From assembly GCF_000420825.1 (NCBI RefSeq), contig NZ_ATVR01000008.1, positions 62,001 to 126,000 of the forward strand: a stretch of 64,000 bases of DNA, in the 5' to 3' direction. Numbering within the stretch: position 1 is the stretch's first letter; each line of letters starts with the position of its first letter. This document shows positions 1-64,000 of this stretch, piece after piece. The notes under the pieces are model-generated. The model did not search any database and had not been told where the DNA came from. It was given only the letters and a program-made list of their open reading frames with translations. A program made the translations under genes and the position numbers. This DNA comes from Butyrivibrio sp. AE2015 (GTDB taxonomy: Bacteria; Bacillota; Clostridia; Lachnospirales; Lachnospiraceae).

Positions 1-1
1 G

Positions 2-313
2 TTGGTGCGGCTTGTCAAGGAAGGAGGGATACGGTTAATTCATATCCCAAATGAATGTATATCGAGTCGCCATTTATTTCAGATAGTTGTAGATAAAAGA
101 GATGAATTGGTTGATGAATTAAATGAAAATGGTATATATCCTGGAGTTCATTATGTGGATAATACGGAGTATAAAATGTATAGTTATGCAAAAGGAACAT
201 GTCCTGTAGCACATTATTATAGTGAACATCTAGTTTCGTTGCCAATGCATTTAGATCTTAATCGAGATGACGTTGAGTATATATGCGAAATTATACGAGG
301 AGCAATTGTATGA
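2..313 (+). CDS. DegT/DnrJ/EryC1-type aminotransferase, C-terminal part (5' partial)
   Basis: The reading frame is already open at the window edge, so this is only the C-terminal ~100 residues. They match the end of PLP-dependent sugar aminotransferases of the DegT/DnrJ/EryC1/StrS family: a small domain of the type 'SSRHLFQIVVDKRDEL' followed by 'GIYPGVHY' and 'HLVSLPMHLDLNRDDVEYI'. These enzymes transaminate NDP-keto-sugars in the cytoplasm. The catalytic lysine lies upstream of the window, so activity and substrate cannot be judged. The stop overlaps the next start by four bases (ATGA), showing translational coupling with the FkbM gene in a glycan operon. Confidence 0.8.
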   Translation: MVRLVKEGGIRLIHIPNECISSRHLFQIVVDKRDELVDELNENGIYPGVHYVDNTEYKMYSYAKGTCPVAHYYSEHLVSLPMHLDLNRDDVEYICEIIRGAIV

Positions 314-1410
314 GGAAGATTCTTTTGTGGGGAGCTGGTCGAGTTTGTGATTACTTTTCAAAGAAAATTAAACAGTTTTATGAAAATGAAATATCTATTG
401 TTGGTATAACGGATAGTTATCGCACGCATGAAGATATGGTTAGCAAACGGGACTATATTGATTTGATATCCTTTAAAGAAACAGAATTTGATGATGTGGT
501 AGTTACAGTAGGATCATATGATACGTTTCTGCGTATAAAAAAGTTCATAGAGGACATAACAGAGGGCATAAACAGTATACATTGGTATAAGGATTATGAA
601 GGGGAACTTAGACGGCAGAGGATTATAAAAAAATATAAGGGTGTAGATGGCATGGAAGAGACGCTTGAGTGGATTTCCAGAAACGGATTGAGTACGCGAA
701 ACCAGTTTCAAAATCAAAAGAAGATCATATATGAAATGCACCTTGATAAAATGAATGGATATCCTTACATAGTTTTTGAGGATAAAAAGGTTTATTATCC
801 TCGTGAATACTGGATTGAGAAACCTGAAAATGAAAGGCATATAGTGAATTTTGAGGAAGATAATCAGTATCCAGGAAGTCCTCATTTGTATACATACGAG
901 GGACACGATATCCATGAGGGTGACTGTATAGTAGATGCTGGAGCTTGTGAAGGCAACTTTTCAATTAAGTATATAGAAAAAGTGAAAACAGTTTACCTAA
1001 TAGAACCTGATACGAAATGGAGAAAGCCATTAGAATTAACTTTTACACCATGGAAAGAGAAGTGTCGGTTTATATGGAGAGGTCTAAGTGATCATTCTGG
1101 AGATGAGAGCATAGATCTGGATACTATATTTCAAAATGAACTTAAACCGGATTTTATAAAAATGGACATTGAAGGAGCTGAGTGCAGAGCGTTGTTGGGA
1201 GGATTGGATGTAATAAAAAATGCTCATCCTACGATGTCGGTTTGCTCTTATCATAGAAAAAATGACGAGAGAAATATTAGATTTATTCTAGAAGCTCTGG
1301 GATATAAAACGCATATATCAAATGGAACAATGTTTTATGCTGATAAAGACATAGATTGGAGCCTTGATTTTAGAAAAGGTATGGTATACGCAGATTGGGG
1401 AGATAATTGA
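310..1410 (+). CDS. FkbM-family methyltransferase with N-terminal Rossmann-like module
   Basis: A 366-residue two-part protein. Residues 1-90 form a small nucleotide-binding-like module starting 'KILLWGAGRVCDYF'. Residues from about 200 form an FkbM SAM-dependent methyltransferase, with motif I 'VDAGACEGNFS' near residue 208 and 'KMDIEGAE' near residue 284. FkbM enzymes O-methylate sugars or polyketides, so here it probably methylates a glycan residue. I chose ATG 310, which overlaps the upstream stop as ATGA; the upstream in-frame GTG/ATG-like codons lie inside the aminotransferase. A second FkbM protein with the same architecture lies at 9154. The acceptor is unknown. Confidence 0.82.
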   Translation: MRKILLWGAGRVCDYFSKKIKQFYENEISIVGITDSYRTHEDMVSKRDYIDLISFKETEFDDVVVTVGSYDTFLRIKKFIEDITEGINSIHWYKDYEGELRRQRIIKKYKGVDGMEETLEWISRNGLSTRNQFQNQKKIIYEMHLDKMNGYPYIVFEDKKVYYPREYWIEKPENERHIVNFEEDNQYPGSPHLYTYEGHDIHEGDCIVDAGACEGNFSIKYIEKVKTVYLIEPDTKWRKPLELTFTPWKEKCRFIWRGLSDHSGDESIDLDTIFQNELKPDFIKMDIEGAECRALLGGLDVIKNAHPTMSVCSYHRKNDERNIRFILEALGYKTHISNGTMFYADKDIDWSLDFRKGMVYADWGDN

Positions 1411-1412
1411 AA

Positions 1413-2426
1413 ATGAATATTCTGATAGAAGGTATTAATCTTGAGAATTATTACTCAAAGGAACATGAATCTTTTAAGAATGGGCTCAGAACTATGTACG
1501 GAGCTAAAGTTTGGGGCAAAGGATACGAGAATTATGATCCTGAGGTGGACTCGTTTCTGGAAATTCGAAGGAGAACCTTTGGTGATGAAGAGATAGACTT
1601 GTTAATAATTATGGGAGCAAATAATTATGGATTCAAGGATGGTATAGGCGCCTCTTATAATGTTGAAAAGGCTGAGGAAGGATTTTATTATAGGGATCTT
1701 GAAAAGCTAAAGTGTAAAAAGGCGGTATTATTATACGATTTTTGGTCCGAAGCTGAATGTAAAAGGGAAGAGTATTTTGATTTTATTCTAAAGAATCAGA
1801 TTGATATTATTTTTACTTTGTTCCGATATCCGCTACATATTTGGAGATTATATCCGGATATCATAGATCGAATGATATGGTTGCCACCTAGTTTTAATCC
1901 AGGTATTTTTAATGATTGGGGAATGGAAAAGAAATATGATGTAGGCAATCTAAACTCGGGAATTTTTTCTGCGGATTCTTTTTATCCGGAGCGCCATAAG
2001 ATGCATAAAAAACTTCTTGAAATGAATGATATCACCTATTTGTATTCCAAACATCCAGGCGGTGGTTTTCATAAAGAAGGGGATCCACTGATTGGAAAGA
2101 ATTTTTCTAAAGCTATCAATGAATGTAGGATTTTTGTGACATCAGGTCATGAAGTATATAAAAATTTCACTTCGAAATATGTTGAAATAATGGCATCAAA
2201 AGCATGTCTCTTTACAACTGAATGCCTGGATGAAGATGTAATCGGGCTAATAGATGGATGGAATTGTATCAAAATAAGTGAGAGTAATTTTGAGGATAAA
2301 GTGCATTATTTTTTAAAACATAAGGATGAATTAAAAGCGATCTCAGAACGAGGATATAGGCTTGTAATGGAGAAATATAACTGTTATGCACAGGCCAATT
2401 ATGTGTACAGAAACATAACAAGGTGA
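1413..2426 (+). CDS. Glycosyltransferase, GT-B / group 1-like
   Basis: About 337 residues, soluble. The C-terminal third ('FVTSGHEVYKNFTSKYVEIM', then 'ASKACLFTTECLDEDVIGL' and a terminal helix 'ERGYRLVMEKY') resembles the CgeB-like / glycosyl transferases group 1 C-terminal domain that binds the nucleotide sugar. The start could be TTG 1407, overlapping the FkbM stop, or ATG 1413. I prefer ATG 1413 because GGGGAG at 1397-1402 is then about 10 bases away. It belongs to the same co-directional operon as its neighbours. Donor and acceptor sugars cannot be told from sequence. Confidence 0.65.
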   Translation: MNILIEGINLENYYSKEHESFKNGLRTMYGAKVWGKGYENYDPEVDSFLEIRRRTFGDEEIDLLIIMGANNYGFKDGIGASYNVEKAEEGFYYRDLEKLKCKKAVLLYDFWSEAECKREEYFDFILKNQIDIIFTLFRYPLHIWRLYPDIIDRMIWLPPSFNPGIFNDWGMEKKYDVGNLNSGIFSADSFYPERHKMHKKLLEMNDITYLYSKHPGGGFHKEGDPLIGKNFSKAINECRIFVTSGHEVYKNFTSKYVEIMASKACLFTTECLDEDVIGLIDGWNCIKISESNFEDKVHYFLKHKDELKAISERGYRLVMEKYNCYAQANYVYRNITR

Positions 2427-2460
2427 CGCAAGAGGACTTTTGTTGAGGAGTAATAAGCGA

Positions 2461-3573
2461 ATGATGTCTGTAGATGCAAAAATAGCCATTAGTAATTGTT
2501 GTATTGTGGACGATGGATTCTTGTGGCTTTTTTCAGAGGGAACGAAGGCATTAATGAAAGTATCGATTAGCAGTGGAGAAATATGTGATTATTATTTTGT
2601 TCCGGAAAGAAGCCAAAAAGAGTTGTTCTATAGAATGATAAAGTGCGCTGAGCATATATTTCTTATACCTTTCAATTCCACTGAAATGTGGGCGTTTTCT
2701 CTCTGTTCTAGTGAATGGAAAAAAGTGGATATAGGACTTGATTTGAGGGAAAAACAATTAAAATCAAAGTTCTATTCTGCTGTTGCATTTGATAATAAGA
2801 TATATATGTTTGGTTGGAGTATACCAGGCATTATTGTGTACGACTGTATATCTGAACGATATCATCGGATTACCGATTTTTTAGAATATATAAATGATAG
2901 ACGAATTATTTTTCATAAGGCAATGTGTGTTGATGAAGAAAAGATCTATTTGCCGGTATTCTTGTCTACTCATATTATTTGTTTTGATTTAAGACTTCAG
3001 AAATCTAGTGTTATTGAGATGCCAATTATTGCTGGGAAAGACTGCCCTGTGATTGAAGTTGATTTCCCGATAATAAAACTATACTCGATTGATGGAAAAG
3101 AATATGGAATTGACGAAGATGGAAGACAATATGAAAAGGAGATTTCTTGTTTCTCAGTTGGAAGACGAAGAGAGCCATTACTAATAGATTATTATGGTGA
3201 AACAAAGTTTTTAATACCAGAAGCATTTGCAATGATTGTCATTGCTAATAATACTAATAAAGACATGATAAAGTTGGACTATGCGAGTTCGGGTGTATAT
3301 CCAGATGGTGAGATGTCAAAATTCACTTTTGCAGAAAAAACTGAGGATAAAATCTTTTTTCAATCTCGAACAGATGGAAGAATCTACATTTTTGATAAGT
3401 TAAAACGAAATATTCAGGAAATAACAATGAATATCTGTGACGGTGGTAAAGAAAAACTTTATAAGAGTATTCGAAACAGTATAAATATTAACGAAATTGT
3501 AGATGAAAGAGAGATGAGTTTGGAAAGTTTTATTATGATTATATCAAAAGAGGGTGATGATGATGAGTCATAA
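2461..3573 (+). CDS. Hypothetical protein, beta-propeller-like repeats
   Basis: I do not recognise a named family. About 370 residues with repeated short beta-rich units ending in aromatic/hydrophobic positions, such as 'GFLWLFSEGTKALMKVS', 'KIYMFGWSIPGIIVYD', 'EEKIYLPVFLSTHIICFD' and 'DGRIYIFDKL'. This is the spacing expected of a kelch- or WD-like propeller. There is no signal peptide or membrane segment. A TTG at 2440 is possible, but GAGGAG at 2445-2450 places ATG 2461 at a good distance. It lies between a glycosyltransferase and a methyltransferase and overlaps the next gene, so a role in glycan assembly or sensing is plausible but unproven. Confidence 0.6.
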   Translation: MMSVDAKIAISNCCIVDDGFLWLFSEGTKALMKVSISSGEICDYYFVPERSQKELFYRMIKCAEHIFLIPFNSTEMWAFSLCSSEWKKVDIGLDLREKQLKSKFYSAVAFDNKIYMFGWSIPGIIVYDCISERYHRITDFLEYINDRRIIFHKAMCVDEEKIYLPVFLSTHIICFDLRLQKSSVIEMPIIAGKDCPVIEVDFPIIKLYSIDGKEYGIDEDGRQYEKEISCFSVGRRREPLLIDYYGETKFLIPEAFAMIVIANNTNKDMIKLDYASSGVYPDGEMSKFTFAEKTEDKIFFQSRTDGRIYIFDKLKRNIQEITMNICDGGKEKLYKSIRNSININEIVDEREMSLESFIMIISKEGDDDES

Positions 3574-4354
3574 TTCGGAGATTGATTTCAAACGACAAAT
3601 AAGGGGAGGGATTCCCAATAATTTATCATCTGCCAAGGTTATAGTTCCTTTGTTAATAGAGGCGGTAAAACCTCAAAGTGTTTTGGATGTTGGATGCGCT
3701 ACAGGGACTTGGCTTAACGAATTTAGAGAATGTGAAAATAGTATTAGAATTCAAGGGATAGATGGAAAGTGGATTTTAAATCAGAAATTGCAAATTAGTT
3801 CATCGGAGATTGAATTATATGACTTTGAGGATACAACATGTTGTCCAATGAGTGTATGGGGCGATGATATACATTATGACTTAGCGCTTTCGCTTGAAAC
3901 GGCAGAACATATATCATTAGAGAGAAGTGACTTTTTGATAGACACGCTTGTTAAAGCAAGTGATGTTGTATATTTTTCTGGAGCAACACCTAGAAGCGGG
4001 GGAGTTCATCATGTTAATGAAAGATGGCAGAGCTATTGGGTAAGAAAGTTTAACGATAGGGGGTACATAATGGTTGATTATGTTAGACCTAAGGTTTGGA
4101 ATAACAAAAGAGTTGCATATTTTTATGCTGAGGAATCTTTTGTATTTGTCAATGAAAATAGTATAAGCAAATATCCTTTATTAAATAATTACGTCAATGA
4201 ACCTATTGTCGATATTATTCATCCGATTCATTTTTTGAACCAAATTATAAAACCATCGCATGAATGGTCGTATTTAATTGATATTCAAAAAAGATTATTT
4301 AGGTCATATTCCGAAAAAATACGTAAAGATTTAAGGAAGGAGACCAGTAAATGA
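3563..4354 (+). CDS. Class I SAM-dependent methyltransferase
   Basis: About 263 residues. Motif I 'VLDVGCATGTW' sits near residue 40, followed by 'QGIDGKWIL' (acidic residue binding the SAM ribose) and a motif IV-like 'YDLALSLETAEHI'. This is the classic Methyltransf_11/23 pattern. Four in-frame start triplets lie at 3554-3565; AGAGGG at 3549-3554 best serves ATG 3560 or 3563. It starts inside the 3' end of the upstream gene and its stop overlaps the next start (4351). Probably methylates a sugar or lipid-linked intermediate of the surface glycan; substrate unknown. Confidence 0.75.
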   Translation: MSHNSEIDFKRQIRGGIPNNLSSAKVIVPLLIEAVKPQSVLDVGCATGTWLNEFRECENSIRIQGIDGKWILNQKLQISSSEIELYDFEDTTCCPMSVWGDDIHYDLALSLETAEHISLERSDFLIDTLVKASDVVYFSGATPRSGGVHHVNERWQSYWVRKFNDRGYIMVDYVRPKVWNNKRVAYFYAEESFVFVNENSISKYPLLNNYVNEPIVDIIHPIHFLNQIIKPSHEWSYLIDIQKRLFRSYSEKIRKDLRKETSK

Positions 4355-4818
4355 AGAAATCAATAGTAGCTGTATTGTTTGCAATTGTTACTGCAGAAGC
4401 ATTGCTTATAAATAAATACAGAAAACGTTTCTTAAAGCAAAGAGATGAGTATTTGAAATTTACAGAGTTTTATCAATTATTACTGCAATGGGTTAGAAAT
4501 TATAGAGATGGAAAGCATATAAAATCATATTTTGAAAAAAACGATTTCAAAAGTGTAGCTATTTATGGAATGAAGGAACTTGGCATATCATTTTTGGAGC
4601 AGTGTGAAAGGGAGAAGATAAATGTGAAATATTGCATTGATAGAGACGCAGATAGCATACATTTGGATGTAGATGTTTATAAACCGGATACTTACTTTGG
4701 TGATGTTGATGTAATAGTAGTTACTGCGATACATAATTTTTGTGAAATAGAATGCTCTTTAAAGAAAAAAACAAGTGCAAATATCGTTTCGCTTGAAGAT
4801 GTTATTTGGGAGTTATAA
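4351..4818 (+). CDS. Membrane-anchored small Rossmann-like module protein (paralogue A)
   Basis: 155 residues. An N-terminal hydrophobic segment (residues 4-20) and a basic stretch are followed by a compact Rossmann-like domain: 'SVAIYGMKELGISFL' near residue 70, 'YCIDRDADSIHLDV' near 93, and 'VDVIVVTAIHNF' near 115. The domain resembles the N-terminal sugar-nucleotide-binding module of PglD-type acyltransferases and of FkbM fusions, but here it stands alone on a membrane anchor. It is clearly paralogous to the gene at 7561, which shares the YGM, CIDR.ADSI and final 'IVSL.D.VWE' motifs. The start overlaps the upstream stop by four bases. Function unknown. Confidence 0.65.
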   Translation: MKKSIVAVLFAIVTAEALLINKYRKRFLKQRDEYLKFTEFYQLLLQWVRNYRDGKHIKSYFEKNDFKSVAIYGMKELGISFLEQCEREKINVKYCIDRDADSIHLDVDVYKPDTYFGDVDVIVVTAIHNFCEIECSLKKKTSANIVSLEDVIWEL

Positions 4819-4870
4819 CATCTTCCCTTTTGATATCTGGTGTACTTAATACTACATATGGGATTTGAAG

Positions 4871-5431
4871 ATGGATAAAACTAGAGCGTTATTACAAAAA
4901 ATAATTGGTTATGATCTATGGCATGTTGATACGAAACGCAGTTATGCCATAGACACAGTTTATAGAATAAATCAATTAATAATCAATGATGAGATTGGTG
5001 ATGGTGAGATTGTAGAAATAGGTTGTGGGTTAGGGGATATTATATCGTCTATTAAGACTCCGTATAAGTTAGGAGTTGATATTGATACAAAATGTATACA
5101 AGGAGCCAAAATTCTTCATCCCTTTACGAAATTTATATGTGGTTCATTTGGAGACATAATTGATAGGAATATTGCTGTGCTGATTATTTTAAATGTTTTT
5201 CATTTTATACCTCCTGATAAAATGTATAATTCATTGAATTGTCTTATGGAAAACAATGAGATTAGAAGGGTTATAGTGGATGAGGTTCAATCTCCACCGT
5301 ATCAATATCACTATGATTTTATGTCCATTATGGAAAAGTATGGGTATGGGATGGAATATAAATCTCAGGGCTATATGGCTGAGGGGGGAAGTAGGCGAAA
5401 AGTGCTACACTTTCTACGTGGTATAAATTAA
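4871..5431 (+). CDS. Class I SAM-dependent methyltransferase
   Basis: About 186 residues with motif I 'IVEIGCGLGDIISS', the acidic strand end 'LGVDIDTKCIQGA' and 'AVLIILNVFHFIPP' as a motif IV region. Small Methyltransf_25-like enzyme, cytoplasmic. The start is ATG 4871, with TTG 4865 as an alternative; the purine-rich GGGATTTGAAG just upstream is a weak ribosome site. It sits 52 bases after the previous gene, which is loose for this operon. Acceptor unknown, probably a glycan precursor by context. Confidence 0.7.
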   Translation: MDKTRALLQKIIGYDLWHVDTKRSYAIDTVYRINQLIINDEIGDGEIVEIGCGLGDIISSIKTPYKLGVDIDTKCIQGAKILHPFTKFICGSFGDIIDRNIAVLIILNVFHFIPPDKMYNSLNCLMENNEIRRVIVDEVQSPPYQYHYDFMSIMEKYGYGMEYKSQGYMAEGGSRRKVLHFLRGIN

Positions 5432-5449
5432 AAGGAATCGAGAATTATA

Positions 5450-6628
5450 ATGGTGAAAAAAAATATTGCTATAATGATTAATTCATTGGTTGCCGGCGGA
5501 GCAGAACGAGCAGCAATTACGCTTGGAGAGTACTTATGCAGGCAGGGGCATAGTGTTTTTTATTTTCTATTTACTGATAATCGAAAACCTTTTTTTAAGG
5601 TTGAGGGAAAGATTGTTAAAACATATATTTTTTTCCCTTTTTCGAGTGATTTAAGTCAGAAAGATAATATTAGAGAGTTGTTTTTTTCTGCGTATTCTTT
5701 GTATCAACTAAAAAGAAAATATCAAATTGATATATCAATATCCTTTATGGAGGCGTGGAATTTTCTTAATGTATGTTCAAAATGTAAGGATAAGTTGATT
5801 TTGAGCGTGCGCACTGTAATATCAGAAAGAACTGAGTATTCTGGGCTGTTATATGATCCCGTATGGATAAAACGATTATATAACCGGGCGGATTCTGTTG
5901 TTGCTGTGAGTGAATATGTAAAGGAAGATCTTATAAGGAAATACGGAATAAAGAGAAAGATAACCACTGCTATACCAAATGTTTCGAGAACATATCCGCT
6001 TATTAATAATTACAGGGAATGGATAGATGGCGATAAGGCGATTGTTACTATTGGAAGGATGGATGTTGTTAAACAACAGGAACGAATTATAAGAGCATTT
6101 TCTGAGATTATAAAAATGAATAAAGATGCAAGACTCATAATTGTGGGGGATGGTAAGCAGATGGGGTTTTTAAGGAAAGTCAAACATAACCTTGGGTTGG
6201 ATGATTACGTAAAACTGCCGGGGACAGAATCTGATATAGGGTTCTATTTAAAGAATGCAAGAGGATTTGTTCTTGCGTCTAGGGTTGAAGGCTTTCCAAA
6301 TGTGATTGCAGAAGCGATGGCTTACGGTGTGCCAATTATCACTACGGATTCACCAGGGGGGTGTGGTGAAATTGTAGGAAAGGAAACATCATCTGATGAG
6401 CTTCAGTTTTGCAAATATGGAATACTGACTCCATATATAAAGGGGAATGCTACAATTGAAGAAGAAATAAGCAGGGAAGAAAAAATCCTTGGCGAAGCAA
6501 TGAGTAAGATTATTCAGGACAATGATCTTTATAGAAAATATGCTGATATGTCTTTGAAAAGAGCAAATGATTATTCAGTAGAAAACATTATGTGCAAATG
6601 GGAAAAAGTATGCGGATTGAAAGACTGA
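5450..6628 (+). CDS. GT4-family glycosyltransferase
   Basis: 392 residues with the full GT-B retaining glycosyltransferase layout. The N-terminal acceptor domain starts 'INSLVAGGAERAAITL' (glycine-rich loop). The C-terminal donor domain has 'IVTIGRMDVVKQQERII' and 'ARLIIVGDGKQMGFL', then the E-x7-E signature in 'EGFPNVIAEAMAYGVPII'. This is Glycos_transf_1/GT4, of the same class as poly-glycosyltransferases such as PglH/PglJ. It acts at the inner membrane face, transferring a sugar from an NDP donor to a lipid-linked glycan. The length is normal for the family. Donor unknown. Confidence 0.88.
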   Translation: MVKKNIAIMINSLVAGGAERAAITLGEYLCRQGHSVFYFLFTDNRKPFFKVEGKIVKTYIFFPFSSDLSQKDNIRELFFSAYSLYQLKRKYQIDISISFMEAWNFLNVCSKCKDKLILSVRTVISERTEYSGLLYDPVWIKRLYNRADSVVAVSEYVKEDLIRKYGIKRKITTAIPNVSRTYPLINNYREWIDGDKAIVTIGRMDVVKQQERIIRAFSEIIKMNKDARLIIVGDGKQMGFLRKVKHNLGLDDYVKLPGTESDIGFYLKNARGFVLASRVEGFPNVIAEAMAYGVPIITTDSPGGCGEIVGKETSSDELQFCKYGILTPYIKGNATIEEEISREEKILGEAMSKIIQDNDLYRKYADMSLKRANDYSVENIMCKWEKVCGLKD

Positions 6629-6632
6629 TAGG

Positions 6633-7649
6633 ATGATGGAAAAATTTTTTATTATCACAGTTGATACGGAGGGTGATGATATATGGCATGTGACTGATAT
6701 CAAAGCTCCGGTAGAAACCAGAAATGCGGAATATATTTATAGATTCCAAAAATTATGTGAAAAATACGGCTTTATTCCTACATATCTGACAAATTATGAA
6801 ATGGCTGAAAGTAGACCGATGGTGGAGCTTGGCAGAGAAGGGGTAAAGAGAGGCTCTTTAGAGATTGGGGCGCATATGCATGCGTGGAATTCCCCACCGT
6901 ATTTTCCACTAATAAAAGCACCTGTCAAAAGAGGAAAACCATATTTGGGAGAATATCCAGGGAAAGTAATTTATCGAAAGATGGAGTATTTGACCAAATA
7001 TCTCGAGGATACCTTTGGATGTCCGATTAAATCTCATCGCGGAGGGAGATGGTACTTGGACTCACGTATTGCAGAATCACTGGTAAAACTGGATTATGTT
7101 GTTGACTGTTCTTGCACGCCGGGACATGATTGGTCAAGACAATCTGGATGGACCATGGGAAGTGGAGGAACGGACTGGTCTTGTTATGGAAGCAGACCGT
7201 ATGAACTAAAGAATAGTAAAAAACATAGTGGTGATTGTAAGAGATTAGTTGAGTTACCAGTTACATCTATCTCAAAGAGAAATGACGGTGTAAGGGCATG
7301 GTTTCGACCTAATGGTAAAAATGGACAGCAACTTTTGGCAATGCTGGATATATTGCGCAAGATGGATTGCCCATATATAGAATTTATGATTCATTCCTCT
7401 GAACTGATGCCCGGGGGAAGTCCAACATTCATACAAAAAGGGCAAATAGAGAAACTATACTTTGATATGGATGCTCTATTTTGTGAGTTGAAGAAATGTG
7501 GTTACAAGGGAACCGGAATCACGGATTACGTGATAAATCATTTATATGAGGAGAGAAGCTGTGAAAATCCTGATTTATTTGATTATAGTGTTTTTGGCGG
7601 TGATAGTAGGTGCGATTTTGGGCGTGGCTATTATTGGGAAGCAATATGA
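6633..7649 (+). CDS. Polysaccharide deacetylase-like protein
   Basis: 338 residues with NodB/PuuE-type deacetylase motifs: 'IITVDTEGDD' at residues 6-15 (catalytic/metal Asp), 'GAHMHAW' near residue 86 (metal-binding histidines) and a late 'FMIHSSEL' near 254. Enzymes of this fold remove N- or O-acetyl groups from sugars. No signal peptide is visible, so it probably works on a cytoplasmic lipid- or nucleotide-linked intermediate. The last ~30 residues, after 'ITDYVINHLYEERS', overlap the next gene by 89 bases and look low in conservation, so they may be a run-on tail. Confidence 0.75.
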   Translation: MMEKFFIITVDTEGDDIWHVTDIKAPVETRNAEYIYRFQKLCEKYGFIPTYLTNYEMAESRPMVELGREGVKRGSLEIGAHMHAWNSPPYFPLIKAPVKRGKPYLGEYPGKVIYRKMEYLTKYLEDTFGCPIKSHRGGRWYLDSRIAESLVKLDYVVDCSCTPGHDWSRQSGWTMGSGGTDWSCYGSRPYELKNSKKHSGDCKRLVELPVTSISKRNDGVRAWFRPNGKNGQQLLAMLDILRKMDCPYIEFMIHSSELMPGGSPTFIQKGQIEKLYFDMDALFCELKKCGYKGTGITDYVINHLYEERSCENPDLFDYSVFGGDSRCDFGRGYYWEAI

Positions 7650-8046
7650 AAAGCATTGTATGGTGATTAGCAAGAAAGCTGATTGGCTTTCAGATCTGTC
7701 TGTAATGCAGACACGATGGTTATGGCTTTTACAGAACGGAAAAACAGTTGCTGATTATTGTAACAATAACGGGTACAGACGAGTGGCAATTTATGGAATG
7801 AGTGAGATTGGCTACGCTTTACTTGATGAGTTGAAGAGTGGCGGTGTGGAGATTCCATATTGTATTGATAGAAATGCAGATAGCATATTTGCAAAAGTTG
7901 ATGTAAAGAGACCGGATGATGTCCCTGATGAAGTAGATGTTGTTATCGTGGCGGTGATTCAATACTACGATAGCGTGAAGAATACGCTTGAAAAGAGAGT
8001 AACTTGTCCGATTGTATCTCTCGCAGATATTGTTTGGGAGGCATGA
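7561..8046 (+). CDS. Membrane-anchored small Rossmann-like module protein (paralogue B)
   Basis: About 161 residues: an N-terminal transmembrane helix (residues 2-24, 'ILIYLIIVFLAVIVGAILG'), then a Rossmann-like module with 'RVAIYGMSEIGYALLDEL', 'PYCIDRNADSIFAKV', 'VDVVIVAVIQYYDS' and terminal 'IVSLADIVWEA'. It is paralogous to the gene at 4351. I chose GTG 7561 because GAGGAG at 7548-7553 lies seven bases upstream. This start lies 89 bases inside the deacetylase gene, but the hydrophobic helix there supports real translation. Function unknown; probably a membrane-tethered sugar-nucleotide or partner-binding module. Confidence 0.65.
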   Translation: MKILIYLIIVFLAVIVGAILGVAIIGKQYEKHCMVISKKADWLSDLSVMQTRWLWLLQNGKTVADYCNNNGYRRVAIYGMSEIGYALLDELKSGGVEIPYCIDRNADSIFAKVDVKRPDDVPDEVDVVIVAVIQYYDSVKNTLEKRVTCPIVSLADIVWEA

Positions 8047-8049
8047 CTT

Positions 8050-8436
8050 TTGAAAGAAGATTATCTAAAAAAAGCAAGAGAGGAAAATTGGAAGATTTGC
8101 ACATATGGTCTTGGATACTTAGGGAAAAGACTTAGACATATAATACCAGAATTGTTTGGATTAAAACCGGATTTTTATTGTGATAGCAATGACATTAAGG
8201 TTAAAGAAGCTGGATTTGAAGATGCTGATCCTATTTATAGAAATGAATTAAAAATGATAAAGGAGCCAATCATTGTATTTATCCTGACGGACGACCCATA
8301 TGATATTGAGATACAGAATGATTTAAGTACAAACAAAAGTCTGTTTACTTACACATTGAGGGAACTGGCGCTGATGGACCAAGTTATTCATGTTTTTTAT
8401 GGTGATGAATTATTTGAGATGTATAAGAGGCTCTGA
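8050..8436 (+). CDS. Small Rossmann-like module protein (soluble)
   Basis: 128 residues with 'KICTYGLGYLGKRLRHII' at 16-33, 'PDFYCDSNDIKV' and 'PIIVFILTDDPYDIEIQNDL'. This is the same small nucleotide-binding-like fold as the 4351 and 7561 proteins and the N-termini of the FkbM proteins, but without a membrane anchor. The TTG start is supported by GGGAGG about eight bases upstream, inside the end of the previous gene. Four bases separate it from that gene, so the two are translated together. Not recognised as a named family. Confidence 0.6.
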   Translation: MKEDYLKKAREENWKICTYGLGYLGKRLRHIIPELFGLKPDFYCDSNDIKVKEAGFEDADPIYRNELKMIKEPIIVFILTDDPYDIEIQNDLSTNKSLFTYTLRELALMDQVIHVFYGDELFEMYKRL

Positions 8437-8459
8437 TTGTTAATGAGAGGATACTGAAG

Positions 8460-9149
8460 TTGAATAAAAGGATTGCCGTTTATACCTGTGTTACAGGAAA
8501 TTACGATAATATCAGAGAGCCGCTGGTGAAAGAGGAATGTTGTGATTATTTTATCCTATCCGACACTCCTATGACAGATTTGAAATGCTTTTGTTTTCTT
8601 AATGTGGATGAGTTTATGCCGAATTCGTCCATGAGTCCAAAGGATAAGAACAGATACGCTAAGATGCATCCGGATGAGATTTTCCCTGAATATGATTACT
8701 CTATATATGTGGATGGCTCCATCCAGATTGTAAGACCGATATCGCATTACATTTCTAATATAGGAGAATTGGGTCTTGCAATCCATAAACATAGGGAACG
8801 GGATTGTATTTATTCAGAGGGCATATTTTTGACTTGGCTTGGGGCGGTTGATAAAGATGTACTTATTAATGATATACGCCGGTATATGGAAGCAGGGCTA
8901 CCAAGGCACTTCGGGATGTTTGAGTGTGGGATGATTGTCACGGATTTGAAAAATCCGAAAGCAATACTTCTTTACCGGGAGTGGTATGAAGAGTATATGG
9001 CTGGAGCCAAAAGAGACCAACAGGCACTAATCTATGTATTGTGGAAAAACGGTCTGACCGTCGATATGATAGGTGACCTTGGTGGTAAATACACTATTCT
9101 TACCAATCCAGATATCAATTGGAATCGGAGTGCACATTATCGAGGATGA
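8460..9149 (+). CDS. DUF616-type glycosyltransferase-like protein
   Basis: 229 residues starting 'RIAVYTCVTGNYDNI', followed by 'CCDYFILSDTP', 'PEYDYSIYVDGSIQIV' (acidic donor-binding motif near residue 85) and 'DQQALIYVLWKNG'. This order is typical of DUF616/TOD1-like GT-A folds found in bacterial glycan clusters and plant glycosyltransferases. The start is TTG, with GAGAGG 10 bases upstream. Likely a cytoplasmic sugar transferase in the same operon; donor unknown. Confidence 0.72.
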   Translation: MNKRIAVYTCVTGNYDNIREPLVKEECCDYFILSDTPMTDLKCFCFLNVDEFMPNSSMSPKDKNRYAKMHPDEIFPEYDYSIYVDGSIQIVRPISHYISNIGELGLAIHKHRERDCIYSEGIFLTWLGAVDKDVLINDIRRYMEAGLPRHFGMFECGMIVTDLKNPKAILLYREWYEEYMAGAKRDQQALIYVLWKNGLTVDMIGDLGGKYTILTNPDINWNRSAHYRG

Positions 9150-9153
9150 GAAA

Positions 9154-10245
9154 ATGGGTAACAACAGATTTGAATCTGCAATAGGAGAAATAAACAGATA
9201 CATCAGTGATGATGAATCAAAGTATATTTTTTCTCAGAGGGTTATGTACAGTTTGACGCAGGATGAGTATTACGTTCATTGCCTGGGAGAAAGATTTAAA
9301 GAGGAGTTTTTGTCAAATGCTGACTGGAAAAACTATATAGCGAGGTTAAAAGAAAAAGAATCTTCTGGAAAGATGATTATATACGGAGCAAAAGGTTATG
9401 GAAAAATGACCATCAAATATACACCTCAAGTTCGATGGGATTATGTTATGGACAGAGATGTTTCGGAATTGGAAGTGAATGGTGTCCCTGTTATTCCGAT
9501 AGAATCCATTAGGGATTATGCAGATATAGATTCTGATTATTTCGTAGTTCCCTCAATGCGTTACCGAGAGGAAATGACGGAGAATCTCCGCGCAGTGGGC
9601 ATAAAGGATGAACATATTATTGATGGTAGCCTGATTTGGAGAATTACAGAGGGTAGACAATACTTTGATTTGAGCATGTTAAAACCAGATAGTAGTGGCG
9701 AGAGGTTTGCTGATCTTGGTGCGTGTGATGGAATGTCTTCTGTGGAATTCTTGAGATGGTGTGGTGGCAATGGATATTGCTACTGTTTTGAGCCGGATAG
9801 AAAGAATATAGATGTATTAAAACGCAATATGCAGCAGAAAGGCATTAATGCAGACAAGGATTTTTCTCTTATAGAAAAGGGTGTATGGAGCGAAAGCACC
9901 GAATTATTGTTTAATGAAAGTGGCTCGGCAGATTCACATTTTGTATCAGAAATGGATGATTCAGCTGACATACACAGGGTGCAGGTTGTTGCATTAGATG
10001 ATGAGTTGAAAGATAAAAAGGTGACTTTTGTTAAGATGGATATCGAAGGAGCTGAATTAGAGGCACTTCGCGGCGCAGAATCCATTATTCGAAAACAAAG
10101 ACCTAAATTAGCAATATGCGTCTACCATAAACCGGAAGATATTTGGACAATACCAATGTATATTTTAAGTTTGCGAAATGATTATAGACTGTTTCTGCGT
10201 CATTACTCTTTCGGGGGCACTGAAACAGTATTGTATGCTATCTGA
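9154..10245 (+). CDS. FkbM-family methyltransferase with N-terminal Rossmann-like module
   Basis: 363 residues. Residues 1-60 are helical. Residues 65-160 form a Rossmann-like module ('MIIYGAKGYGKMTI', 'DYVMDRDVSELEVNGVPVIP'). Residues 180-340 are an FkbM methyltransferase with 'FADLGACDGMSSVEF' near 185, 'CFEPDRKNID' and 'KMDIEGAELEALRGAE' near 294. It shares its architecture with the protein at 310, suggesting two methylation steps or two acceptors. The start is ATG 9154, preceded by GAGGATGAG and only four bases after the previous stop. Confidence 0.85.
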   Translation: MGNNRFESAIGEINRYISDDESKYIFSQRVMYSLTQDEYYVHCLGERFKEEFLSNADWKNYIARLKEKESSGKMIIYGAKGYGKMTIKYTPQVRWDYVMDRDVSELEVNGVPVIPIESIRDYADIDSDYFVVPSMRYREEMTENLRAVGIKDEHIIDGSLIWRITEGRQYFDLSMLKPDSSGERFADLGACDGMSSVEFLRWCGGNGYCYCFEPDRKNIDVLKRNMQQKGINADKDFSLIEKGVWSESTELLFNESGSADSHFVSEMDDSADIHRVQVVALDDELKDKKVTFVKMDIEGAELEALRGAESIIRKQRPKLAICVYHKPEDIWTIPMYILSLRNDYRLFLRHYSFGGTETVLYAI

Positions 10246-10259
10246 GGAGGCGCATTAAG

Positions 10260-11351
10260 TTGAATCTTGCGATATTTGGGGCTCAGGGCTATGCCCTTGG
10301 AGCTTATGAAGCAGTAAAAACATTATATTCGAAGCGAGTGATCCCGTACTTTATGGTAAGTGCAATGGGAAACAATGCTTCTATGCTTGGAAATATTCCT
10401 GTTCGAGAGATTGCTGATGTCTCTTCAGAATTATCGCAGGCTCAGAAGGATTCGCTTGAGGTGATTATTGCTACTCCTGAGAATGTACAGCCGGACATAG
10501 AAGAAACGTTGGAGAACTACGGTTTTAAGCACTATAGTCGCCTTGATTCTGAACGATGGGGCGAGCTGATGAAGATGTTTCATATAAAGTTGGGGCGTTT
10601 TCTACCTTTATCGGCATTACCGGTAGGCTATAATATGCCATTTACACGGATATATATGGCTAAGTCTCATGTAGATAGACCGCTTACGAATCCTCTAATA
10701 CTGCCTGAATATGTATATCCAATACAGGCAGGTGCAGCTTTGACCGACATAAGAATCGCAGATATTACGGATAATAAAGGTGAGAACATTTCAGAGAAGA
10801 ATGTTAATTATTCTGAGTTATCAGCGTTATATTGGATATGGAAGAATAAGCTTTGCAAGACTGGAATTCCAGAGGGTGAAGAAGGGCAGTATTATGGATT
10901 GGCTCAGTACAGGCGGATGCTTGTGTTTTCATATGATGATCTTTTGAGATTACCAGACAATGACGTGGATGTTGTGTTGCCATATCCGATGCCGTATGAG
11001 CCGAATATCCATGCGCATCATGAGCGGTATCTAAAAGAGGTTGATTGGAATGCATTGCTGACAGCGCTAAGGGAAATGCAACCGGAGTATGCAGAATACT
11101 TTCCGCTGGTATTAGAGCAACAGTATCTCTATAACTACAATGTTATTTTGGCTAAGAAGCCAGTTCTTAGAGAGTATTGTGAGTGGCTTTTCCCGATTCT
11201 TGAAAGAACTGAAGAGTTGTCGGTTCCAAAGGGAAGCGACAGGTCGGATCGTTATATCGGGTATATGGGGGAGACGTTGGAAACCCTCTACTTCATTAAA
11301 AATGCAGAAAGACTGAATGTAGTTCACACAGAATGTAAGCTATATGTATAA
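10260..11351 (+). CDS. DUF4422-type glycosyltransferase with N-terminal Rossmann-like module
   Basis: 363 residues. Residues 1-110 begin 'NLAIFGAQGYALGAYEAV', another copy of the small nucleotide-binding-like module. From about residue 135 the protein matches DUF4422 (galactofuranosyltransferase-like GT-A) proteins: 'YSELSALYWIWKN', 'YYGLAQYRRML', 'DVVLPYPMPYEPNI' and 'YNYNVILAKKPV'. The start is TTG 10260, set by GAGGAGG at 10244-10250. Last intact gene of the first glycan operon; the following integrase fragment overlaps its end. Donor sugar not determinable. Confidence 0.75.
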   Translation: MNLAIFGAQGYALGAYEAVKTLYSKRVIPYFMVSAMGNNASMLGNIPVREIADVSSELSQAQKDSLEVIIATPENVQPDIEETLENYGFKHYSRLDSERWGELMKMFHIKLGRFLPLSALPVGYNMPFTRIYMAKSHVDRPLTNPLILPEYVYPIQAGAALTDIRIADITDNKGENISEKNVNYSELSALYWIWKNKLCKTGIPEGEEGQYYGLAQYRRMLVFSYDDLLRLPDNDVDVVLPYPMPYEPNIHAHHERYLKEVDWNALLTALREMQPEYAEYFPLVLEQQYLYNYNVILAKKPVLREYCEWLFPILERTEELSVPKGSDRSDRYIGYMGETLETLYFIKNAERLNVVHTECKLYV

Positions 11352-11538
11352 GGATCATGTTTTATGGCTAGAACCGAAAAGGAAAGACGGACGTTATGAA
11401 GCTCGTTATATAGAAAGCCGGGATGAAAGCGGTAAAGCAGTGTACAGAGCTGTTTATGGCAAAAGTAAGGCAGAAGTCCGGGAAAAAGTGGAAAATGCCA
11501 AAAGAGAAATGATAGGAAACCCTCCGGGCTTGATATGA
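11344..11538 (+). pseudogene. Integrase N-terminal (Arm DNA-binding) fragment
   Basis: A 64-codon frame whose residues 9-50 ('KRKDGRYEARYIESRDESGK', then 'AVYRAVYGKSKAEVREKV') match the three-stranded Arm-type DNA-binding domain at the start of Tn916/ICE-type tyrosine recombinases. The core-binding and catalytic domains (R-H-R-Y) are missing: the frame stops after 'NPPGLI'. It overlaps the end of the DUF4422 gene by eight bases and has only a weak ribosome site. I read it as the scar of a mobile element at the edge of the glycan cluster. A small stand-alone protein cannot be excluded. Confidence 0.6.
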
Positions 11539-11564
11539 AGCAAATTTTTTTTCGCCAGTATTTT

Positions 11565-12377
11565 TCACAACAAAAACTCTATCTCATCCAAAATAGGCTT
11601 GAAATCAATCTGGAGTTTTCCGTCATATAATCCTACTGGCACTTTGTCCTCGAAACCATAAATGGATACATCAAAGTCGTGGGCGAAGTCATAAACTATG
11701 ATCTTAAGTTTGTCCGGATCTACCATCCAATATTCTTTCACACCAGCATTTTCATATTTTACGAGTTTGAGAGACATGTCTTTTCTTCTGGTTGTAGAAG
11801 ATAAAACCTCTACAATAAAGTCAGGGCATCCAAATATATTTTTCTTAACTATCTTATCTTTTTGGCAGATGATCATGACGTCTGGCTGGACCATGGTTTT
11901 ATCATCCATATCTAATTGCACATCACATGGAGCTATAAAAACCATGCAGTTGCCATTATTTTTATCGATGAATTTTTTTATCTGAATGGACATGTTCAGT
12001 GATATTATCTGATGAATCGTAGATGGGGCACTCATGTCATAGAAAACACCATCAATCAGCTCTACTCTCTGATCGTCAGGAAGAGCGTAGTAATCATCAA
12101 GAGTGTATTCCCCGGGCTTTTTTGATATTTGAGATAGCGCATGATTTCTATGTGTCTGTTTGCCAAAAGCAGGTTCATCTTCTCTGAGAATATTAGTATC
12201 GTATTCGGGCTTCAAAACCTTTTCAAGAGCGAGTAATGTGCCATATCTTGGCGATGATGTTATTTTTCCGAGGACCTTTTGGACAGTACCAACCGGAACG
12301 CCGGAAAGAGATGCAATCTGCGCGTAAGTTAATCTCAGTTGGTTCTTTTGACGTATCATTTCGTCCACTGTCATCAT
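11565..12377 (-). CDS. HTH domain fused to Uma2-family (PD-(D/E)XK) nuclease
   Basis: About 270 residues. Residues 1-55 hold a helix-turn-helix ('RLTYAQIASLSGVPVGTVQ' and following 'VLGKITSSPRYGTLLALE'). Residues 85-265 are a Uma2/DUF820 domain: 'YTLDDYYALPDDQRVELIDG', 'MVQPDVMIIC', 'FIVEVLSSTTRRKD' and 'KLVKYENAGVKEYWMVDP'. The D..E-x-L core is the PD-(D/E)XK nuclease pattern. The start ATG 12377 has AAGGAGG eight bases upstream, and a promoter at 12412-12440 would start RNA downstream of the earlier in-frame ATG 12410. The function of Uma2 proteins is poorly known; the fused HTH suggests DNA-targeted or self-regulated action. Confidence 0.78.
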   Translation of the reverse strand: MMTVDEMIRQKNQLRLTYAQIASLSGVPVGTVQKVLGKITSSPRYGTLLALEKVLKPEYDTNILREDEPAFGKQTHRNHALSQISKKPGEYTLDDYYALPDDQRVELIDGVFYDMSAPSTIHQIISLNMSIQIKKFIDKNNGNCMVFIAPCDVQLDMDDKTMVQPDVMIICQKDKIVKKNIFGCPDFIVEVLSSTTRRKDMSLKLVKYENAGVKEYWMVDPDKLKIIVYDFAHDFDVSIYGFEDKVPVGLYDGKLQIDFKPILDEIEFLL

Positions 12378-12411
12378 TAGAATGTCCTCCTTAGAAAATT
12401 TGTTTGGCATA

Positions 12412-12440
12412 ATGATAATATAAATTGGATGGAGAATCAA
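12412..12440 (-). promoter_or_regulatory. Sigma-A-like promoter of the HTH-Uma2 gene
   Basis: Read on the minus strand, TTGATT (12440-12435) and TATCAT (12417-12412) are separated by 17 bases. The predicted start falls near 12405, between the two in-frame ATG codons, which supports ATG 12377 as the true start. Confidence 0.5.
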
Positions 12441-12467
12441 CCATAAATGGATTGATTGTGACTTATT

Positions 12468-12497
12468 AATATCCAATAAATATCCAACAAATATCCA
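12468..12497. repeat. Three AATATCCA direct repeats at 11-bp period
   Basis: AATATCCA occurs at 12468, 12479 and 12490, an exact 11-base period (one helical turn), just upstream of the Uma2 promoter. Related half-sites (ATGGAT) occur at 12446-12452. This looks like an iterated operator, perhaps for the HTH domain encoded by the adjacent gene. Confidence 0.55.
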
Positions 12498-12605
12498 TAG
12501 CTGCTCCTTACGGGTTCAATGGTTTTGTATTTTGAAATAATGACATATACTTAATTATACAATATAAATAAACACAATATCAAAAATACGCGGCGCGGGA
12601 AGCGT

Positions 12606-12666
12606 GCAAACCCTAAAAGCAACCCCATAAAATAACGAAAGGGTTGCTTTTGGGGTTGCTTTTTGC
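12606..12666 (+). repeat. Long hairpin, terminator-like
   Basis: GCAAACCCTAAAAGCAACCC (12606-12625) pairs almost completely with 12641-12659 around a 15-base AT-rich loop, followed by TTTTT. An alternative 12-bp perfect pairing joins 12615-12626 to 12652-12663. The right arm also contains TTGCTT (12644), 17 bases before TATGCT (12667), a possible promoter for the ATPase gene. Terminator and promoter readings cannot be separated by eye. Confidence 0.5.
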
Positions 12667-12692
12667 TATGCTTAATACGTGGAGGATATATT

Positions 12693-14438
12693 ATGTCAGA
12701 TAGCAAGCTGGAAGCAATTATTGCTGAGATAGGATCTTTGCCCAAGGGCAACTTAACATACAAAGTTATAAGAGGTAAGCCTAGGATGTACCTTCAATGG
12801 TATGAAGGTGGAAAGAAGATCAATAAGTATGTAAAAGCCAAAGATGAGCCAATAGTCTTAGCACAGATAAAAAGGAGAAAGCACCTTCAGGAAGAACTTA
12901 AGCAGTTGGTTGAAGATGAAAACTATGGAAGCTTTGTAGCAGAGGATACACCTCACTTTGAGACTAAAAAGCTGATGCCAACGGAGACCTACAAAACCCG
13001 TGTTGTTACTGGTAGTGTGCTTAAGAACATGTGCGCTGTAGCTCAAAAGTACGGAGAAAGGGACTGCATTGCACCTCTGAAAAAATACCTCCAATATGGA
13101 TTACCTGGAAAAGTCTGTCTGATCTACGGCCTTAGGCGAACTGGTAAAACAACTATTATTGTTCAGGCTATGTCTGAGCTTCCGGCAGATGAAACAGCAT
13201 ATATCAAGATCATGACATCAGATACCATGGATCAGCTTAATGATGATCTTAGGAAAATGATTAACGCCGGTATTAAGTATGTGTTTATTGATGAAGTGAC
13301 ACTTCTTGGTGAATTCATCGATTCAGCGTCACTTTTCTCTGATGTTTATGCATCAATGGGCATGAAGATAGTACTCTCAGGTACAGATTCTCTTGGATTT
13401 CTGCTTAGTACTGGTGATGAGCTTTATGATAGAGCCTACACAATTCATACTACATTTATTCCGTTCAAGGAGTATTCGAGGCTTCTTGGAATCAATGATG
13501 TAGACGAATACATTCGTTATGGCGGTACATTCATGATGGGGGAAAAGAATTTTGATGCTGAAGAGTTACTGGATGAAAGCATTTCTTTTCGCGACGATGA
13601 ATCAACCAGGCGCTATATTGATACTGCAATAGCCAGAAATATTCAGCATAGTCTGGCAAACTATCAATATGGTGGTCATTTCATGCATCTTGAGGAATTA
13701 TATGAAGCAGGTGAATTAACTGGTGCGATTAACAGAATCATAGAGGATATGAATCACAGATTTTTGATCTCGGTCCTCACTAAAAAAGTTGATTGTAAAG
13801 AAATAACTAATAGACTTCAGAAGATACTCGATATTAGAAATAAAAAAGATATGACGGTTGAGATAACTAGGGAGCATGTAGAAGAGATAAAGTCGTATCT
13901 TCATTTACTGGATCTCATTGTGAATTGCCCTACGGAGCAAATTGGGGTAAAAGAGCCTAAAGAACAGATCATCTTTACTCAGCCGGGAATGAGATACTGC
14001 CAGGCAGAGGCACTTGTGCACGTTCTCATGAAAGACGAGATTTTCTCTAAGTACCCTATAAAGGAAAGGCAGGAAATCTGTGAGGGAATACTTAGAGAGG
14101 TAAGAGGCAGGATGCTGGAAGATATAGTGCTTTTAGAAACCAGGAAGAGGCAATCCAGGAAAAAACGAGTATTTAAACTGTTATTCAGCATTGGAGAGAT
14201 TGATATGGTCATTTATGATGAGGACAATCTAACCTGTGAATTGTATGAGATCAAGCACAGTGACAAGATAGTTGAGGAACAGTACAAACACTTGATAGAT
14301 GAAGAAAAATGTAAAGAGATAGAATTTAACTATGGCGAAATTATCTCAAGAACAGTTTTGTACCGTGGTGAAAATGCAGTAGTTGACGGAATAAAGTATC
14401 AAAATGTAGAAGAGTATTTGAAAGAAAGTTTTGATTGA
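12693..14438 (+). CDS. AAA-family ATPase (DUF4143-like / archaeal-type) with small N-terminal domain
   Basis: About 581 residues. Residues 1-70 ('LPKGNLTYKVIRGKPRMYLQ') resemble the small DUF6788-type domain common in mobile elements. An ATPase domain follows: Walker A 'GLRRTGKTTII' near residue 146, Walker B 'YVFIDEVTLL' near residue 197, and sensor-like 'MKIVLSGTDSLGF'. The C-terminal region has a PD-(D/E)XK-like 'IDMVIYDEDNLTCELYEIKH' near 510-530, as in the AAA_14/DUF4143 proteins common in Lachnospiraceae. GGAGG lies 9 bases before ATG 12693. Role unknown; often considered accessory or defence-related. Confidence 0.75.
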   Translation: MSDSKLEAIIAEIGSLPKGNLTYKVIRGKPRMYLQWYEGGKKINKYVKAKDEPIVLAQIKRRKHLQEELKQLVEDENYGSFVAEDTPHFETKKLMPTETYKTRVVTGSVLKNMCAVAQKYGERDCIAPLKKYLQYGLPGKVCLIYGLRRTGKTTIIVQAMSELPADETAYIKIMTSDTMDQLNDDLRKMINAGIKYVFIDEVTLLGEFIDSASLFSDVYASMGMKIVLSGTDSLGFLLSTGDELYDRAYTIHTTFIPFKEYSRLLGINDVDEYIRYGGTFMMGEKNFDAEELLDESISFRDDESTRRYIDTAIARNIQHSLANYQYGGHFMHLEELYEAGELTGAINRIIEDMNHRFLISVLTKKVDCKEITNRLQKILDIRNKKDMTVEITREHVEEIKSYLHLLDLIVNCPTEQIGVKEPKEQIIFTQPGMRYCQAEALVHVLMKDEIFSKYPIKERQEICEGILREVRGRMLEDIVLLETRKRQSRKKRVFKLLFSIGEIDMVIYDEDNLTCELYEIKHSDKIVEEQYKHLIDEEKCKEIEFNYGEIISRTVLYRGENAVVDGIKYQNVEEYLKESFD

Positions 14439-14478
14439 TTAACAATATTAAGTAAATTTATTACTAAGAAGTATATAA

Positions 14479-14506
14479 TTGAATTGTAAGTATATAAAAG
14501 TATATT
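14479..14506 (+). promoter_or_regulatory. Promoter of the second glycan operon
   Basis: TTGAAT (14479-14484) and TATATT (14501-14506) with a 16-base spacer lie in an AT-rich gap directly before the cytidylyltransferase gene. This supports an independent transcription unit from 14.5 kb onward. Confidence 0.5.
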
Positions 14507-14522
14507 AGAAAGCGAGGTGCCT

Positions 14523-15233
14523 ATGAATATAGCAATCATCCTTGCCGGCGGGATCGGCAGCAGGATTGTATCGGAAGTACCAAAGCAGTTTGTGGAGTTG
14601 TCTGGACAGATGATGATCATGCATAGCATGGCGCCCTTTGGCAGATCTGTGTATGTCAACAATATTCTGATCGTGGCTGCGGATGAATGGCGTGACAGGA
14701 TTGAAGATGCTGTTGCGGATGAGCCGCTTATAAGTGAGAAGATTCTGGGCTTTTCTGACCCTGGAGAAAACAGGCAGCTTTCTATTTATAATGCATTAAA
14801 AGAAATAGAGCAAATGGGACTAGGTGAAATGGCCGATATTATTATTATCCATGACGCTGCAAGGCCTTTTGTTACTGAAGAGATGATAGAGGAGTGCTTT
14901 AAGGCGCTTGATAGCCATGATGGTGCGATGCCTGTTCTTCCTATGAATGATACTGTGTATTTCAGCAGGACAGGAACACGTGTTGACGAGCTGCTTAACC
15001 GTAATACTATTTTTGCCGGGCAGGCGCCGGAAGCTTTTAATTATAAGAAGTATTTAGAGGCGAATGAAGCTCTTTTGCCCGATAAGATCAGAATGATAAA
15101 GGGCTCCACAGAACCTGCGGTAATGGCGGGGATGGACGTTGCCATGATTCCGGGAGATCAGAGAAACTTTAAGGTGACAACCCAGGTGGATCTTGAGAGA
15201 GCAGAAGAGATTATGAGGGAAAGCTATCTATGA
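14523..15233 (+). CDS. IspD/TarI-type cytidylyltransferase
   Basis: 236 residues. The N-terminal pyrophosphorylase signature 'IILAGGIGSRIVSEVPKQFV' binds CTP. 'IIIHDAARPFVTEEMIEEC' and the late 'FKVTTQVDLERAE' complete the IspD/TarI fold. IspD makes CDP-methylerythritol, whereas TarI makes CDP-ribitol from ribitol-5-phosphate. The following Zn-dehydrogenase overlaps by four bases, as in tarI-tarJ pairs, which favours an alditol-phosphate role. The start is ATG 14523, with GAGG five bases upstream. A housekeeping IspD role cannot be excluded. Confidence 0.8.
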   Translation: MNIAIILAGGIGSRIVSEVPKQFVELSGQMMIMHSMAPFGRSVYVNNILIVAADEWRDRIEDAVADEPLISEKILGFSDPGENRQLSIYNALKEIEQMGLGEMADIIIIHDAARPFVTEEMIEECFKALDSHDGAMPVLPMNDTVYFSRTGTRVDELLNRNTIFAGQAPEAFNYKKYLEANEALLPDKIRMIKGSTEPAVMAGMDVAMIPGDQRNFKVTTQVDLERAEEIMRESYL

Positions 15234-16315
15234 AAGCTCAGGTTTTATATGGGATAGACAATCTAAAATACACTGAAGTCACTGACCCCAGGCCTAAGGC
15301 GGGCGAGGCGCTAGTAAAGGTGCAAAAGTGCGGTATCTGTGGTTCTGACGTACCTCGCGTTTTTAAGACCGGCGCCCACAATATGCCAATTGTTCCGGGA
15401 CATGAATTTATGGGAATTGTGGAAAAGTGTGACGATGATCCTGAAATTGTGGGTAAAAGAGTTGGAGTTTTTCCGCTGATTCCCTGCATGAAATGCAGAC
15501 AGTGCAAGACGCGGCATTATGAGATGTGTGAAAACTATAATTACCTGGGATCCCGGTCGGATGGTGGATTTGGCGAGTATGTCTGTGCTCCATTGTGGAA
15601 TCTTTTGCCTATTCCTGACCAAGTGACGGATGACGAGGCAGCTATGCTTGAGCCCATGTGCGTTGCTGTACATGCGCTGAGAAGGATAGGACTTGTCGGA
15701 GAGGGACTTGAAGCGGCGACTGAGAAAAATATCGCAGTCTGCGGTCTTGGCACGATTGGCCTTCTGGCGGCTATGCTCCTAAAAAATGCAGGATATAGAA
15801 ATGTCTTTTTTATAGGAAATAAGAATGTTCAAAAAGAGATGATAAAGAAGATTGGGTACAGTGATGACCATTTCTGCGATGTGAGATATGGTGAGCCTTC
15901 TACTTTTATAAATGAAAAGACGGAGGGGAGCGGTGCGGACTACTATCTTGAATGTATCGGAAGGTCCGAAAGTTACGCACAGGCGGTTAATCTTGCAGCA
16001 CCGAATGGAAAGATAATGCTTGTGGGCAATCCTGCATCTGATATGGAACTTCCTAGGAATATTTATTGGAAGATACTGAGAAATCAGCTGACTTTGATGG
16101 GAACCTGGAATTCATCGTATCCTGATGACTGGAGCTCTGCTCTGCAGCGACTTGTGGCTTGGCATAGCAGTTCTATAGCGTTTTCTCCGTCAATACTTAT
16201 AACTCATAGGTTCGATCTCGAGCACATGCAGGAAGGCCTTCAGATCATGAGAAAAAAATCAGAAGAGTACATAAAGATAATGGTGGATGTGGAGCGTGTT
16301 GTAGAAGCAGAGTAA
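15230..16315 (+). CDS. Zinc-dependent medium-chain dehydrogenase (TarJ/alditol-phosphate dehydrogenase-like)
   Basis: 361 residues. Catalytic zinc ligands are in 'CGICGSD' (residue ~37) and 'PGHEFMG' (~62). The structural zinc loop is 'CMKCRQCKTRHYEMC' (four Cys, residues ~87-101). The NAD(P)-binding 'VCGLGTIGLLAAML' is near 172. Family members oxidise or reduce alditol phosphates, for example TarJ (ribulose-5-phosphate to ribitol-5-phosphate) or galactitol-1-phosphate dehydrogenase. The four-base overlap with the cytidylyltransferase suggests they act in series to make a CDP-alditol for surface polymer synthesis. The exact sugar is unknown. Confidence 0.8.
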   Translation: MKAQVLYGIDNLKYTEVTDPRPKAGEALVKVQKCGICGSDVPRVFKTGAHNMPIVPGHEFMGIVEKCDDDPEIVGKRVGVFPLIPCMKCRQCKTRHYEMCENYNYLGSRSDGGFGEYVCAPLWNLLPIPDQVTDDEAAMLEPMCVAVHALRRIGLVGEGLEAATEKNIAVCGLGTIGLLAAMLLKNAGYRNVFFIGNKNVQKEMIKKIGYSDDHFCDVRYGEPSTFINEKTEGSGADYYLECIGRSESYAQAVNLAAPNGKIMLVGNPASDMELPRNIYWKILRNQLTLMGTWNSSYPDDWSSALQRLVAWHSSSIAFSPSILITHRFDLEHMQEGLQIMRKKSEEYIKIMVDVERVVEAE

Positions 16316-16334
16316 ATGAGAATGGAGCTTTACT

Positions 16335-18614
16335 ATGAAAAAAGTTTCGGTAATTATTCCTTGTCACAATGTTTCAGAGTGGGTATATCAGAGCTGGAAA
16401 TCAATTAAGAACCAGACTATGGATCTGTCGGAAATAGAATGCATTTTTGTGGATGATGCTTCTGATGATGAAGGAAAAACCTGGGAAATCCTGCAAATCA
16501 TAGAAAAGGAAGCTCCGGAAAGTGTAATGATCATCCAGCTTGATGAAAATGTTCGCCAGGGCGGGGCACGAAATGTCGGAATGAGTTACATGTCCGGCGA
16601 GTATATGCTTTTTTTGGATGCGGATGATCTTTACAGGCCGGAAACATGCCAGGAGCTCTATGACTATGCTGTGTCCAATGATCTTGACATCGTACAGTTC
16701 GGCCATGAGATTGTTATCAGAGACCTATCAGATGATTCTATCCCTCCAAAGAAGCCTAGAAAAGAAGAAGTTATCTGTAATCTGAATGAAGCCGGAGTGA
16801 GGGAATTGTTTCTTACCGGAGTGGCCGGAGACTATGGATGCACTAACAAGTTTTACAGATCATCACTGCTAAAAAAGACTCAAAGCTATTTTGCAGAGAA
16901 AGTGGTGTACGAAGAACCTCTTTTTGTATACCCTATATTTTTTTACATAAACAAAATGGCTATTGTTGATGCCGAGTACTACATCTGGCGCAAACGAAAA
17001 GGGTCGACCATGACTTCTGAATTGGGAAGTCGCATTATGGAACATCCGCTTGTGCAGCTTGAACTAATGCATGATATAAAAGCAAGAAGCGAATTATATT
17101 ATCGTTTTAAGGATGAAGTCGATTTTCATTTTTTGAATTCATATTTTTATGAAACGATTCTTTTTTCTAGCTTGAATTACGGAACAAGGCTTTATACATC
17201 GCAGTGTGAAGAATTGAAGGATAATCTTTTAGCAGAGACAGATGGCCTTAAGGAAAACAGATATTTAGACGAAAGACCTGTTTTTAAAGAGCTTACTGAT
17301 CTGCTATCTGATAATATGAGCTTTGCAGACTGGAAGCGGGTTCAGGATAAATGCCTGAAAATCTATATGGCTGATCATAAGGATGCCGCAAGCCGTGGTG
17401 AAGGTATCGTGATGGATGAGCCTGAATCTTACGAAGACTCTTTTCCATTAATAAGCGTGATAATGCCTGTAAGGAATAATGAGAAATATTTTCCTGTTGC
17501 AGTGCAAAGCGTCATAGATCAGGAGTACCCTAATTGGGAGCTTATCATCCTGGAAGGAATATCAACTGATAATACAGCCCAGGTGGCAAAAGAACTTGCT
17601 GCCAGAGATACAAGGATCAGAGTAATTACCAGCGGAGAATGGATTTACGAAAAGATCAATATTGGTGTCAATGCATCAAAAGGAGAGTACTTCACAGTGC
17701 TGAACTCAGATGATAAATTTACCAGTGATGCCTTATTGATAGCTGCAAATTTTATCAAAAAATACAATGTGGATCTGGTCCTGTATCCTGTGGCGACAGT
17801 TTATTGTGATAAGGACCAGAATGTCTTGCAGGATGACATTAAAAGGATAGAATCAACAGTGGACCATGAATTTGTCCTGCGAACTTTTGATGATATGAAA
17901 AAGAACTGGATAAATCTTTTAGCATCGGGACTGCTAAACAACCAGACAAATGTTTATAAGAAGGAACTGGTAAAAGACATCAGGTTTAGAAATGATGTTT
18001 ATGGAGGGGATTATTTATTCAATCTTGCGTCATTACCAAGATTTTCTTCGGCTGCCTATTATCCTAAAGTTACCTATCTGTTCCATCAATATGTGAACGT
18101 AGATGGCATGAACGCTTCTGTTGGCAAGTATTATGGCTACGAGCACCGAATGTTTAATGAGTTTTATCACCGTGCACTGCAGTTATTTGCGCTGCATGAT
18201 GTCATAGATGAGGATAAACTTAAATATATTCTGGATAAGCGAGTTAGTGATTTTAGCTATGAAATAAGAATAATGAAGTACGCTGCTGGAAAGCTCAGTC
18301 TGGAAGAAATGATCCATAATATTTTTTCCTATGCTGCGGATATTGCAAGTCTGTATCCATCAGGGAAACTGCCGAAAGATACAGAGATAATGGTTATTTA
18401 TGAGACCAAGTCTCTCATGGATTCTTTTGACGGAGAATCATATGGAAAAATGGACAAAGTAGCACGAGGGGTAAAGGAGATATTAAGTATCAGCAAAGAG
18501 GATCCATTTAATATAGATATTAAATGCATACAGGAAATGGTATTTGATTATAATAATCCTGCGAGAGTTGGCGAGAGTATTTATAATGATATAGTAAATG
18601 CTTTTAAGAGATAA
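16335..18614 (+). CDS. Bidomain GT2 glycosyltransferase
   Basis: 759 residues with two GT-A (GT2) domains. The first (3-110) has 'VSVIIPCHNVSEWVYQSW', 'ECIFVDDASDD' and the DxD-type 'YMLFLDADDLY'. The second (371-480) has 'ISVIMPVRNNEKYFPVAV', 'WELIILEGISTDNTAQV' and 'YFTVLNSDDKF'. No membrane helices are seen. Tandem GT2 proteins often add alternating sugars or act as chain-extending enzymes in capsule and teichoic-type clusters. It follows the CDP-alditol genes with a 19-base gap, so it may use or extend that unit. Donors are not predictable. Confidence 0.85.
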   Translation: MKKVSVIIPCHNVSEWVYQSWKSIKNQTMDLSEIECIFVDDASDDEGKTWEILQIIEKEAPESVMIIQLDENVRQGGARNVGMSYMSGEYMLFLDADDLYRPETCQELYDYAVSNDLDIVQFGHEIVIRDLSDDSIPPKKPRKEEVICNLNEAGVRELFLTGVAGDYGCTNKFYRSSLLKKTQSYFAEKVVYEEPLFVYPIFFYINKMAIVDAEYYIWRKRKGSTMTSELGSRIMEHPLVQLELMHDIKARSELYYRFKDEVDFHFLNSYFYETILFSSLNYGTRLYTSQCEELKDNLLAETDGLKENRYLDERPVFKELTDLLSDNMSFADWKRVQDKCLKIYMADHKDAASRGEGIVMDEPESYEDSFPLISVIMPVRNNEKYFPVAVQSVIDQEYPNWELIILEGISTDNTAQVAKELAARDTRIRVITSGEWIYEKINIGVNASKGEYFTVLNSDDKFTSDALLIAANFIKKYNVDLVLYPVATVYCDKDQNVLQDDIKRIESTVDHEFVLRTFDDMKKNWINLLASGLLNNQTNVYKKELVKDIRFRNDVYGGDYLFNLASLPRFSSAAYYPKVTYLFHQYVNVDGMNASVGKYYGYEHRMFNEFYHRALQLFALHDVIDEDKLKYILDKRVSDFSYEIRIMKYAAGKLSLEEMIHNIFSYAADIASLYPSGKLPKDTEIMVIYETKSLMDSFDGESYGKMDKVARGVKEILSISKEDPFNIDIKCIQEMVFDYNNPARVGESIYNDIVNAFKR

Positions 18615-18651
18615 TGGTGGTTAATATTTTAAATGAAAGGTCGAATATAAT

Positions 18652-19452
18652 ATGAAATTTTGGGCACACAGAGGATGCAGTCAGATGTATCCGGAAAATA
18701 CACTTACATCTTTTGGAAAGGCAATGGAAATTGAGGGCCTTGCCGGAGTTGAGCTGGATATTCAGCTGACTAAGGATGGAGAACTTGTGGTTATCCACGA
18801 TGAACGTGTGGATAGAACAACAGATGGATTTGGGTTTGTGAGAGATTTTACTCTTGAGGAGCTGAAGGCTCTTCACATTTTTGCAGGAAAGGGTGTTCCT
18901 TCAGAGAAGATTCCTACAATGCGTGAAGTCATTGAGCTTTTGATGCCAAAACTTAAAGTCTACTGCGATGCAGTTAAAGCGGGCGTACCTGAAGAAGAGA
19001 TAAAGGACGGCATGCGTATCAATATTGAGCTTAAGACATCAGTTTATAACTATCCGGGAATTGAGGAGAAAATAGTTAAACTTGTAGCTGAGATGGGAGT
19101 AAAAGAGGCAATCGTGTACTCAAGCTTTTATCCGGAATCTCTTTTCAAGATCCATGAGTTTGAGCCTACAGCAAAGCTCGGTGTTTTGGATGATCTTCTG
19201 TCAAACTGTCTGTACAAGGCAATTGGCCTTGAATCCTTATGGGAAGACGTTCCAAGCGGAAGCATTGCCCTGCACCCTTGGGGACTGCATATGGACCTCC
19301 CTGTAGAGAAAATTCAGGGAAGGACAGTCCGTGCATGGTACACAGGACATCTGTATCCTGAAGCTCCAACAGGCGTAAGGATGAATCTTGATGAATATGC
19401 CGCCAAAGGCGTCACAGACGTATTCTTCAATGAACCTGAGAAATACCTGTAA
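18652..19452 (+). CDS. Glycerophosphodiester phosphodiesterase family protein
   Basis: 266 residues with the GDPD signature: 'AHRGCSQMYPENTLTSF' at 4-20 (catalytic His, Arg-Gly, Glu-Asn), 'GVELDIQLTKDGELVVIHDE' at 34-53 (metal ligands Glu/Asp and second His) and 'IELKTSVYNYPG'. The family hydrolyses glycerophosphodiesters to glycerol-3-phosphate plus an alcohol. No signal peptide is present, so it is cytoplasmic. Placement in a CDP-alditol/glycan block suggests turnover or trimming of a glycerophosphoryl-type intermediate, but it could be general lipid recycling. Confidence 0.85.
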   Translation: MKFWAHRGCSQMYPENTLTSFGKAMEIEGLAGVELDIQLTKDGELVVIHDERVDRTTDGFGFVRDFTLEELKALHIFAGKGVPSEKIPTMREVIELLMPKLKVYCDAVKAGVPEEEIKDGMRINIELKTSVYNYPGIEEKIVKLVAEMGVKEAIVYSSFYPESLFKIHEFEPTAKLGVLDDLLSNCLYKAIGLESLWEDVPSGSIALHPWGLHMDLPVEKIQGRTVRAWYTGHLYPEAPTGVRMNLDEYAAKGVTDVFFNEPEKYL

Positions 19453-19532
19453 TGGGATTTCTTGTTAAAACAGGCAACTTGGTTTATATTATATAAGTTA
19501 AAAAAGTGTATGTAATAATGAAAGGCAATTAA

Positions 19533-20312
19533 ATGAAAGTAGTAATTTTAGCCGGTGGATTCGGAACACGTATCAGTGAAGAGAGCCACTTGCGTCCAAA
19601 GCCAATGATCGAGATTGGCGGCAAGCCGATTCTTTGGCATATCATGAAAGAGTATTCACACTATGGATTCAACGAATTCATCATCTGCGCAGGATACAAG
19701 CAGGAAGTGATCAAGGAGTATTTCAATAACTATTACCTCCACAACTGCGACGTAACTTTTGATTTTGCTAACAGGAATAAAAAGACATTCCATTCACAGA
19801 AGGCAGAGCCATGGAAAGTTACAATAGTTGATACGGGATACAGCACCATGACCGGCGGACGTATCAAGAGGATAAAAGAGCATGTGGGTAATGAGACATT
19901 CTTCATGACCTATGGTGATGGAGTGTGCGACCTTGATATGAACAAGCTTCTTGAGTTCCATAAGAGCCATGGCAAGATTGCTACCGTTACAGCCATTCTC
20001 GCAGGACAGCGATTTGGTGTGTTCGATATAGATTCTGATGACTCATCAGTTGTTAAGGACTTCCGAGAGAAAGCCAACATCGACGGAGCCCGTATCAATG
20101 GCGGATATATGGTACTTGAGCCCGGAGTTTTCGATTACATCGAGGGCGATAGCACCTTCTTTGAAAAAGAGCCAATGCATAACCTCGTAAGAGACGGCGA
20201 GCTTGCAGCTTATAAGTATGACGGCTTCTGGAAGTGCATGGATACAGCAAGAGAAAGAGATGAACTCTCTGAACTCATTGAGACAGGCAGAGCTCCTTGG
20301 ATCAAGTGGTGA
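19533..20312 (+). CDS. rfbF: Glucose-1-phosphate cytidylyltransferase
   Basis: 259 residues, the normal RfbF length. The signature 'VVILAGGFGTRISEESHLRP' and 'KPMIEIGGKPILWHIM' are typical, with 'FFMTYGDGVCDLDM' and 'GFWKCMDTARERDEL' near the end. The reaction is CTP + glucose-1-phosphate to CDP-glucose + PPi, the entry to CDP-3,6-dideoxyhexoses. The usual next enzymes (CDP-glucose 4,6-dehydratase, RfbH-type dehydratase) are absent from this window. The ThDP enzyme follows after six bases, so the two are one translational unit. Confidence 0.9.
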   Translation: MKVVILAGGFGTRISEESHLRPKPMIEIGGKPILWHIMKEYSHYGFNEFIICAGYKQEVIKEYFNNYYLHNCDVTFDFANRNKKTFHSQKAEPWKVTIVDTGYSTMTGGRIKRIKEHVGNETFFMTYGDGVCDLDMNKLLEFHKSHGKIATVTAILAGQRFGVFDIDSDDSSVVKDFREKANIDGARINGGYMVLEPGVFDYIEGDSTFFEKEPMHNLVRDGELAAYKYDGFWKCMDTARERDELSELIETGRAPWIKW

Positions 20313-20318
20313 GGTTTT

Positions 20319-22310
20319 ATGAAATTATCAGATTATATAGTAGATTTTTTGATCAAAAAAGGTGTCACTGATTGCTTCACAGTTGTGGGCGGTGGCGCGA
20401 TGCATCTTAATAACTCATTTGGACATACAGAGGGCATGCACTGTACCCATTTCCATCACGAGCAGGGCGCAGCTATTGCCGCAGAGAGCTACTCAAGATA
20501 CGGAGAAAAAGTTGCAGCACTTTGCGTTACTTCAGGCCCCGGCGGAACCAATGCCATCACAGGCGTTCTCGGCGGATGGCTTGATTCACTTCCTATGTTC
20601 GTTGTAAGTGGACAGGTCAGATACGACACCACGGTCAGATACATGGAAGGAAACACAGAGTACGGCCTCTCTAAAAGAGGCTGCAGTGCAGATATTAAGG
20701 AAAACTCTGATTCAGAAAGACCAATTACAAGCCATGAATTTATAAACGACTCAGGCCTTCCTCGTTCCATAGGAGACCAGGAATACGATATCACACAGAT
20801 GACCAGGCACATGTGTAAGTACGCAGTCATGCTTGAGACACCGGAAGACATCAGGTATGTTATGGAGAAGGCCTGGCACCTTATGAGTACCGGCCGTCCC
20901 GGACCTGTATGGGTAGACGTTCCTGTGAATTACCAGGCAAAAGAAATAAATCCTGATGAGCTTCGCAGCTTTGATGAGGAGTATAGACAAGAACATTCGT
21001 GCCTTTGCCCTGATGTGGAAAAAGACAATGCTTCTGCCTCAGAGCCTATGAATCACAATGAACTTTTGACAGTGTCCCAGATGATCCTTGATGAGATTAA
21101 AAAGGCTAAAAGACCTGTTATTTATGCGGGCGGCGGAATCCGCATTTCAAAGGGCTTTGAGACTTTCAGAAAAATGGTGGATAAACTAGGAGTTCCCGTT
21201 TGTACTTACTGGAATTCTATTGATCTTATAGAGGATGAGAATCCACTCTACTGTGGTCGCGGTGGATATATGGGCGACAGAGCAGGAAATTTTGCAGTTC
21301 AGAATTCAGATCTTTTGCTTGTTATCGGATCCAGAATATCCATCAGACAGACTGGTTATACCTGGAGTTCTTGGGCGAGAGAAGCCAAGGTCATAATGGT
21401 GGATATCGACCCTGCTGAGATGGAAAAGCACACGATACATGTGGATAAGAAGATCTGTGCAGATGCCAGATTGTTCATGGAAGCCATGAATGAGACCCTT
21501 GATGAGAATAAAGAGTGGAAAAACTTAAAGAATGATGACCAGTCATACTTTGCACCATGTGATGACTGGCGCGCTCAGTGTATTAAATGGAAAGAAAAAT
21601 ACCCTGTTGTGTCTGAGAAGCAGCGCAATACCGGCGATGCCCCTGTAAATGTCTATGGCTTTATCAGAGCTCTTTCTGACAAGGCACATGAAGGTTCGCT
21701 CACGGCTGTCAGCAACGGTGCCTGCTGCGTAGCTGGTTCTCAAGCCTGGCACATTAAGCAGGGCAGCAGATTTATTATCAACAACGCTGTAGCCAGCATG
21801 GGATATGGACTTCCGGCAGCAATCGGTCTTTGCATTGCATCAGGTAAAAAAGAGACCATCTGTCTTGAAGGAGATGGCAGCATAATGATGAATCTGCAGG
21901 AACTTCAAACTATTGTTACAAATAAGCTTCCTATAAAGCTCTTTCTCATAAATAATGATGGCTACCATTCCATCAGACTTACTCAGAACTATCACTTTAG
22001 TGACTATTCCAAATTTGGAATAGGGCCTGAGAGCGGCGACCTTGCTTTTCCTGAATTTGGAAAACTTGCAGAGGTATTTGGATACAATTACGTTTCAATT
22101 AAAAAAGGGAATGACCTTGAGCCTGGCATTGATAAAGCTTTGGAGTCGGATACACCAGTATTCTGTGAAGTGTTTACAGACACAGTTCAGCCTTGGGCAC
22201 CTAAGTCATCAGTAAAAAAAGAAGCTGATGGAAGCCTTACCAGTGCTCCTTTAGAAGATCTTGCCCCATTTCTTCCAAGAGAAGAACTTGCGGAAAATAT
22301 GTATATATAG
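20319..22310 (+). CDS. Thiamine diphosphate-dependent enzyme (acetolactate synthase-like)
   Basis: 663 residues, longer than the ~560 usual for the family. The N-terminal pyrimidine-binding domain has 'GGGAMHLNN' and the catalytic Glu in 'HFHHEQGAAIAAESYSRYG'. The central domain holds 'RPVIYAGGGIRIS'. The C-terminal pyrophosphate-binding domain has 'CLEGDGSIMMNLQELQTI', then 'INNDGYHSI'. An insertion of ~30 residues lies near 118-148. Directly after rfbF, it may be a sugar-modifying ThDP enzyme (YerE-like, adding a two-carbon unit to a CDP-keto-sugar) rather than an amino-acid enzyme. That is inference from context. Confidence 0.78.
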   Translation: MKLSDYIVDFLIKKGVTDCFTVVGGGAMHLNNSFGHTEGMHCTHFHHEQGAAIAAESYSRYGEKVAALCVTSGPGGTNAITGVLGGWLDSLPMFVVSGQVRYDTTVRYMEGNTEYGLSKRGCSADIKENSDSERPITSHEFINDSGLPRSIGDQEYDITQMTRHMCKYAVMLETPEDIRYVMEKAWHLMSTGRPGPVWVDVPVNYQAKEINPDELRSFDEEYRQEHSCLCPDVEKDNASASEPMNHNELLTVSQMILDEIKKAKRPVIYAGGGIRISKGFETFRKMVDKLGVPVCTYWNSIDLIEDENPLYCGRGGYMGDRAGNFAVQNSDLLLVIGSRISIRQTGYTWSSWAREAKVIMVDIDPAEMEKHTIHVDKKICADARLFMEAMNETLDENKEWKNLKNDDQSYFAPCDDWRAQCIKWKEKYPVVSEKQRNTGDAPVNVYGFIRALSDKAHEGSLTAVSNGACCVAGSQAWHIKQGSRFIINNAVASMGYGLPAAIGLCIASGKKETICLEGDGSIMMNLQELQTIVTNKLPIKLFLINNDGYHSIRLTQNYHFSDYSKFGIGPESGDLAFPEFGKLAEVFGYNYVSIKKGNDLEPGIDKALESDTPVFCEVFTDTVQPWAPKSSVKKEADGSLTSAPLEDLAPFLPREELAENMYI

Positions 22311-22331
22311 AGAAGTTTCTAAATAAAATAT

Positions 22332-22378
22332 AAAGCCTATGTCTGAAGCGCGCTTAATCGTTTTAGACGTAGGCTTTT
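22332..22378 (+). terminator. Rho-independent terminator after the second glycan operon
   Basis: AAAGCCTATGTCT (22332-22344) pairs with AGACGTAGGCTTTT (22365-22378); the T-rich tail is short. It closes the 14.5-22.3 kb unit. Confidence 0.65.
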
Positions 22379-22551
22379 CAATTTAATTACCATCAATATT
22401 TTAGAAAAACTTTATGTAATTACTTCTTATTTCACGAAAAAACAACAAAAATAAGAGCAATTATGATTAAAATTATGATGGCTGTTTGCGTACAATATAT
22501 GCAATTGGGTTAGGACTTAATGTACAAGGTAACCTGAAAAAGGGGGTAAAC

Positions 22552-22743
22552 ATGAAATCACTTGATGTCAAACAGACATTTATCGTAAAGATCACGGATT
22601 GTCAGAATGGTACCTGGCAAGGAAGAATTGTCTGGGCAGAAGCGAACAGGACTATACATTTCAGAAGTATGATGGAAATGTTGAGACTCATGGATGAAGC
22701 TGCAACAGAAGGAATTCACCATCAGGAAGCTGTTAATGAATAA
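22552..22743 (+). CDS. Small CQNG/WQG-motif protein, copy 1
   Basis: 63 residues; not a family I can name. The core 'TFIVKITDCQNGTWQGRIVW' followed by 'FRSMMEMLRLMDEA' is shared with the copy at 23076, with more than half of about 47 positions identical. It looks like a beta-hairpin plus helix. There is no signal peptide or membrane segment. The start ATG 22552 has GGGGG five bases upstream; the longer frame lacks a good ribosome site. It is flanked by terminators, so it is probably monocistronic. Two copies directly before the giant surface protein suggest a linked role. Confidence 0.7.
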   Translation: MKSLDVKQTFIVKITDCQNGTWQGRIVWAEANRTIHFRSMMEMLRLMDEAATEGIHHQEAVNE

Positions 22744-23075
22744 ATAAAGAGAATATTAAATTCTTTATGTAATGCGGGGCTGTCGCACTATATGTGCGGC
22801 GGCTTCGTATTTTATTTTGTTAAAAAAACTATAAACTTATTTAGATAAATCTATGTCTATATTTAGTGTCTGAAAATCCGCAGAATACGAGCTATTGCGG
22901 TTTATTTTTATTTAATACTTATTTTATAAAAACTTCATAAATTCCCTATTCCGCATGGTTGAAATATTATTTAGAATTTTATGTAAGGATTGTGAAATTA
23001 AGTTCAAAAAACTGGTTAATTATGATAGGTTTTATGATTACCCGGTCCATATAATTACTCATTAGGGGGAAAGTA
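22744..23075. other. Intergenic region between the two small paralogues
   Basis: 332 bases. It contains the hairpin at 22779-22820 and then an AT-rich stretch that probably carries the promoter of the second small gene. I could not fix a clear -35/-10 pair. No further gene is visible. Confidence 0.5.
22779..22820 (+). terminator. Terminator-like hairpin after small gene copy 1
   Basis: GCTGTCGCAC (22779-22788) pairs with GTGCGGCGGC (22794-22803) around TATAT, including G-T pairs, and is followed by a T-rich stretch (TTCGTATTTTATTTT). Confidence 0.6.
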
Positions 23076-23309
23076 ATGAGTAAAAGAGTTATGAATGAGT
23101 ATTGTAAAGGCACTTATAAAATGGGAGACACGTTCATTATAAAAGTTGATCATTGCCAGAACGGCTCTTGGCAGGGTGAACTTGTGTGGGCCAATGAGAA
23201 AAAGAGTGTCAGATTTAGAAGTACTTTGGAAATGTTACGGCTAATGGATGAGGCCATTAAAAGCGGTAATAGCATGATCGATATGGAAACGGCCCATATC
23301 GTTTCATGA
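23076..23309 (+). CDS. Small CQNG/WQG-motif protein, copy 2
   Basis: 77 residues. The core 'TFIIKVDHCQNGSWQGELVW' and 'FRSTLEMLRLMDEA' matches the protein at 22552; the N- and C-terminal tails differ. The ribosome site AGGGGGAAAG precedes ATG 23076. It lies 61 bases before the giant surface-protein gene, so the two may share a transcript. The single Cys in CQNG and the paired Trp are fully conserved between the copies. Function unknown; a regulator, chaperone or partner of the surface protein are all possible. Confidence 0.7.
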   Translation: MSKRVMNEYCKGTYKMGDTFIIKVDHCQNGSWQGELVWANEKKSVRFRSTLEMLRLMDEAIKSGNSMIDMETAHIVS

Positions 23310-23370
23310 GATGACTTAGGTAACTGCCGATTGTTTTATCGATTTTTTTATGAGAGGGAGGCATAGTGTT

Positions 23371-26300
23371 ATGTCAAGAAAGTGGAACAGATTTTTATCA
23401 TTCCTGTTGGCAATTGCGCTTGTTACAACTACTTTCAGTAGCGATTTTGCAAGCACAAGATCTTTTGCTGTAGGAAGCGAAGAAGAGCTTGAACAGAACG
23501 AAGAAGCTTCTGAAGAAGCAAGTGAAGAATCTTCAGAACTGGAGTGGGAGGATATCGAAAAAGAAGAAACTCCTGCTGAAAATGGAGAAAATCCTGAGAA
23601 AGAGGTGGAAGCAGAGTCAGGGGATGACGAAGTAACTGCTGAAACACCTTCAGATCAGGCTACAGAAGGCGCTGTCGAGGAGGCAACCGCCGATATTACT
23701 AATGGAGGAAATGTTACAGAAGAACCTGCAACAGATCCGGCAACAGAAGCAACAACAGAAGCAACAACAGAAGCTGTTTCTGCTAGCACAGAAAGCACAG
23801 AAAGTGCTTCGGCTGCAACATCTGCTTCTATTGAAGAGGCGGCAGCCGCTGCAAGCTCAGCTTCTACTGAAATAGAAGAAAAAGAACAGAACCTTGTAAC
23901 TGTTAAGTACAAAGCATCTATGGGTGGACGTGTTTCTGTAAAAGAAGAAACCGTTGACCTCAATGATAAAGATGCTAAGTTTGAAGGTTCTGAGGCAACT
24001 CCTTGGAATGATAAATATCAGTTCACAGAGTGGGTAGACGAGGATGGCAATTTTGTAACCAATGATGCCTTGCTCGTTCCTTCTGATGTGGAAAAAGATA
24101 CAACATTCACAGCTAAGTTCATGAAGCTTGCTGAGATGCCTGAAATATCCGAGAGCAAGATAACTGGAGGAATGGATGTATCTGTAGAGGCTGAAGAAGG
24201 TCTTTTCCCTGAAGGCACTACTGTATCAATTGAAGCAATCTCTGATGATAAAGCTATGGAGACAGCCCAGGACACTCTGGGAGATAAGGTAAAAGAGGCT
24301 AAGGGTGTTGACATTAAGTTCATATATGAAGGAGCAGAAATCCAGCCTGCAGATGCACAGTACGTTCACGTATCAATATCACTTGTTGATACAATCGAAG
24401 GTACTGACTTTACCGTGCTCCATGAGCATGATGGCGAGGTAAAAGAACTTGACGATGACGATGCGACTGTAAAATCCCATGATGCAAATGCAGACCCTGA
24501 TGATGAGACGAAGGTTGCTACAGAAGTAGAGCTTAAGAGTAATGAGTTCTCTGTATTTATTGTGGCAGGTATTGATGAAACAGAAAACGCTCGTCTTAAA
24601 GTTATATTCAAAAACGGAAGCGACGAAATAGCCTCTTTTTATGTTAAACAGAATGATACAAAAAGCGATGCTGCATTATCTCAGGTTATATATGATCCCG
24701 GAGCAGGGACAACCGAGAAAGATATTATATTTAAAGGATGGAGCAGAGATGCCGACTATGCAGTGGAAGATGCTGGCAGCGGTCTTACAATTGATGGAAT
24801 AAAAACTATCTTAAAAAACTATGACTGGTCTAGTGTTCAAGATGCTGATACTGAGGGCGGTTCATCAATTACTTTTTATGCGATGCTCTATAAGCAGTTC
24901 ACAGTAACTTATATAGATCGTAATAATATAACTCTTGGTAAAGATAGCGTGCTTTTTAATGCAGATGAAGAGAATGTTGAACTGGACTATGTCGTTGATC
25001 AGGCATATACACCGGAGGATGAAGTTCATCACTTTGAGGGATGGCTTGTAAATGAAGGCTCCAGCAATATTATTAAAAAAGGTGGCGAAGCATACACTTA
25101 TACAGAAGGAGATATATTTGAAAATAAGACAAAAATAACCATTACCGGAAGTGTTGTTTTTTCAGTTAATGCGCCCGAAGGTCATTGGCTTATTTTCGAT
25201 GAAAACGGAAAGGGAGCAACATATAATGCTCCTATATTCATAAAATCAGGTGAAGTGAGCAAAAAACCATGTGAAGATACAGAGATGGTTCGCCTTGGTT
25301 ATACTTTTGGTGGCTGGTATGACACAAAGGAAAATGCAGAAGCCCATGCACAGGATTCTAATGTAACAACCGGCGCGTTCCGGTTTGGGGATACTCTTAG
25401 TGATAAAACAACTATTTATGCAAGCTGGATATCGGCTAAAACTGCCGCTTACACGGTACTTATTTGGAAACAGAACATTGATGGAGATGGATATGATTTT
25501 GAAGAATCTATTCATCTTTCGGGAACTGTTGGAACAGCGATTACTACAGTAAGTCCTCAAGGAACCGGTAATAATGCATATGCCAGAATAAATGGTGTTG
25601 ATTATAATGCCAATAATGAGACTCTTGAAAACCGCAAAGATTATTTTGGTTTCCATTACGTTAGTAATGATCAGGCTGGCAAGACTATCACGCCTGAGGG
25701 AACTACCGTAGTTAATGTTTACTATGATAGAAATCAGCATACGCTGACATTCCAGGTGCATGGAGCATATGTTATTTCAGAAGGCGATAATGATAATGAT
25801 CCTAATAAGTATGGAAAAATAGGTGATGATTTTAAACGTGTATACTGGAATGATGGTGCTTTTTGGCTAAATCGCAATTGGGTAGGCGTGGCGTTTATCG
25901 GACATTATGAATATTCGAATAAATATGATGGAACAGTATATACGTATAACTCAAGTTGGGCTACTATAAAGGAAATAACAGCTCTTTATGGACAGTCTAT
26001 TGGTAAGCAATTCCCTATAGTTGGAACAAATGGAGTAACTTATGAGCCTGCTTTGTGGGAAGAACCAGAGCAAGAAACTTACGAAGCATATGTAGGGTAT
26101 ATCGATATTATGCCTGATTCTGATGTTGTTTTTCATAAACTCAACATGGGTGGAACAACACAAGATGAAGATGTTAGAACAATAAAATATAATATTGAAG
26201 CACTTCCGGAATATGATGGCGAAACAATTAATTATAGGGGCAAAAAATTTACAAATTATACGCATCAAACGGCTTATAGTGATTTTGCATTCACAGAAGC

Positions 26301-29300
26301 TGAAGACTATATAGAATTACCAGGGTTTACAAAGTATGGAGTTACTCCAAATAACCCATGGGAAAACTGGGATGTTTGGGAAGTTAATTGTTATTATACC
26401 CGCAACCTATACACCATCAATTTTATGGATGGCTCATACTATGATGGTATCGGTAATAAGATAGAATCAGAATCAAGCACCGGACAGATTCATGTCGAGA
26501 ACGGTATTTATTATCAGGCAGATATATCTTCTTATGCGACATATGAACCTGAAACAATTCCGGCAGGATATGTATTTGAAGGATGGTATGTAGATGATGA
26601 GTGTACTAAAGAATATACCTTTGATAAGATGCCTGAAGGCGGTATCACTGTATATGCTAAGTGGCGTCAGATACAGTACCGTGTATTTCTTCATCCTAAC
26701 GTACCTGCAGATGAAAATGTATACTGGGGTTCTGATAATCAGAGCATGAATTTCCGCGTAGCTTACGGTGGAACTGTAAGTGTTCCTACAGGAAGAGACA
26801 GAGCAAATTATACATTTATCGGGTGGTATACTGATGAAGATTGTACTCAGGTTTTCTCAGATGCGACAGTATTAAATGAAGATACAGTTTGGGAAGAATA
26901 TAATAAAGAAACGCACTTCACAGATCCAATGGATGATCATGGAAATATCACGGATCTTAATGCGGCTTATAATTCGGATGTTAATCGTGACTGGATCACA
27001 AAAGAGTTTAATCTCTATGCCAGATGGAGAGCTGATCTTGATGGCGCAGAAGGCATAAATGTAAAGTATTCCAAGACTGACACCGATGTTAATAAATCAG
27101 GATCAGGAAATCCTATAGACAACAATGTTTATGTGGATTCTGCATCTGCAGCGGCAGTTCCTGCCATAAAAGCACCGGAAGGTTATAAATTTGGCTACTG
27201 GATAATGCAGGAATATGACGAAGAATCATCGAAGTATGTAGATATTGAAGGTTCCAAAATTTATCCAGGTGAGACATTTACTGTTCTTGCTAAAAATGCT
27301 AAGGTATCTACCATAACAGATGACGACGGCAATGAAATAAATACATACACTGTGCAGCTTCGTCCTAAATTTATAGCTATCGATGAGGCTACTCAGACTT
27401 ATATACCATGGTTTAAAAATGATGGGAAAACTGCGTATGCAAAGGATGAGAATATTCAGATCAATGAAGCGGTTTCCATTAAAACAGCACCTACCAGAAC
27501 CGGTTATGTATTTAAAGGCTGGGCGATTGTAGACATGGGCAACACTGCTGAAGCAGCAAATACCTTCATGACTACTTCTTCAAACTGGACGCAGACTGTT
27601 TCACCTGACATTTATTACAATAATGGGAAATACTATTCGGATGCTGATTTTAGCAAAGAAGTCATGTATGTTGCAGCCGATGAAGCAATGCCTTACCAGG
27701 CACTGTTCGCAGTTTGGGATGAACTTCCTGTATACACGATTACCTATAATCTTGATGGCGGAGCGTTAGAAACCGGAAAAACAAATCCTGAAACTTATAC
27801 GGAAGATACAGAGACCTTTACACTTAATAACCCGGTAAAGGAAGGTTACAAATTTATCGGCTGGTCAGGAACTGATCTTACCGGAAATGCAAACACTACA
27901 GTAACAATAGAACAGGGCTCAACCGGTGACAGAGAGTATACAGCCCATTGGATAAAAAAGCACACAGTTAAGTTCTATGTTGATGGAAGCTTAGTTGAAA
28001 CAGCTACTCAGATAGTAGATGATGGAGAAAAGGCTACTGAATACAATCCGGGAACAAAGGATGAATACGAATTTGATGGCTGGTATACAAATTCCACATG
28101 GACAGAAAGTACTGCCAAGTATGATTTCGATACAGCAGTAAATACTGACCTTAACCTTTACGGAAAGTGGAATCCTGTTGAGTATACAATCACCTACGTA
28201 TTGAATGATGGAGCACTAGAAACAGGAAAGACTAATCCGGAAACTTATAATATTGAGACCGAAACCTTTACACTTAATAATCCTGTAAAGGAAGGCTATA
28301 AGTTTATCGGCTGGTCAGGAACTGACCTTACAGGTAATGAAAATACAGAAGTAACTATAGAACAGGGTTCAACCGGAAACAGAACATATACAGCAAACTG
28401 GATTAAGCAACATACAGTTAAGTTCTATGTTGATGGAGCATTAGTTGAATCAGCTACTCAGATAGTTGATGATGGCGAAACAGCTAAGGAGTATAGTCCC
28501 GGAACAAAGACAGGATATACTTTTGATGGCTGGTATAAAGATTCCACATGGACAGAAAATACCGAAAAGTATGACTTTACAACAGAAGTTAAGGCTGACT
28601 TAAATCTTTATGGTAAGTATAATCCTGTAGAATATACGATTACCTATAATCTTGATGGTGGAACGCTGGAAACAGGAAAGACCAATCCTGATTCTTACAC
28701 TATTGAAACAGCTACCTTTACACTTAATAACCCTGTAAAAGAAGGCTACACCTTTACCGGCTGGTCAGGAACAGGTCTTACAGGTAGTGAAAATATGACG
28801 GTAACAGTTACCAAGGGTTCAACCGGAAACAGAACATATACAGCAAACTGGTCAGTTAACAGCTACAAGGTAACATATAAATTACCTGATGATGCACCTA
28901 CAGATTCAATTGTTAAAATAGGTGAAAATACGGGAAGCAGCTTGACAGCTTACCATGACTTTGGAACAGAGTTTGATACATCGGAAGCAAAAGTAACAGT
29001 TCCAACAGGATATACCTTTAAGGGATGGGCATTAGAAAATACAACGGCTATTCTTAGCACATATACTATGCCTGCCAATAATGATACTGTATTTGTTGCT
29101 CAGATTGTTACTGATACCAGTAAGTGGAAATACAGCATCAAGTTCTTTAAACAGAATATTACTGATGACGAGTACACAGAAGATACTAAAGCTGCAGTAA
29201 ATGATATTCCTGCATCAAGCACCAAGAAAGTATCAATAAATGATATTTATACTACTTATGCAGGAACCTATGGGGATAACTTCACATTAGATCATTACAA

Positions 29301-32300
29301 CACAAGTGCAGTATCAACTGATTCTACTAATTTTAATGTAGAAGTATCTGTGACAGCAGAAGGCTTTGTGATTAATCTCTATTACGATAGAAAGAATCAC
29401 ACGGTAACCTTTGATCCAATGGATGGAACATTGGCAAGTCCTTCTGATGCAAGCCAGACAGTAAGACATGGGGGCGTAGCAACAAAGCCACATGACCCTT
29501 CACAGGAAGGATATTCATTTGTTGGATGGTACACCGACAAGGATACACTTCAGAATGCATATGTATTCACCACACCTGTTGAAAGTGATATCACACTTTA
29601 TGCTAAGTACCAGATAAATACATATCAGGTAACCTTTGACCCTAATGACGGAACACTTGCTCAGGGAACAACTTCACCTGTTACTGTAAATTGGGGCGAA
29701 AAGGTAACTAAGCCTTCAGATCCGACAAGAGAAGGATATTCCTTTGATGGATGGTTTGAAGGAAGTGCTACTACCAGCTTTGACTTTGATACTTTGATAA
29801 AAGAAGATAAGACACTGGTAGCACACTGGACACCTGTTGAGTATGAAATTGTATATGTACTTAACGGCGGCGTATTTGCTGATGATGCAACAGTTGAGGA
29901 TCCAAAGAATCCTAATCCTACAACCTACAATATTACATCTGATCCTATAACTCTTATTAATCCAACAAAGCAGGGATATATATTTGATGGTTGGACTGAG
30001 GTTGTAGAAAATGGCGGTGCAGAAGTTATAAGCGGTAAGTCTAAAACTGTTACGATTCCTACCGGTAATTTTGGTAAGAGAACCTATACAGCTCACTGGA
30101 CAACTGTTGGAACGAAGACTTATTACACTGTTCAGCACTATAAAGAGAATCTGGATGGCACCTTCGAAACAAATCCTTCTTATGAGGAAACGGATCGCTT
30201 TGGTGAAACAGAAGCTGTACTAAAAGATTTTGAGGATAATTACAGTATTGCAGGAGAAAAGAAAGAAGGAAGCTACGACTTTACTGGCTTTGAATATGAC
30301 CACTCAGATCCTGCATCATCCACAACAATAGCTGCAGACGGCTCAACAGTAATTAAGCTTTACTACAAGAGAGTACTTAAAAAAGTAACCTACAAGGATG
30401 GTTATACGCAGAAAACAGAAGGTGGAACAGAGGATGTTCTGCAAGAGACTGAAGTTAAGTATGGAAGTACTATTCCTGCATATAGTAAAGACGGAAAAAC
30501 TGAACCTGAACGCACCGGATTTGCATTTAACGGATGGCTAAATAATGGCACTTTAGTTTCAGAAAACTTCTTTACTGGAACAGTAACAGAGGACATTGTT
30601 CTCGTAGCTGACTGGGAACAGACTGATTTCCCTGCTTATTACAGAGTAGAGTATTACTACCAGAACAAGGCCGGAAACGACTATGTTATTGATGATGATG
30701 AAACAGAGATATTTGGCCCAATTACTGTAAATACCAAGACTACATATGAAGGCCAGACAGAAAAAGGAAAGAAACCTGTTTCTGTTACACCTGAAAGCAG
30801 TGTTACAAGGAACTTTGTAAATTATACGCTTGTAGAGACCGCTCCTAGTGTACTTTCAGATCTTTTGACAAAAGATAATTCAAATGATACTGATAAGGCG
30901 CTGGTTCTTAAGGTTTATTACAACAGATCATCCTTTGGAAATCAGCTGGTTATTGCAGCAAAGAGTAATAGCCGGGCATATAATGGAGAAGCTCTTACAG
31001 AAAGCGGCTTTACAGTTAATGGAACAGAGTCCGTTAACGGAAAAGTAACAATTGATAACCAGTTTGAGATTTCTGCTACAGTAGACGGCTCGCAGATTAA
31101 TGTGGGCAGTGCAGAAAATAAGATTACAAAGCTTGTTATCAAGAACACCGGAAATAATGAAGAGTATACCTACGATCTCACTGATGGAACAATAAGCATT
31201 GGCGATGACGGTGTACTTGATCAGTCTGACTTTACTAAGATAACTGTTACTAACGGAACTTTGTCAGTTACAGCAAAAGACATTACAATTATTTCCGAGT
31301 CTGATTCAAAGACCTATGACGGAACAGCTCTTTCCAATGAAAGCGTAGTTTTAAAGACCGGCGAGGGATATGAAAATAATACTTTAGTAGGAACAGATAC
31401 TCTTACAGATCTCCTTTCATTTTCTGATTTTACAGAAACATTGGTTGGACAGGGAATCCCAAATAACTATGAGTATACTGTTAAATCCCTTGAGGATGGC
31501 GGAAAGGCGCTTGATGTTTCTTCTGTAAAAGATACAGATACAGCTAAGAAGCAGGCAGATAACTACAACTTCATAAAGAACTATGGCACATTGACAGTTA
31601 ATCCTGTAGGAAGTACAGATAAGGTTATAATTACTGCTCCGAGTGCTGAAAAGAAATATGATGGAACAGCTCTTTCTACAAGTGATGTTAAGGATAAGGC
31701 GTCCGGAACATATGGCACAGTTACCATAACAGCCGGAAGTGTGACAGGACTCCTTGGAGACGATGAGGCAAGATATGATCTTGCAGATGTGAGCGTTACA
31801 AATGTTTCGGATAATGCTGACAGGAACCTTGGCGTTGTAGAAAAGGATGGAAAGCCTGATGTACGTATCTACAATGGTGATACGGATGTTACAGAGAACT
31901 ATCCAAATATAGAAGTTGTAAAGGGAACTCTTAAGATTAAAGAAAGAGAAGTAACTCTTACATCAAAGGGTGCAGTGAAGGCCTACGATGAGACAGCTCT
32001 TACATTTACTGACTTAAACGATAAGGATATGACTGCAAAATACGCAAGACTTACCGTTTCAGGAGATGGCTTCGTAAGTGATAAGGACAGACCGGACATT
32101 ACATTTACAGGTAGCAGAACCGAAGTGGGTGGTACAGGTCTTAAGGAAGATACTTTCACCTTTAGCTTTGGTGGAAATACAACTCTTTCTAATAACTACA
32201 AAATAACTCCAGTATTTGGGGATCTTGTAGTAACAGATAATTATAAGACAGTTAAGATTTATGAGAAGTTTGTTTATGCGGATACATCAAAGGATCCTGT

Positions 32301-34803
32301 AACAAAGCTTGTAAAAGAAGTAACTGTTGCTGATAAGCTTCAGTATGGATCATCATTTAGCTATGATATTTCTGAATATGTAACTGCACATGCTGATGAT
32401 CACCTTGGATTTACACTTGAAGGCAGCAGTAAGTATGAAATTGCTAAGATCACCAAGAATGAGGAATACACCTTTGTATTCAACCAGGATAAGTACACAG
32501 TAACATACGTACTTACTGATGAAGCAAGTCTTCCTCAGAGCATCGTGGCAAATAAGCCTTCAGCAGAAAAAGCCTACTATGTATATGGCGAGACATTTAC
32601 CGTAGCAGATCCTATGAACGAAACAGGATATGACTTTGATGGATGGTACTTTGGAGAGAGTAAGGTATCCGGTGAATTTACCGTAAAGGGAAATACAGAG
32701 TTTAAGGGAACCTTCACAATCCATACCCATAGTGTTACATACCAGTTTGATCCTGCTTCTAAGCCTAAGAATACCACATTGGAAGAGCCTGAAGGACTTA
32801 CAGGTGTTAAGTATGGTGAAACTGTCACCGTTGCAAAAGGCCCTGAAGCTGCCGGGTATACTTTCCTTGGCTGGAAGCCTGCAGGACTGGTACTTGAGCA
32901 GGGTGCAACCTATGTAGGAACAACATTTAATATGCAGGATAGCGACGTTGTTCTTACCGGTTATTATCAGCCAAAAAGTGATACAAAGTATACTGTTAAG
33001 TACTATGAAGAAAAGACCACAGGCGGATATGACCTTGATAATCCTGTAAAGACAAGAGAAGACCTGACAGGAACAACTGATGCGGACCTTACAGAAGATG
33101 ATGTTCCAATCGATCCGGAAGAAGGTTTTGAACTTGATAAGATCGAGTATGTACATCTTGATACCGGAGAAAAAGTTGACCCTGTTATAAGAGGTGATGG
33201 AAAGCTCCTTGTAAATGTATTCTATAAGAGAATTGAGTATGAAGTAGAGTACAGATATACAGGAACATATCCGGATGAAGCAGTTAGTCTACTTCCTGCG
33301 ACAGTTAAGCACAAGTTTGGTACAACGGTAGTTGTTGCAGATAACGTGGAAGTTACAGGATATGACTTTAGCGGATGGAGCCCGGATTCTACAATTTCTG
33401 TAGTAGAAACACAGGCACAGCAAAACGTAGTACAAAAGATTGTTTCCTTCGTTAAGGTTGCTTTGGGACAGGATGCAAGTAAGACTCAGTTACAGTTTGA
33501 GATGCCGGCAGGTAAAGTTGTCATCGTTGGCTCTTTTACCAAGAAACAATATGAGATCAAGTACATCTGGAAGGATGCAGATGGCAACAGTAAGGAAACA
33601 GTAATTAAGGCAGAATTTGAAGATCCTACACCTGTTCCTGAGATATTTGATAATCCTGAGGCTCCTTCAAACTCATACTTTGAAAAGTGGGTTGATAAGG
33701 ATAACGAAGAAGTAACAAGAGAGATTCTTTCAGACAGGCTTGTAACAGAAAATGCCACATATACTGCAGTATATCAGGATAAGATCAAAGTTAATGTGAA
33801 ACTAAAAGGTGGCGATGCAAAGAAGATTTACATTGGCGAGAGGCAGTATGCAGGTGCTGATGTGGACATTACTGTTACTTCTGAGGAAAAGAACCTTCTT
33901 CAGAGTGTGAGAAAGGCTGTTAGCGGACTCCTTGGAATAATGACAATCAGAGCATTTGCTGATGATGTAGTTAAGAACATTACAAAGGATGTAAGCTATG
34001 GCGGAACAGATTATACAATATCCGGTCTGGTACTTACAGATGGAAGCGGTATAGATGTTGATAAGTATCCTGTATATCTTGAGACAAAAGATGTAAAGGT
34101 AACAATGAAGGTTGACGGAGAAGATGTTACAGTAACTGATCGCTTTGCATTTGATTACACTTATGAAAAAGCAGAGGGAACTAAGCTTACAATTGGCTAC
34201 CTTGAAATCACACCAAGAGAAGTTAACCTTTCATCTGAGTCAGCTACTCAGGATTACAACGGAACAGCTCTTACAAGACCTGTAGTTACAACGTCAGGTG
34301 ACGGATTCCTTGATACGGAGGTTACAAATGTACGTGCAACAGGAACCATCACAAATGCCGGAAAAGTAGAGAACACAATTGCTTATGATATTATCGCTGA
34401 TAAGTATAAAGGCAATGACAAGCTGTTTAATACTAACTATACAATTAAGGAGACACCAGGTACTTTGATTGTAAATGCTGTTACACCTGCACCTACTCCT
34501 ACTCCTACACCAGCTCCTACACCTGATCCAACACCGGCAGGCGGAGATGATCCAACACCAGCAGCTGATGTAGCTGTAACACCTGCACCTGTAGCTGCAG
34601 TACCTGCACCGGCTCCTGCCGCAGCAGTACTTGGAGCAAGAAGAGAAGATGCAGCAAATACAAATGGCGCGGCAGTTCTTGGTGCAAGACGCGCAGGAAC
34701 TGATGACCAGACAGATGACACATCAAGAGCATTTGCGATTGTCATCGCCGCAGCAGTAGTAATTTCACTTTTTGTTACAAGAAAGAAAAAAGAAGAAGAG
34801 TAA
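23371..34803 (+). CDS. Giant repeat surface protein (Listeria-Bacteroides/InlB B-type repeats, MBG-like domains)
   Basis: 3810 residues. Signal peptide at 1-33 ('RFLSFLLAIALVTTTFSS', then 'SFA'). An acidic Glu/Thr/Ala-rich stretch spans 40-170. Many 'GY.FDGWY..(x)n..LYAKW' repeats (Flg_new/List-Bact type) lie between ~200 and 2400 and again at ~3050-3450. A 150-residue tandem block, 2.5 copies, lies at ~1454-1830. MBG-like 'KTYDGTALS' domains lie at ~2520-2950 and ~3620. A Pro/Thr/Ala-rich stalk starts at ~3705. Then come two VLGARR motifs, one membrane helix and a basic/acidic 'RKKKEEE' tail. No LPXTG is seen. It is probably a cell-wall-spanning adhesin. ATG 23371 follows GGGAGG by nine bases. 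Confidence 0.9.
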   Translation: MSRKWNRFLSFLLAIALVTTTFSSDFASTRSFAVGSEEELEQNEEASEEASEESSELEWEDIEKEETPAENGENPEKEVEAESGDDEVTAETPSDQATEGAVEEATADITNGGNVTEEPATDPATEATTEATTEAVSASTESTESASAATSASIEEAAAAASSASTEIEEKEQNLVTVKYKASMGGRVSVKEETVDLNDKDAKFEGSEATPWNDKYQFTEWVDEDGNFVTNDALLVPSDVEKDTTFTAKFMKLAEMPEISESKITGGMDVSVEAEEGLFPEGTTVSIEAISDDKAMETAQDTLGDKVKEAKGVDIKFIYEGAEIQPADAQYVHVSISLVDTIEGTDFTVLHEHDGEVKELDDDDATVKSHDANADPDDETKVATEVELKSNEFSVFIVAGIDETENARLKVIFKNGSDEIASFYVKQNDTKSDAALSQVIYDPGAGTTEKDIIFKGWSRDADYAVEDAGSGLTIDGIKTILKNYDWSSVQDADTEGGSSITFYAMLYKQFTVTYIDRNNITLGKDSVLFNADEENVELDYVVDQAYTPEDEVHHFEGWLVNEGSSNIIKKGGEAYTYTEGDIFENKTKITITGSVVFSVNAPEGHWLIFDENGKGATYNAPIFIKSGEVSKKPCEDTEMVRLGYTFGGWYDTKENAEAHAQDSNVTTGAFRFGDTLSDKTTIYASWISAKTAAYTVLIWKQNIDGDGYDFEESIHLSGTVGTAITTVSPQGTGNNAYARINGVDYNANNETLENRKDYFGFHYVSNDQAGKTITPEGTTVVNVYYDRNQHTLTFQVHGAYVISEGDNDNDPNKYGKIGDDFKRVYWNDGAFWLNRNWVGVAFIGHYEYSNKYDGTVYTYNSSWATIKEITALYGQSIGKQFPIVGTNGVTYEPALWEEPEQETYEAYVGYIDIMPDSDVVFHKLNMGGTTQDEDVRTIKYNIEALPEYDGETINYRGKKFTNYTHQTAYSDFAFTEAEDYIELPGFTKYGVTPNNPWENWDVWEVNCYYTRNLYTINFMDGSYYDGIGNKIESESSTGQIHVENGIYYQADISSYATYEPETIPAGYVFEGWYVDDECTKEYTFDKMPEGGITVYAKWRQIQYRVFLHPNVPADENVYWGSDNQSMNFRVAYGGTVSVPTGRDRANYTFIGWYTDEDCTQVFSDATVLNEDTVWEEYNKETHFTDPMDDHGNITDLNAAYNSDVNRDWITKEFNLYARWRADLDGAEGINVKYSKTDTDVNKSGSGNPIDNNVYVDSASAAAVPAIKAPEGYKFGYWIMQEYDEESSKYVDIEGSKIYPGETFTVLAKNAKVSTITDDDGNEINTYTVQLRPKFIAIDEATQTYIPWFKNDGKTAYAKDENIQINEAVSIKTAPTRTGYVFKGWAIVDMGNTAEAANTFMTTSSNWTQTVSPDIYYNNGKYYSDADFSKEVMYVAADEAMPYQALFAVWDELPVYTITYNLDGGALETGKTNPETYTEDTETFTLNNPVKEGYKFIGWSGTDLTGNANTTVTIEQGSTGDREYTAHWIKKHTVKFYVDGSLVETATQIVDDGEKATEYNPGTKDEYEFDGWYTNSTWTESTAKYDFDTAVNTDLNLYGKWNPVEYTITYVLNDGALETGKTNPETYNIETETFTLNNPVKEGYKFIGWSGTDLTGNENTEVTIEQGSTGNRTYTANWIKQHTVKFYVDGALVESATQIVDDGETAKEYSPGTKTGYTFDGWYKDSTWTENTEKYDFTTEVKADLNLYGKYNPVEYTITYNLDGGTLETGKTNPDSYTIETATFTLNNPVKEGYTFTGWSGTGLTGSENMTVTVTKGSTGNRTYTANWSVNSYKVTYKLPDDAPTDSIVKIGENTGSSLTAYHDFGTEFDTSEAKVTVPTGYTFKGWALENTTAILSTYTMPANNDTVFVAQIVTDTSKWKYSIKFFKQNITDDEYTEDTKAAVNDIPASSTKKVSINDIYTTYAGTYGDNFTLDHYNTSAVSTDSTNFNVEVSVTAEGFVINLYYDRKNHTVTFDPMDGTLASPSDASQTVRHGGVATKPHDPSQEGYSFVGWYTDKDTLQNAYVFTTPVESDITLYAKYQINTYQVTFDPNDGTLAQGTTSPVTVNWGEKVTKPSDPTREGYSFDGWFEGSATTSFDFDTLIKEDKTLVAHWTPVEYEIVYVLNGGVFADDATVEDPKNPNPTTYNITSDPITLINPTKQGYIFDGWTEVVENGGAEVISGKSKTVTIPTGNFGKRTYTAHWTTVGTKTYYTVQHYKENLDGTFETNPSYEETDRFGETEAVLKDFEDNYSIAGEKKEGSYDFTGFEYDHSDPASSTTIAADGSTVIKLYYKRVLKKVTYKDGYTQKTEGGTEDVLQETEVKYGSTIPAYSKDGKTEPERTGFAFNGWLNNGTLVSENFFTGTVTEDIVLVADWEQTDFPAYYRVEYYYQNKAGNDYVIDDDETEIFGPITVNTKTTYEGQTEKGKKPVSVTPESSVTRNFVNYTLVETAPSVLSDLLTKDNSNDTDKALVLKVYYNRSSFGNQLVIAAKSNSRAYNGEALTESGFTVNGTESVNGKVTIDNQFEISATVDGSQINVGSAENKITKLVIKNTGNNEEYTYDLTDGTISIGDDGVLDQSDFTKITVTNGTLSVTAKDITIISESDSKTYDGTALSNESVVLKTGEGYENNTLVGTDTLTDLLSFSDFTETLVGQGIPNNYEYTVKSLEDGGKALDVSSVKDTDTAKKQADNYNFIKNYGTLTVNPVGSTDKVIITAPSAEKKYDGTALSTSDVKDKASGTYGTVTITAGSVTGLLGDDEARYDLADVSVTNVSDNADRNLGVVEKDGKPDVRIYNGDTDVTENYPNIEVVKGTLKIKEREVTLTSKGAVKAYDETALTFTDLNDKDMTAKYARLTVSGDGFVSDKDRPDITFTGSRTEVGGTGLKEDTFTFSFGGNTTLSNNYKITPVFGDLVVTDNYKTVKIYEKFVYADTSKDPVTKLVKEVTVADKLQYGSSFSYDISEYVTAHADDHLGFTLEGSSKYEIAKITKNEEYTFVFNQDKYTVTYVLTDEASLPQSIVANKPSAEKAYYVYGETFTVADPMNETGYDFDGWYFGESKVSGEFTVKGNTEFKGTFTIHTHSVTYQFDPASKPKNTTLEEPEGLTGVKYGETVTVAKGPEAAGYTFLGWKPAGLVLEQGATYVGTTFNMQDSDVVLTGYYQPKSDTKYTVKYYEEKTTGGYDLDNPVKTREDLTGTTDADLTEDDVPIDPEEGFELDKIEYVHLDTGEKVDPVIRGDGKLLVNVFYKRIEYEVEYRYTGTYPDEAVSLLPATVKHKFGTTVVVADNVEVTGYDFSGWSPDSTISVVETQAQQNVVQKIVSFVKVALGQDASKTQLQFEMPAGKVVIVGSFTKKQYEIKYIWKDADGNSKETVIKAEFEDPTPVPEIFDNPEAPSNSYFEKWVDKDNEEVTREILSDRLVTENATYTAVYQDKIKVNVKLKGGDAKKIYIGERQYAGADVDITVTSEEKNLLQSVRKAVSGLLGIMTIRAFADDVVKNITKDVSYGGTDYTISGLVLTDGSGIDVDKYPVYLETKDVKVTMKVDGEDVTVTDRFAFDYTYEKAEGTKLTIGYLEITPREVNLSSESATQDYNGTALTRPVVTTSGDGFLDTEVTNVRATGTITNAGKVENTIAYDIIADKYKGNDKLFNTNYTIKETPGTLIVNAVTPAPTPTPTPAPTPDPTPAGGDDPTPAADVAVTPAPVAAVPAPAPAAAVLGARREDAANTNGAAVLGARRAGTDDQTDDTSRAFAIVIAAAVVISLFVTRKKKEEE
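27730..28860 (+). repeat. 450-bp in-frame tandem repeat, about 2.5 copies
   Basis: Near-identical units begin at about 27730, 28180 and 28630, each encoding 'YTITY.L..G.LETGKTNP', then 'NNPVKEGY.F.GWSGT' and 'HTVKFYVDG'. The third copy is cut after its first half. The 450-base spacing keeps frame. This is recent duplication within the giant surface-protein gene and a hotspot for length variation. Confidence 0.8.
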
Positions 34804-34823
34804 TTAAACTCTAAGAAATCCAA

Positions 34824-34859
34824 AAAAGAGCTATCGGTCGCAAGGCCGATAGCTTTTTT
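34824..34859 (+). terminator. Strong rho-independent terminator after the giant gene
   Basis: AGCTATCGG (34829-34837) pairs perfectly with CCGATAGCT (34845-34853) around a short loop, followed by TTTTTT. It separates the surface-protein gene from the acyltransferase gene. Confidence 0.9.
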
Positions 34860-34922
34860 GGGATTCTCCAATAATCTGTTTTATGATATTCTTTATAAAG
34901 CAAACGGGGAGGAAGTTGTGTT

Positions 34923-35960
34923 GTGAAGGAGAAAAAGAAAATTGATTACATAGTATTTGTTAGCGTGATAGCTGCATTTTCCGTACTGGTGCTTCATACT
35001 AACAAATGCTTTTGGGAGTTTAGTGCGACCGAGAAATATTGGGTTTCGGCTAACATTATTGAGTGTATTTTTTATCCGGGAGTGCCGCTTTTCTTTATGA
35101 TAAGCGGTATAACTCTTATGGATTTCTACGAGAGATATTCGTTAAAAGAGTTCTTTATAAAAAGATGGAATAAGGCAGTCGTGCCATTTCTTGCCTGGAG
35201 TCTTATCATTATGTTTGGCAAGGTTTTAAGTCACAAGATACCAAGGGAGCAGGTGAATCCACACTTCATTTATCAGAGTGTTACCGGAACGACTATTGTT
35301 GATTATTACTGGTTCTTTTCTTCGCTTTTTGTTTTGTATCTCAGCATGCCCTTGTATGCAGCAGTGGAAAAAGAAAAGAGAAGACTTGTTTTTTCTTACC
35401 TTGTCGCAGCGGGCTTTGCCCTGAATATCCTGGCGCCATTTATTACCGGCGTTTTTCAGCTTGATTTGAATACACCTTATGCAGTTACAAGTGTGATGGG
35501 CGTACTTATCTGGGTACCGATCGGGTGGTTGCTTCATGATACAGAGTTTAGTAAAACTCAGAAGTTTACAATATATGGACTTGCTATGGCAGGTCTTTTG
35601 CTCCATATAATCGGTACCTATTCGTTGTCGATGCGTATCGGTATGATTGATGGGACATTTAAAGGGTATGAGAACGTTCCAAGTGTACTTTACTCTGCCG
35701 GAGTTTTTGTACTGTTAAAAGACATTGGAAGAAAGGTTATGGAGAGTAAGGCCAGGGAATTTATTTCTTTTCTTGGTGGATACACCTATCCTGTTTACCT
35801 TATGCAATTTATTTTCATTAAGACAATTCCGCTTCTTCCATTCGTTGATACCAGGTCGTTATTATATCGGCTCGGGGCGCCATTTGTTATCGTCCCCATG
35901 ATAATAGTAGTAGCAGCGTGTATGCGCAAGATCCCGGTGGTAAAGAGCATTGTTCCATAA
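34923..35960 (+). CDS. Membrane acyltransferase (acyltransferase family 3 / WecH-like)
   Basis: 345 residues, about ten transmembrane helices. The early 'VSVIAAFSVLVLHTNKCFW' carries the family's helix-1 His. 'PGVPLFFMISGITLMDFYER' and 'KRWNKAVVPFLAWSLI' (R-x10-P-F) are typical Acyl_transf_3 motifs. Members move acetyl or other acyl groups from cytoplasmic donors to extracytoplasmic sugars. The start is GTG 34923 with GGGGAGG about ten bases upstream. It is a single-gene unit between two terminators. Its target could be the surface glycan made by regions 1 and 3, or a glycan on the neighbouring surface protein. Confidence 0.82.
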   Translation: MKEKKKIDYIVFVSVIAAFSVLVLHTNKCFWEFSATEKYWVSANIIECIFYPGVPLFFMISGITLMDFYERYSLKEFFIKRWNKAVVPFLAWSLIIMFGKVLSHKIPREQVNPHFIYQSVTGTTIVDYYWFFSSLFVLYLSMPLYAAVEKEKRRLVFSYLVAAGFALNILAPFITGVFQLDLNTPYAVTSVMGVLIWVPIGWLLHDTEFSKTQKFTIYGLAMAGLLLHIIGTYSLSMRIGMIDGTFKGYENVPSVLYSAGVFVLLKDIGRKVMESKAREFISFLGGYTYPVYLMQFIFIKTIPLLPFVDTRSLLYRLGAPFVIVPMIIVVAACMRKIPVVKSIVP

Positions 35961-35975
35961 GTATACGGCATTTGT

Positions 35976-36014
35976 AAGAGCTTTTGGTTTGGAAAAAATC
36001 AGGAGCTCTTTTTT
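35976..36014 (+). terminator. Terminator after the acyltransferase gene
   Basis: AAGAGCT (35976-35982) pairs with AGCTCTT (36004-36010) across a 21-base loop, followed by a T run. Confidence 0.6.
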
Positions 36015-36139
36015 ATATCATAATATGAACATTAGACGACAAAAAAAATACAAGTTACGACAATCTTTGTTAGTGTAATTTTGTTTCATGATAATCTATG
36101 ATCAGAGAAATAAAAGTGTAGTTGTGTAGGAGATGGCAT

Positions 36140-36355
36140 ATGAGTAATCCTATTTACAATGATGAGGGGTTAAGAGTTGTCCAAGAAGCTTACTGCTGCG
36201 AGCACTGGGAACCAGATGCAGGGGTTTTGGTTCCTTTGAGGGAGTGCTGGTGCTGCAAGTGGTCTAATTTCAGGATTGAAGGGACAAATACCGAAGTTGA
36301 GAATTTAAGTGTCTGCAATTATGAGGGAAATGTGGAGACAGCAATCAATAGTTGA
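36140..36355 (+). CDS. Small cysteine-rich protein
   Basis: 71 residues; family not recognised. Six cysteines, including 'YCCEHW' and 'ECWCCKWSNF' plus a late 'SVCNYEG', suggest zinc or Fe-S binding. The middle segment resembles a zinc-ribbon-like knuckle. There is no signal peptide. The start ATG 36140 follows GGAG; the TTG further upstream has a weaker site. It ends nine bases before the BTAD regulator gene, so the two are co-transcribed and the product may be a partner or ligand-sensing subunit of that regulator. Confidence 0.6.
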   Translation: MSNPIYNDEGLRVVQEAYCCEHWEPDAGVLVPLRECWCCKWSNFRIEGTNTEVENLSVCNYEGNVETAINS

Positions 36356-36364
36356 GGTGAAGCT

Positions 36365-37600
36365 ATGAACAAGGGCTTAGGAATCAGATTAGATGTTCAA
36401 ATGTTCGGTGGACTTGCGATTTCTTATGAGGGAAGAAACGTATCCGTTGGAAAAAACAAGGGAGCTAAGTACATTCAGCTCCTCGAACTTGTGTGGCTTG
36501 CTGGTGAAAACGGCATCACCAAAGAGCAGCTTATAAACACGCTTTACGAAAGAGAAGAACAGTCTAATCTCAATAACAGCTTTAATAATCTGATCTATCA
36601 GATGCATAAACAGCTTAAGAGTTCAACTCTTCCTGATTTCGAGTACATAGTGAACAAGGATGGCATTTTCTATACAGATGAGAATGTTGAAGTGGTCACT
36701 GATGCAGGAAGTTTTGAGGCTGCGGTACGTAACGCAAGACTTTGCGGTGATACGACAGAGGGGATTCTTTTTTACAAACAGGCTGTAGAACTCTATAAAG
36801 CTGAGCTTCTTCCGGAACTTGCAACTCAGGAATGGGTTATCATCAAGAGCGTTCAGCTTCAGAAGATGTATGCAGAGTGCGTAGTAGCCCTTGGCAATTA
36901 TTATGAAAAGAAAAAAGATTATAATGCAATGTACCGCGTATACAAAAAAGCGGCTCAGCTATATCCTGATGATGAGTGGCAGGTAGGTGAGATCAATGCG
37001 CTTATAGGCATGGAGTCCTACGATGAAGCGTATGCGATTTACGATGAGACTGTCAGATATTACACTGATGAATTAGGTATTACACCAAGTAGTGATCTTA
37101 TGGAATGCTATGAGAAAATGAGCAGGCAGATCACTAATACACCAGGTAAGATACTTAAGATAAGAGATGACATCATCGAGAGAAGAGACAGTGCCAAGAG
37201 TGAAGAGGGAAGAGCTTATGATTGCTCATATCCAAGCTTCATTGACGCTTATCATATTTTAAGTCGCAACATGGAGAGAAGTGGCCAGTCAGTATATATG
37301 ATGCTTCTCACTTTGGTTGACTATGAAGGTAAACAGATTACTAATCAGACCAAACTTGAAACAAAAGCTAAGCTCTTGCAGAAGGCCATTGCTCAGACTT
37401 TGAGACAGGGTGACACATATTGCAAGTACTCAGCATCTCAGTTCTTACTCCTTCTTGCTGGAACCAACAAGGAGAGTTGCAAAATAGTTTATAGAAGAGT
37501 ATTGAACAAATATAAAGTCTTAGCCGGACCAAGAGCTGAGATTGAATACAGCGTAGTTTCACTTGCTGAACTTCCGCAATCTTTGTCAGAGGCAAAATGA
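36365..37600 (+). CDS. BTAD (SARP/AfsR-like) transcriptional regulator with degenerate GGDEF-like C-terminus
   Basis: 411 residues. Residues 8-95 form an OmpR-type winged helix ('MFGGLAISYEGRNVSVGKNK', then 'ITKEQLINTLYEREEQSNLN'). Residues 105-255 are the BTAD, a TPR-like helical domain ('WVIIKSVQLQKMYAECVVAL', 'YDETVRYYTDELGITPS'). Residues 290-405 resemble a degraded GGDEF fold: 'TYCKYSASQFLLLL' stands where active cyclases have GG(D/E)EF. It probably binds DNA and activates transcription in the cytoplasm. It is co-transcribed with the Cys-rich protein and may control the surface-protein region. It lacks the ATPase domain of AfsR/MalT-type relatives. Confidence 0.8.
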   Translation: MNKGLGIRLDVQMFGGLAISYEGRNVSVGKNKGAKYIQLLELVWLAGENGITKEQLINTLYEREEQSNLNNSFNNLIYQMHKQLKSSTLPDFEYIVNKDGIFYTDENVEVVTDAGSFEAAVRNARLCGDTTEGILFYKQAVELYKAELLPELATQEWVIIKSVQLQKMYAECVVALGNYYEKKKDYNAMYRVYKKAAQLYPDDEWQVGEINALIGMESYDEAYAIYDETVRYYTDELGITPSSDLMECYEKMSRQITNTPGKILKIRDDIIERRDSAKSEEGRAYDCSYPSFIDAYHILSRNMERSGQSVYMMLLTLVDYEGKQITNQTKLETKAKLLQKAIAQTLRQGDTYCKYSASQFLLLLAGTNKESCKIVYRRVLNKYKVLAGPRAEIEYSVVSLAELPQSLSEAK

Positions 37601-37642
37601 TCTTTATAAATTATTAGTGGGTCTAGTGGTTTTTTTATGAGG

Positions 37643-37680
37643 ATTCCGCGAGAGTGTTTATCACTTTCGCGGAATTTTGG
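37643..37680 (+). terminator. Terminator after the BTAD regulator gene
   Basis: ATTCCGCGAGAGTG (37643-37656) pairs with CACTTTCGCGGAAT (37662-37675) around TTTAT, followed by TTTTGGGTTT. Confidence 0.8.
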
Positions 37681-37771
37681 GTTTATTGAAAATTTAATAT
37701 TTAGTTCACAGAACGTTTAAGGTATACTGATATACTGTACATGAGATATTAAGCGAAAGGAAGTGAAGTCT

Positions 37772-38497
37772 ATGGCAGTCAAGAGATTAGACTATTCGAA
37801 GATAGATTTTGCTAAGCTTACGGGAAGATCTGAAAAAAGTCATACTGAAGAGGGCAGTCAGATAGATATTGAGAATTTGCTTAAGATGAAAGATCAGGTT
37901 AAGGATTTTCAGATCCTGATGATGAAATATGATTGCGCATTATCGGAAGTCAGGACTAAACTGGATGTTCTTAATAAAGAGCTTTCATTAATAAATAATA
38001 GAAATCCTTTTGAATCGATCAAAATGAGAATAAAGACACCTACCAGCATTTATAACAAGCTGAGCAATAAGGGTGTGGATTTTACCGTTGAGAATATAAG
38101 CAAAAATCTTTCAGATATAGCCGGGATAAGGGTTATATGTTCTTTTATAGACGACATTTATATGCTTGCAGATTGCCTGGCTAAACAGGATGATATCACT
38201 GTCATCCAGAAAAAGGATTACATTGAGAATCCCAAGGCCAGCGGCTACAGAAGCCTTCACCTCATTATCGAGGTGCCTATTTTCCTCACTACGGAAAAAG
38301 AGTACATGAAGGTAGAGGTTCAGTTCAGAACAATAGCAATGGATTTCTGGGCAAGCCTTGAGCACAAGATGAAGTATAAAAAGAATATTCAAAATCAGGA
38401 TGTTATTTCAGACGATCTTAAGTTTAGTGCAGATCTTATCAATCAGCTGGATCTGAGAATGCAGCAGATAAGAGAAAAAATTGACGAAGAGGAATAG
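37772..38497 (+). CDS. Small alarmone synthetase (GTP pyrophosphokinase, RelQ/YjbM-like)
   Basis: About 241 residues, cytoplasmic. The RelA/SpoT synthetase motifs are in order: 'MRIKTPTSIYNKL' near residue 85, 'DIAGIRVICSFIDD' near 116, 'NPKASGYRSLHLII' near 155 and 'VEVQFRTIAMDFWASLEHKM' near 187. There is no hydrolase (HD) or ACT domain, which defines the small SAS type. It transfers pyrophosphate from ATP to GTP/GDP, giving (p)ppGpp. The N-terminal ~70 residues are a longer acidic/helical extension than in RelQ. ATG 37772 follows AAAGGA. Single-gene unit. Confidence 0.88.
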   Translation: MAVKRLDYSKIDFAKLTGRSEKSHTEEGSQIDIENLLKMKDQVKDFQILMMKYDCALSEVRTKLDVLNKELSLINNRNPFESIKMRIKTPTSIYNKLSNKGVDFTVENISKNLSDIAGIRVICSFIDDIYMLADCLAKQDDITVIQKKDYIENPKASGYRSLHLIIEVPIFLTTEKEYMKVEVQFRTIAMDFWASLEHKMKYKKNIQNQDVISDDLKFSADLINQLDLRMQQIREKIDEEE

Positions 38498-38500
38498 TAA

Positions 38501-38543
38501 AAAAGACCTGGAAGCCAAGTGCTTTCAGGTCTTCGTTTTTTCT
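38501..38543 (+). terminator. Terminator between convergent genes
   Basis: AAGACCTGGAAGC (38503-38515) pairs with GCTTTCAGGTCTT (38521-38533) around CAAGT, with T runs on the right and A runs on the left. It can serve both the alarmone synthetase gene and the leftward cyclophilin gene. Confidence 0.8.
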
Positions 38544-38560
38544 TTTTACAAAGTTATGAT

Positions 38561-39082
38561 TCAGGCTTTCTCAGGTTCTGGATAAGATACACCAAAGGTC
38601 TCAACTGTAACTGTCTTCATGACCTGGTCGTTTACAGGTCTGTCATTCCAGTCAGTATCTGTTTCAGCAATCTTGTTTACAACTTCCATTCCCTCTGTAA
38701 CTTTGCCGAATGCAGCGTAGTCACCGTCGAGGTGTGGAGAAGTTTTGTGCATGATAAAGAACTGTGAGCCTGCAGAGTTAGGCATCATTGATCTTGCCAT
38801 TGAAAGAACGCCCTCAGTGTGTTTGAGATCGTTCTTGAATCCGTTGGATGAGAACTCACCCTTGATTCCATATCCTGGGCCACCCATTCCTGTTCCCTCA
38901 GGATCTCCACCCTGAAGCATGAAACCGCGGATAACTCTGTGGAAAATAAGTCCGTCGTAGAATTTTTTGTTGATAAGTGAAATGAAGTTATTGACTGTAT
39001 TAGGTGCAATCTCAGGATAGAGCTCAGCCTTGATAACATCACCGTTTTCCATTGTGATCGTAACAATAGGATTCTGTGCCAT
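38561..39082 (-). CDS. Peptidyl-prolyl cis-trans isomerase, cyclophilin type
   Basis: 173 residues, a single cyclophilin domain: 'FYDGLIFHRVIRGFMLQGGD' (catalytic Arg, Phe), 'GPGYGIKGEF', 'VLSMARSMMPNSAGSQFFIM' and 'HLDGDYAAFGKVTEGMEVV'. It catalyses proline isomerisation during folding. No signal peptide, so it is cytoplasmic. A TATAAT -10 lies on the minus strand at 39126-39121, with a weak -35. The gene is monocistronic and convergent with the alarmone synthetase gene. Confidence 0.93.
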   Translation of the reverse strand: MAQNPIVTITMENGDVIKAELYPEIAPNTVNNFISLINKKFYDGLIFHRVIRGFMLQGGDPEGTGMGGPGYGIKGEFSSNGFKNDLKHTEGVLSMARSMMPNSAGSQFFIMHKTSPHLDGDYAAFGKVTEGMEVVNKIAETDTDWNDRPVNDQVMKTVTVETFGVSYPEPEKA

Positions 39083-39181
39083 AAGTTCGTCCTCTTTTCT
39101 ATATGATAGTATCTTAGCCTATTATAGCAGATTTATCGATGTTATAAATGTGATATTATATTTTTGTCAGGAGGAACTACT

Positions 39182-40783
39182 ATGAAAAAGAATTGTTGGT
39201 ATAAAGCTACTGCAGCCTTCCTTGCTGCGACGCTTCTTTTGCCTGGGTGCGGAAAAGCAGATAAAGCTGCATCAGGGCTGAATGTTATTGATGATAAGTA
39301 TAGAACTACCTATGAGATTTTCGTTTATTCTTTTTACGACAGTGATGGAGATGGAATAGGGGATCTCAAGGGAGTTACCAAGAAGCTCGACTACATAAAT
39401 GATGGGGATGATACCACAGATACTGATCTTGGCTGTAATGAGATCTGGCTGATGCCTGTTTCACCATCACCGACATATCACAAATATGATGTGACTGATT
39501 ACAAGGATATTGATCCGCAGTACGGAACAATTGAGGATTTCGATGAGCTTGTGGATGAATGTCATAAAAGAGGTATCAATGTCATTCTCGACCTGGTGCT
39601 CAATCATACATCTGTAGAACATCCGTGGTTTAAGGCTTCATCAGAAGCTCCTTACAATGAGTACTACAATTTTTCTACTGAACCTCAGGATGGCTACGAG
39701 GCGCTTGCCGGATCAGATCTGTATTATGAGGCGAGATTCTGGTCTGGAATGCCAGATCTTAATCTTGATAATGAGGCTGTCAGGAATGAGATAAAAGATA
39801 TTACGCAGTTCTGGATAGATCATGGAGTTGATGGATTCAGGCTGGACGCGGTGTCTTACTATTATACAGGTGATGATTCCAAGAATATTGAGTTTTTGAC
39901 ATGGCTTAATGACACTGTTAAATCGCAAAAAGAAGATGCTTATATAGTTGGAGAGTGCTGGACTAATTCAAGTACTTATCTAAAGTACTATAAGAGCGGT
40001 GTAGACAGCTTTTTTGACTTCGATTTCGCGGGAAGTGAAGGGACTATCGCAGGCATTGCGAGAGGAACAAGCTCTGCTGCAAATTACGGAAAAGCTCTTG
40101 AAAAGATAGAGAGTCAGCTTGCTGAAATTAGCGACACTGCCATCGATGCGCCTTTTTACACTAATCATGATATGGCCAGATCTGCCGGGTATTATACCGG
40201 GAAGGGCAGCCAGGACAAGATAAAACTTGCCGGAGCGCTCAACCTTCTTATGACAGGAAATGCCTTTATCTATTATGGTGAAGAGCTGGGCATGAAAGGT
40301 TCTGGCAAGGATGAGAATAAAAGGGCTCCAATGCAGTGGAGTTCTACAGATTTGACAGGTATGTGCAATGGTCCTGCTGATATGGACAAGTTTGATATGA
40401 AGTATCCGGCTCTTGATGAGCAGGCGGCAGATGAATATTCTATCTTGAATTACTATAAGGCTGCCATAAAGCTTAGGAATATGTTCCCTGTAATCGCCAG
40501 AGGCAAAACTGTGAATGTAGACTCCCTTTCTGATAGCGACATTTCTGCATTTATCAGGGAGAAAAGGGAAGGCAGCAGCTATGAGACAGATGAGGAGAGA
40601 CTTCTTATATTGATAAATACTTCAGATGAGTCAAAGGAAGTGGATATTTTCACAGATGATATGTCGAAAAATTATGGGAATATTGTGTATAGCCTTTGTA
40701 CTTCTGAAGAAAAATGTGAATATAATGGTGGGAAAGTGGTAATACCTGCCTATGGAATAGCAGTATTAGCAGCCGGGAACTAA
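39182..40783 (+). CDS. GH13 alpha-amylase-family lipoprotein
   Basis: 533 residues. Lipoprotein signal: 'ATAAFLAATLLLPGCGK', lipobox LLPGC with Cys ~24. GH13 motifs: 'VILDLVLNHTSVEHPWF', 'GVDGFRLDAVSYYY' (Asp nucleophile), 'AYIVGECW' (Glu acid/base) and 'FYTNHDMARS' (third Asp). The domain order matches alpha-amylases and oligo-1,6-glucosidases. As a membrane-anchored exo-facing enzyme it would trim alpha-glucans outside the cell. GGAGG seven bases before ATG 39182 decides the start. The stop codon lies in the loop of the terminator. Confidence 0.9.
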   Translation: MKKNCWYKATAAFLAATLLLPGCGKADKAASGLNVIDDKYRTTYEIFVYSFYDSDGDGIGDLKGVTKKLDYINDGDDTTDTDLGCNEIWLMPVSPSPTYHKYDVTDYKDIDPQYGTIEDFDELVDECHKRGINVILDLVLNHTSVEHPWFKASSEAPYNEYYNFSTEPQDGYEALAGSDLYYEARFWSGMPDLNLDNEAVRNEIKDITQFWIDHGVDGFRLDAVSYYYTGDDSKNIEFLTWLNDTVKSQKEDAYIVGECWTNSSTYLKYYKSGVDSFFDFDFAGSEGTIAGIARGTSSAANYGKALEKIESQLAEISDTAIDAPFYTNHDMARSAGYYTGKGSQDKIKLAGALNLLMTGNAFIYYGEELGMKGSGKDENKRAPMQWSSTDLTGMCNGPADMDKFDMKYPALDEQAADEYSILNYYKAAIKLRNMFPVIARGKTVNVDSLSDSDISAFIREKREGSSYETDEERLLILINTSDESKEVDIFTDDMSKNYGNIVYSLCTSEEKCEYNGGKVVIPAYGIAVLAAGN

Positions 40784-40800
40784 AGTTCCTGGCTGTTTTT
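40769..40800 (+). terminator. Terminator overlapping the GH13 stop codon
   Basis: CAGCCGGGAACT (40770-40781) pairs with AGTTCCTGGCTG (40784-40795) followed by TTTTT. The TAA stop (40781-40783) sits at the hairpin tip. Confidence 0.8.
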
Positions 40801-40910
40801 ATGATGTCTTTAGTATTTTTTTATAGTTATTAAGGATGGAAAAATATGGTCGATCACAAAAGTGCCATGGATAGAGGTTCTTGGGGATTTGCGACTATAA
40901 CGACATAGGA

Positions 40911-40939
40911 TTGTAGATTTGGTCGTAAAGTGTTACAAT
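40911..40939 (+). promoter_or_regulatory. Promoter of the second AAA ATPase gene
   Basis: TTGTAG (40911-40916), a 17-base spacer, and TACAAT (40934-40939) with an extended TG two bases before it. Confidence 0.6.
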
Positions 40940-40970
40940 GTCAGTATACAAGCCAAAGGGAGGTACGACC

Positions 40971-42230
40971 ATGTACAGGAAAAGGAAAATAGAGAATTCT
41001 ATAAGGGAAGTGGCAGATTCTTTTCCATGTGTTGTAATATATGGATCAAGGCAAGTTGGTAAATCAACAACGGTAAATCATATATTTGGAGATACGATAA
41101 AAAAAGTAACGCTTGATGATGGTAACGACAGAGCTCTTGCAAAGCAGAATCCTAAACTGTTTTTGGAGACTCATGGGTGGCCACTTATAATAGATGAGAT
41201 ACAGAAAGCTCCAGAGCTTTTGGACGAGATAAAGATAGTCATAGATGATAAGAAACTTGAATGGACAGAGAATGATGAAGATCAGCAGCTTATGTATATA
41301 CTGACAGGTTCAAACAGATTTGAGATGCAGCAGGGGATATCTGATTCACTTGCCGGAAGATGCGGAGTGATCGAGATGGCATCTTTTTCCCAGGTAGAAA
41401 AGTATGATACACCAGGGAGTCTGTTTGATCCTGATATACAGGTCCTTCTAAAAAAAGAAAAAGAAGGTAAGCTTACATACAGGACAAGGTCTCAGATATT
41501 TGAGGATATATTTGTAGGAGGCATGCCTGATGTTGTCCTTGGAAAGTCAAAAAGGGATATATATTTCAGGTCATATCTTGATACATATATTGAAAAGGAT
41601 GTAAAGAAATTAATATCTGAAGACAGTGAGACAGTCTTTAGGAATTTTATATCACTGGTCGCACTAAGGACATCTGCAGAGCTTCGTTATGATACCCTTG
41701 CAAATGATGTGGGAATAGATGTAAGGACCTGCAAAAGATGGATATCCATACTTGAGACTGCAGGGATAATATATCTCATCCATCCCTATCTTCCAAACAT
41801 ATCAAACAGGATAATAAAGGCGCCCAAAATGTATTTCATGGATACCGGACTATGTGCGTATTTGTGTAAATGGCCCGATGCAAAGATGCTTGAGAATGGA
41901 GCAATGGGTGGAGCTTTTTATGAAACTTTTGTTGTGAGCGAACTGATAAAAAATTTTTATGCTTACAACCTGGATCCGAAGGAATATCTGTTTTATTACA
42001 GGGACAAGGACCAGAAGGAAGTAGATCTTTTGTATGTAAAGCCAGGGATGATATATCCCATGGAGATAAAAAAGGGAATATCCATAGGGAAGAGGGCTGC
42101 AAAAAATTTTGGTGTTCTTAAAAAATACGGAATGGATATCAGGCCTGGACTTATAATTGATTCATGTGAAAAGATAAGTCCGCTCAATGAGAACACATAT
42201 TTTTATCCTGTATTTAGGATTGGAGAATAA
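40971..42230 (+). CDS. AAA_14 / DUF4143 ATPase
   Basis: 419 residues. Walker A 'VVIYGSRQVGKSTTV' is near residue 22, Walker B 'WPLIIDEIQKAPELL' near 80, and sensor 'MYILTGSNRFEM' near 112. The C-terminal DUF4143 region has 'ASFSQVEKYD'-type strand-loop units, a winged-helix-like 'YDTLANDVGIDVRTCKRWI' near 250 and the PD-(D/E)XK-like 'KEVDLLYVKPGMIYPMEIKK' near 350. This family is widespread in Lachnospiraceae, with no settled function. Own promoter and terminator, so a single-gene accessory unit. ATG 40971 follows GGGAGG. Confidence 0.85.
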   Translation: MYRKRKIENSIREVADSFPCVVIYGSRQVGKSTTVNHIFGDTIKKVTLDDGNDRALAKQNPKLFLETHGWPLIIDEIQKAPELLDEIKIVIDDKKLEWTENDEDQQLMYILTGSNRFEMQQGISDSLAGRCGVIEMASFSQVEKYDTPGSLFDPDIQVLLKKEKEGKLTYRTRSQIFEDIFVGGMPDVVLGKSKRDIYFRSYLDTYIEKDVKKLISEDSETVFRNFISLVALRTSAELRYDTLANDVGIDVRTCKRWISILETAGIIYLIHPYLPNISNRIIKAPKMYFMDTGLCAYLCKWPDAKMLENGAMGGAFYETFVVSELIKNFYAYNLDPKEYLFYYRDKDQKEVDLLYVKPGMIYPMEIKKGISIGKRAAKNFGVLKKYGMDIRPGLIIDSCEKISPLNENTYFYPVFRIGE

Positions 42231-42249
42231 TAATTTTTCTGATAAGTCC

Positions 42250-42290
42250 AGAAAGCTGTCACTGGAAACTCTGACAGCTTTCTTTTTAAT
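42250..42290 (+). terminator. Terminator after the AAA_14 ATPase gene
   Basis: AGAAAGCTGTC (42250-42260) pairs with GACAGCTTTCT (42272-42282) and is followed by TTTT. Confidence 0.85.
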
Positions 42291-42326
42291 TGTTTTTTGG
42301 GGAAAAATTTCGGACCAGAAAACAAC

Positions 42327-42360
42327 AAAAAAGCCTGAAAACAAGTAGTTTTCAAGCTTT
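42327..42360 (-). terminator. Terminator of the tRNA-Trp gene
   Basis: On the minus strand, AAGCTTGAAAAC pairs with GTTTTCAGGCTT around TACTT and ends in TTTTTT (complement of 42327-42332), just downstream of the tRNA. Confidence 0.8.
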
Positions 42361-42370
42361 CATTGATGAG

Positions 42371-42442
42371 CAGGGGAAGCAGGATTCGAACCCGCATGAG
42401 CGGTTTTGGAGACCGGCATACTAGCCATTGTATGATTCCCCT
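42371..42442 (-). tRNA. tRNA-Trp (anticodon CCA)
   Basis: Read on the minus strand, the acceptor AGGGGAA pairs with TTCCCCT, the D arm is ATAC...GTAT, and the anticodon loop CTCCAAA has CCA at positions 34-36 (complement of 42407-42409). The T arm is GCGGG-TTCGAAT-CCTGC. One C-C mismatch sits at the base of the anticodon stem. The discriminator is G and the 3' CCA is not encoded. It has its own promoter and terminator. Confidence 0.93.
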
Positions 42443-42472
42443 TTATTTATGGCTTTTGCACCAACGAATGTT

Positions 42473-42501
42473 ATTCTAGCATAGACAATAGATGTTGTAA
42501 A
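42473..42501 (-). promoter_or_regulatory. Promoter of tRNA-Trp
   Basis: On the minus strand, TTTACA (42501-42496) is 17 bases before TAGAAT (42478-42473), about 31 bases upstream of the mature tRNA 5' end. Confidence 0.7.
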
Positions 42502-42531
42502 GAAGATTTTTTAATTTGCACTGGCAAAAAA

Positions 42532-42540
42532 TGTTATAAT
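42532..42540 (+). promoter_or_regulatory. Extended -10 promoter of the HAD/pepF unit
   Basis: TGTTATAAT is a consensus extended -10 element (TGnTATAAT) with no good -35. It lies 33 bases before the HAD gene start. Confidence 0.6.
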
Positions 42541-42573
42541 CTTCCTAATCGTAAAAGGAGCGAAGCAGGAAAT

Positions 42574-43239
42574 ATGGCTTACAAATATAAGAATTACATT
42601 TTTGATCTATATGGAACTTTAGTGGATATCCACACAGATGAGGAACAGCAGGAGCTCTGGGAGAAAATGGCAAGGAAGCTGTCAGAAGAATATGGCGCAG
42701 ATTACACAGGAGCAGACCTTCGTGAGAAATATCTTTTGGCATGTAAAGAGGAAACAGAGGCCCTTATTGAGAAGACTCACGCGGAGTATCCGGAGATAAA
42801 GATAGAGAATGTATGGGCTAAACTTATTGGAAAAGAAAATGTAGTGGATCCCGGCAGCTTAGAGCCACTTTGCATCTTCTTCAGGGAGGCGTCACGTGAT
42901 AAGCTATGCAAATACCCTTATACTGACAGACTTTTGACTGATCTTAAAACTGCCGGGGAAAAGATATTTCTTTTGTCTAATGCCCAGCTCTTTTTCACCA
43001 GGAAAGAGCTTGAGGATGTGGATATTGCAAAGTACTTTGATGACATTTTCATATCGTCAGATAAAGGGATAAAAAAACCACAAAAAGAATTCATGGAAAA
43101 ACTGTTAAAAAAGCATGGATTAAACCCAGCTGAATGCGTTATGATAGGGAATGAGGTTTTTAGCGATGGTGGAGTAGCCAAGGCAAATGGCGTAGATTAC
43201 ATCTTCGTACAGGATGGGGATTTCTCTAAAATAATATGA
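42574..43239 (+). CDS. HAD-superfamily hydrolase
   Basis: 221 residues. Motif I 'YIFDLYGTLVD' at 7-17 (nucleophile Asp), motif II 'KIFLLSNAQ' near 130, motif III Lys in 'KKPQKEFMEKLLKKHG' near 167 and motif IV 'VMIGNEVFSDGGVA' near 190. A helical cap between 20 and 110 makes it a C1-cap (YjjG/phosphoglycolate phosphatase-like) enzyme. It removes phosphate from a small cytoplasmic metabolite, substrate unknown. It lies 21 bases upstream of pepF and is probably co-transcribed. Confidence 0.85.
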   Translation: MAYKYKNYIFDLYGTLVDIHTDEEQQELWEKMARKLSEEYGADYTGADLREKYLLACKEETEALIEKTHAEYPEIKIENVWAKLIGKENVVDPGSLEPLCIFFREASRDKLCKYPYTDRLLTDLKTAGEKIFLLSNAQLFFTRKELEDVDIAKYFDDIFISSDKGIKKPQKEFMEKLLKKHGLNPAECVMIGNEVFSDGGVAKANGVDYIFVQDGDFSKII

Positions 43240-43260
43240 AATATGAAAAGGAGAATGGGT

Positions 43261-45057
43261 ATGCAGGACAGATTACCAAAAAGAGATGAGGTCGCAAAGG
43301 AGCTTACCTGGCGACTTGAGGATATTTTCGAAAATGAGGATAAGTGGGAAGAAGAACTCAAAAAGATAAGTGAAGTAGCTGATAAGATTGCAGCTCTTCA
43401 GGGCAAGCTTTCTGATGGAAAGTGCCTTCTTGAAGCTCTTAAGTTTACAGAGGAGCTTGAGCTTTTAGCTGACAGGGTTGTTGGCTATTCTCATAAGAGA
43501 TTTGATCAGGATACATCCAATTCCAAATACCAGGGTATGAATGCAAGGGCTATGTCTGCATATGCTGCAGTCGAGGAGAAAACAGCCTTCATGAACTCTG
43601 AGATTGTTGATATTTCTGATGAGAACCTTGAAAAGCTCTATGAGCAGATTCCTGAGCTTGACAGATTCAAGAGAGCAATAAAGAATATCAGAAGATTAAA
43701 GGCTCACATGCTCGACAGTAACATGGAAGCTCTTTTGGCATCAGCAAGTGAGCTTGAGGGCGCTCCTCAGAAAGCTTTCGGAATGCTTGCAAACGCTGAC
43801 CTTAAGTTCCCTTCAGTAAAAGATTCAAAGGGAGAAGAGGTTCAGCTTTCACAGGGAAGATTTGTTCCAACGCAGATGTCTCATGACAGAGACTTAAGAA
43901 AGGCTAGTTTTGAGGCTTTCTATACAAGATTTGCAGAGTTCAAAAATACATGGACTGCTATGTATGACGGCGAAGTTAAGGCAAGAATCTTCGAGTCAAA
44001 GGCAAGAAAATATGATTCATGCTTTGAGGCGGCAGTTGATGGTAACAACGTATCGCCTTTAGTTTGCGATTCACTGTTTGAGTCCATTCATGGCAACATG
44101 GACAAGATGCACAGATACGTGTCACTCAGGAAAAAGCTCCTTGGAGTAGACGAACTTCACATGTATGATGTCTATGTTTCAATGATCCCTGATTTTGACA
44201 TGAATGTGACATATGATGAGGCAAAAGAGATCTCTCTTAAGGCCCTTGCTCCTCTTGGCGAAGATTATCTTGCAGTTGTAAAAGAGGCATATGAGAACAG
44301 GTGGATCGATGTGGTTGAGAATGAAGGAAAGAGAAGTGGTGCGTATTCCTCAAATGTATACGGAACACATCCATATATGCTTCTTAACTATAATGATACT
44401 TTGAATGATGTCTTTACACTTGTTCATGAGATGGGACATTCAATGCATTCATGGTATTCAAGCAAGGCACAGCACATTCTTGATGCAGGTTACAAGATCT
44501 TCGTTGCAGAAGTAGCGTCTACTACTAATGAAGTTCTTTTGTACCATTATCTTAAGGATAATGCTAAGAGCAAGGAAGAAAAGGCCTTTATCGTAAATCA
44601 CTTCCTTGAGAGCTTTAAGAGCACAATGTTCCGTCAGACTATGTTTGAGGAATTTGAGAGAAAGACCTGCAAGATGGCTGAAGATGGTGAGCCTCTTACA
44701 GCAGAGTCTCTTTATAAAGTATACTATAACCTCAATAAGGAATACTTTGGCGAGGATATGATCTCTGATGAACTTATTGGCTGGGAGTGGTGCAGAATTC
44801 CACACTTCTATTACAACTTCTATGTTTATCAGTATGCTACAAGCTTTGCTGCAGCTGTTGCGATTGCAGACAGAATTCTTAAAGAGGGTGCTCCTGCAGT
44901 TGAGCAGTACAAGAAGTTCCTTTCAAGCGGATGCACACAGGATCCTGTAAGCCTCCTCAAGATAGCTGGAGTTGACCTTACAACAAAGGCTCCAATCGAT
45001 GCGGCACTTAAGGTATTTGGTGAAGCTCTCGATGAGATGGAAGAGATCATGAAGTAA
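43261..45057 (+). CDS. pepF: Oligoendopeptidase F (M3 family)
   Basis: About 598 residues, the usual PepF length. The N-terminal 'LPKRDEVAKELTWRLEDIF' is typical. The zinc-binding HExxH, 'LVHEMGHSMHSWYSS', is near residue 389, and the third ligand Glu lies in 'IFVAEVASTTNEVLL'. It cleaves peptides of 7-17 residues in the cytoplasm. AAGGAG at 43247-43253 decides for ATG 43261 over the two ATGs upstream. A short hairpin (GGCAGAAA..TTCTGCC, 45064-45083) follows. Confidence 0.93.
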   Translation: MQDRLPKRDEVAKELTWRLEDIFENEDKWEEELKKISEVADKIAALQGKLSDGKCLLEALKFTEELELLADRVVGYSHKRFDQDTSNSKYQGMNARAMSAYAAVEEKTAFMNSEIVDISDENLEKLYEQIPELDRFKRAIKNIRRLKAHMLDSNMEALLASASELEGAPQKAFGMLANADLKFPSVKDSKGEEVQLSQGRFVPTQMSHDRDLRKASFEAFYTRFAEFKNTWTAMYDGEVKARIFESKARKYDSCFEAAVDGNNVSPLVCDSLFESIHGNMDKMHRYVSLRKKLLGVDELHMYDVYVSMIPDFDMNVTYDEAKEISLKALAPLGEDYLAVVKEAYENRWIDVVENEGKRSGAYSSNVYGTHPYMLLNYNDTLNDVFTLVHEMGHSMHSWYSSKAQHILDAGYKIFVAEVASTTNEVLLYHYLKDNAKSKEEKAFIVNHFLESFKSTMFRQTMFEEFERKTCKMAEDGEPLTAESLYKVYYNLNKEYFGEDMISDELIGWEWCRIPHFYYNFYVYQYATSFAAAVAIADRILKEGAPAVEQYKKFLSSGCTQDPVSLLKIAGVDLTTKAPIDAALKVFGEALDEMEEIMK

Positions 45058-45103
45058 GTTGTGGCAGAAAGTTTTTTCTGCCTGGATATAAGGCGGTGCT
45101 TAT

Positions 45104-45697
45104 ATGGCAAAAGAAATATGGCGACCAGGTAATATGCTTTATCCCACACCTGCAGTTATGGTGAGCTGCATGCGTGAGGGTGAAAAGCCTAACATAATAA
45201 CTGTTGCATGGGCTGGGACTATCTGTAGTGACCCGGCCATGCTATCAATATCTGTGCGTAAAGAGAGATATTCCTATGATATTCTCAAGGAGACGGGGGA
45301 ATTTGTTGTCAATCTCACAAGTAAAAAACTGACTAGGGCAGCTGACTGGTGCGGTGTACGTTCCGGACGTGAATACGATAAGTTTAAAGAGATGAACTTA
45401 ACACCTCTTGAATCCCAGAAGATATCAGCTCCCGGAATAGCAGAAAGCCCTGTTAATATCGAGTGTAAGGTAAAACAGTCAATTGATCTGGGAAGCCATA
45501 CTATCTTTATCGCAGAGGTCATGTGTGTTACAGTAGATGACAAATTACTTGATGACAAGGGCAAACTTGACCTTGGAAAGGCTAAACTTGTGGCTTATTC
45601 CCATGGCGAGTATTTCATGCTTGGTGAGAAAGTTGGAAAGTTTGGCTATAGCGTGGCCAAGAAGGCTACGGCTAAAAAGGCAAAGAAGAAAAAATGA
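45104..45697 (+). CDS. Flavin reductase-like domain protein
   Basis: 197 residues with the FMN-binding split-barrel pattern of the Flavin_Reduct family: 'YPTPAVMVSCMREGEKPNII', 'VAWAGTICSDPAMLSISVRK', 'FVVNLTSKKLTRAADWCGVR' and 'VDLEC'-type strand 'PVNIECKVKQSIDLGSHTIF'. It probably binds FMN and reduces flavin or a related substrate. The last 14 residues are a Lys/Ala-rich tail, unusual for the family and possibly nucleic-acid- or membrane-contacting. Its stop overlaps the VanZ start by four bases. Confidence 0.85.
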   Translation: MAKEIWRPGNMLYPTPAVMVSCMREGEKPNIITVAWAGTICSDPAMLSISVRKERYSYDILKETGEFVVNLTSKKLTRAADWCGVRSGREYDKFKEMNLTPLESQKISAPGIAESPVNIECKVKQSIDLGSHTIFIAEVMCVTVDDKLLDDKGKLDLGKAKLVAYSHGEYFMLGEKVGKFGYSVAKKATAKKAKKKK

Positions 45698-46239
45698 AGT
45701 ATTTTTTAATGTATATCAAACAAACATTGCGGTTTGTGCTTAAGCCACTTTCTTTTGTGCCCGCGATCATAATGATGTGTGTGATATTCATGTTTTCGGG
45801 ACAGGAAGGCGATGAGAGCAGCCAGCTCAGCTATCAGGTCGGTATAAAGGTTTTTAGTTATGCCAATGAAAAACTTGATAAAGGCTGGTCTATGGAACAG
45901 ATTGAGAATCTGTCTGAGGCATCACAGTTTTATGTCAGAAAGACAGCGCATGTCACAGAGTATTTTTTGCTGGCAGTGTCAGTTGCGTTTCCTCTATATG
46001 TATATGGACTCAGGGGGCCGCTTCTGGTTCTTTTTGCCGGAGCTTTCTGCGCAGGATTTGCCTGCCTTGATGAGTATCATCAGTCCTTTGTATCAGGGCG
46101 AAGCCCTTCAAAGAGAGATGTTTTGATTGACTGCATAGGTATTTTGCCTGGTATAATCCTTACCAGGATTGTTGGCTGGACTGGTCGAATGACGATATTC
46201 AGACCACTTGCTAACAAGAAAAAACAAAAAGGGTATTGA
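45694..46239 (+). CDS. VanZ-family membrane protein
   Basis: 181 residues with four to five transmembrane segments: 'FVPAIIMMCVIFMFSGQEGD' (the S-G/S-x-Q motif typical of VanZ), 'VRKTAHVTEYFLLAVSVAFP' (Lys-x2-H near the membrane), and 'GFACLDEYHQSFVSGRSPSK' with the DE-x-HQ-x-F motif, followed by 'RDVLIDCIGILPGIIL'. VanZ proteins are small integral-membrane proteins named from teicoplanin resistance; their biochemical role is unclear. The infC promoter overlaps its stop codon. Confidence 0.88.
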   Translation: MKYFLMYIKQTLRFVLKPLSFVPAIIMMCVIFMFSGQEGDESSQLSYQVGIKVFSYANEKLDKGWSMEQIENLSEASQFYVRKTAHVTEYFLLAVSVAFPLYVYGLRGPLLVLFAGAFCAGFACLDEYHQSFVSGRSPSKRDVLIDCIGILPGIILTRIVGWTGRMTIFRPLANKKKQKGY

Positions 46240-46264
46240 CAGCATATTTGGACTGTGATATCGT
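46236..46264 (+). promoter_or_regulatory. Promoter of the infC-rpmI-rplT operon
   Basis: Consensus TTGACA (46236-46241), a 17-base spacer and TATCGT (46259-46264), with an extended TG before the -10. The -35 overlaps the VanZ stop codon. Confidence 0.65.
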
Positions 46265-46269
46265 ATATG

Positions 46270-46411
46270 AGTATTTGAAAACAAAGCAGAGTATCCACTC
46301 TCACCCTGCGGCAAGGGCTTCAGGTGTTAATATCTTTCAGAACAAACTTATAATGTTTGTATGAATTGAGATTACAGGTGGATACAATGTGTATTCACCT
46401 TTTTTCATAGT
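46270..46411 (+). ncRNA. L20-type ribosomal protein leader (attenuator) of infC-rpmI-rplT
   Basis: The 5' leader contains an intrinsic terminator: GGTGGATAC (46377-46385) pairs with GTATTCACC (46391-46399), then TTTTTT. An upstream strand, GTATCCAC (46291-46298), is perfectly complementary to GTGGATAC (46378-46385), the terminator's left arm, so antiterminator and terminator are mutually exclusive. This is the arrangement of the Gram-positive L20 leader, where excess L20 binds the leader RNA and stops transcription. Assigned by position and structure, not by a covariance search. Confidence 0.8.
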
Positions 46412-46426
46412 ATGGAGGATAAAACC

Positions 46427-46936
46427 ATTAGCGAGTTATTTATTAATGAACAGATCAGAGCTAAGGAAGTTCGTGTAATTGGTATTGATGGTGAGCAGCT
46501 TGGGGTTATGGCTATTGCAGATGCCAGAAAGATTGCTGACGATGAGGGTGTTGATCTTGTTATGATCGCGCCAACAGCTAAACCACCTGTTTGCAGAGTT
46601 GTTGATTACGGTAAATTTAAGTACGAACAGCTTCGCAAAGAGAAAGAAGCTAAGAAGAAACAGAAGACTGTCGAAATTAAAGAAATCAGACTTTCACCTA
46701 ATATTGATACAAACGATCTTAATACTAAGGTGAATGCAGCTAAGAAGTTCCTTGAGAAAGGAAACAGAGTTAAGATCACTCTTCGTTTCCGTGGTCGTGA
46801 GATGGCTCACATGGGAGCAAGCGTACATATTCTTACAGATTTTGCTCAGGCACTTAGCGATGTAGCTGTTGTTGAGAAACAGCCTAAGGTTGAGGGACGT
46901 AGTATGACAATGTTCCTTGCTGAAAAGAAAAATTGA
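46427..46936 (+). CDS. infC: Translation initiation factor IF-3 (AUU start)
   Basis: About 169 residues with both IF-3 domains. The N-terminal part has 'INEQIRAKEVRVIGIDGEQL' and 'PPVCRVVDYGKFKYEQ', with a basic linker 'KEKEAKKKQKTVE'. The C-terminal part has 'EIRLSPNIDTNDLNTKV', 'VKITLRFRGREMAHMG' and terminal 'EGRSMTMFLAEKKN'. IF-3 binds the 30S subunit and checks start-codon pairing. GGAGG at 46414-46418 is eight bases before ATT 46427, the conserved non-standard infC start used for autoregulation. The in-frame ATG 46412 would have no ribosome site because only the terminator precedes it. Confidence 0.92.
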   Translation: MSELFINEQIRAKEVRVIGIDGEQLGVMAIADARKIADDEGVDLVMIAPTAKPPVCRVVDYGKFKYEQLRKEKEAKKKQKTVEIKEIRLSPNIDTNDLNTKVNAAKKFLEKGNRVKITLRFRGREMAHMGASVHILTDFAQALSDVAVVEKQPKVEGRSMTMFLAEKKN

Positions 46937-47004
46937 TTTTTGCCAAGTATTGGTTAAAAATAAAGTTCCACAAAATTACTGAGATTCACAGGAGGATTTA
47001 AGTT

Positions 47005-47205
47005 ATGCAGCAAAAGATGAAAACAAAGAGAGCTGCTGCCAAGAGATTCAAAGTTACTGGCACAGGAAAGCTCATGAGAAACAAAGCGTATAAGCGCCAC
47101 ATCTTAACAAAGAAGTCTACAAAGAGAAAGAGAAATCTTAGACATGCTGGACTTGTTGACGCTACAAATGTTAAGGCAATGAAGAGCATTCTTCCTTACG
47201 CATAA
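47005..47205 (+). CDS. rpmI: 50S ribosomal protein L35
   Basis: 66 residues, strongly basic, with the L35 signature '[19 protein letters not shown]' and '[18 protein letters not shown]'. GGAGG lies nine bases before ATG 47005. Standard second gene of the infC operon; it is 68 bases after infC. Confidence 0.97.
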
Positions 47206-47264
47206 ATTTAACGCTTAGTGAAGAATTGACAAGTTTGGTTATTAGAAATTAGGAGGATATTAAG

Positions 47265-47621
47265 ATGGCAAGAGTTAAAGGCGCATTGAATGCCAAGAAG
47301 AAGCACAATAGAGTATTAAAGCTTGCAAAAGGTTACAGAGGAGCAAGATCAAAACAGTATAGAGTAGCAAAGCAGTCAGTTATGAGAGCACTTACATCTG
47401 CATTTGCTGGTCGTAAGCAGAAGAAGAGAGATATGAGATCTCTTTGGATCACACGTATCAACGCAGCTGCTAGAATCAACGGTCTTTCATACAGCAACCT
47501 TATGCATGGTCTTAAGCTTGCAGGTGTTGACATCAACAGAAAGATGCTTGCTGAGCTTGCAGTAAATGATCCAGAAGGATTCAAGACACTTGCTGAGCTT
47601 GCAAAAACAAAGATTGCATAA
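47265..47621 (+). CDS. rplT: 50S ribosomal protein L20
   Basis: 118 residues, full length. It starts '[20 protein letters not shown]', then '[20 protein letters not shown]', '[19 protein letters not shown]' and 'LNRK'-type '[20 protein letters not shown]'. L20 binds 23S rRNA early in 50S assembly, and in this operon it is expected to repress its own transcription through the leader at 46270-46411. AGGAGG precedes ATG 47265. Confidence 0.97.
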
Positions 47622-47670
47622 TTCAATCGGAAACTTTCATTGAAAATATAGTTTTTTTGATATAGAATTA

Positions 47671-47702
47671 AGGAGTATCACATTGTGATATTCCTTTTTT
47701 TA
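47671..47702 (+). terminator. Terminator of the infC-rpmI-rplT operon
   Basis: AGGAGTATCACA (47671-47682) pairs with TGTGATATTCCT (47684-47695) in a tight hairpin followed by seven or more Ts. It ends the operon before pepD. Confidence 0.8.
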
Positions 47703-47759
47703 TGCAGTAAAAATGTAGATTTGAAGGAAACTGATATTTTTATAGCGGAGGATATAGAT

Positions 47760-49199
47760 ATGGCATACGAGAATTTACAACCAAAGGAAGTATTTCATTT
47801 TTTTGAGGAACTTTGCAATATTCCACATGGTTCCGGAAATTTGCAGAAAATAAGCGATTATCTTGTTTCTTTTGCCAAGGATAGAAACCTTGATGTTATT
47901 CAGGACAGTGAACTTAATGTAATTATTAAAGCTCCCGGCAGCAAGGGATACGAGGATAAAGAGCCTGTGATCCTGCAGGGACATATGGATATGGTTGCGG
48001 TTAAGGAAGATTCCTGTGACATTGATATGCTCACAGAGGGACTTCGCTGCAAGACAGATGGAGAATATGTTTGGGCTGAGGGAACAAGCCTTGGCGGAGA
48101 TGACGGAATTGCAGTTGCGTACTGTCTGGCACTTCTTGACTCTGATGATATTCCTCATCCACCACTTGAGGTTGTTATCACGACCAATGAAGAGACAGGA
48201 ATGTTTGGCGCTACAGCAATAGATCTTTCTTCTTTAAAGGGCAAGAAGATGATAAATATCGATAACGAAGAGGAAGGCGCTTTCATTACAAGCTGTGCAG
48301 GAGGTGCCAGAATTTATTCAGATTTTTCTTTTGAAAAAGAAAATAAGAGCGGAGTTTTATATGAAGTAAAAGTAGATGGTCTGCTTGGTGGACATTCAGG
48401 TGAAATGATCAAATGCGGAAGAGGAAATGCTAATCACATTTTAGCAAGAACTCTTTTCAATGCGATGGATGCGGCTGAAATCTCCCTTGTATCTATAGAA
48501 GGTGGAGTAGCTGATAACGCCATCCCTTCAGGAGCTGTAGCTAAGGTTGTTGTTCCTGCAGGTAATGTGGTTGACCTTAAGGAGAGCGTAGAGCAGACTC
48601 TTGAAGAAGTTAAGGGTGAGCTTGAAGTTAAGGATCCTGATGTAAATATCACATGCACTGAGGCTGGAGCTGAGGATAATTATACATGTGCTAAATTTGA
48701 AGACGGAAGAATGATCGTAAGTGCAATCATTTCTTTACCTGACGGAGTTCAGGCTATGAGCGCAGCAGTTGAAGGACTTGTTGAGACTTCATTAAATCTT
48801 GGAATCATTAAGACAGAAGATTCATCTATAACACTTGAGCATTCAGTTAGAAGCAGCGTTGAGTCTTCCAAGAACATGCTTATCAAAAAGGTTGCAACAA
48901 TCGTTACTACTTTTGGCGGAACATATTCGGTATCAGGCCAGTATCCGGGCTGGAAATACAGACAGCATTCAGAGCTTCGTGATCACATGGTCAAGGTCTA
49001 TGAAGAAATGTATGGAAAGAGCCCAAGACTTATGGCTATTCATGCGGGTCTTGAGTGTGGCATCTTAAGTGAAAAGATAAAGGACCTTGATTGCATTTCA
49101 ATCGGCCCTGATATGCAGGATATTCATTCAACAAAAGAGAGACTTTCTATTAAGTCAGCAGGAAATGTTTGGGAATACCTTAAGGCAGTTTTGAAGTGA
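47760..49199 (+). CDS. pepD: Aminoacyl-histidine dipeptidase (M20C, PepD-type)
   Basis: About 479 residues, the family length. Motifs: 'EELCNIPHGSGNLQKISDYL' at the N-terminus, 'VILQGHMDMVAVKE' near residue 73 (metal His-x-Asp), 'GTSLGGDDGIAVAYCLALL' near 110 (bridging Asp), 'TTNEETGMFGATAID' near 142 (catalytic Glu-Glu) and 'AIHAGLECGIL' near 435. It is a cytosolic zinc dipeptidase that hydrolyses Xaa-His and related dipeptides. The start ATG 47760 has GGAGG nine bases upstream. Own unit after the rplT terminator. Confidence 0.92.
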   Translation: MAYENLQPKEVFHFFEELCNIPHGSGNLQKISDYLVSFAKDRNLDVIQDSELNVIIKAPGSKGYEDKEPVILQGHMDMVAVKEDSCDIDMLTEGLRCKTDGEYVWAEGTSLGGDDGIAVAYCLALLDSDDIPHPPLEVVITTNEETGMFGATAIDLSSLKGKKMINIDNEEEGAFITSCAGGARIYSDFSFEKENKSGVLYEVKVDGLLGGHSGEMIKCGRGNANHILARTLFNAMDAAEISLVSIEGGVADNAIPSGAVAKVVVPAGNVVDLKESVEQTLEEVKGELEVKDPDVNITCTEAGAEDNYTCAKFEDGRMIVSAIISLPDGVQAMSAAVEGLVETSLNLGIIKTEDSSITLEHSVRSSVESSKNMLIKKVATIVTTFGGTYSVSGQYPGWKYRQHSELRDHMVKVYEEMYGKSPRLMAIHAGLECGILSEKIKDLDCISIGPDMQDIHSTKERLSIKSAGNVWEYLKAVLK

Positions 49200-49224
49200 T
49201 ATTTTAACTAGGAGGGGATTACAA

Positions 49225-49803
49225 TTGAACGAAATAAAAAAGAAAATCATGGACGCTGTTATCAGTCAGTTCAATAATAAGGGAATGAAGTTTACTATGG
49301 ATGATATTTCCAAGGAACTTCATATCAGTAAAAAGACAATATATAAGGAATTTAACGACAAAGATGAGCTGTTCTTTGCGACTGTAGACTACGGCTTTTC
49401 TGCCATTAAGGAAAAAGAGGCAGAGATTATTGCAGATGATTCTTTGGAGCTTCTTGAAAAGATAGAAAAGCTCATTGTTTGTCTTCCTGATAATTACAAA
49501 AATATTGATTTCAGAAGGGTTTACCAGTTAAGAGAAAAGTTCCCTGATGTATATAAAAAGATTGCTGAAAGGGTAGAGAGCGACTGGGGGGAGACAGAAA
49601 GGCTTCTTGAGCAGGCAATGGATGAAGGCCTTATCAGGAAAATGCCAATCTCTTTTATCAAACTCATAATTGAAGGTGCTATTGAGAAATTCTTAAGTTC
49701 AAAAGAACTCTCAAGCACAGGATACAGTTATGAGGAGTCTCTTAATGAGATGATCAATATTGTAATGAACGGACTTAAGCTTCCACAAGGAGAAGATAAA
49801 TGA
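49225..49803 (+). CDS. TetR/AcrR-family transcriptional regulator
   Basis: 192 residues. The N-terminal HTH spans 'KFTMDDISKELHISKKTIYK' and 'EFNDKDELFFATVDYG' (residues 23-58), the classic TetR_N pattern. The rest is a helical ligand/dimer domain. The start is TTG, set by GGAGGGG. Its stop overlaps the alpha-galactosidase start by four bases (ATGA), so regulator and enzyme are translated together; it probably responds to a sugar or a membrane-active compound and controls this unit. Confidence 0.88.
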   Translation: MNEIKKKIMDAVISQFNNKGMKFTMDDISKELHISKKTIYKEFNDKDELFFATVDYGFSAIKEKEAEIIADDSLELLEKIEKLIVCLPDNYKNIDFRRVYQLREKFPDVYKKIAERVESDWGETERLLEQAMDEGLIRKMPISFIKLIIEGAIEKFLSSKELSSTGYSYEESLNEMINIVMNGLKLPQGEDK

Positions 49804-52172
49804 TTTTAACAAACGAGAAGGTATTTTTATTACAGACTAAAAACACATCATATATGTTTAGAAAACTTGCAAGTGGCCATTTGGAGCACCTGCATTATGG
49901 GGACAGGGTTTTCTCAAACAAAGAGACCGGGGTAAGCATGCTTGACAGTATTGCAGAGACTATTGCACCAAAGCATTTCAATGGAGCCGGGAATACGATT
50001 GTATATTCAGAGGAACACAATAAGATTCTTCTAGAACAGCTCTCCCTTGAAATGAGCAGCTTTGGAAAAGGCGATATCAGGGATCCTTTTGTAGAACTTA
50101 CTTATGCTGATGGATCCAATACTGTGGACTTTCTTTTTGATAAATATGAGATAAAAGAAGGCAAGGCACCGCTTACGTCTCTTCCTTCATCTTATGCGGA
50201 GTCTGTTGAAACTCCTGATGGAAAGGTTGAGCAGCTTATAGTAACCTTGAAGGACAAAGGGTATGGCTCAAGACTTGATCTTATCTATTCAGTATTTCCT
50301 GAGTGTGACGTCATCACCAGAAGTGCAGTTCTTTACAACGATTCTGACAAGGATATTAAGATGGACAGAATCCTTAGTACTGCAGTAGACTTCAACTCTC
50401 CATCCTATAAGATGACATCTTTCCATGGAAGATGGGCAGATGAGATGGGTAAGTATGAGAGCGTCTGCAATGGCGGTAAGGTAGTCTGTGAGGAGCTTGC
50501 AGCCGGAGAATCAGGATCAAGATCCAACCCTTTCGTGATCGTAAGCAGCGTAGACGCCAACGATGACCATGGCGATTGCTATGGATTTAACCTTATTTAC
50601 AGTGGTAACCACTATGAATCTCTTTCTTCAAATGGCTACAGCATGAGCAGATTTGTAAGCGGTATTCAGCCAACTGGCTTTACATGGCTTTTGGCACCAG
50701 GAGAGAGCTTTGAGACTCCTGAAGCAGTCATGACATTCTCTTCAAAGGGCATGAATGCTATGAGCATTAACATGCACGATTTTGTAAGAGAACATGTGGT
50801 AAGAGGAACCTGGAAAAAGAAAGAGCGCCCAATCCTTATCAACAGCTGGGAGGCAGCATATTTTAACTTTACTCAAGGTTCACTTCTTTCTCTTGCAAAA
50901 GAGGCTAAGAAGTGCGGAATAGAACTCTTTGTAATGGATGATGGCTGGTTCGGCGTAAGAAATGATGACAACTGCTCGCTTGGTGACTGGTATGAAAACA
51001 AAAAGAAACTTCCGGGAGGCTTAAAGGAATTCTCTGAAAAGCTCGATGCTCTTGGAATGATGTTTGGTATCTGGGTTGAACCCGAGATGGTCAATGAGAA
51101 CAGTGATCTTTACAGAGCACATCCTGACTGGGCTGTAACTGTTCCGGGACATCACCATTCAACATGCAGAAATCAGATGAACCTGGATCTTACAAGAAAT
51201 GACGTTCAGGACTACATAATTGAATCTATGAGAAAGGTCTTTTCATCCGGAAAGATTTCATATGTAAAGTGGGATATGAACAGAACATTTTCTGACAGAT
51301 ATTCCAAGGGCCTTCCTACTGAGAGGCAAGGCGAGTTCCAGCATAGATATTATCTTGGACTGTACAGGATCATGAAAGAGCTTACTGAGTCTTTCCCAGA
51401 AATACTGTTCGAGGGATGCTCTGCAGGTGGCAACAGATTTGATCTTGGAATCCTTAGCTATTTCCCACAGATTTGGGGAAGTGACGATACTGATGCTATG
51501 TGCAGGATCGATATTCAGAGAGGATACAGCTATGGATATCCTGCAAGTACCGTTGGCGCTCATGTTTCCGCATGCCCTAACCATCAGACGCTCAATACTG
51601 TGCCTCTTGAGACAAGATTTGAAGTTGCAGCGGCAGGCTGTTTTGGATACGAACTCAATCTTTGTGACATGTCTGATGCAGACAAAAAAGCTATCACAAA
51701 CCAGGTAGAATTCTATAAGCAGAACAGAGAACTGTTCCAGTTTGGAGATTATTATAGACTTCCTGAGGACGGTTATATTATAGTAAGTAAAGATAAGACT
51801 AAGGCAGTTGCTTTTGTTGTCCAGAAGGATGCAAGACCAAACAATGACTACAAGTGCCTTAAGACAATTGGCCTTGATGATGACAAAATCTATAACATGG
51901 TCGGAAGGGTTGTGCCACACAGCATTAAGGAATTCGGAAGTCTTATAAATATGTTCACACCTGTTCATGTTAAGCAGGATGGAATTGTGCATGGCATAAT
52001 CGATAAGTTTATGGACATTAATGGTGAGGAGCAGAAGGCTACTGCTCTTGGAGCTGCATTTAATGGACATGGCGTAGCACTCAACTCTGCATTTTGCGGC
52101 ACTGGCAACAATGATGGAACACGTATAATGCGCACCGGCGACACAAGGCTTTATGTGTTTACACAAGCTTAA
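49800..52172 (+). CDS. Alpha-galactosidase, GH36
   Basis: 790 residues, somewhat longer than the ~730 usual for the clan. After a beta-sandwich N-terminal domain come 'GIELFVMDDGWFGVRNDDN', 'PEMVNENSDLYRAHPDW', 'ISYVKWDMNRTFSD' (Asp nucleophile ~493) and 'IWGSDDTDAMCRIDIQ' (Asp acid/base ~560). The 'GCSAGGNRFDLGIL' Cys-Ser-Gly-Gly-like motif is typical of GH36. It hydrolyses terminal alpha-galactose from melibiose, raffinose or stachyose in the cytoplasm (no signal peptide). Co-translated with TetR; fits the ABC importer and GH13_18 gene nearby. Confidence 0.93.
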   Translation: MILTNEKVFLLQTKNTSYMFRKLASGHLEHLHYGDRVFSNKETGVSMLDSIAETIAPKHFNGAGNTIVYSEEHNKILLEQLSLEMSSFGKGDIRDPFVELTYADGSNTVDFLFDKYEIKEGKAPLTSLPSSYAESVETPDGKVEQLIVTLKDKGYGSRLDLIYSVFPECDVITRSAVLYNDSDKDIKMDRILSTAVDFNSPSYKMTSFHGRWADEMGKYESVCNGGKVVCEELAAGESGSRSNPFVIVSSVDANDDHGDCYGFNLIYSGNHYESLSSNGYSMSRFVSGIQPTGFTWLLAPGESFETPEAVMTFSSKGMNAMSINMHDFVREHVVRGTWKKKERPILINSWEAAYFNFTQGSLLSLAKEAKKCGIELFVMDDGWFGVRNDDNCSLGDWYENKKKLPGGLKEFSEKLDALGMMFGIWVEPEMVNENSDLYRAHPDWAVTVPGHHHSTCRNQMNLDLTRNDVQDYIIESMRKVFSSGKISYVKWDMNRTFSDRYSKGLPTERQGEFQHRYYLGLYRIMKELTESFPEILFEGCSAGGNRFDLGILSYFPQIWGSDDTDAMCRIDIQRGYSYGYPASTVGAHVSACPNHQTLNTVPLETRFEVAAAGCFGYELNLCDMSDADKKAITNQVEFYKQNRELFQFGDYYRLPEDGYIIVSKDKTKAVAFVVQKDARPNNDYKCLKTIGLDDDKIYNMVGRVVPHSIKEFGSLINMFTPVHVKQDGIVHGIIDKFMDINGEEQKATALGAAFNGHGVALNSAFCGTGNNDGTRIMRTGDTRLYVFTQA

Positions 52173-52261
52173 AACAGGCGACCGGACATATAGTTTTATG
52201 TGTGGTTGATCTGTGGCGCATTGGTATGTGAAGAGGCTGCTTTCTGGTAGGAGGATTTAAT

Positions 52262-53296
52262 ATGAAGAATATTACTTTGGGCAGTACCGGCATTACTGCA
52301 CCTCAAAATGGTTTTGGAGCACTTCCTATTCAGCGAGATGATATGGAAACTACAATCCATATTTTAAGGAAGGCTTACGATGGTGGTATGAGGTTTTTTG
52401 ACACTGCCAGAGCTTATAGCGATTCTGAGGAAAAGCTTGGCAGGGGCCTTATGGAATATGGAGTAAGGGATAACATCTATATTGCAACTAAGACAGCTGC
52501 CAAAGATCCTGAGAATTTTTGGAAGGATTTGGAAACTTCTCTTAAACTTCTTCAGACTGATCATGTAGATATTTATCAGTTCCATATGGTCTCACAGTGC
52601 TACAGACCCGGAGATGGCACGGGTATGTATGAGTGCATGGTGGAGGCCAAAGAAAAAGGACTTATAAAGCATATTGGAATCACAACTCACAAGCTCATGG
52701 TTGCTGAAGAGATTATTGAAAGCGGGCTTTATGAGACTTTACAGTATCCATTTAGCTATCTTTCTACTGAAAAAGAAATAGAGCTTGTCCATAAGTGCAA
52801 AGAGCACAATATGGGCTTCATAGCTATGAAAGGCCTTGCTGGCGGACTTATAAATAAGTCAGACGCTGCATTTGCCTTCATGAGCCAGTTTGATAATGTT
52901 ATGCCTATTTGGGGCATTCAGAGAGAAAAAGAGCTTGATGAATGGCTTTCATATATGGATGAATCGCCGGAATTAACAGATTCCATCAAAGAGTTTATTG
53001 CTCGGGAAAAAGAGGAATTGTCCGGTGATTTCTGCAGAGGATGCGGTTATTGTATGCCTTGCCCTAAGGGCATTTTGATAAATAACTGTGCCAGAATGTC
53101 ACTTATGATCAGAAGAGCTCCATCAGACAGTTGGCTTGACGAGCATTGGCAGAAGGAAATGGCTAAGATTGATGACTGCATAAACTGCAGAGCCTGTACA
53201 AAGAAATGCCCATATGAGCTTAATACACCTGAACTTCTTAAAAAGAATTATGAAGATTACAAAAATGTACTTGCAGGTAAAGTGAGTGTGCGGTAA
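52262..53296 (+). CDS. Aldo/keto reductase with C-terminal 4Fe-4S domain
   Basis: 344 residues. The AKR barrel starts 'NITLGSTGITAPQNGFGALP' and 'GGMRFFDTARAYSDSEEKLG' (catalytic Asp and Tyr), with 'NIYIATKTAAKD' (Lys) and 'DHVDIYQFHMVS' (His). From ~255 come Cys-rich motifs 'CRGCGYCMPCPKGI' and 'CINCRACTKKCPYEL', a bacterial ferredoxin-like 4Fe-4S fold. This fusion is common in anaerobic Clostridia; the substrate is not established. GGAGG is nine bases before ATG. It probably shares a transcript with the downstream DUF1858 gene. Confidence 0.9.
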   Translation: MKNITLGSTGITAPQNGFGALPIQRDDMETTIHILRKAYDGGMRFFDTARAYSDSEEKLGRGLMEYGVRDNIYIATKTAAKDPENFWKDLETSLKLLQTDHVDIYQFHMVSQCYRPGDGTGMYECMVEAKEKGLIKHIGITTHKLMVAEEIIESGLYETLQYPFSYLSTEKEIELVHKCKEHNMGFIAMKGLAGGLINKSDAAFAFMSQFDNVMPIWGIQREKELDEWLSYMDESPELTDSIKEFIAREKEELSGDFCRGCGYCMPCPKGILINNCARMSLMIRRAPSDSWLDEHWQKEMAKIDDCINCRACTKKCPYELNTPELLKKNYEDYKNVLAGKVSVR

Positions 53297-53342
53297 AATC
53301 ATTTTACACAATTTAATTTAAAAATCATAAGGAGGTCATAAT

Positions 53343-53612
53343 ATGGGATTGAAGGACCTACTTTTCGGAAATGAAGAAGGAGAGAGAACAGAAATGGAAA
53401 ACGAGAACTTAGTCACAACAGAAATGCTTGTGGGTGATATCATTACAAAGCATCCTCTTGCTGCACAGTTCCTTATGGAGTGTGGAATGGGATGTATTCA
53501 CTGCCCTGCATCACAGATGGAGTCACTTGCCGAGGCTTGCGCAGTTCACGGAATCGACGGTGAAGAAATCGTTGATGCCCTCAACGACTACCTCGCAGAG
53601 CATAACGCGTAA
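53343..53612 (+). CDS. DUF1858-domain protein
   Basis: 89 residues. From residue 28 it matches DUF1858: 'EMLVGDIITKHPLAAQFLME' and 'CGMGCIHCPASQMESLAEAC', with the conserved CxxC (GCIHC) and 'HGIDGEEIVDALNDYL'. These small proteins are redox-linked in anaerobes, often near Fe-S or hybrid-cluster proteins. AAGGAGG precedes ATG 53343. An internal ATG near residue 17 would give the more usual short form. It follows the Fe-S aldo/keto reductase after 46 bases. Confidence 0.85.
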   Translation: MGLKDLLFGNEEGERTEMENENLVTTEMLVGDIITKHPLAAQFLMECGMGCIHCPASQMESLAEACAVHGIDGEEIVDALNDYLAEHNA

Positions 53613-53632
53613 GAGTCCACTTCTTTGAGGTT

Positions 53633-53827
53633 AGAACGCTAAGATAAAAGTGAGAGTATTTTTTAACTCGGATCTTTTGGCGTGATTCGTGACGAATAAA
53701 AACTAAAGGGATTTGCTTGTTTCATGCTTATTCAGAGCACAAGCAAATCCCTTATTTTTTATTCTACTCATCATTGCCTCAAGATAAATCGTTAAAAAAT
53801 ACTCTCACATTTTATCTTTGCTGTTCT
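53633..53827. repeat. Long palindrome 1 with 18-nt apical loop
   Basis: The outer arm 53633-53667 pairs with 53791-53827 (core GTGAGAGTATTTTTTAAC, uninterrupted). Middle arms pair imperfectly (GATCTTTTGGCGTGAT with its partner near 53765-53790). The inner perfect 15-bp stem AAGGGATTTGCTTGT (53706-53720) pairs with 53739-53753. The apical loop is TTCATGCTTATTCAGAGC (53721-53738). The right inner arm ends in TTATTTTTT, so it can also act as a rho-independent terminator for the DUF1858 unit. Confidence 0.85.
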
Positions 53828-53860
53828 ACGCAAAATAGTAACTGAATTTATACATCTTCA

Positions 53861-54060
53861 TGTACAGGAAGCGATGACATCCGAAGCTTTGATTAGCGCG
53901 ATTTAGTATGAGCAATAGAAACAGTTGATGCATAATAAAAGCCTCGTTTTCTGTTCTGAATAAGCATGAAAGAAAACGAGGCGAATTATTATGTATTTAC
54001 TGTTTCTTTGCAAATACTCCGAGCGATAAGCGAAGCTTCGGATGTTATGGCTTCCGTACA
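53861..54060. repeat. Long palindrome 2 with the same loop in reverse orientation
   Basis: The outer arm 53861-53888 (ending GACATCCGAAGCT) pairs with 54034-54060. A middle arm (AATAGAAACAGTTGATGCAT, 53914-53933) pairs with ATGTATTTACTGTTTCTTTG. An inner stem CCTCGTTTTCT pairs with AGAAAACGAGG. The apical loop GTTCTGAATAAGCATGAA (53953-53970) is the reverse complement of the loop of palindrome 1 except for one base. The stems share no clear sequence with palindrome 1. Also a possible terminator for the leftward ABC operon. Confidence 0.85.
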
Positions 54061-54076
54061 GTGATATAAAAAGAGG

Positions 54077-54946
54077 TCAGCCCTTTACGGCGCCTTCGAT
54101 CATGCCTTCCATGATCTGCTTCTGGGCGATGAGGAAGATTATGATCATTGGGATAATTGCAAGGAGCGCTGCGGGAAGGATTCTATCCCAGCTCTTTACG
54201 TATGATCCAACGAATTTCTGAATGGCGATAGGAATCGTCATTACTTTACCATTCTGTCCAAGCATCATTGATGGAAGAAGATAGTCATTCCAGATCCACA
54301 TGCCGTTAAGGATTGTTACTGTTGTAATAACAGGAGTTAAAAGAGGGAAAATGATCTGGAAGAAAGTCTGCTCAGGAGAGCAACCGTCGATTGAAGCGGC
54401 TTCTTCAAGATCAAAAGGAACGCCTTTGATAAATCCTGTTAAGATGAATACTGTCATTGCACCGCCAAATCCAAGGTAAGCAAATACGATACCGGGAACT
54501 GACTGAAGCATTGGGATTCCAATGAACTTTCCGACATCTCTGAATGTAGAAATAAGTGGAAGCATTACTACCTGGAAAGGAATGATCATTGATGCGATGA
54601 AAGTAAAGTAAATTACTGTTGACCAAACTGTTTTGTTACGGCAGATTACCCAGGCTGCCATGGCTCCGAAGAGTGACAAAAGAACAAGTGAGATAACAGT
54701 GATTAGCGCTGATGATCCAAATGAACTCCAGAATAAGAAGTTAGGATCATTGATTACAGCCTTTATGTTCTCGAGGAGCTGTGAAAAGCTTGCTCCTGCA
54801 AAGCTTACAGGGTTAGCAGTAATGTCTGCTGTAACTTTTCCTGAGTTGATAAGAAGCAGGAAGAATGGGAATAATACATAAATTGCAACGATAACTGCTA
54901 TAACAAGCCTGATAACAACGCTGGATGTTTTTTCTTTTGTATGCAT
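54077..54946 (-). CDS. Sugar ABC transporter permease, MalG/MsmG type
   Basis: 289 residues with six transmembrane helices and the cytoplasmic EAA loop 'DLEEAASIDGCSPEQTFFQI' near residue 195, which docks the ATPase. The N-terminus 'VVIRLVIAVIVAIYVLFPFF' is typical of carbohydrate importer family 1 (CUT1) permeases. It forms a heterodimer with the upstream permease; start and stop overlap by one base. The ATPase subunit is not encoded here, as in other msm systems that use a shared MsmK-type ATPase. Confidence 0.92.
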   Translation of the reverse strand: MHTKEKTSSVVIRLVIAVIVAIYVLFPFFLLLINSGKVTADITANPVSFAGASFSQLLENIKAVINDPNFLFWSSFGSSALITVISLVLLSLFGAMAAWVICRNKTVWSTVIYFTFIASMIIPFQVVMLPLISTFRDVGKFIGIPMLQSVPGIVFAYLGFGGAMTVFILTGFIKGVPFDLEEAASIDGCSPEQTFFQIIFPLLTPVITTVTILNGMWIWNDYLLPSMMLGQNGKVMTIPIAIQKFVGSYVKSWDRILPAALLAIIPMIIIFLIAQKQIMEGMIEGAVKG

Positions 54947-55995
54947 TATAATTCAACCTCCTTCTTATTAGATATACGAACCTGAATGATTGATACTGCA
55001 GCCAAAATGATAAAGAAGAGAACGGCTTTTGCCTGTCCAAGTGCATAATCATTATTGATAACTGCTGTAGTGTAGATGTTTAGTGCTAACATCTCTGTTC
55101 CGTTTGCAATATAGTTGCCAAGGAACTGTACTGATCCCTTACCATTTGTAAGAGCAAGGTTAACATCGAACTGCTTGAACGCAGATGTAAGCGTAAGGAA
55201 AGTACATATTGTGATAGTTGGTGCAATCATGGGAAGCTTGATATTGAAAAGGGTCTGAACTTTATTTGCACCATCTATGGCAGATGCTTCAAGAACATCT
55301 CCGGGGATTGTGTTAAGACCTGTGATGTAGATGAGCATTATGTAACCAGCATACTGCCAGATATATACGATGATAATAGCGATAAACGCTGTATTTGTAT
55401 CCGAAAGCATTGAGTAAGTTCCTGAGAACTTAGTTACTACATTACTGAAAATGAACTGCCAGATATAACCAAGTACGATTCCTCCAATAAGGTTTGGAAG
55501 GAAATAAGCTGCTCTGAAGAATCCAAGCCCCTTGATCTTTGATGTGCAAAGCAGTGCTAAAAGGAAAGCCACAAGGTTAACAAGGATCATGTTAAATACT
55601 ACAAATAAAAAGGTTAAAAGTGTGGACCACAAGAATGCAGGCTGTTTGAACATTCTTGCATAGTTGGAAAAACCAACAAAGCTCTTAAGTCTTATGCCAT
55701 CCCAATCGGTAAAAGAATAACCGATACCAAGGAACAGTGGAATTATAACGGTTACAAGGAAGGCAAACAAAAGTGGAAATAAAAATATGAAATTAATAAT
55801 TGAACGGTGGTGCTTAAGAGTTGGAAACAAGTACAATCCTATGAAGAATAGTAGGATTCCGCACACGAACATGGCTCCCCTAAACACATTTCCGGTGCCG
55901 GCAATCGACAGACCCAAACCAACTATTGTAAGCACAATTCCTGCTATAAGGCATATAAATGATGATGCCTTTCTCCCTATAGAAAATGTACTCAT
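54946..55995 (-). CDS. Sugar ABC transporter permease, MalF/MsmF type
   Basis: 349 residues. The EAA loop 'GDVLEASAIDGANKVQTLFN' is near residue 240, and six core helices include 'IINFIFLFPLLFAFLVTVII'. An additional N-terminal pair of helices (residues 10-60) precedes the usual core. AAAGGGGG before ATG 55995 decides the start; upstream in-frame codons have no ribosome site. It partners the MalG-type permease and takes sugar from the binding protein encoded just upstream (transcription order binding protein, F, G). Confidence 0.92.
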   Translation of the reverse strand: MSTFSIGRKASSFICLIAGIVLTIVGLGLSIAGTGNVFRGAMFVCGILLFFIGLYLFPTLKHHRSIINFIFLFPLLFAFLVTVIIPLFLGIGYSFTDWDGIRLKSFVGFSNYARMFKQPAFLWSTLLTFLFVVFNMILVNLVAFLLALLCTSKIKGLGFFRAAYFLPNLIGGIVLGYIWQFIFSNVVTKFSGTYSMLSDTNTAFIAIIIVYIWQYAGYIMLIYITGLNTIPGDVLEASAIDGANKVQTLFNIKLPMIAPTITICTFLTLTSAFKQFDVNLALTNGKGSVQFLGNYIANGTEMLALNIYTTAVINNDYALGQAKAVLFFIILAAVSIIQVRISNKKEVEL

Positions 55996-56078
55996 AAGTG
56001 ATCCCCCTTTCGTGAGGCAAAAGTTCTTTTGATTGATAAAAGGGCAGGACACGTGTGCCCTGCCCAAATTACTTCTTA

Positions 56079-57416
56079 TTACTGAGCGTAGTAAGCAGAA
56101 ATTACCTGAGCCATTGTTGATACAAATCCATCAGCATCAAGTTTGCCCTTTGCATAATCTGCAAATACGTTACATGTCTCGTTCTGGAGACCGTCTTTCT
56201 TAAGCATTGTGTGCCATCCAGAGTAGTTACCAGCTGTGATGTAGCTGTTCATGCTCTTGTAGAATGGGTTAACAGCTTCATACTGGCAATCATCGAAAGG
56301 AGATACAAGACCAGCATCATTTACAAGGATGTTCTGAGCTGAATCGCCAGCGCACCAGTTAAAGAATGCCTTTGCACCTTCTACGTTACCGTTTGAATAT
56401 GCTACCCAATATGAAGGTGGTCCAGCAATGATTGTGTTGATTCCATCTTCAAATGCATATGGAGCAAATCCACACTCGAAGTTTACATCTGCAGGAGATG
56501 TTACGCACCAGTTACCCTGTGTGATGAATACATACTTGCCTTCTTTGAAACCAGCAACCTGATTGTCATATGTTCCATCTACAAGAAGAGCTGGATCTGA
56601 ATACTGATTCATCATGCCGATGAACTCAGCAAATTTCTTCATTCTTGCTTCATCAATCTTTCCACCATCGTTAAGAAGATCGATGTATGTTGTATCGTCA
56701 GCCTTAAGACCAGCATCAAGATACTGACCAAATACGTGAGTACCTGAAGACCATCCAAGGTTTGTAGGCTCTGCACACCAACCAAATACAGCTGTGATGC
56801 CAAGCTCATCCTTCTTGGAATCAAGTGTTTCACAAGCAGCCTTCCAAGCGTCAGGGCTTGTAAGTGTGGAAGGATCAATTCCTGCCTTTGCAAGGATGTC
56901 AGCATTGTAACCAAGAGCTGTAGCTTCTACTGTGTAAGGGAAACCGATTGTACCCATTGTAGAATCAACGAGTTCGAATCCAGTCTTGTTTGTCCATTCC
57001 TCACCTGAAAGGTCAGCGAGCATTCCGTCCCAGTTAGCAGCCTGGTTAGCTTCGATAACGAAGATATCTGGCATGTTGTCAGCCTGGTACATTTTCTTAA
57101 GTTCATCAGAAGCGTTTGTGTCGCCACCGATTGTCTCAACTGTAAGTACGTTGCCTGTCTCTTCAAGATACTTAGCTGCAAGAGCCTGCATCTGATCGTT
57201 GATCTCTGGCTTACCATTGAGAAGACGAACAGCTTCCTGAGTTCCTGCTACTTCGCTTGTAGCTGCTGCAGTCTCAGTAGTATCAGCTGACTGAGTCTCT
57301 GTCTGAGCTTCGGTGTTGTCAGATGGTGTTGTTGTGTCAGCTGCTGTTTCTCCGCAAGCTGCAAGTGAAAGAACCATTGTGCCTGCAAGAAGAACTGACA
57401 TGAGTTTCTTTTTCAT
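56079..57416 (-). CDS. Sugar-binding lipoprotein of the ABC importer
   Basis: 445 residues. Lipoprotein signal 'KKKLMSVLLAGTMVLSLAAC', lipobox LAAC with Cys ~22, then a Thr/Ser/Ala/Glu-rich linker (23-60) for tethering outside the membrane. The rest is an extracellular solute-binding protein family 1 fold ('MYQADNMPDIFVIEANQAAN', 'GFPYTVEATALGYNADILAK', 'GNWCVTSPADVNFECGFAPY'). It captures oligosaccharide for the CUT1 permeases; raffinose-type alpha-galactosides or sucrose are plausible from the neighbours. AGGAGG precedes ATG 57416. Confidence 0.92.
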   Translation of the reverse strand: MKKKLMSVLLAGTMVLSLAACGETAADTTTPSDNTEAQTETQSADTTETAAATSEVAGTQEAVRLLNGKPEINDQMQALAAKYLEETGNVLTVETIGGDTNASDELKKMYQADNMPDIFVIEANQAANWDGMLADLSGEEWTNKTGFELVDSTMGTIGFPYTVEATALGYNADILAKAGIDPSTLTSPDAWKAACETLDSKKDELGITAVFGWCAEPTNLGWSSGTHVFGQYLDAGLKADDTTYIDLLNDGGKIDEARMKKFAEFIGMMNQYSDPALLVDGTYDNQVAGFKEGKYVFITQGNWCVTSPADVNFECGFAPYAFEDGINTIIAGPPSYWVAYSNGNVEGAKAFFNWCAGDSAQNILVNDAGLVSPFDDCQYEAVNPFYKSMNSYITAGNYSGWHTMLKKDGLQNETCNVFADYAKGKLDADGFVSTMAQVISAYYAQ

Positions 57417-57478
57417 TTTGTTTCCTCCTTTTGTTGCTTTGTGCAAATTGCCATAACTTATTTACTTTTTGGCGGTTA

Positions 57479-57492
57479 CTTTTGCGCATAAG
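57479..57492. promoter_or_regulatory. Operator-like palindrome O1
   Basis: CTTTTGCGCATAAG, a near-palindrome centred on GCGC, 63 bases upstream of the binding-protein start. It shares 12 of 14 bases with O2 at 57679; the centre with an inner CG step is typical of LacI/GalR-family operators. Confidence 0.55.
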
Positions 57493-57678
57493 TTGTACGC
57501 TATAATCAAATTATCACAAAAAGCCTAGAAATTCAAGGCGGTTTACTAAAATTAATATTGACCAATTGACTAATAACCGCGAAAACCCCCATGGTTAATG
57601 GATTGGCGTGAATTGAGAAAATTGTAAAATTACAATAAAACGTATTAAAAAATTATAAAATAGCATAATTAATGCGCG

Positions 57679-57692
57679 CTTATGCGCGTAAG
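57679..57692. promoter_or_regulatory. Operator-like palindrome O2
   Basis: CTTATGCGCGTAAG, exactly 200 bases from O1 and matching the consensus CTTWTGCGCRTAAG. The distance equals about 19 helical turns, suiting a looping tetrameric repressor. Confidence 0.55.
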
Positions 57693-57756
57693 TTCTGTGG
57701 TGAATATTGACAAGAAAAATTTATGGATTTGAGATTTGATTGTAAAAAATACAACA

Positions 57757-57782
57757 AAAAAAACCCGCCGTTATGGCGGGCT
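57757..57782 (-). terminator. Terminator of the lacI-type gene
   Basis: On the minus strand GCCCGCC pairs with GGCGGGT around ATAAC, followed by eight Ts (complement of 57756-57763). Confidence 0.9.
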
Positions 57783-57799
57783 CTAGTGCATTACAATAA

Positions 57800-58810
57800 T
57801 CAAATCTTTTTTACAGTATCTCGAATTACCAGTCGTGTTGGAAGAACTATCTGATTTGGAGTCTTTATCTTTTTAAGTTGTTTTAGCAAAGTATCTGCGG
57901 CAACTACACCTTTTTGTTTTACATTCTGATGAACAGTAGTAAGAGCAGGTCTGTGAAGCTGCCCCAGCATATTGTCATCAAAGCCGGCTACAGAAATGTC
58001 GTCGGGAACGGATAAGCCTCTGTCGGCAAATGCAGCCATGAGCGTAACAGCATACAGGTCAGAAACGCACATTATGGCAGTGAACTCTTTTGATTTCTCA
58101 CATATCTCTTCCAAACTTTCAGGCAGGTCTTTTGTGTGAGGTCTTATCTTCAGGAAGTTAGAAGGGCTGTATTTTATCTTTGCATCTTTTAGAGCTTTTT
58201 TATATCCGTTTAATCTGGCAAGGTCTACACCGTTAGTGTTATCTGAAAGGAATGCGATTTTTCTGTGCCCTTGCGATATCAGGTAATTTACCATTTCGTA
58301 GGTACCCTGTTCATCATCGAGGCCGACATTTGTGAAGTGTTTAAGGCCCTCAATACTGTAGGTATCGATGCAGACAATAGGCTTTTTATATTTTTCACTG
58401 ACACGGATTCCGTCATCGTTTAGCATTCCGAAAAGGATAAGTCCGTCAACATTCCATGTGGAGACGTGACGCATTATTTCTGCGGTATCACTTGAAATAT
58501 AGAGCATCATGAAATATCCGGCGTTTCGTATGGTTTCCTCGACACCCCCTATCAGCTCTGATACGAAGGGATCCATGATCAGGTTTTCGTACTTATCTGC
58601 ACGGGCTTTAAGTGCGAGGCCTATGATCTTTGACTCGTTTTGTGCAAGGTTTCTTGCGCTGATGTTTGGAACGTAATCAACTTTATCCAAAAAATCCTGA
58701 ACAATCTTTTTTGTATCGTCAGACACTTCACCGGTCTTTCCATGAATAACATTTGAAACCGTTGTAGTGCTCATATTTAGTTGTTTTGCAATCTCTTTAA
58801 TAGTTATCAT
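57800..58810 (-). CDS. LacI-family transcriptional regulator
   Basis: 336 residues. The N-terminal HTH is 'TIKEIAKQLNMSTTTVSNVI' with hinge helix 'YVPNISARNLAQ' (residues 2-58). The C-terminal periplasmic-binding-like domain has 'VDGLILFGMLNDDGI', 'GHRKIAFLSDNTNG' and 'DDISVAGFDDNMLGQLHRPA'. It is a sugar-responsive repressor or activator, probably of the ABC operon just downstream and perhaps of the divergent kinase/GH13_18 unit. It is transcribed separately from the ABC operon because a strong terminator follows. Confidence 0.93.
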   Translation of the reverse strand: MITIKEIAKQLNMSTTTVSNVIHGKTGEVSDDTKKIVQDFLDKVDYVPNISARNLAQNESKIIGLALKARADKYENLIMDPFVSELIGGVEETIRNAGYFMMLYISSDTAEIMRHVSTWNVDGLILFGMLNDDGIRVSEKYKKPIVCIDTYSIEGLKHFTNVGLDDEQGTYEMVNYLISQGHRKIAFLSDNTNGVDLARLNGYKKALKDAKIKYSPSNFLKIRPHTKDLPESLEEICEKSKEFTAIMCVSDLYAVTLMAAFADRGLSVPDDISVAGFDDNMLGQLHRPALTTVHQNVKQKGVVAADTLLKQLKKIKTPNQIVLPTRLVIRDTVKKI

Positions 58811-59014
58811 TTTTTATTTTTGGTCTTTACAAAGAAAAAAAGTTATTGTATCTTGTGTTCAAAATAACATGGCTCAGTATGTATTGTCAAAAAGAAAAGT
58901 GTATACAATTTATTTTTTGACTGTGCAAGCCATGTGAAACCCGCATAAATACGTGATTCTGGCGGTGTTATGTATTTGTGTGTTTATTTCGATTTGAGGA
59001 GTAGAAGGAGAATT

Positions 59015-59986
59015 ATGAATACACAATATAGCAGAGTATTACCTGTAAATGATGCCCTTGAAAAACTTGATAATGCAAATAACATTTTGACTGATTTAAA
59101 TATACCTGATGATATACCTCACGGAGATATGCCAGGGGATAAAATTGAGATTGGTGAAAGCCATATAGAAAAAGCAAAAACTATTTTCCCAATTCTTATT
59201 AAAGAATTAAAAGAGAAGATGAGTGCTAACGCATATAATCGTGCTGTTGTAGCGGTTTGCGGAGGATCCGGAGTTGGAAAGTCTGAGATCGCATCACTTC
59301 TTTCATATTTACTTGAGAAGGCCGGAATCGGTAGCTATACAATGTCTGGTGATAATTATCCACACAGAATACCTATGTATAATGACGCTGAAAGACTTCA
59401 TGTATTTAGAGAGAGCGGAATCAGAGGAATGGTTGACAGCGGTGTCATGACTCCTGAAAACTTTGCTAAAGTTAAGGAATGGCAGATCGCAGAAGATGAT
59501 GCCAACAAGGCTCATGTTGAGACTGACAGCTGGTTCAAAGCATATATAGAAGCTGGCGAAAAAGGACTTGATAACTACCTTGGAACACCAAATGAGACTG
59601 ATTTTGAAGAAGTTGATCAGATAATGAAAGCATTTAAGGATGGAGCTGACAAGCTCTGGCTTAAGAGAATGGGAAGAGATGAGGCATCTCTTTGGTATGA
59701 TGAAGTAGATATGTCTGCTAAGCAGGTTCTTATCGTTGAGTGGACACATGGTAACAGCGATTATATGACTCAGGTTGATATTCCGGTTCTTTTGAACAGT
59801 ACTCCGCAGGAGACACTTGAGCACAGAAGATCCAGAAACAGAGATGGAAAGCTTGACAGTCCATTTACTATGATGGTACTCGAACTCGAACAGAATAAGC
59901 TTGTAAATCAGGCTCACAAGGCAAAGATAATCATCACAAAAGCCGGTGAGATCATAAGCTATGATGAGTTCAAAAAGCTTATGTAA
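59015..59986 (+). CDS. P-loop kinase (APS-kinase/uridine-kinase-like), substrate unknown
   Basis: 323 residues. Walker A 'AVVAVCGGSGVGKSEIASLL' is near residue 75, then 'SYTMSGDNYPHRIPMYNDAE' and a lid-like 'LNSTPQETLEHRRSRNRDGK' near 270. The residues between resemble no standard sulfate- or nucleoside-binding site that I can recognise; automatic annotation as adenylylsulfate kinase would be weak. AAGGAG before ATG 59015 decides the start. It lies 46 bases upstream of the GH13_18 phosphorylase gene, so it may phosphorylate a sugar released by that enzyme. Confidence 0.7.
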   Translation: MNTQYSRVLPVNDALEKLDNANNILTDLNIPDDIPHGDMPGDKIEIGESHIEKAKTIFPILIKELKEKMSANAYNRAVVAVCGGSGVGKSEIASLLSYLLEKAGIGSYTMSGDNYPHRIPMYNDAERLHVFRESGIRGMVDSGVMTPENFAKVKEWQIAEDDANKAHVETDSWFKAYIEAGEKGLDNYLGTPNETDFEEVDQIMKAFKDGADKLWLKRMGRDEASLWYDEVDMSAKQVLIVEWTHGNSDYMTQVDIPVLLNSTPQETLEHRRSRNRDGKLDSPFTMMVLELEQNKLVNQAHKAKIIITKAGEIISYDEFKKLM

Positions 59987-60032
59987 TAATTTGATTGATC
60001 AAACATTTTGACATATTTTGAAAGGAAATGAT

Positions 60033-61688
60033 ATGAGTAGATTTGTCGACAATGGACCTATGTTAAATGCCTACCCTGATAGTATGGGTGGAACTCTGGG
60101 TGATATTGTATCAGTACTGTCAAAAGATGCATTCAAGGATGTTTTTCAGTCATTTTACATTCTTCCAAGTATCTTTAACACAGATTTGGACAGAGGTTTT
60201 TCTGTAATAGATTATGGTATCAATGAGCAGCTTGGCAGCAAAGAGGATATCGAGGCACTTAAGGCTCTTGATATCAATCTGAAGCTTGATTTCATTCTTA
60301 ATCATGCTTCAGTTCTTTCTCCACAGTTCCAGGATCTTGTAAAAAATGGTGAGAAGTCAAAATATGCTGACTTCTTTATTAACTGGAACAAATTCTGGGA
60401 TGGATACGGCGAGATGACTGATGAAGGCTATATCCAGCCTGACCAGAAATATATAAAGGACATGTTTTTCAGAAAACCCGGACTTCCTATTCTTATGGTC
60501 CGCATGCCTGATGGCAAGGACGTGCCTTACTGGAATACATTCTATCAGGAAGTGCAGTACAAGAGACCTGATGCGCAGGATCTTATGGAAAAGATGGATA
60601 TTCAGTATCTTTCTGCACAGAGATTAGCGGGTAGAGTCTGCGAGGGACTTGATGAGGGAAAGAAGCCTGCTGAAATTGATTTCACAGGTTTTGAAAAATA
60701 TAAAGATGCAGTTGTTGATTATTTAGAGTCTGGAAGACGATATCTCGGACAGATGGATCTTAATATTAAATCTGATCTTGTTTGGGAACATTACAGAAAT
60801 ACACTTAAGAGTCTTTCAGGTTATGGCGCAAGTATCGTTCGTCTTGATGCCTTTGCCTATGCACCTAAAGAACCAGGCAAAAAGAACTTCTTAAATGAGC
60901 CTGATACCTGGGATGTGCTTGAAAAAGTTAAGAAGCTTGCCGATGAGTTTAAGGTATCTCTTTTACCTGAAATTCATGCAAGTTACAGTGAAAAAATCTA
61001 TGAAGTTGTGGCTGATAAGGGCTATATGACTTATGATTTCTTCCTTCCGGGACTTCTCATTTACGCAATCGAATCAAAGTCCGGAGAGCTTTTGAAGAAG
61101 TGGGCAGATGAGATTCAGGAAAAGAAGATACGCGTAGTTAATATGCTTGGATGTCATGATGGTATTCCGCTTCTTGATCTTAAGGGAATCCTTCCTGAAG
61201 AGGATATCCAGAATATGATCGATACAATTGTTGGTCGCGGGGGATTTGTTAAGGATCTTCATGGTGCCAAGAATATGTATTATCAGGTAAACGCTACATA
61301 TTACAGTGCTCTTGGCGATGATGACAAGAAGATGCTCTTTGCAAGAGCAATTCAGATGTTCATGCCCGGTAAGCCACAGGTTTGGTATCTTGATCTGTTT
61401 GCAGGAAAGAATGACCATGAAGCTGTAAAGCGCGCAGGAGCAGGCGGACACAAGGAGATCAACAGAACAAATCTCACTATTGACCAGATTGAAGCTGCTA
61501 TGAAAAAAGATGTTGTTAAGAAGCAGCTTGAATTGTTGAGATTCCGTAACACATGTCCGGCATTTGGATTTGATGCCAAGCTTGATGTTACAGTAGATGG
61601 AACTGTCATGAAGTTTGTCTGGGAAAACAACGGCCACAAAGCTACATTAGAAGCTGATTTTGATGATTACAGTTACAAGATTTCTTAA
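60033..61688 (+). CDS. GH13_18 glycoside phosphorylase (sucrose / sucrose-6-phosphate phosphorylase-like)
   Basis: 551 residues. The N-terminus 'NGPMLNAYPDSMGGTLGDI' is characteristic of subfamily GH13_18. Catalytic residues: Asp in 'SIVRLDAFAYAPKEPGKKN' near residue 272, Glu in 'SLLPEIHASYSEKIYEV' near 312 and Asp in 'NMLGCHDGIPLLDL' near 372. These enzymes cleave sucrose, sucrose-6F-phosphate or glucosylglycerate with phosphate, giving alpha-glucose-1-phosphate. The 'DAFAYAPKEPG' context is closer to the phosphate-sugar acting branch than to simple sucrose phosphorylase, in my judgement. A strong terminator follows. Confidence 0.85.
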   Translation: MSRFVDNGPMLNAYPDSMGGTLGDIVSVLSKDAFKDVFQSFYILPSIFNTDLDRGFSVIDYGINEQLGSKEDIEALKALDINLKLDFILNHASVLSPQFQDLVKNGEKSKYADFFINWNKFWDGYGEMTDEGYIQPDQKYIKDMFFRKPGLPILMVRMPDGKDVPYWNTFYQEVQYKRPDAQDLMEKMDIQYLSAQRLAGRVCEGLDEGKKPAEIDFTGFEKYKDAVVDYLESGRRYLGQMDLNIKSDLVWEHYRNTLKSLSGYGASIVRLDAFAYAPKEPGKKNFLNEPDTWDVLEKVKKLADEFKVSLLPEIHASYSEKIYEVVADKGYMTYDFFLPGLLIYAIESKSGELLKKWADEIQEKKIRVVNMLGCHDGIPLLDLKGILPEEDIQNMIDTIVGRGGFVKDLHGAKNMYYQVNATYYSALGDDDKKMLFARAIQMFMPGKPQVWYLDLFAGKNDHEAVKRAGAGGHKEINRTNLTIDQIEAAMKKDVVKKQLELLRFRNTCPAFGFDAKLDVTVDGTVMKFVWENNGHKATLEADFDDYSYKIS

Positions 61689-61701
61689 AGAAAACTAAGA
61701 A

Positions 61702-61744
61702 AGTCCACCCATGAAATTTTTGTTTCAAGGGTGGACTATTTTTA
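61702..61744 (+). terminator. Terminator after the GH13_18 gene
   Basis: AGTCCACCC (61702-61710) pairs with GGGTGGACT (61729-61737); the inner ATGAAA..TTTCA pairing continues the stem, followed by ATTTTT. Confidence 0.9.
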
Positions 61745-61835
61745 TGAAATAAATAATCGCAACGTCAGTAATCATGCCGAATTCGACATTTTTGGAGATT
61801 TCACAAAATGTTCAAAAATTCGATCACAAAAACTA

Positions 61836-61864
61836 TTTACAGATTAAAAATATTATGATATTTT
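61836..61864 (+). promoter_or_regulatory. Promoter of the structured leader / Rpn-like gene
   Basis: TTTACA (61836-61841), a 17-base spacer and TATTTT (61859-61864). Transcription would start near 61871 and leave a leader of about 290 bases. Confidence 0.55.
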
Positions 61865-61883
61865 ATCAATCGTTGTTTAAATC

Positions 61884-62124
61884 TGCTCAACTAGAGCAAG
61901 GATGATACAGACAGTGTGTCCAATTCACTGTAAGTACTATGTAATTCTGGTGTCATCCAAATCTCATAAACGCTAAATATATAAGAGAGTCTTTTTTGTT
62001 GTTTGTAATTTTCTGTGCTGGCGAACATGGAAATTTTACGCTCTATCTTGCCCTTTTTCAAGATGACTTTCCGTTACAAGTTTTCTGTGGAACTTGGCAT
62101 GTCTTTTCTCTTATATATTTAGCG
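61884..62124 (+). ncRNA. Candidate structured leader RNA with multi-way junction
   Basis: Pairings in order: TGCTC/GAGCA (61884-61898); a 9-bp stem GGATGATAC (61900-61908) with GTGTCATCC (61950-61958), enclosing ACAGTG/CACTGT (61911-61931); and a perfect 18-bp stem CGCTAAATATATAAGAGA (61971-61988) with 62107-62124. This last stem encloses three hairpins at 62005-62039, 62045-62064 (ATCTTG/CAAGAT) and 62077-62096 (CAAGTT/AACTTG). That makes a four-way junction. No known Rfam family is recognised by eye; a MITE with terminal inverted repeats is the alternative. Confidence 0.5.
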
Positions 62125-62158
62125 GATTATCAAAAATAATGGAGGTTTTATTTTATAG

Positions 62159-63043
62159 ATGAGTTTGGACAGAGAGAAAGAGAGGCTTGATTGGCATTCA
62201 GGCTTTGATGGTGGTTTAAACCTTAGCTTCATGAAATATAAAAAATATATCTATATTGAGAGAGAACATCCCCTATCAAAAGAACCTTTGATGATAGATT
62301 TTTTGGTCATAAAGAAAAATGATGATATAGTAATAAACAATTCTGTGGGCTTGGATTTTTTAAAGTATAATATAATTGAATATAAGAATCCTAATGATGA
62401 ATTAAATATTGATGTTTTATATAAGGTTATAGCTTATGCTTGCCTATATAAAAGCTTTGGAGATAGTGTAGATGCAATAAAAGATAGTGAGATTACTATT
62501 TCTATATTCAGGACGAGAAAACCAAAAAAATTGCTCAAGCAATTAGTATTAAGAGGAAAAACTGTAGAACAGAAAAGACCCGGAGTTTACAATATTATCG
62601 GGATAATAGATATTCCTCTAAATATTATTGTAATGGGAGAATTAAAAGATAAGGAACTGCTTGCATTCAACATAATGACTCATAATGCGGATGAAGAAAT
62701 GGTTAAGCTTTTCCTTAAAGAAACCAGGAAATTTAAAGAAAGTGGAGCAAGGCATTATGCTGACGCAGTGCTTCAAATAAGTGCTGGCGCAAATAAGGAA
62801 CTGTATAGGAAATTGAGAGGTGAACAAGATATGTGCGAAGCGTTAAAAGAAATAATGGCCGATGATCTTAGAGAAGCCGAAGCGAAAGGTGAAGAAAAAG
62901 GTATAGAGAAAGGCATAGACCTTCGCGATAAAGAAAAAATTACTGAGATGCTCAATATGGGCAGAAGCCCAAAAGAAATAGCTGATTTTTGCAAATACCC
63001 GATGGAACAAGTTATGCAAGTTTATAACGATTTGAAAAAGTAA
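62159..63043 (+). CDS. Rpn / PD-(D/E)XK nuclease-family transposase-like protein
   Basis: 294 residues. A PD-(D/E)XK-type core: 'EPLMIDFLVIKKNDDIVINN' (Asp ~47), then 'YNIIEYKNPNDELNIDVLYK' (E-Y-K ~77-79), and helix 'VIAYACLYKSFGD'. The C-terminus 'AEAKGEEKGIEKGIDLRDKE' followed by a short HTH-like 'MLNMGRSPKEIADFCKYP' is typical of Rpn-like proteins of Firmicutes. Rpn proteins are DNA endonucleases that promote recA-independent recombination. GGAGG lies an unusually long 13 bases before ATG 62159, and a stop directly precedes that ATG. It is headed by a structured leader and followed by an interrupted aldo/keto reductase gene. Confidence 0.7.
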   Translation: MSLDREKERLDWHSGFDGGLNLSFMKYKKYIYIEREHPLSKEPLMIDFLVIKKNDDIVINNSVGLDFLKYNIIEYKNPNDELNIDVLYKVIAYACLYKSFGDSVDAIKDSEITISIFRTRKPKKLLKQLVLRGKTVEQKRPGVYNIIGIIDIPLNIIVMGELKDKELLAFNIMTHNADEEMVKLFLKETRKFKESGARHYADAVLQISAGANKELYRKLRGEQDMCEALKEIMADDLREAEAKGEEKGIEKGIDLRDKEKITEMLNMGRSPKEIADFCKYPMEQVMQVYNDLKK

Positions 63044-63064
63044 TGAATATTTGGAGGATAGGCG

Positions 63065-63199
63065 ATGAAAAAACTAGGCTTTGGGACAATGCGACTGCCA
63101 CTTTTTAATTCTGACGATCCGACATCGATTGACATTGAACAGACCAAAAAAATGGTAGATTTGTTTATGGATAGACTAACTATTAAATGTCAAGACTGA
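63065..63199 (+). pseudogene. Aldo/keto reductase, N-terminal fragment cut by IS110
   Basis: 44 codons after a good ribosome site (GGAGG): 'MKKLGFGTMRLPLFNSDD', then 'IDIEQTKKMVDLFMD'. This is the standard start of the AKR family found in Clostridia, where a 'GFTYFDTAY' segment should follow. Instead the frame runs into foreign sequence and stops at 63197. The break falls around 63170-63180, where the insertion element begins. No downstream remainder is inside the window. Confidence 0.75.
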
Positions 63200-63252
63200 A
63201 ACGAAGCAATTCGTTCAGATAGATCAGTACCTTGAAAACTGCATGACAAACA

Positions 63253-63272
63253 GAGCATCCGATAGGGTGCTC
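63253..63272. repeat. Hairpin in the IS110 non-coding end
   Basis: GAGCATCC (63253-63260) pairs with GGGTGCTC (63265-63272) around GATA, including one G-T pair. It lies between the transposase stop and the element edge. Confidence 0.6.
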
Positions 63273-63294
63273 AGACAGAAGAGGAAAGAAATAC

Positions 63295-64000
63295 TTATGC
63301 TGCGCGATAAGGTTCGCCGGTTAATTGCATCCGGTAGATCACCCGGACAAGTTTCTTACATGCATGTGAAATAGCTACATAGTAATGCTTGCCTTCCGCT
63401 CTCTTTTTGGCAAGATAAGAATTAAACACTGGATCCCAGTTGCAGACGTATATCGTGGCATTGAACAGGGCGTATCGCAGATAACGAGATCCACGTTTCT
63501 CCATATGGGCATAGGATGAAGTCAGTTGTCCGGATTGATATGTTGAAGGAGAAAGTCCTGCGTAGGCAAGGATCTGGTCTGCATTCTCAAAGCGTGAGAA
63601 ATCGCCTATCTCTGCAAGGATCATGGCACCCATTCGATTTTTGATTCCAGGGATAGTGGTGATTGGAGATTCCAGCGTATTCATGATGGAATTGATTGCT
63701 GTTTCAATCTCGTTGATTTCTTCGCTAAGGACTTCAATGAGATGGATCGTGTGCTTTAGTTCCATGGATTTTGCGGACATTACAGTTCCTACGGAAGAAA
63801 TAGCGGCATCTCGGATGAGGATTGCTTCATCGCGTCCGTAATGCCCCTTGGATGCTTCACAGAGAAGATGTTTTAGGCGAGTAAGATGTGCTGCGGCAAC
63901 AAATGAAGCTCCGGGGAACTCGGAGAGCAAAGCGTAAACGGTAGCCGTATGAAGTGTGGGGACCAGTTTTTCCAATTCTGGGAATAGAATGCTGACAAGC
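63295..64000 (-). CDS. IS110-family transposase, C-terminal part (5' end beyond window)
   Basis: The frame is open to the window edge; about 235 residues are visible. 'SPITTIPGIKNRMGAMILAE' and 'FENADQILAYAGLSPSTYQS' are the helix-hairpin-helix/serine motif region of Transposase_20, the C-terminal domain of IS110 transposases. The following 'KRGSRYLRYALFNATIYVCN' and 'HYYVAISHACKKLVRVIYRM' are also typical. The N-terminal DEDD (RuvC-like) domain lies outside. IS110 recombinases are guided by a bridge RNA encoded in an element end, which probably also lies outside. Confidence 0.92.
   Translation of the reverse strand, partial: LVSILFPELEKLVPTLHTATVYALLSEFPGASFVAAAHLTRLKHLLCEASKGHYGRDEAILIRDAAISSVGTVMSAKSMELKHTIHLIEVLSEEINEIETAINSIMNTLESPITTIPGIKNRMGAMILAEIGDFSRFENADQILAYAGLSPSTYQSGQLTSSYAHMEKRGSRYLRYALFNATIYVCNWDPVFNSYLAKKRAEGKHYYVAISHACKKLVRVIYRMQLTGEPYRAA

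Follow-up and report, generated by a model that had tools for sequence, protein, structure and literature searches.

Locus and leader

The window, a 64,000-nt stretch of Butyrivibrio sp. AE2015 DNA, carries near its end a gene for an Rpn-type nuclease and, in front of it, a long leader (61836-62158). Promoter, leader and gene lie on the same strand:

61836..61864, + strand: promoter, with TTTACA (61836), a 17-nt spacer and TATTTT (61864), and TG before the -10 box
61871..62124, + strand: structured RNA, presumably transcribed, its 5' end placed from the -10 box and its conserved part ending with P4
61885..61897, + strand: hairpin P1 (GCTC/GAGC; arms 61885-61888/61894-61897), from covariation
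61900..61958, + strand: P2 (61900-61908 with 61950-61958), enclosing P3, from covariation
61911-61916 with 61926-61931, + strand: P3, inside P2, from covariation
61959..61970, + strand: linker joining P2 to P4, predicted to be single-stranded
61971..61988, + strand: 5' arm of P4, from the inverted repeat and covariation
61989..62106, + strand: interior of P4, with three predicted hairpins in the window and variable sequence and length across the family
62107..62124, + strand: 3' arm of P4, followed by GATTATC (many copies have an ATTGTC-like tail)
62141..62145, + strand: GGAGG, which by its sequence probably serves the nuclease gene as ribosome-binding site, 68% unpaired in the predicted ensemble
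62159..63043, + strand: Rpn-type PD-(D/E)XK nuclease gene, 294 aa

The nuclease had no match in a Pfam search and scored 15 bits against TIGR01784, below the cut-off of 52.1. A sequence-only reading of this DNA had named it an Rpn-type nuclease, and phmmer bore this out with matches to two Rpn-type proteins confirmed by Pfam (E 7e-12 and 8e-12), with D47, E74, and K76 invariant in 24 relatives. Best Foldseek matches of the nuclease model included 2vld and 5gke, which we take to be PD-(D/E)XK nucleases, with probabilities of 0.98-0.99, yet E-values of 0.03-0.06 and none at 0.001. A PDB sequence search with the nuclease profile returned nothing useful, and PADLOC found no match among seven proteins. 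Because the catalytic core and homology were found but the curated profile cut-off was missed, we use the label Rpn-type rather than treating the protein as a certified Rpn. The part of PMC10327210 available describes Rpn proteins as phage-defence toxins restrained by a protein antitoxin made inside the gene, so RNA control of Rpn would be an extra layer.

Beyond the nuclease gene, in the region 63060-63999, an aldo/keto-reductase-like frame that is intact in locus L065 stops early near 63190 in the window and is followed by an IS110-type transposase frame on the minus strand (63295-63999). Because of this transposase we considered an IS110 bridge RNA, and rejected it: the RNA ends about 1.2 kb from the transposase, which lies beyond rpn, and relatives of the RNA occur in many other contexts.

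The leader was predicted to fold to -76.9 kcal/mol, compared with -60.4 +/- 4.8 in 100 dinucleotide shuffles (z -3.4; 0/100 as low), and the stem domain at 61965-62130 reached z -4.8 (0/200 shuffles as low). The elaborate fold proposed from the sequence alone was thus confirmed, as was its perfect 18-bp closing stem (61971-61988/62107-62124), whose arms are separated by 118 nt. The reverse strand folds too (z -5.4), so folding energy is silent on strand, and the strand of the RNA was set by promoter position, conserved loops, and gene order. The region 61600-62300 contained no direct repeats. In an Rfam 15 search of the window, only a tRNA elsewhere reached the gathering threshold and sub-threshold matches were chance-like. 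The same search of 13 further loci found nothing but a TPP riboswitch, a match that confirms the search to be effective. A known Rfam family, riboswitch or T-box was therefore rejected as an identity for the leader for want of a match, in agreement with the sequence-only reading that it was not T-box-like.

An RNA family found in Butyrivibrio

A DNA search of the host genome returned one diverged relative of the leader with no adjacent Rpn gene, and a search of 61 genomes returned two more, both in a single genome of the same genus. We built a covariance model (R1) of the 5' half from four sequences, found further copies with it, and retrained on 26 (R2) and then 47 sequences (R3), ending at 47 matches. 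These covariance searches placed 47 copies, including that of the window, in 25/79 Butyrivibrio genomes at 1 to 6 copies per positive genome, with three diverged copies in the host genome. E-values from R3 are not independent because R3 was trained on the same matches; R2 had found 21/47 of them outside its own training set, the weakest at E 0.011.

The family appeared narrowly distributed. Among 397 genomes from 334 genera of the Lachnospiraceae, only two had matches, both Butyrivibrio; divergent copies might be missed in this survey because no more than nine candidates in each genome entered scoring. An exact pattern of the CAGCG-type core only, searched in one genome per species across 84,980 species, matched nine times, in seven stretches that all belong to Butyrivibrio; Butyrivibrio proteoclasticus P18 is among the carriers of a copy. 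In a separate search, the 12-base pattern TCYAATTCRCTG alone gave about as many matches as its reversed control. The core pattern had no match in viral contigs and the window copy none in phage and plasmid records. So far, then, the sequence searches have found the RNA family only in Butyrivibrio. We found no description of the RNA in the literature, covered at title and abstract level and mostly outside subscription journals, and the available part of PMC8040213 mentions neither Butyrivibrio nor Rpn. We consider the window leader a copy of an RNA family for which we found no description. The general kind is known, and the family is a variant of it that stands at the head of toxin genes as well.

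Several copies shared a context. One recurred in several genomes downstream of a zinc-ribbon-type gene, at L092, L094, L095, L096, L099, L100, and also L087, and less clearly in L102. This zinc-ribbon-adjacent locus is possibly the ancestral locus of the RNA. L099 and L100 had a long insert in the 5' domain. At L070:5763-6147 (minus strand), an RNA copy was followed directly by a TPP riboswitch and a transporter-like gene.

Covariation and consensus structure

P1-P3. We aligned 38/47 matches with MAFFT, omitting nine: four because they were near-identical, two for a long insert, and one each for being short, truncated at a contig end, or weak. Double-sided changes occurred at 17/19 pairs, and the covariation score of 0.530 exceeded those of the shuffles (0.253 +/- 0.013) and of the slid controls (0.192 or lower). 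The two early stems of the sequence-only reading thus correspond to P1 and to P2 enclosing P3. P2 had double-sided changes at 9/9 pairs with 91.5% of cells paired, P3 at 5/6 pairs with 92.5%, and P1, the weakest helix, at 3/4 pairs with 73.8% of cells paired on the 38-row alignment. The linker that follows had a family consensus of about AUCUUUCAAAC, and the window copy reads AAAUCUCAUAAA.

P4. By free complementarity, 35/47 matches exceeded the 95% level of the 141 trials on shuffled sequence and 24 exceeded their maximum, with shuffles that kept base content alone and searched a slightly narrower range. Of the matches new to R2, 19 were followed by 150 nt or more of sequence, and 10 of these showed P4, which R2 itself does not include. 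For counting, we took the P4 arms of 34/35 matches (one lacked a 3' anchor), 30 of them distinct, and positioned them by motifs on either side; we placed 11 of the 5' anchors manually, and each 3' anchor was the motif nearest the stem found. Double-sided changes occurred at 16/18 pairs, with a covariation score of 0.426 that exceeded those of the shuffles (0.257 +/- 0.017) and of the slid controls (0.222 or lower). The percentage of P4 cells paired is raised because rows were chosen for having P4. The arms of P4 varied among copies with complementarity kept, and among matches over the 95% level the loops spanned about 68 to 224 nt with varying interior sequence. In window and L082, P4 differed by two compensatory double changes.

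A consensus fold of the window, L064, L065, and L082 kept P4 and dropped the three inner hairpins, so the four-way junction seen in the sequence-only reading is predicted in the window but true of that sequence only. That reading had held that compensatory changes in the 18-bp stem and the three hairpins would support an RNA; they were found in P4, and the hairpins were not conserved. Neither a lack of covariation nor identical copies scattered without linkage to Rpn genes, the outcomes that it had set against an RNA, was found. Compensatory changes in excess of both the shuffled and the slid controls mark the family as a structured RNA under selection, on an unusual plan in which a conserved closing stem surrounds a freely varying interior.

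Promoter and operator

As a bare consensus match the window promoter was not above chance (8 found, 6.8 expected). The promoter called plausible from the sequence alone gained support across the family, with TTTACA at most 160 nt upstream in 39/47 copies compared with 32/277 control ORFs. TTAAGA stood exactly 14 nt before TTTAC in 30/47 copies, and in 24/47 a second TTAAGA lay 22 bp further upstream within an 11-bp repeat block. Control ORFs had neither operator arrangement (0/277), though one had the double site without the box. The half-site was missing at its fixed place in the window copy, L064, L065, L082, and 13 others.

A search with the promoter sequence (at most one mismatch) recovered 35 sites in 23/79 genomes and none with the reversed pattern; all of the 35 but G012:C30 were read. 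The RNA lay within 260 nt of 25/35 sites. Another 4/35 (L209, L212, L214, and L219) led to a diverged RNA of like plan. This subfamily, reached by promoter only, had a P1-like hairpin, a CCAAACACC linker (CCAAAC-type or CCAGAC), and a closing stem of at least 12 bp around about 160-190 nt. One site preceded a BrnT toxin gene with a short leader and P1-P3-like stems, and L211 preceded a gene that was Rpn-like by eye, without a Pfam match and with a P1-like hairpin only. L226 preceded a window-family Rpn gene with another leader, and L216 and L228 preceded lipoprotein-like genes with no such RNA.

Repeats of 11 bp suit OmpR/PhoB-type regulators. A LytTR/ComE-type operator, guessed from the 22-bp spacing, was rejected when the aligned operators showed 11-bp repeats, which OmpR/PhoB fits better. 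In the host genome a double site lay directly before an OmpR-type regulator gene, which makes it a candidate regulator; of the other sites there, some were unrelated to RNA or toxin genes and one was within a coding frame. The operator sequence suggests that about half of the copies would be under OmpR/PhoB-type two-component control.

The double TTAAGA with 22-bp spacing also occurred before Rpn-type genes that lack the RNA (upstream regions of L105-L162), in 7/28 window-family leaders, some of these 28 being RNA-bearing loci, and in 6/29 PF12784 leaders, with 0 expected in shuffles. Two places in the host genome, L177 on contig C58 and L173 on contig C44, had near-identical leaders with a double operator and truncated Rpn-like frames behind.

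Genes behind the RNA

We took the nearest same-strand ORF of at least 80 aa within 600 nt downstream, which existed for 33/47 copies and was Rpn-type in 20 of those. Rpn-type was defined as Pfam-confirmed (eight proteins) or joined to those by iterated phmmer (31 ORFs). Counted as distinct ORFs, with related and tandem copies kept separate, 19/32 directly downstream were Rpn-type compared with 12/349 other ORFs at the same loci (Fisher p 5.7e-16). The Rpn-type genes belonged to several subfamilies (PF12784, PF04754, and the window family).

The remaining 27/47 copies had no Rpn-type gene directly behind them, and some had no toxin gene at all. One copy preceded a Gp49 gene (L069). L071 had one copy before HicA with HicB and a second before Gp49 and an HTH gene, L097 had a copy before a HicA-like ORF without a Pfam match and then HicB, and L077 had one before a 46-aa fragment without a match and then an HTH gene. 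These HicAB and Gp49/HTH linkages are few cases, counted with no background rate. In L075, L088, L089 (three copies), and L093, the 5' domain ran into the gene and the long stem was not found.

A weak 5'-domain copy at L076:4836-6524 (minus strand; R2 E 0.011) ran directly into a comM-type gene, behind which lay one of dprA type, and the long stem was not found before comM. A link to competence was dropped, since this single weak copy was the only one before comM/dprA.

Could the sequence act as DNA, either as a MITE, as the sequence-only reading had allowed, or as an attC-like hairpin site for toxin cassettes? The long inverted repeat and the variety of genes behind it would suit such an element, as would the tandem RNA-gene units at L071, L073, and L089 and the tandem RNAs at L066 and L067. 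Conservation and covariation extend outside the inverted repeat, however, and the promoter is conserved at a fixed distance. The MITE was judged unlikely because the host genome, rather than near-identical multiple copies, holds just three diverged ones, with arms that differ yet stay complementary. As the window copy matched no phage or plasmid record and the core pattern no viral contig, we regard a DNA element as very improbable.

The reverse linkage was weak. Among the matches listed (30 each from two lists, some of them fragments), 6/60 Rpn-type loci carried the RNA, although both window-family genes in the host genome and the three intact ones in genome G012 did. Many Rpn-type genes without the RNA (L134-L162 and others) had by eye another short leader, with a hairpin such as GCATCATTTCTGATGC followed by a small hairpin like GGCATTTCGCC, TTCC, and a ribosome site.

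In type III toxin-antitoxin systems of the ToxIN class, a structured RNA lies directly upstream of the toxin gene. An antitoxin of this kind would bind and restrain the toxin, and orphan RNAs would protect against toxins encoded elsewhere. The Butyrivibrio RNA resembles that class in lying directly before a toxin gene, here of several kinds, and it survives loss of the toxin gene as shown below. It differs in that the window leader lacks tandem short repeats, the toxin families are not those of ToxIN, and most Rpn-type loci among the matches listed lack the RNA (54/60). The toxin families behind it are also unrelated to each other, and several such loci contain HicB or HTH genes. HicA, Gp49, and BrnT families are usually paired with protein antitoxins, which counts against an RNA antitoxin. 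For Rpn proteins too, an internal protein antitoxin is reported in the available part of PMC10327210, and we judge the RNA antitoxin improbable. The RNA partner of the nuclease, another proposal of the sequence-only reading, was rejected as an obligate one given the 6/60 loci among the matches listed and the persistence of the RNA beyond Rpn.

Copies that outlive Rpn

The RNA was intact in L064 and L082 despite decay of Rpn. In L064 the rpn remnants were an inner 60-nt piece (95% identity) and then a 162-nt match (92%), of which only the last 31 nt of rpn formed part and the rest was sequence beyond rpn. In L082 the remnant was 48 nt long (79%, E 6e-6). L067 had two RNA copies and no adjacent Rpn gene, while the corresponding locus L066 has one. 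A terminator-like hairpin lay 3' of the RNA on the same strand in L067; in L083 the hairpin behind the RNA scored as a terminator on the opposite strand only, and a T run follows it on the RNA strand. In the window the stretch from the RNA to rpn contains no terminator-like site, so the copy there may be a leader only.

These loci bear on whether the RNA is purely a cis-acting leader, a riboregulator or attenuator of its own toxin mRNA only, with gene-less copies as relics. The Rpn-type genes directly behind 20/47 copies favor this, as do the 5' domains that run into genes in four loci and the window leader without a terminator before rpn. Relics are harder to reconcile with L064 and L082, which keep the RNA after Rpn decay, L082 with compensatory changes in P4, and with L066 and L067, which keep their RNAs whether Rpn is present or absent. 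The ribosome site, moreover, is not occluded. We find a pure cis-leader doubtful. The interpretation in the sequence-only reading was borne out in part, as a structured RNA with compensatory changes, Rpn linkage, and no Rfam match, for which the Rpn leader is only one form.

Mechanism

Linker pairing. Pairing between the linker and ribosome sites was no better than chance (n = 19; mean rank 0.41 when compared with other sites, 0.29 when compared with shuffled linkers), and an anti-Shine-Dalgarno linker gained no support.

Ribosome-site occlusion. The site was more open than in controls, with a mean unpaired probability of 0.52 (n = 18) compared with 0.37 (125 controls; p 0.03). The two simplest mechanisms thus failed, because linker pairing was at chance and the ribosome site was not hidden.

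The reading that we favor, though tentatively, is a multicopy regulatory RNA, partly under two-component control, that also serves as the 5' module of toxin genes. It draws on what the analysis established: the family and its structure, the gene linkage, the persistence without Rpn, and the operator motif. The family plan has a 5' domain in which P1 is followed by P2 with P3 inside, then a single-stranded linker, and finally the long closing stem P4 around a variable interior. Copies without a toxin gene would be RNA genes of their own, and other copies the 5' untranslated module of Rpn-type nuclease, HicAB, Gp49/HTH, and BrnT genes, some of them reduced to a 5' domain that runs straight into the gene. 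A post-transcriptional regulator seems most likely, as a small RNA in trans where it stands alone and in cis at the head of a toxin mRNA. We infer transcription and the regulator, as well as the regulatory role in cis and trans and the direction of its effect on toxin output. Toxin-less copies, other toxin genes, and the operator were out of sight of the sequence-only reading.

Comparison with known systems

The nearest working analogues are probably the CiaR-dependent csRNAs of streptococci and LhrC of Listeria, to judge by the parts of PMC3091779 and PMC4132741 available. The csRNAs (51-202 nt), found by promoter and intergenic position, are encoded by several related genes in each genome, all controlled by a single response regulator of a two-component system (PMC3091779). 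Several copies per genome, as in csRNAs and LhrC, were also found here. Differences are that the same available text describes no long closing stem domain and no toxin genes behind the csRNAs, that the Butyrivibrio RNA is known from sequence only, and that its operator is in about half of its copies. LhrC is likewise a multicopy sRNA dependent on a two-component system; in the available part of PMC4132741 it acts via CU-rich sites on target mRNAs and is not a toxin leader, whereas the pyrimidine-rich Butyrivibrio linker failed the pairing test. Rpn phage-defence proteins share the type of gene behind the RNA, but the available text of PMC10327210 describes an in-gene protein antitoxin and does not mention an RNA head.

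Implications

A bolder proposal, on balance unlikely, is that the RNA is a genus-wide exchangeable head, produced largely under two-component control and at once a free regulator and an interchangeable 5' module of unrelated toxin genes (Rpn, HicAB, Gp49/HTH, BrnT). Free copies would coordinate or restrain the whole set of toxins in trans by way of the RNA domains in common, and new toxins would join the regulon by acquiring the head. Toxin and defence genes have to be kept silent until the cell requires them, and how cells coordinate many unrelated toxin systems is an open question. A structured RNA common to unrelated toxin genes and occurring as separate RNA genes too, with about half of its copies carrying one operator, would offer a directly testable layer of joint control, in an RNA family for which we found no description in this genus of rumen bacteria.
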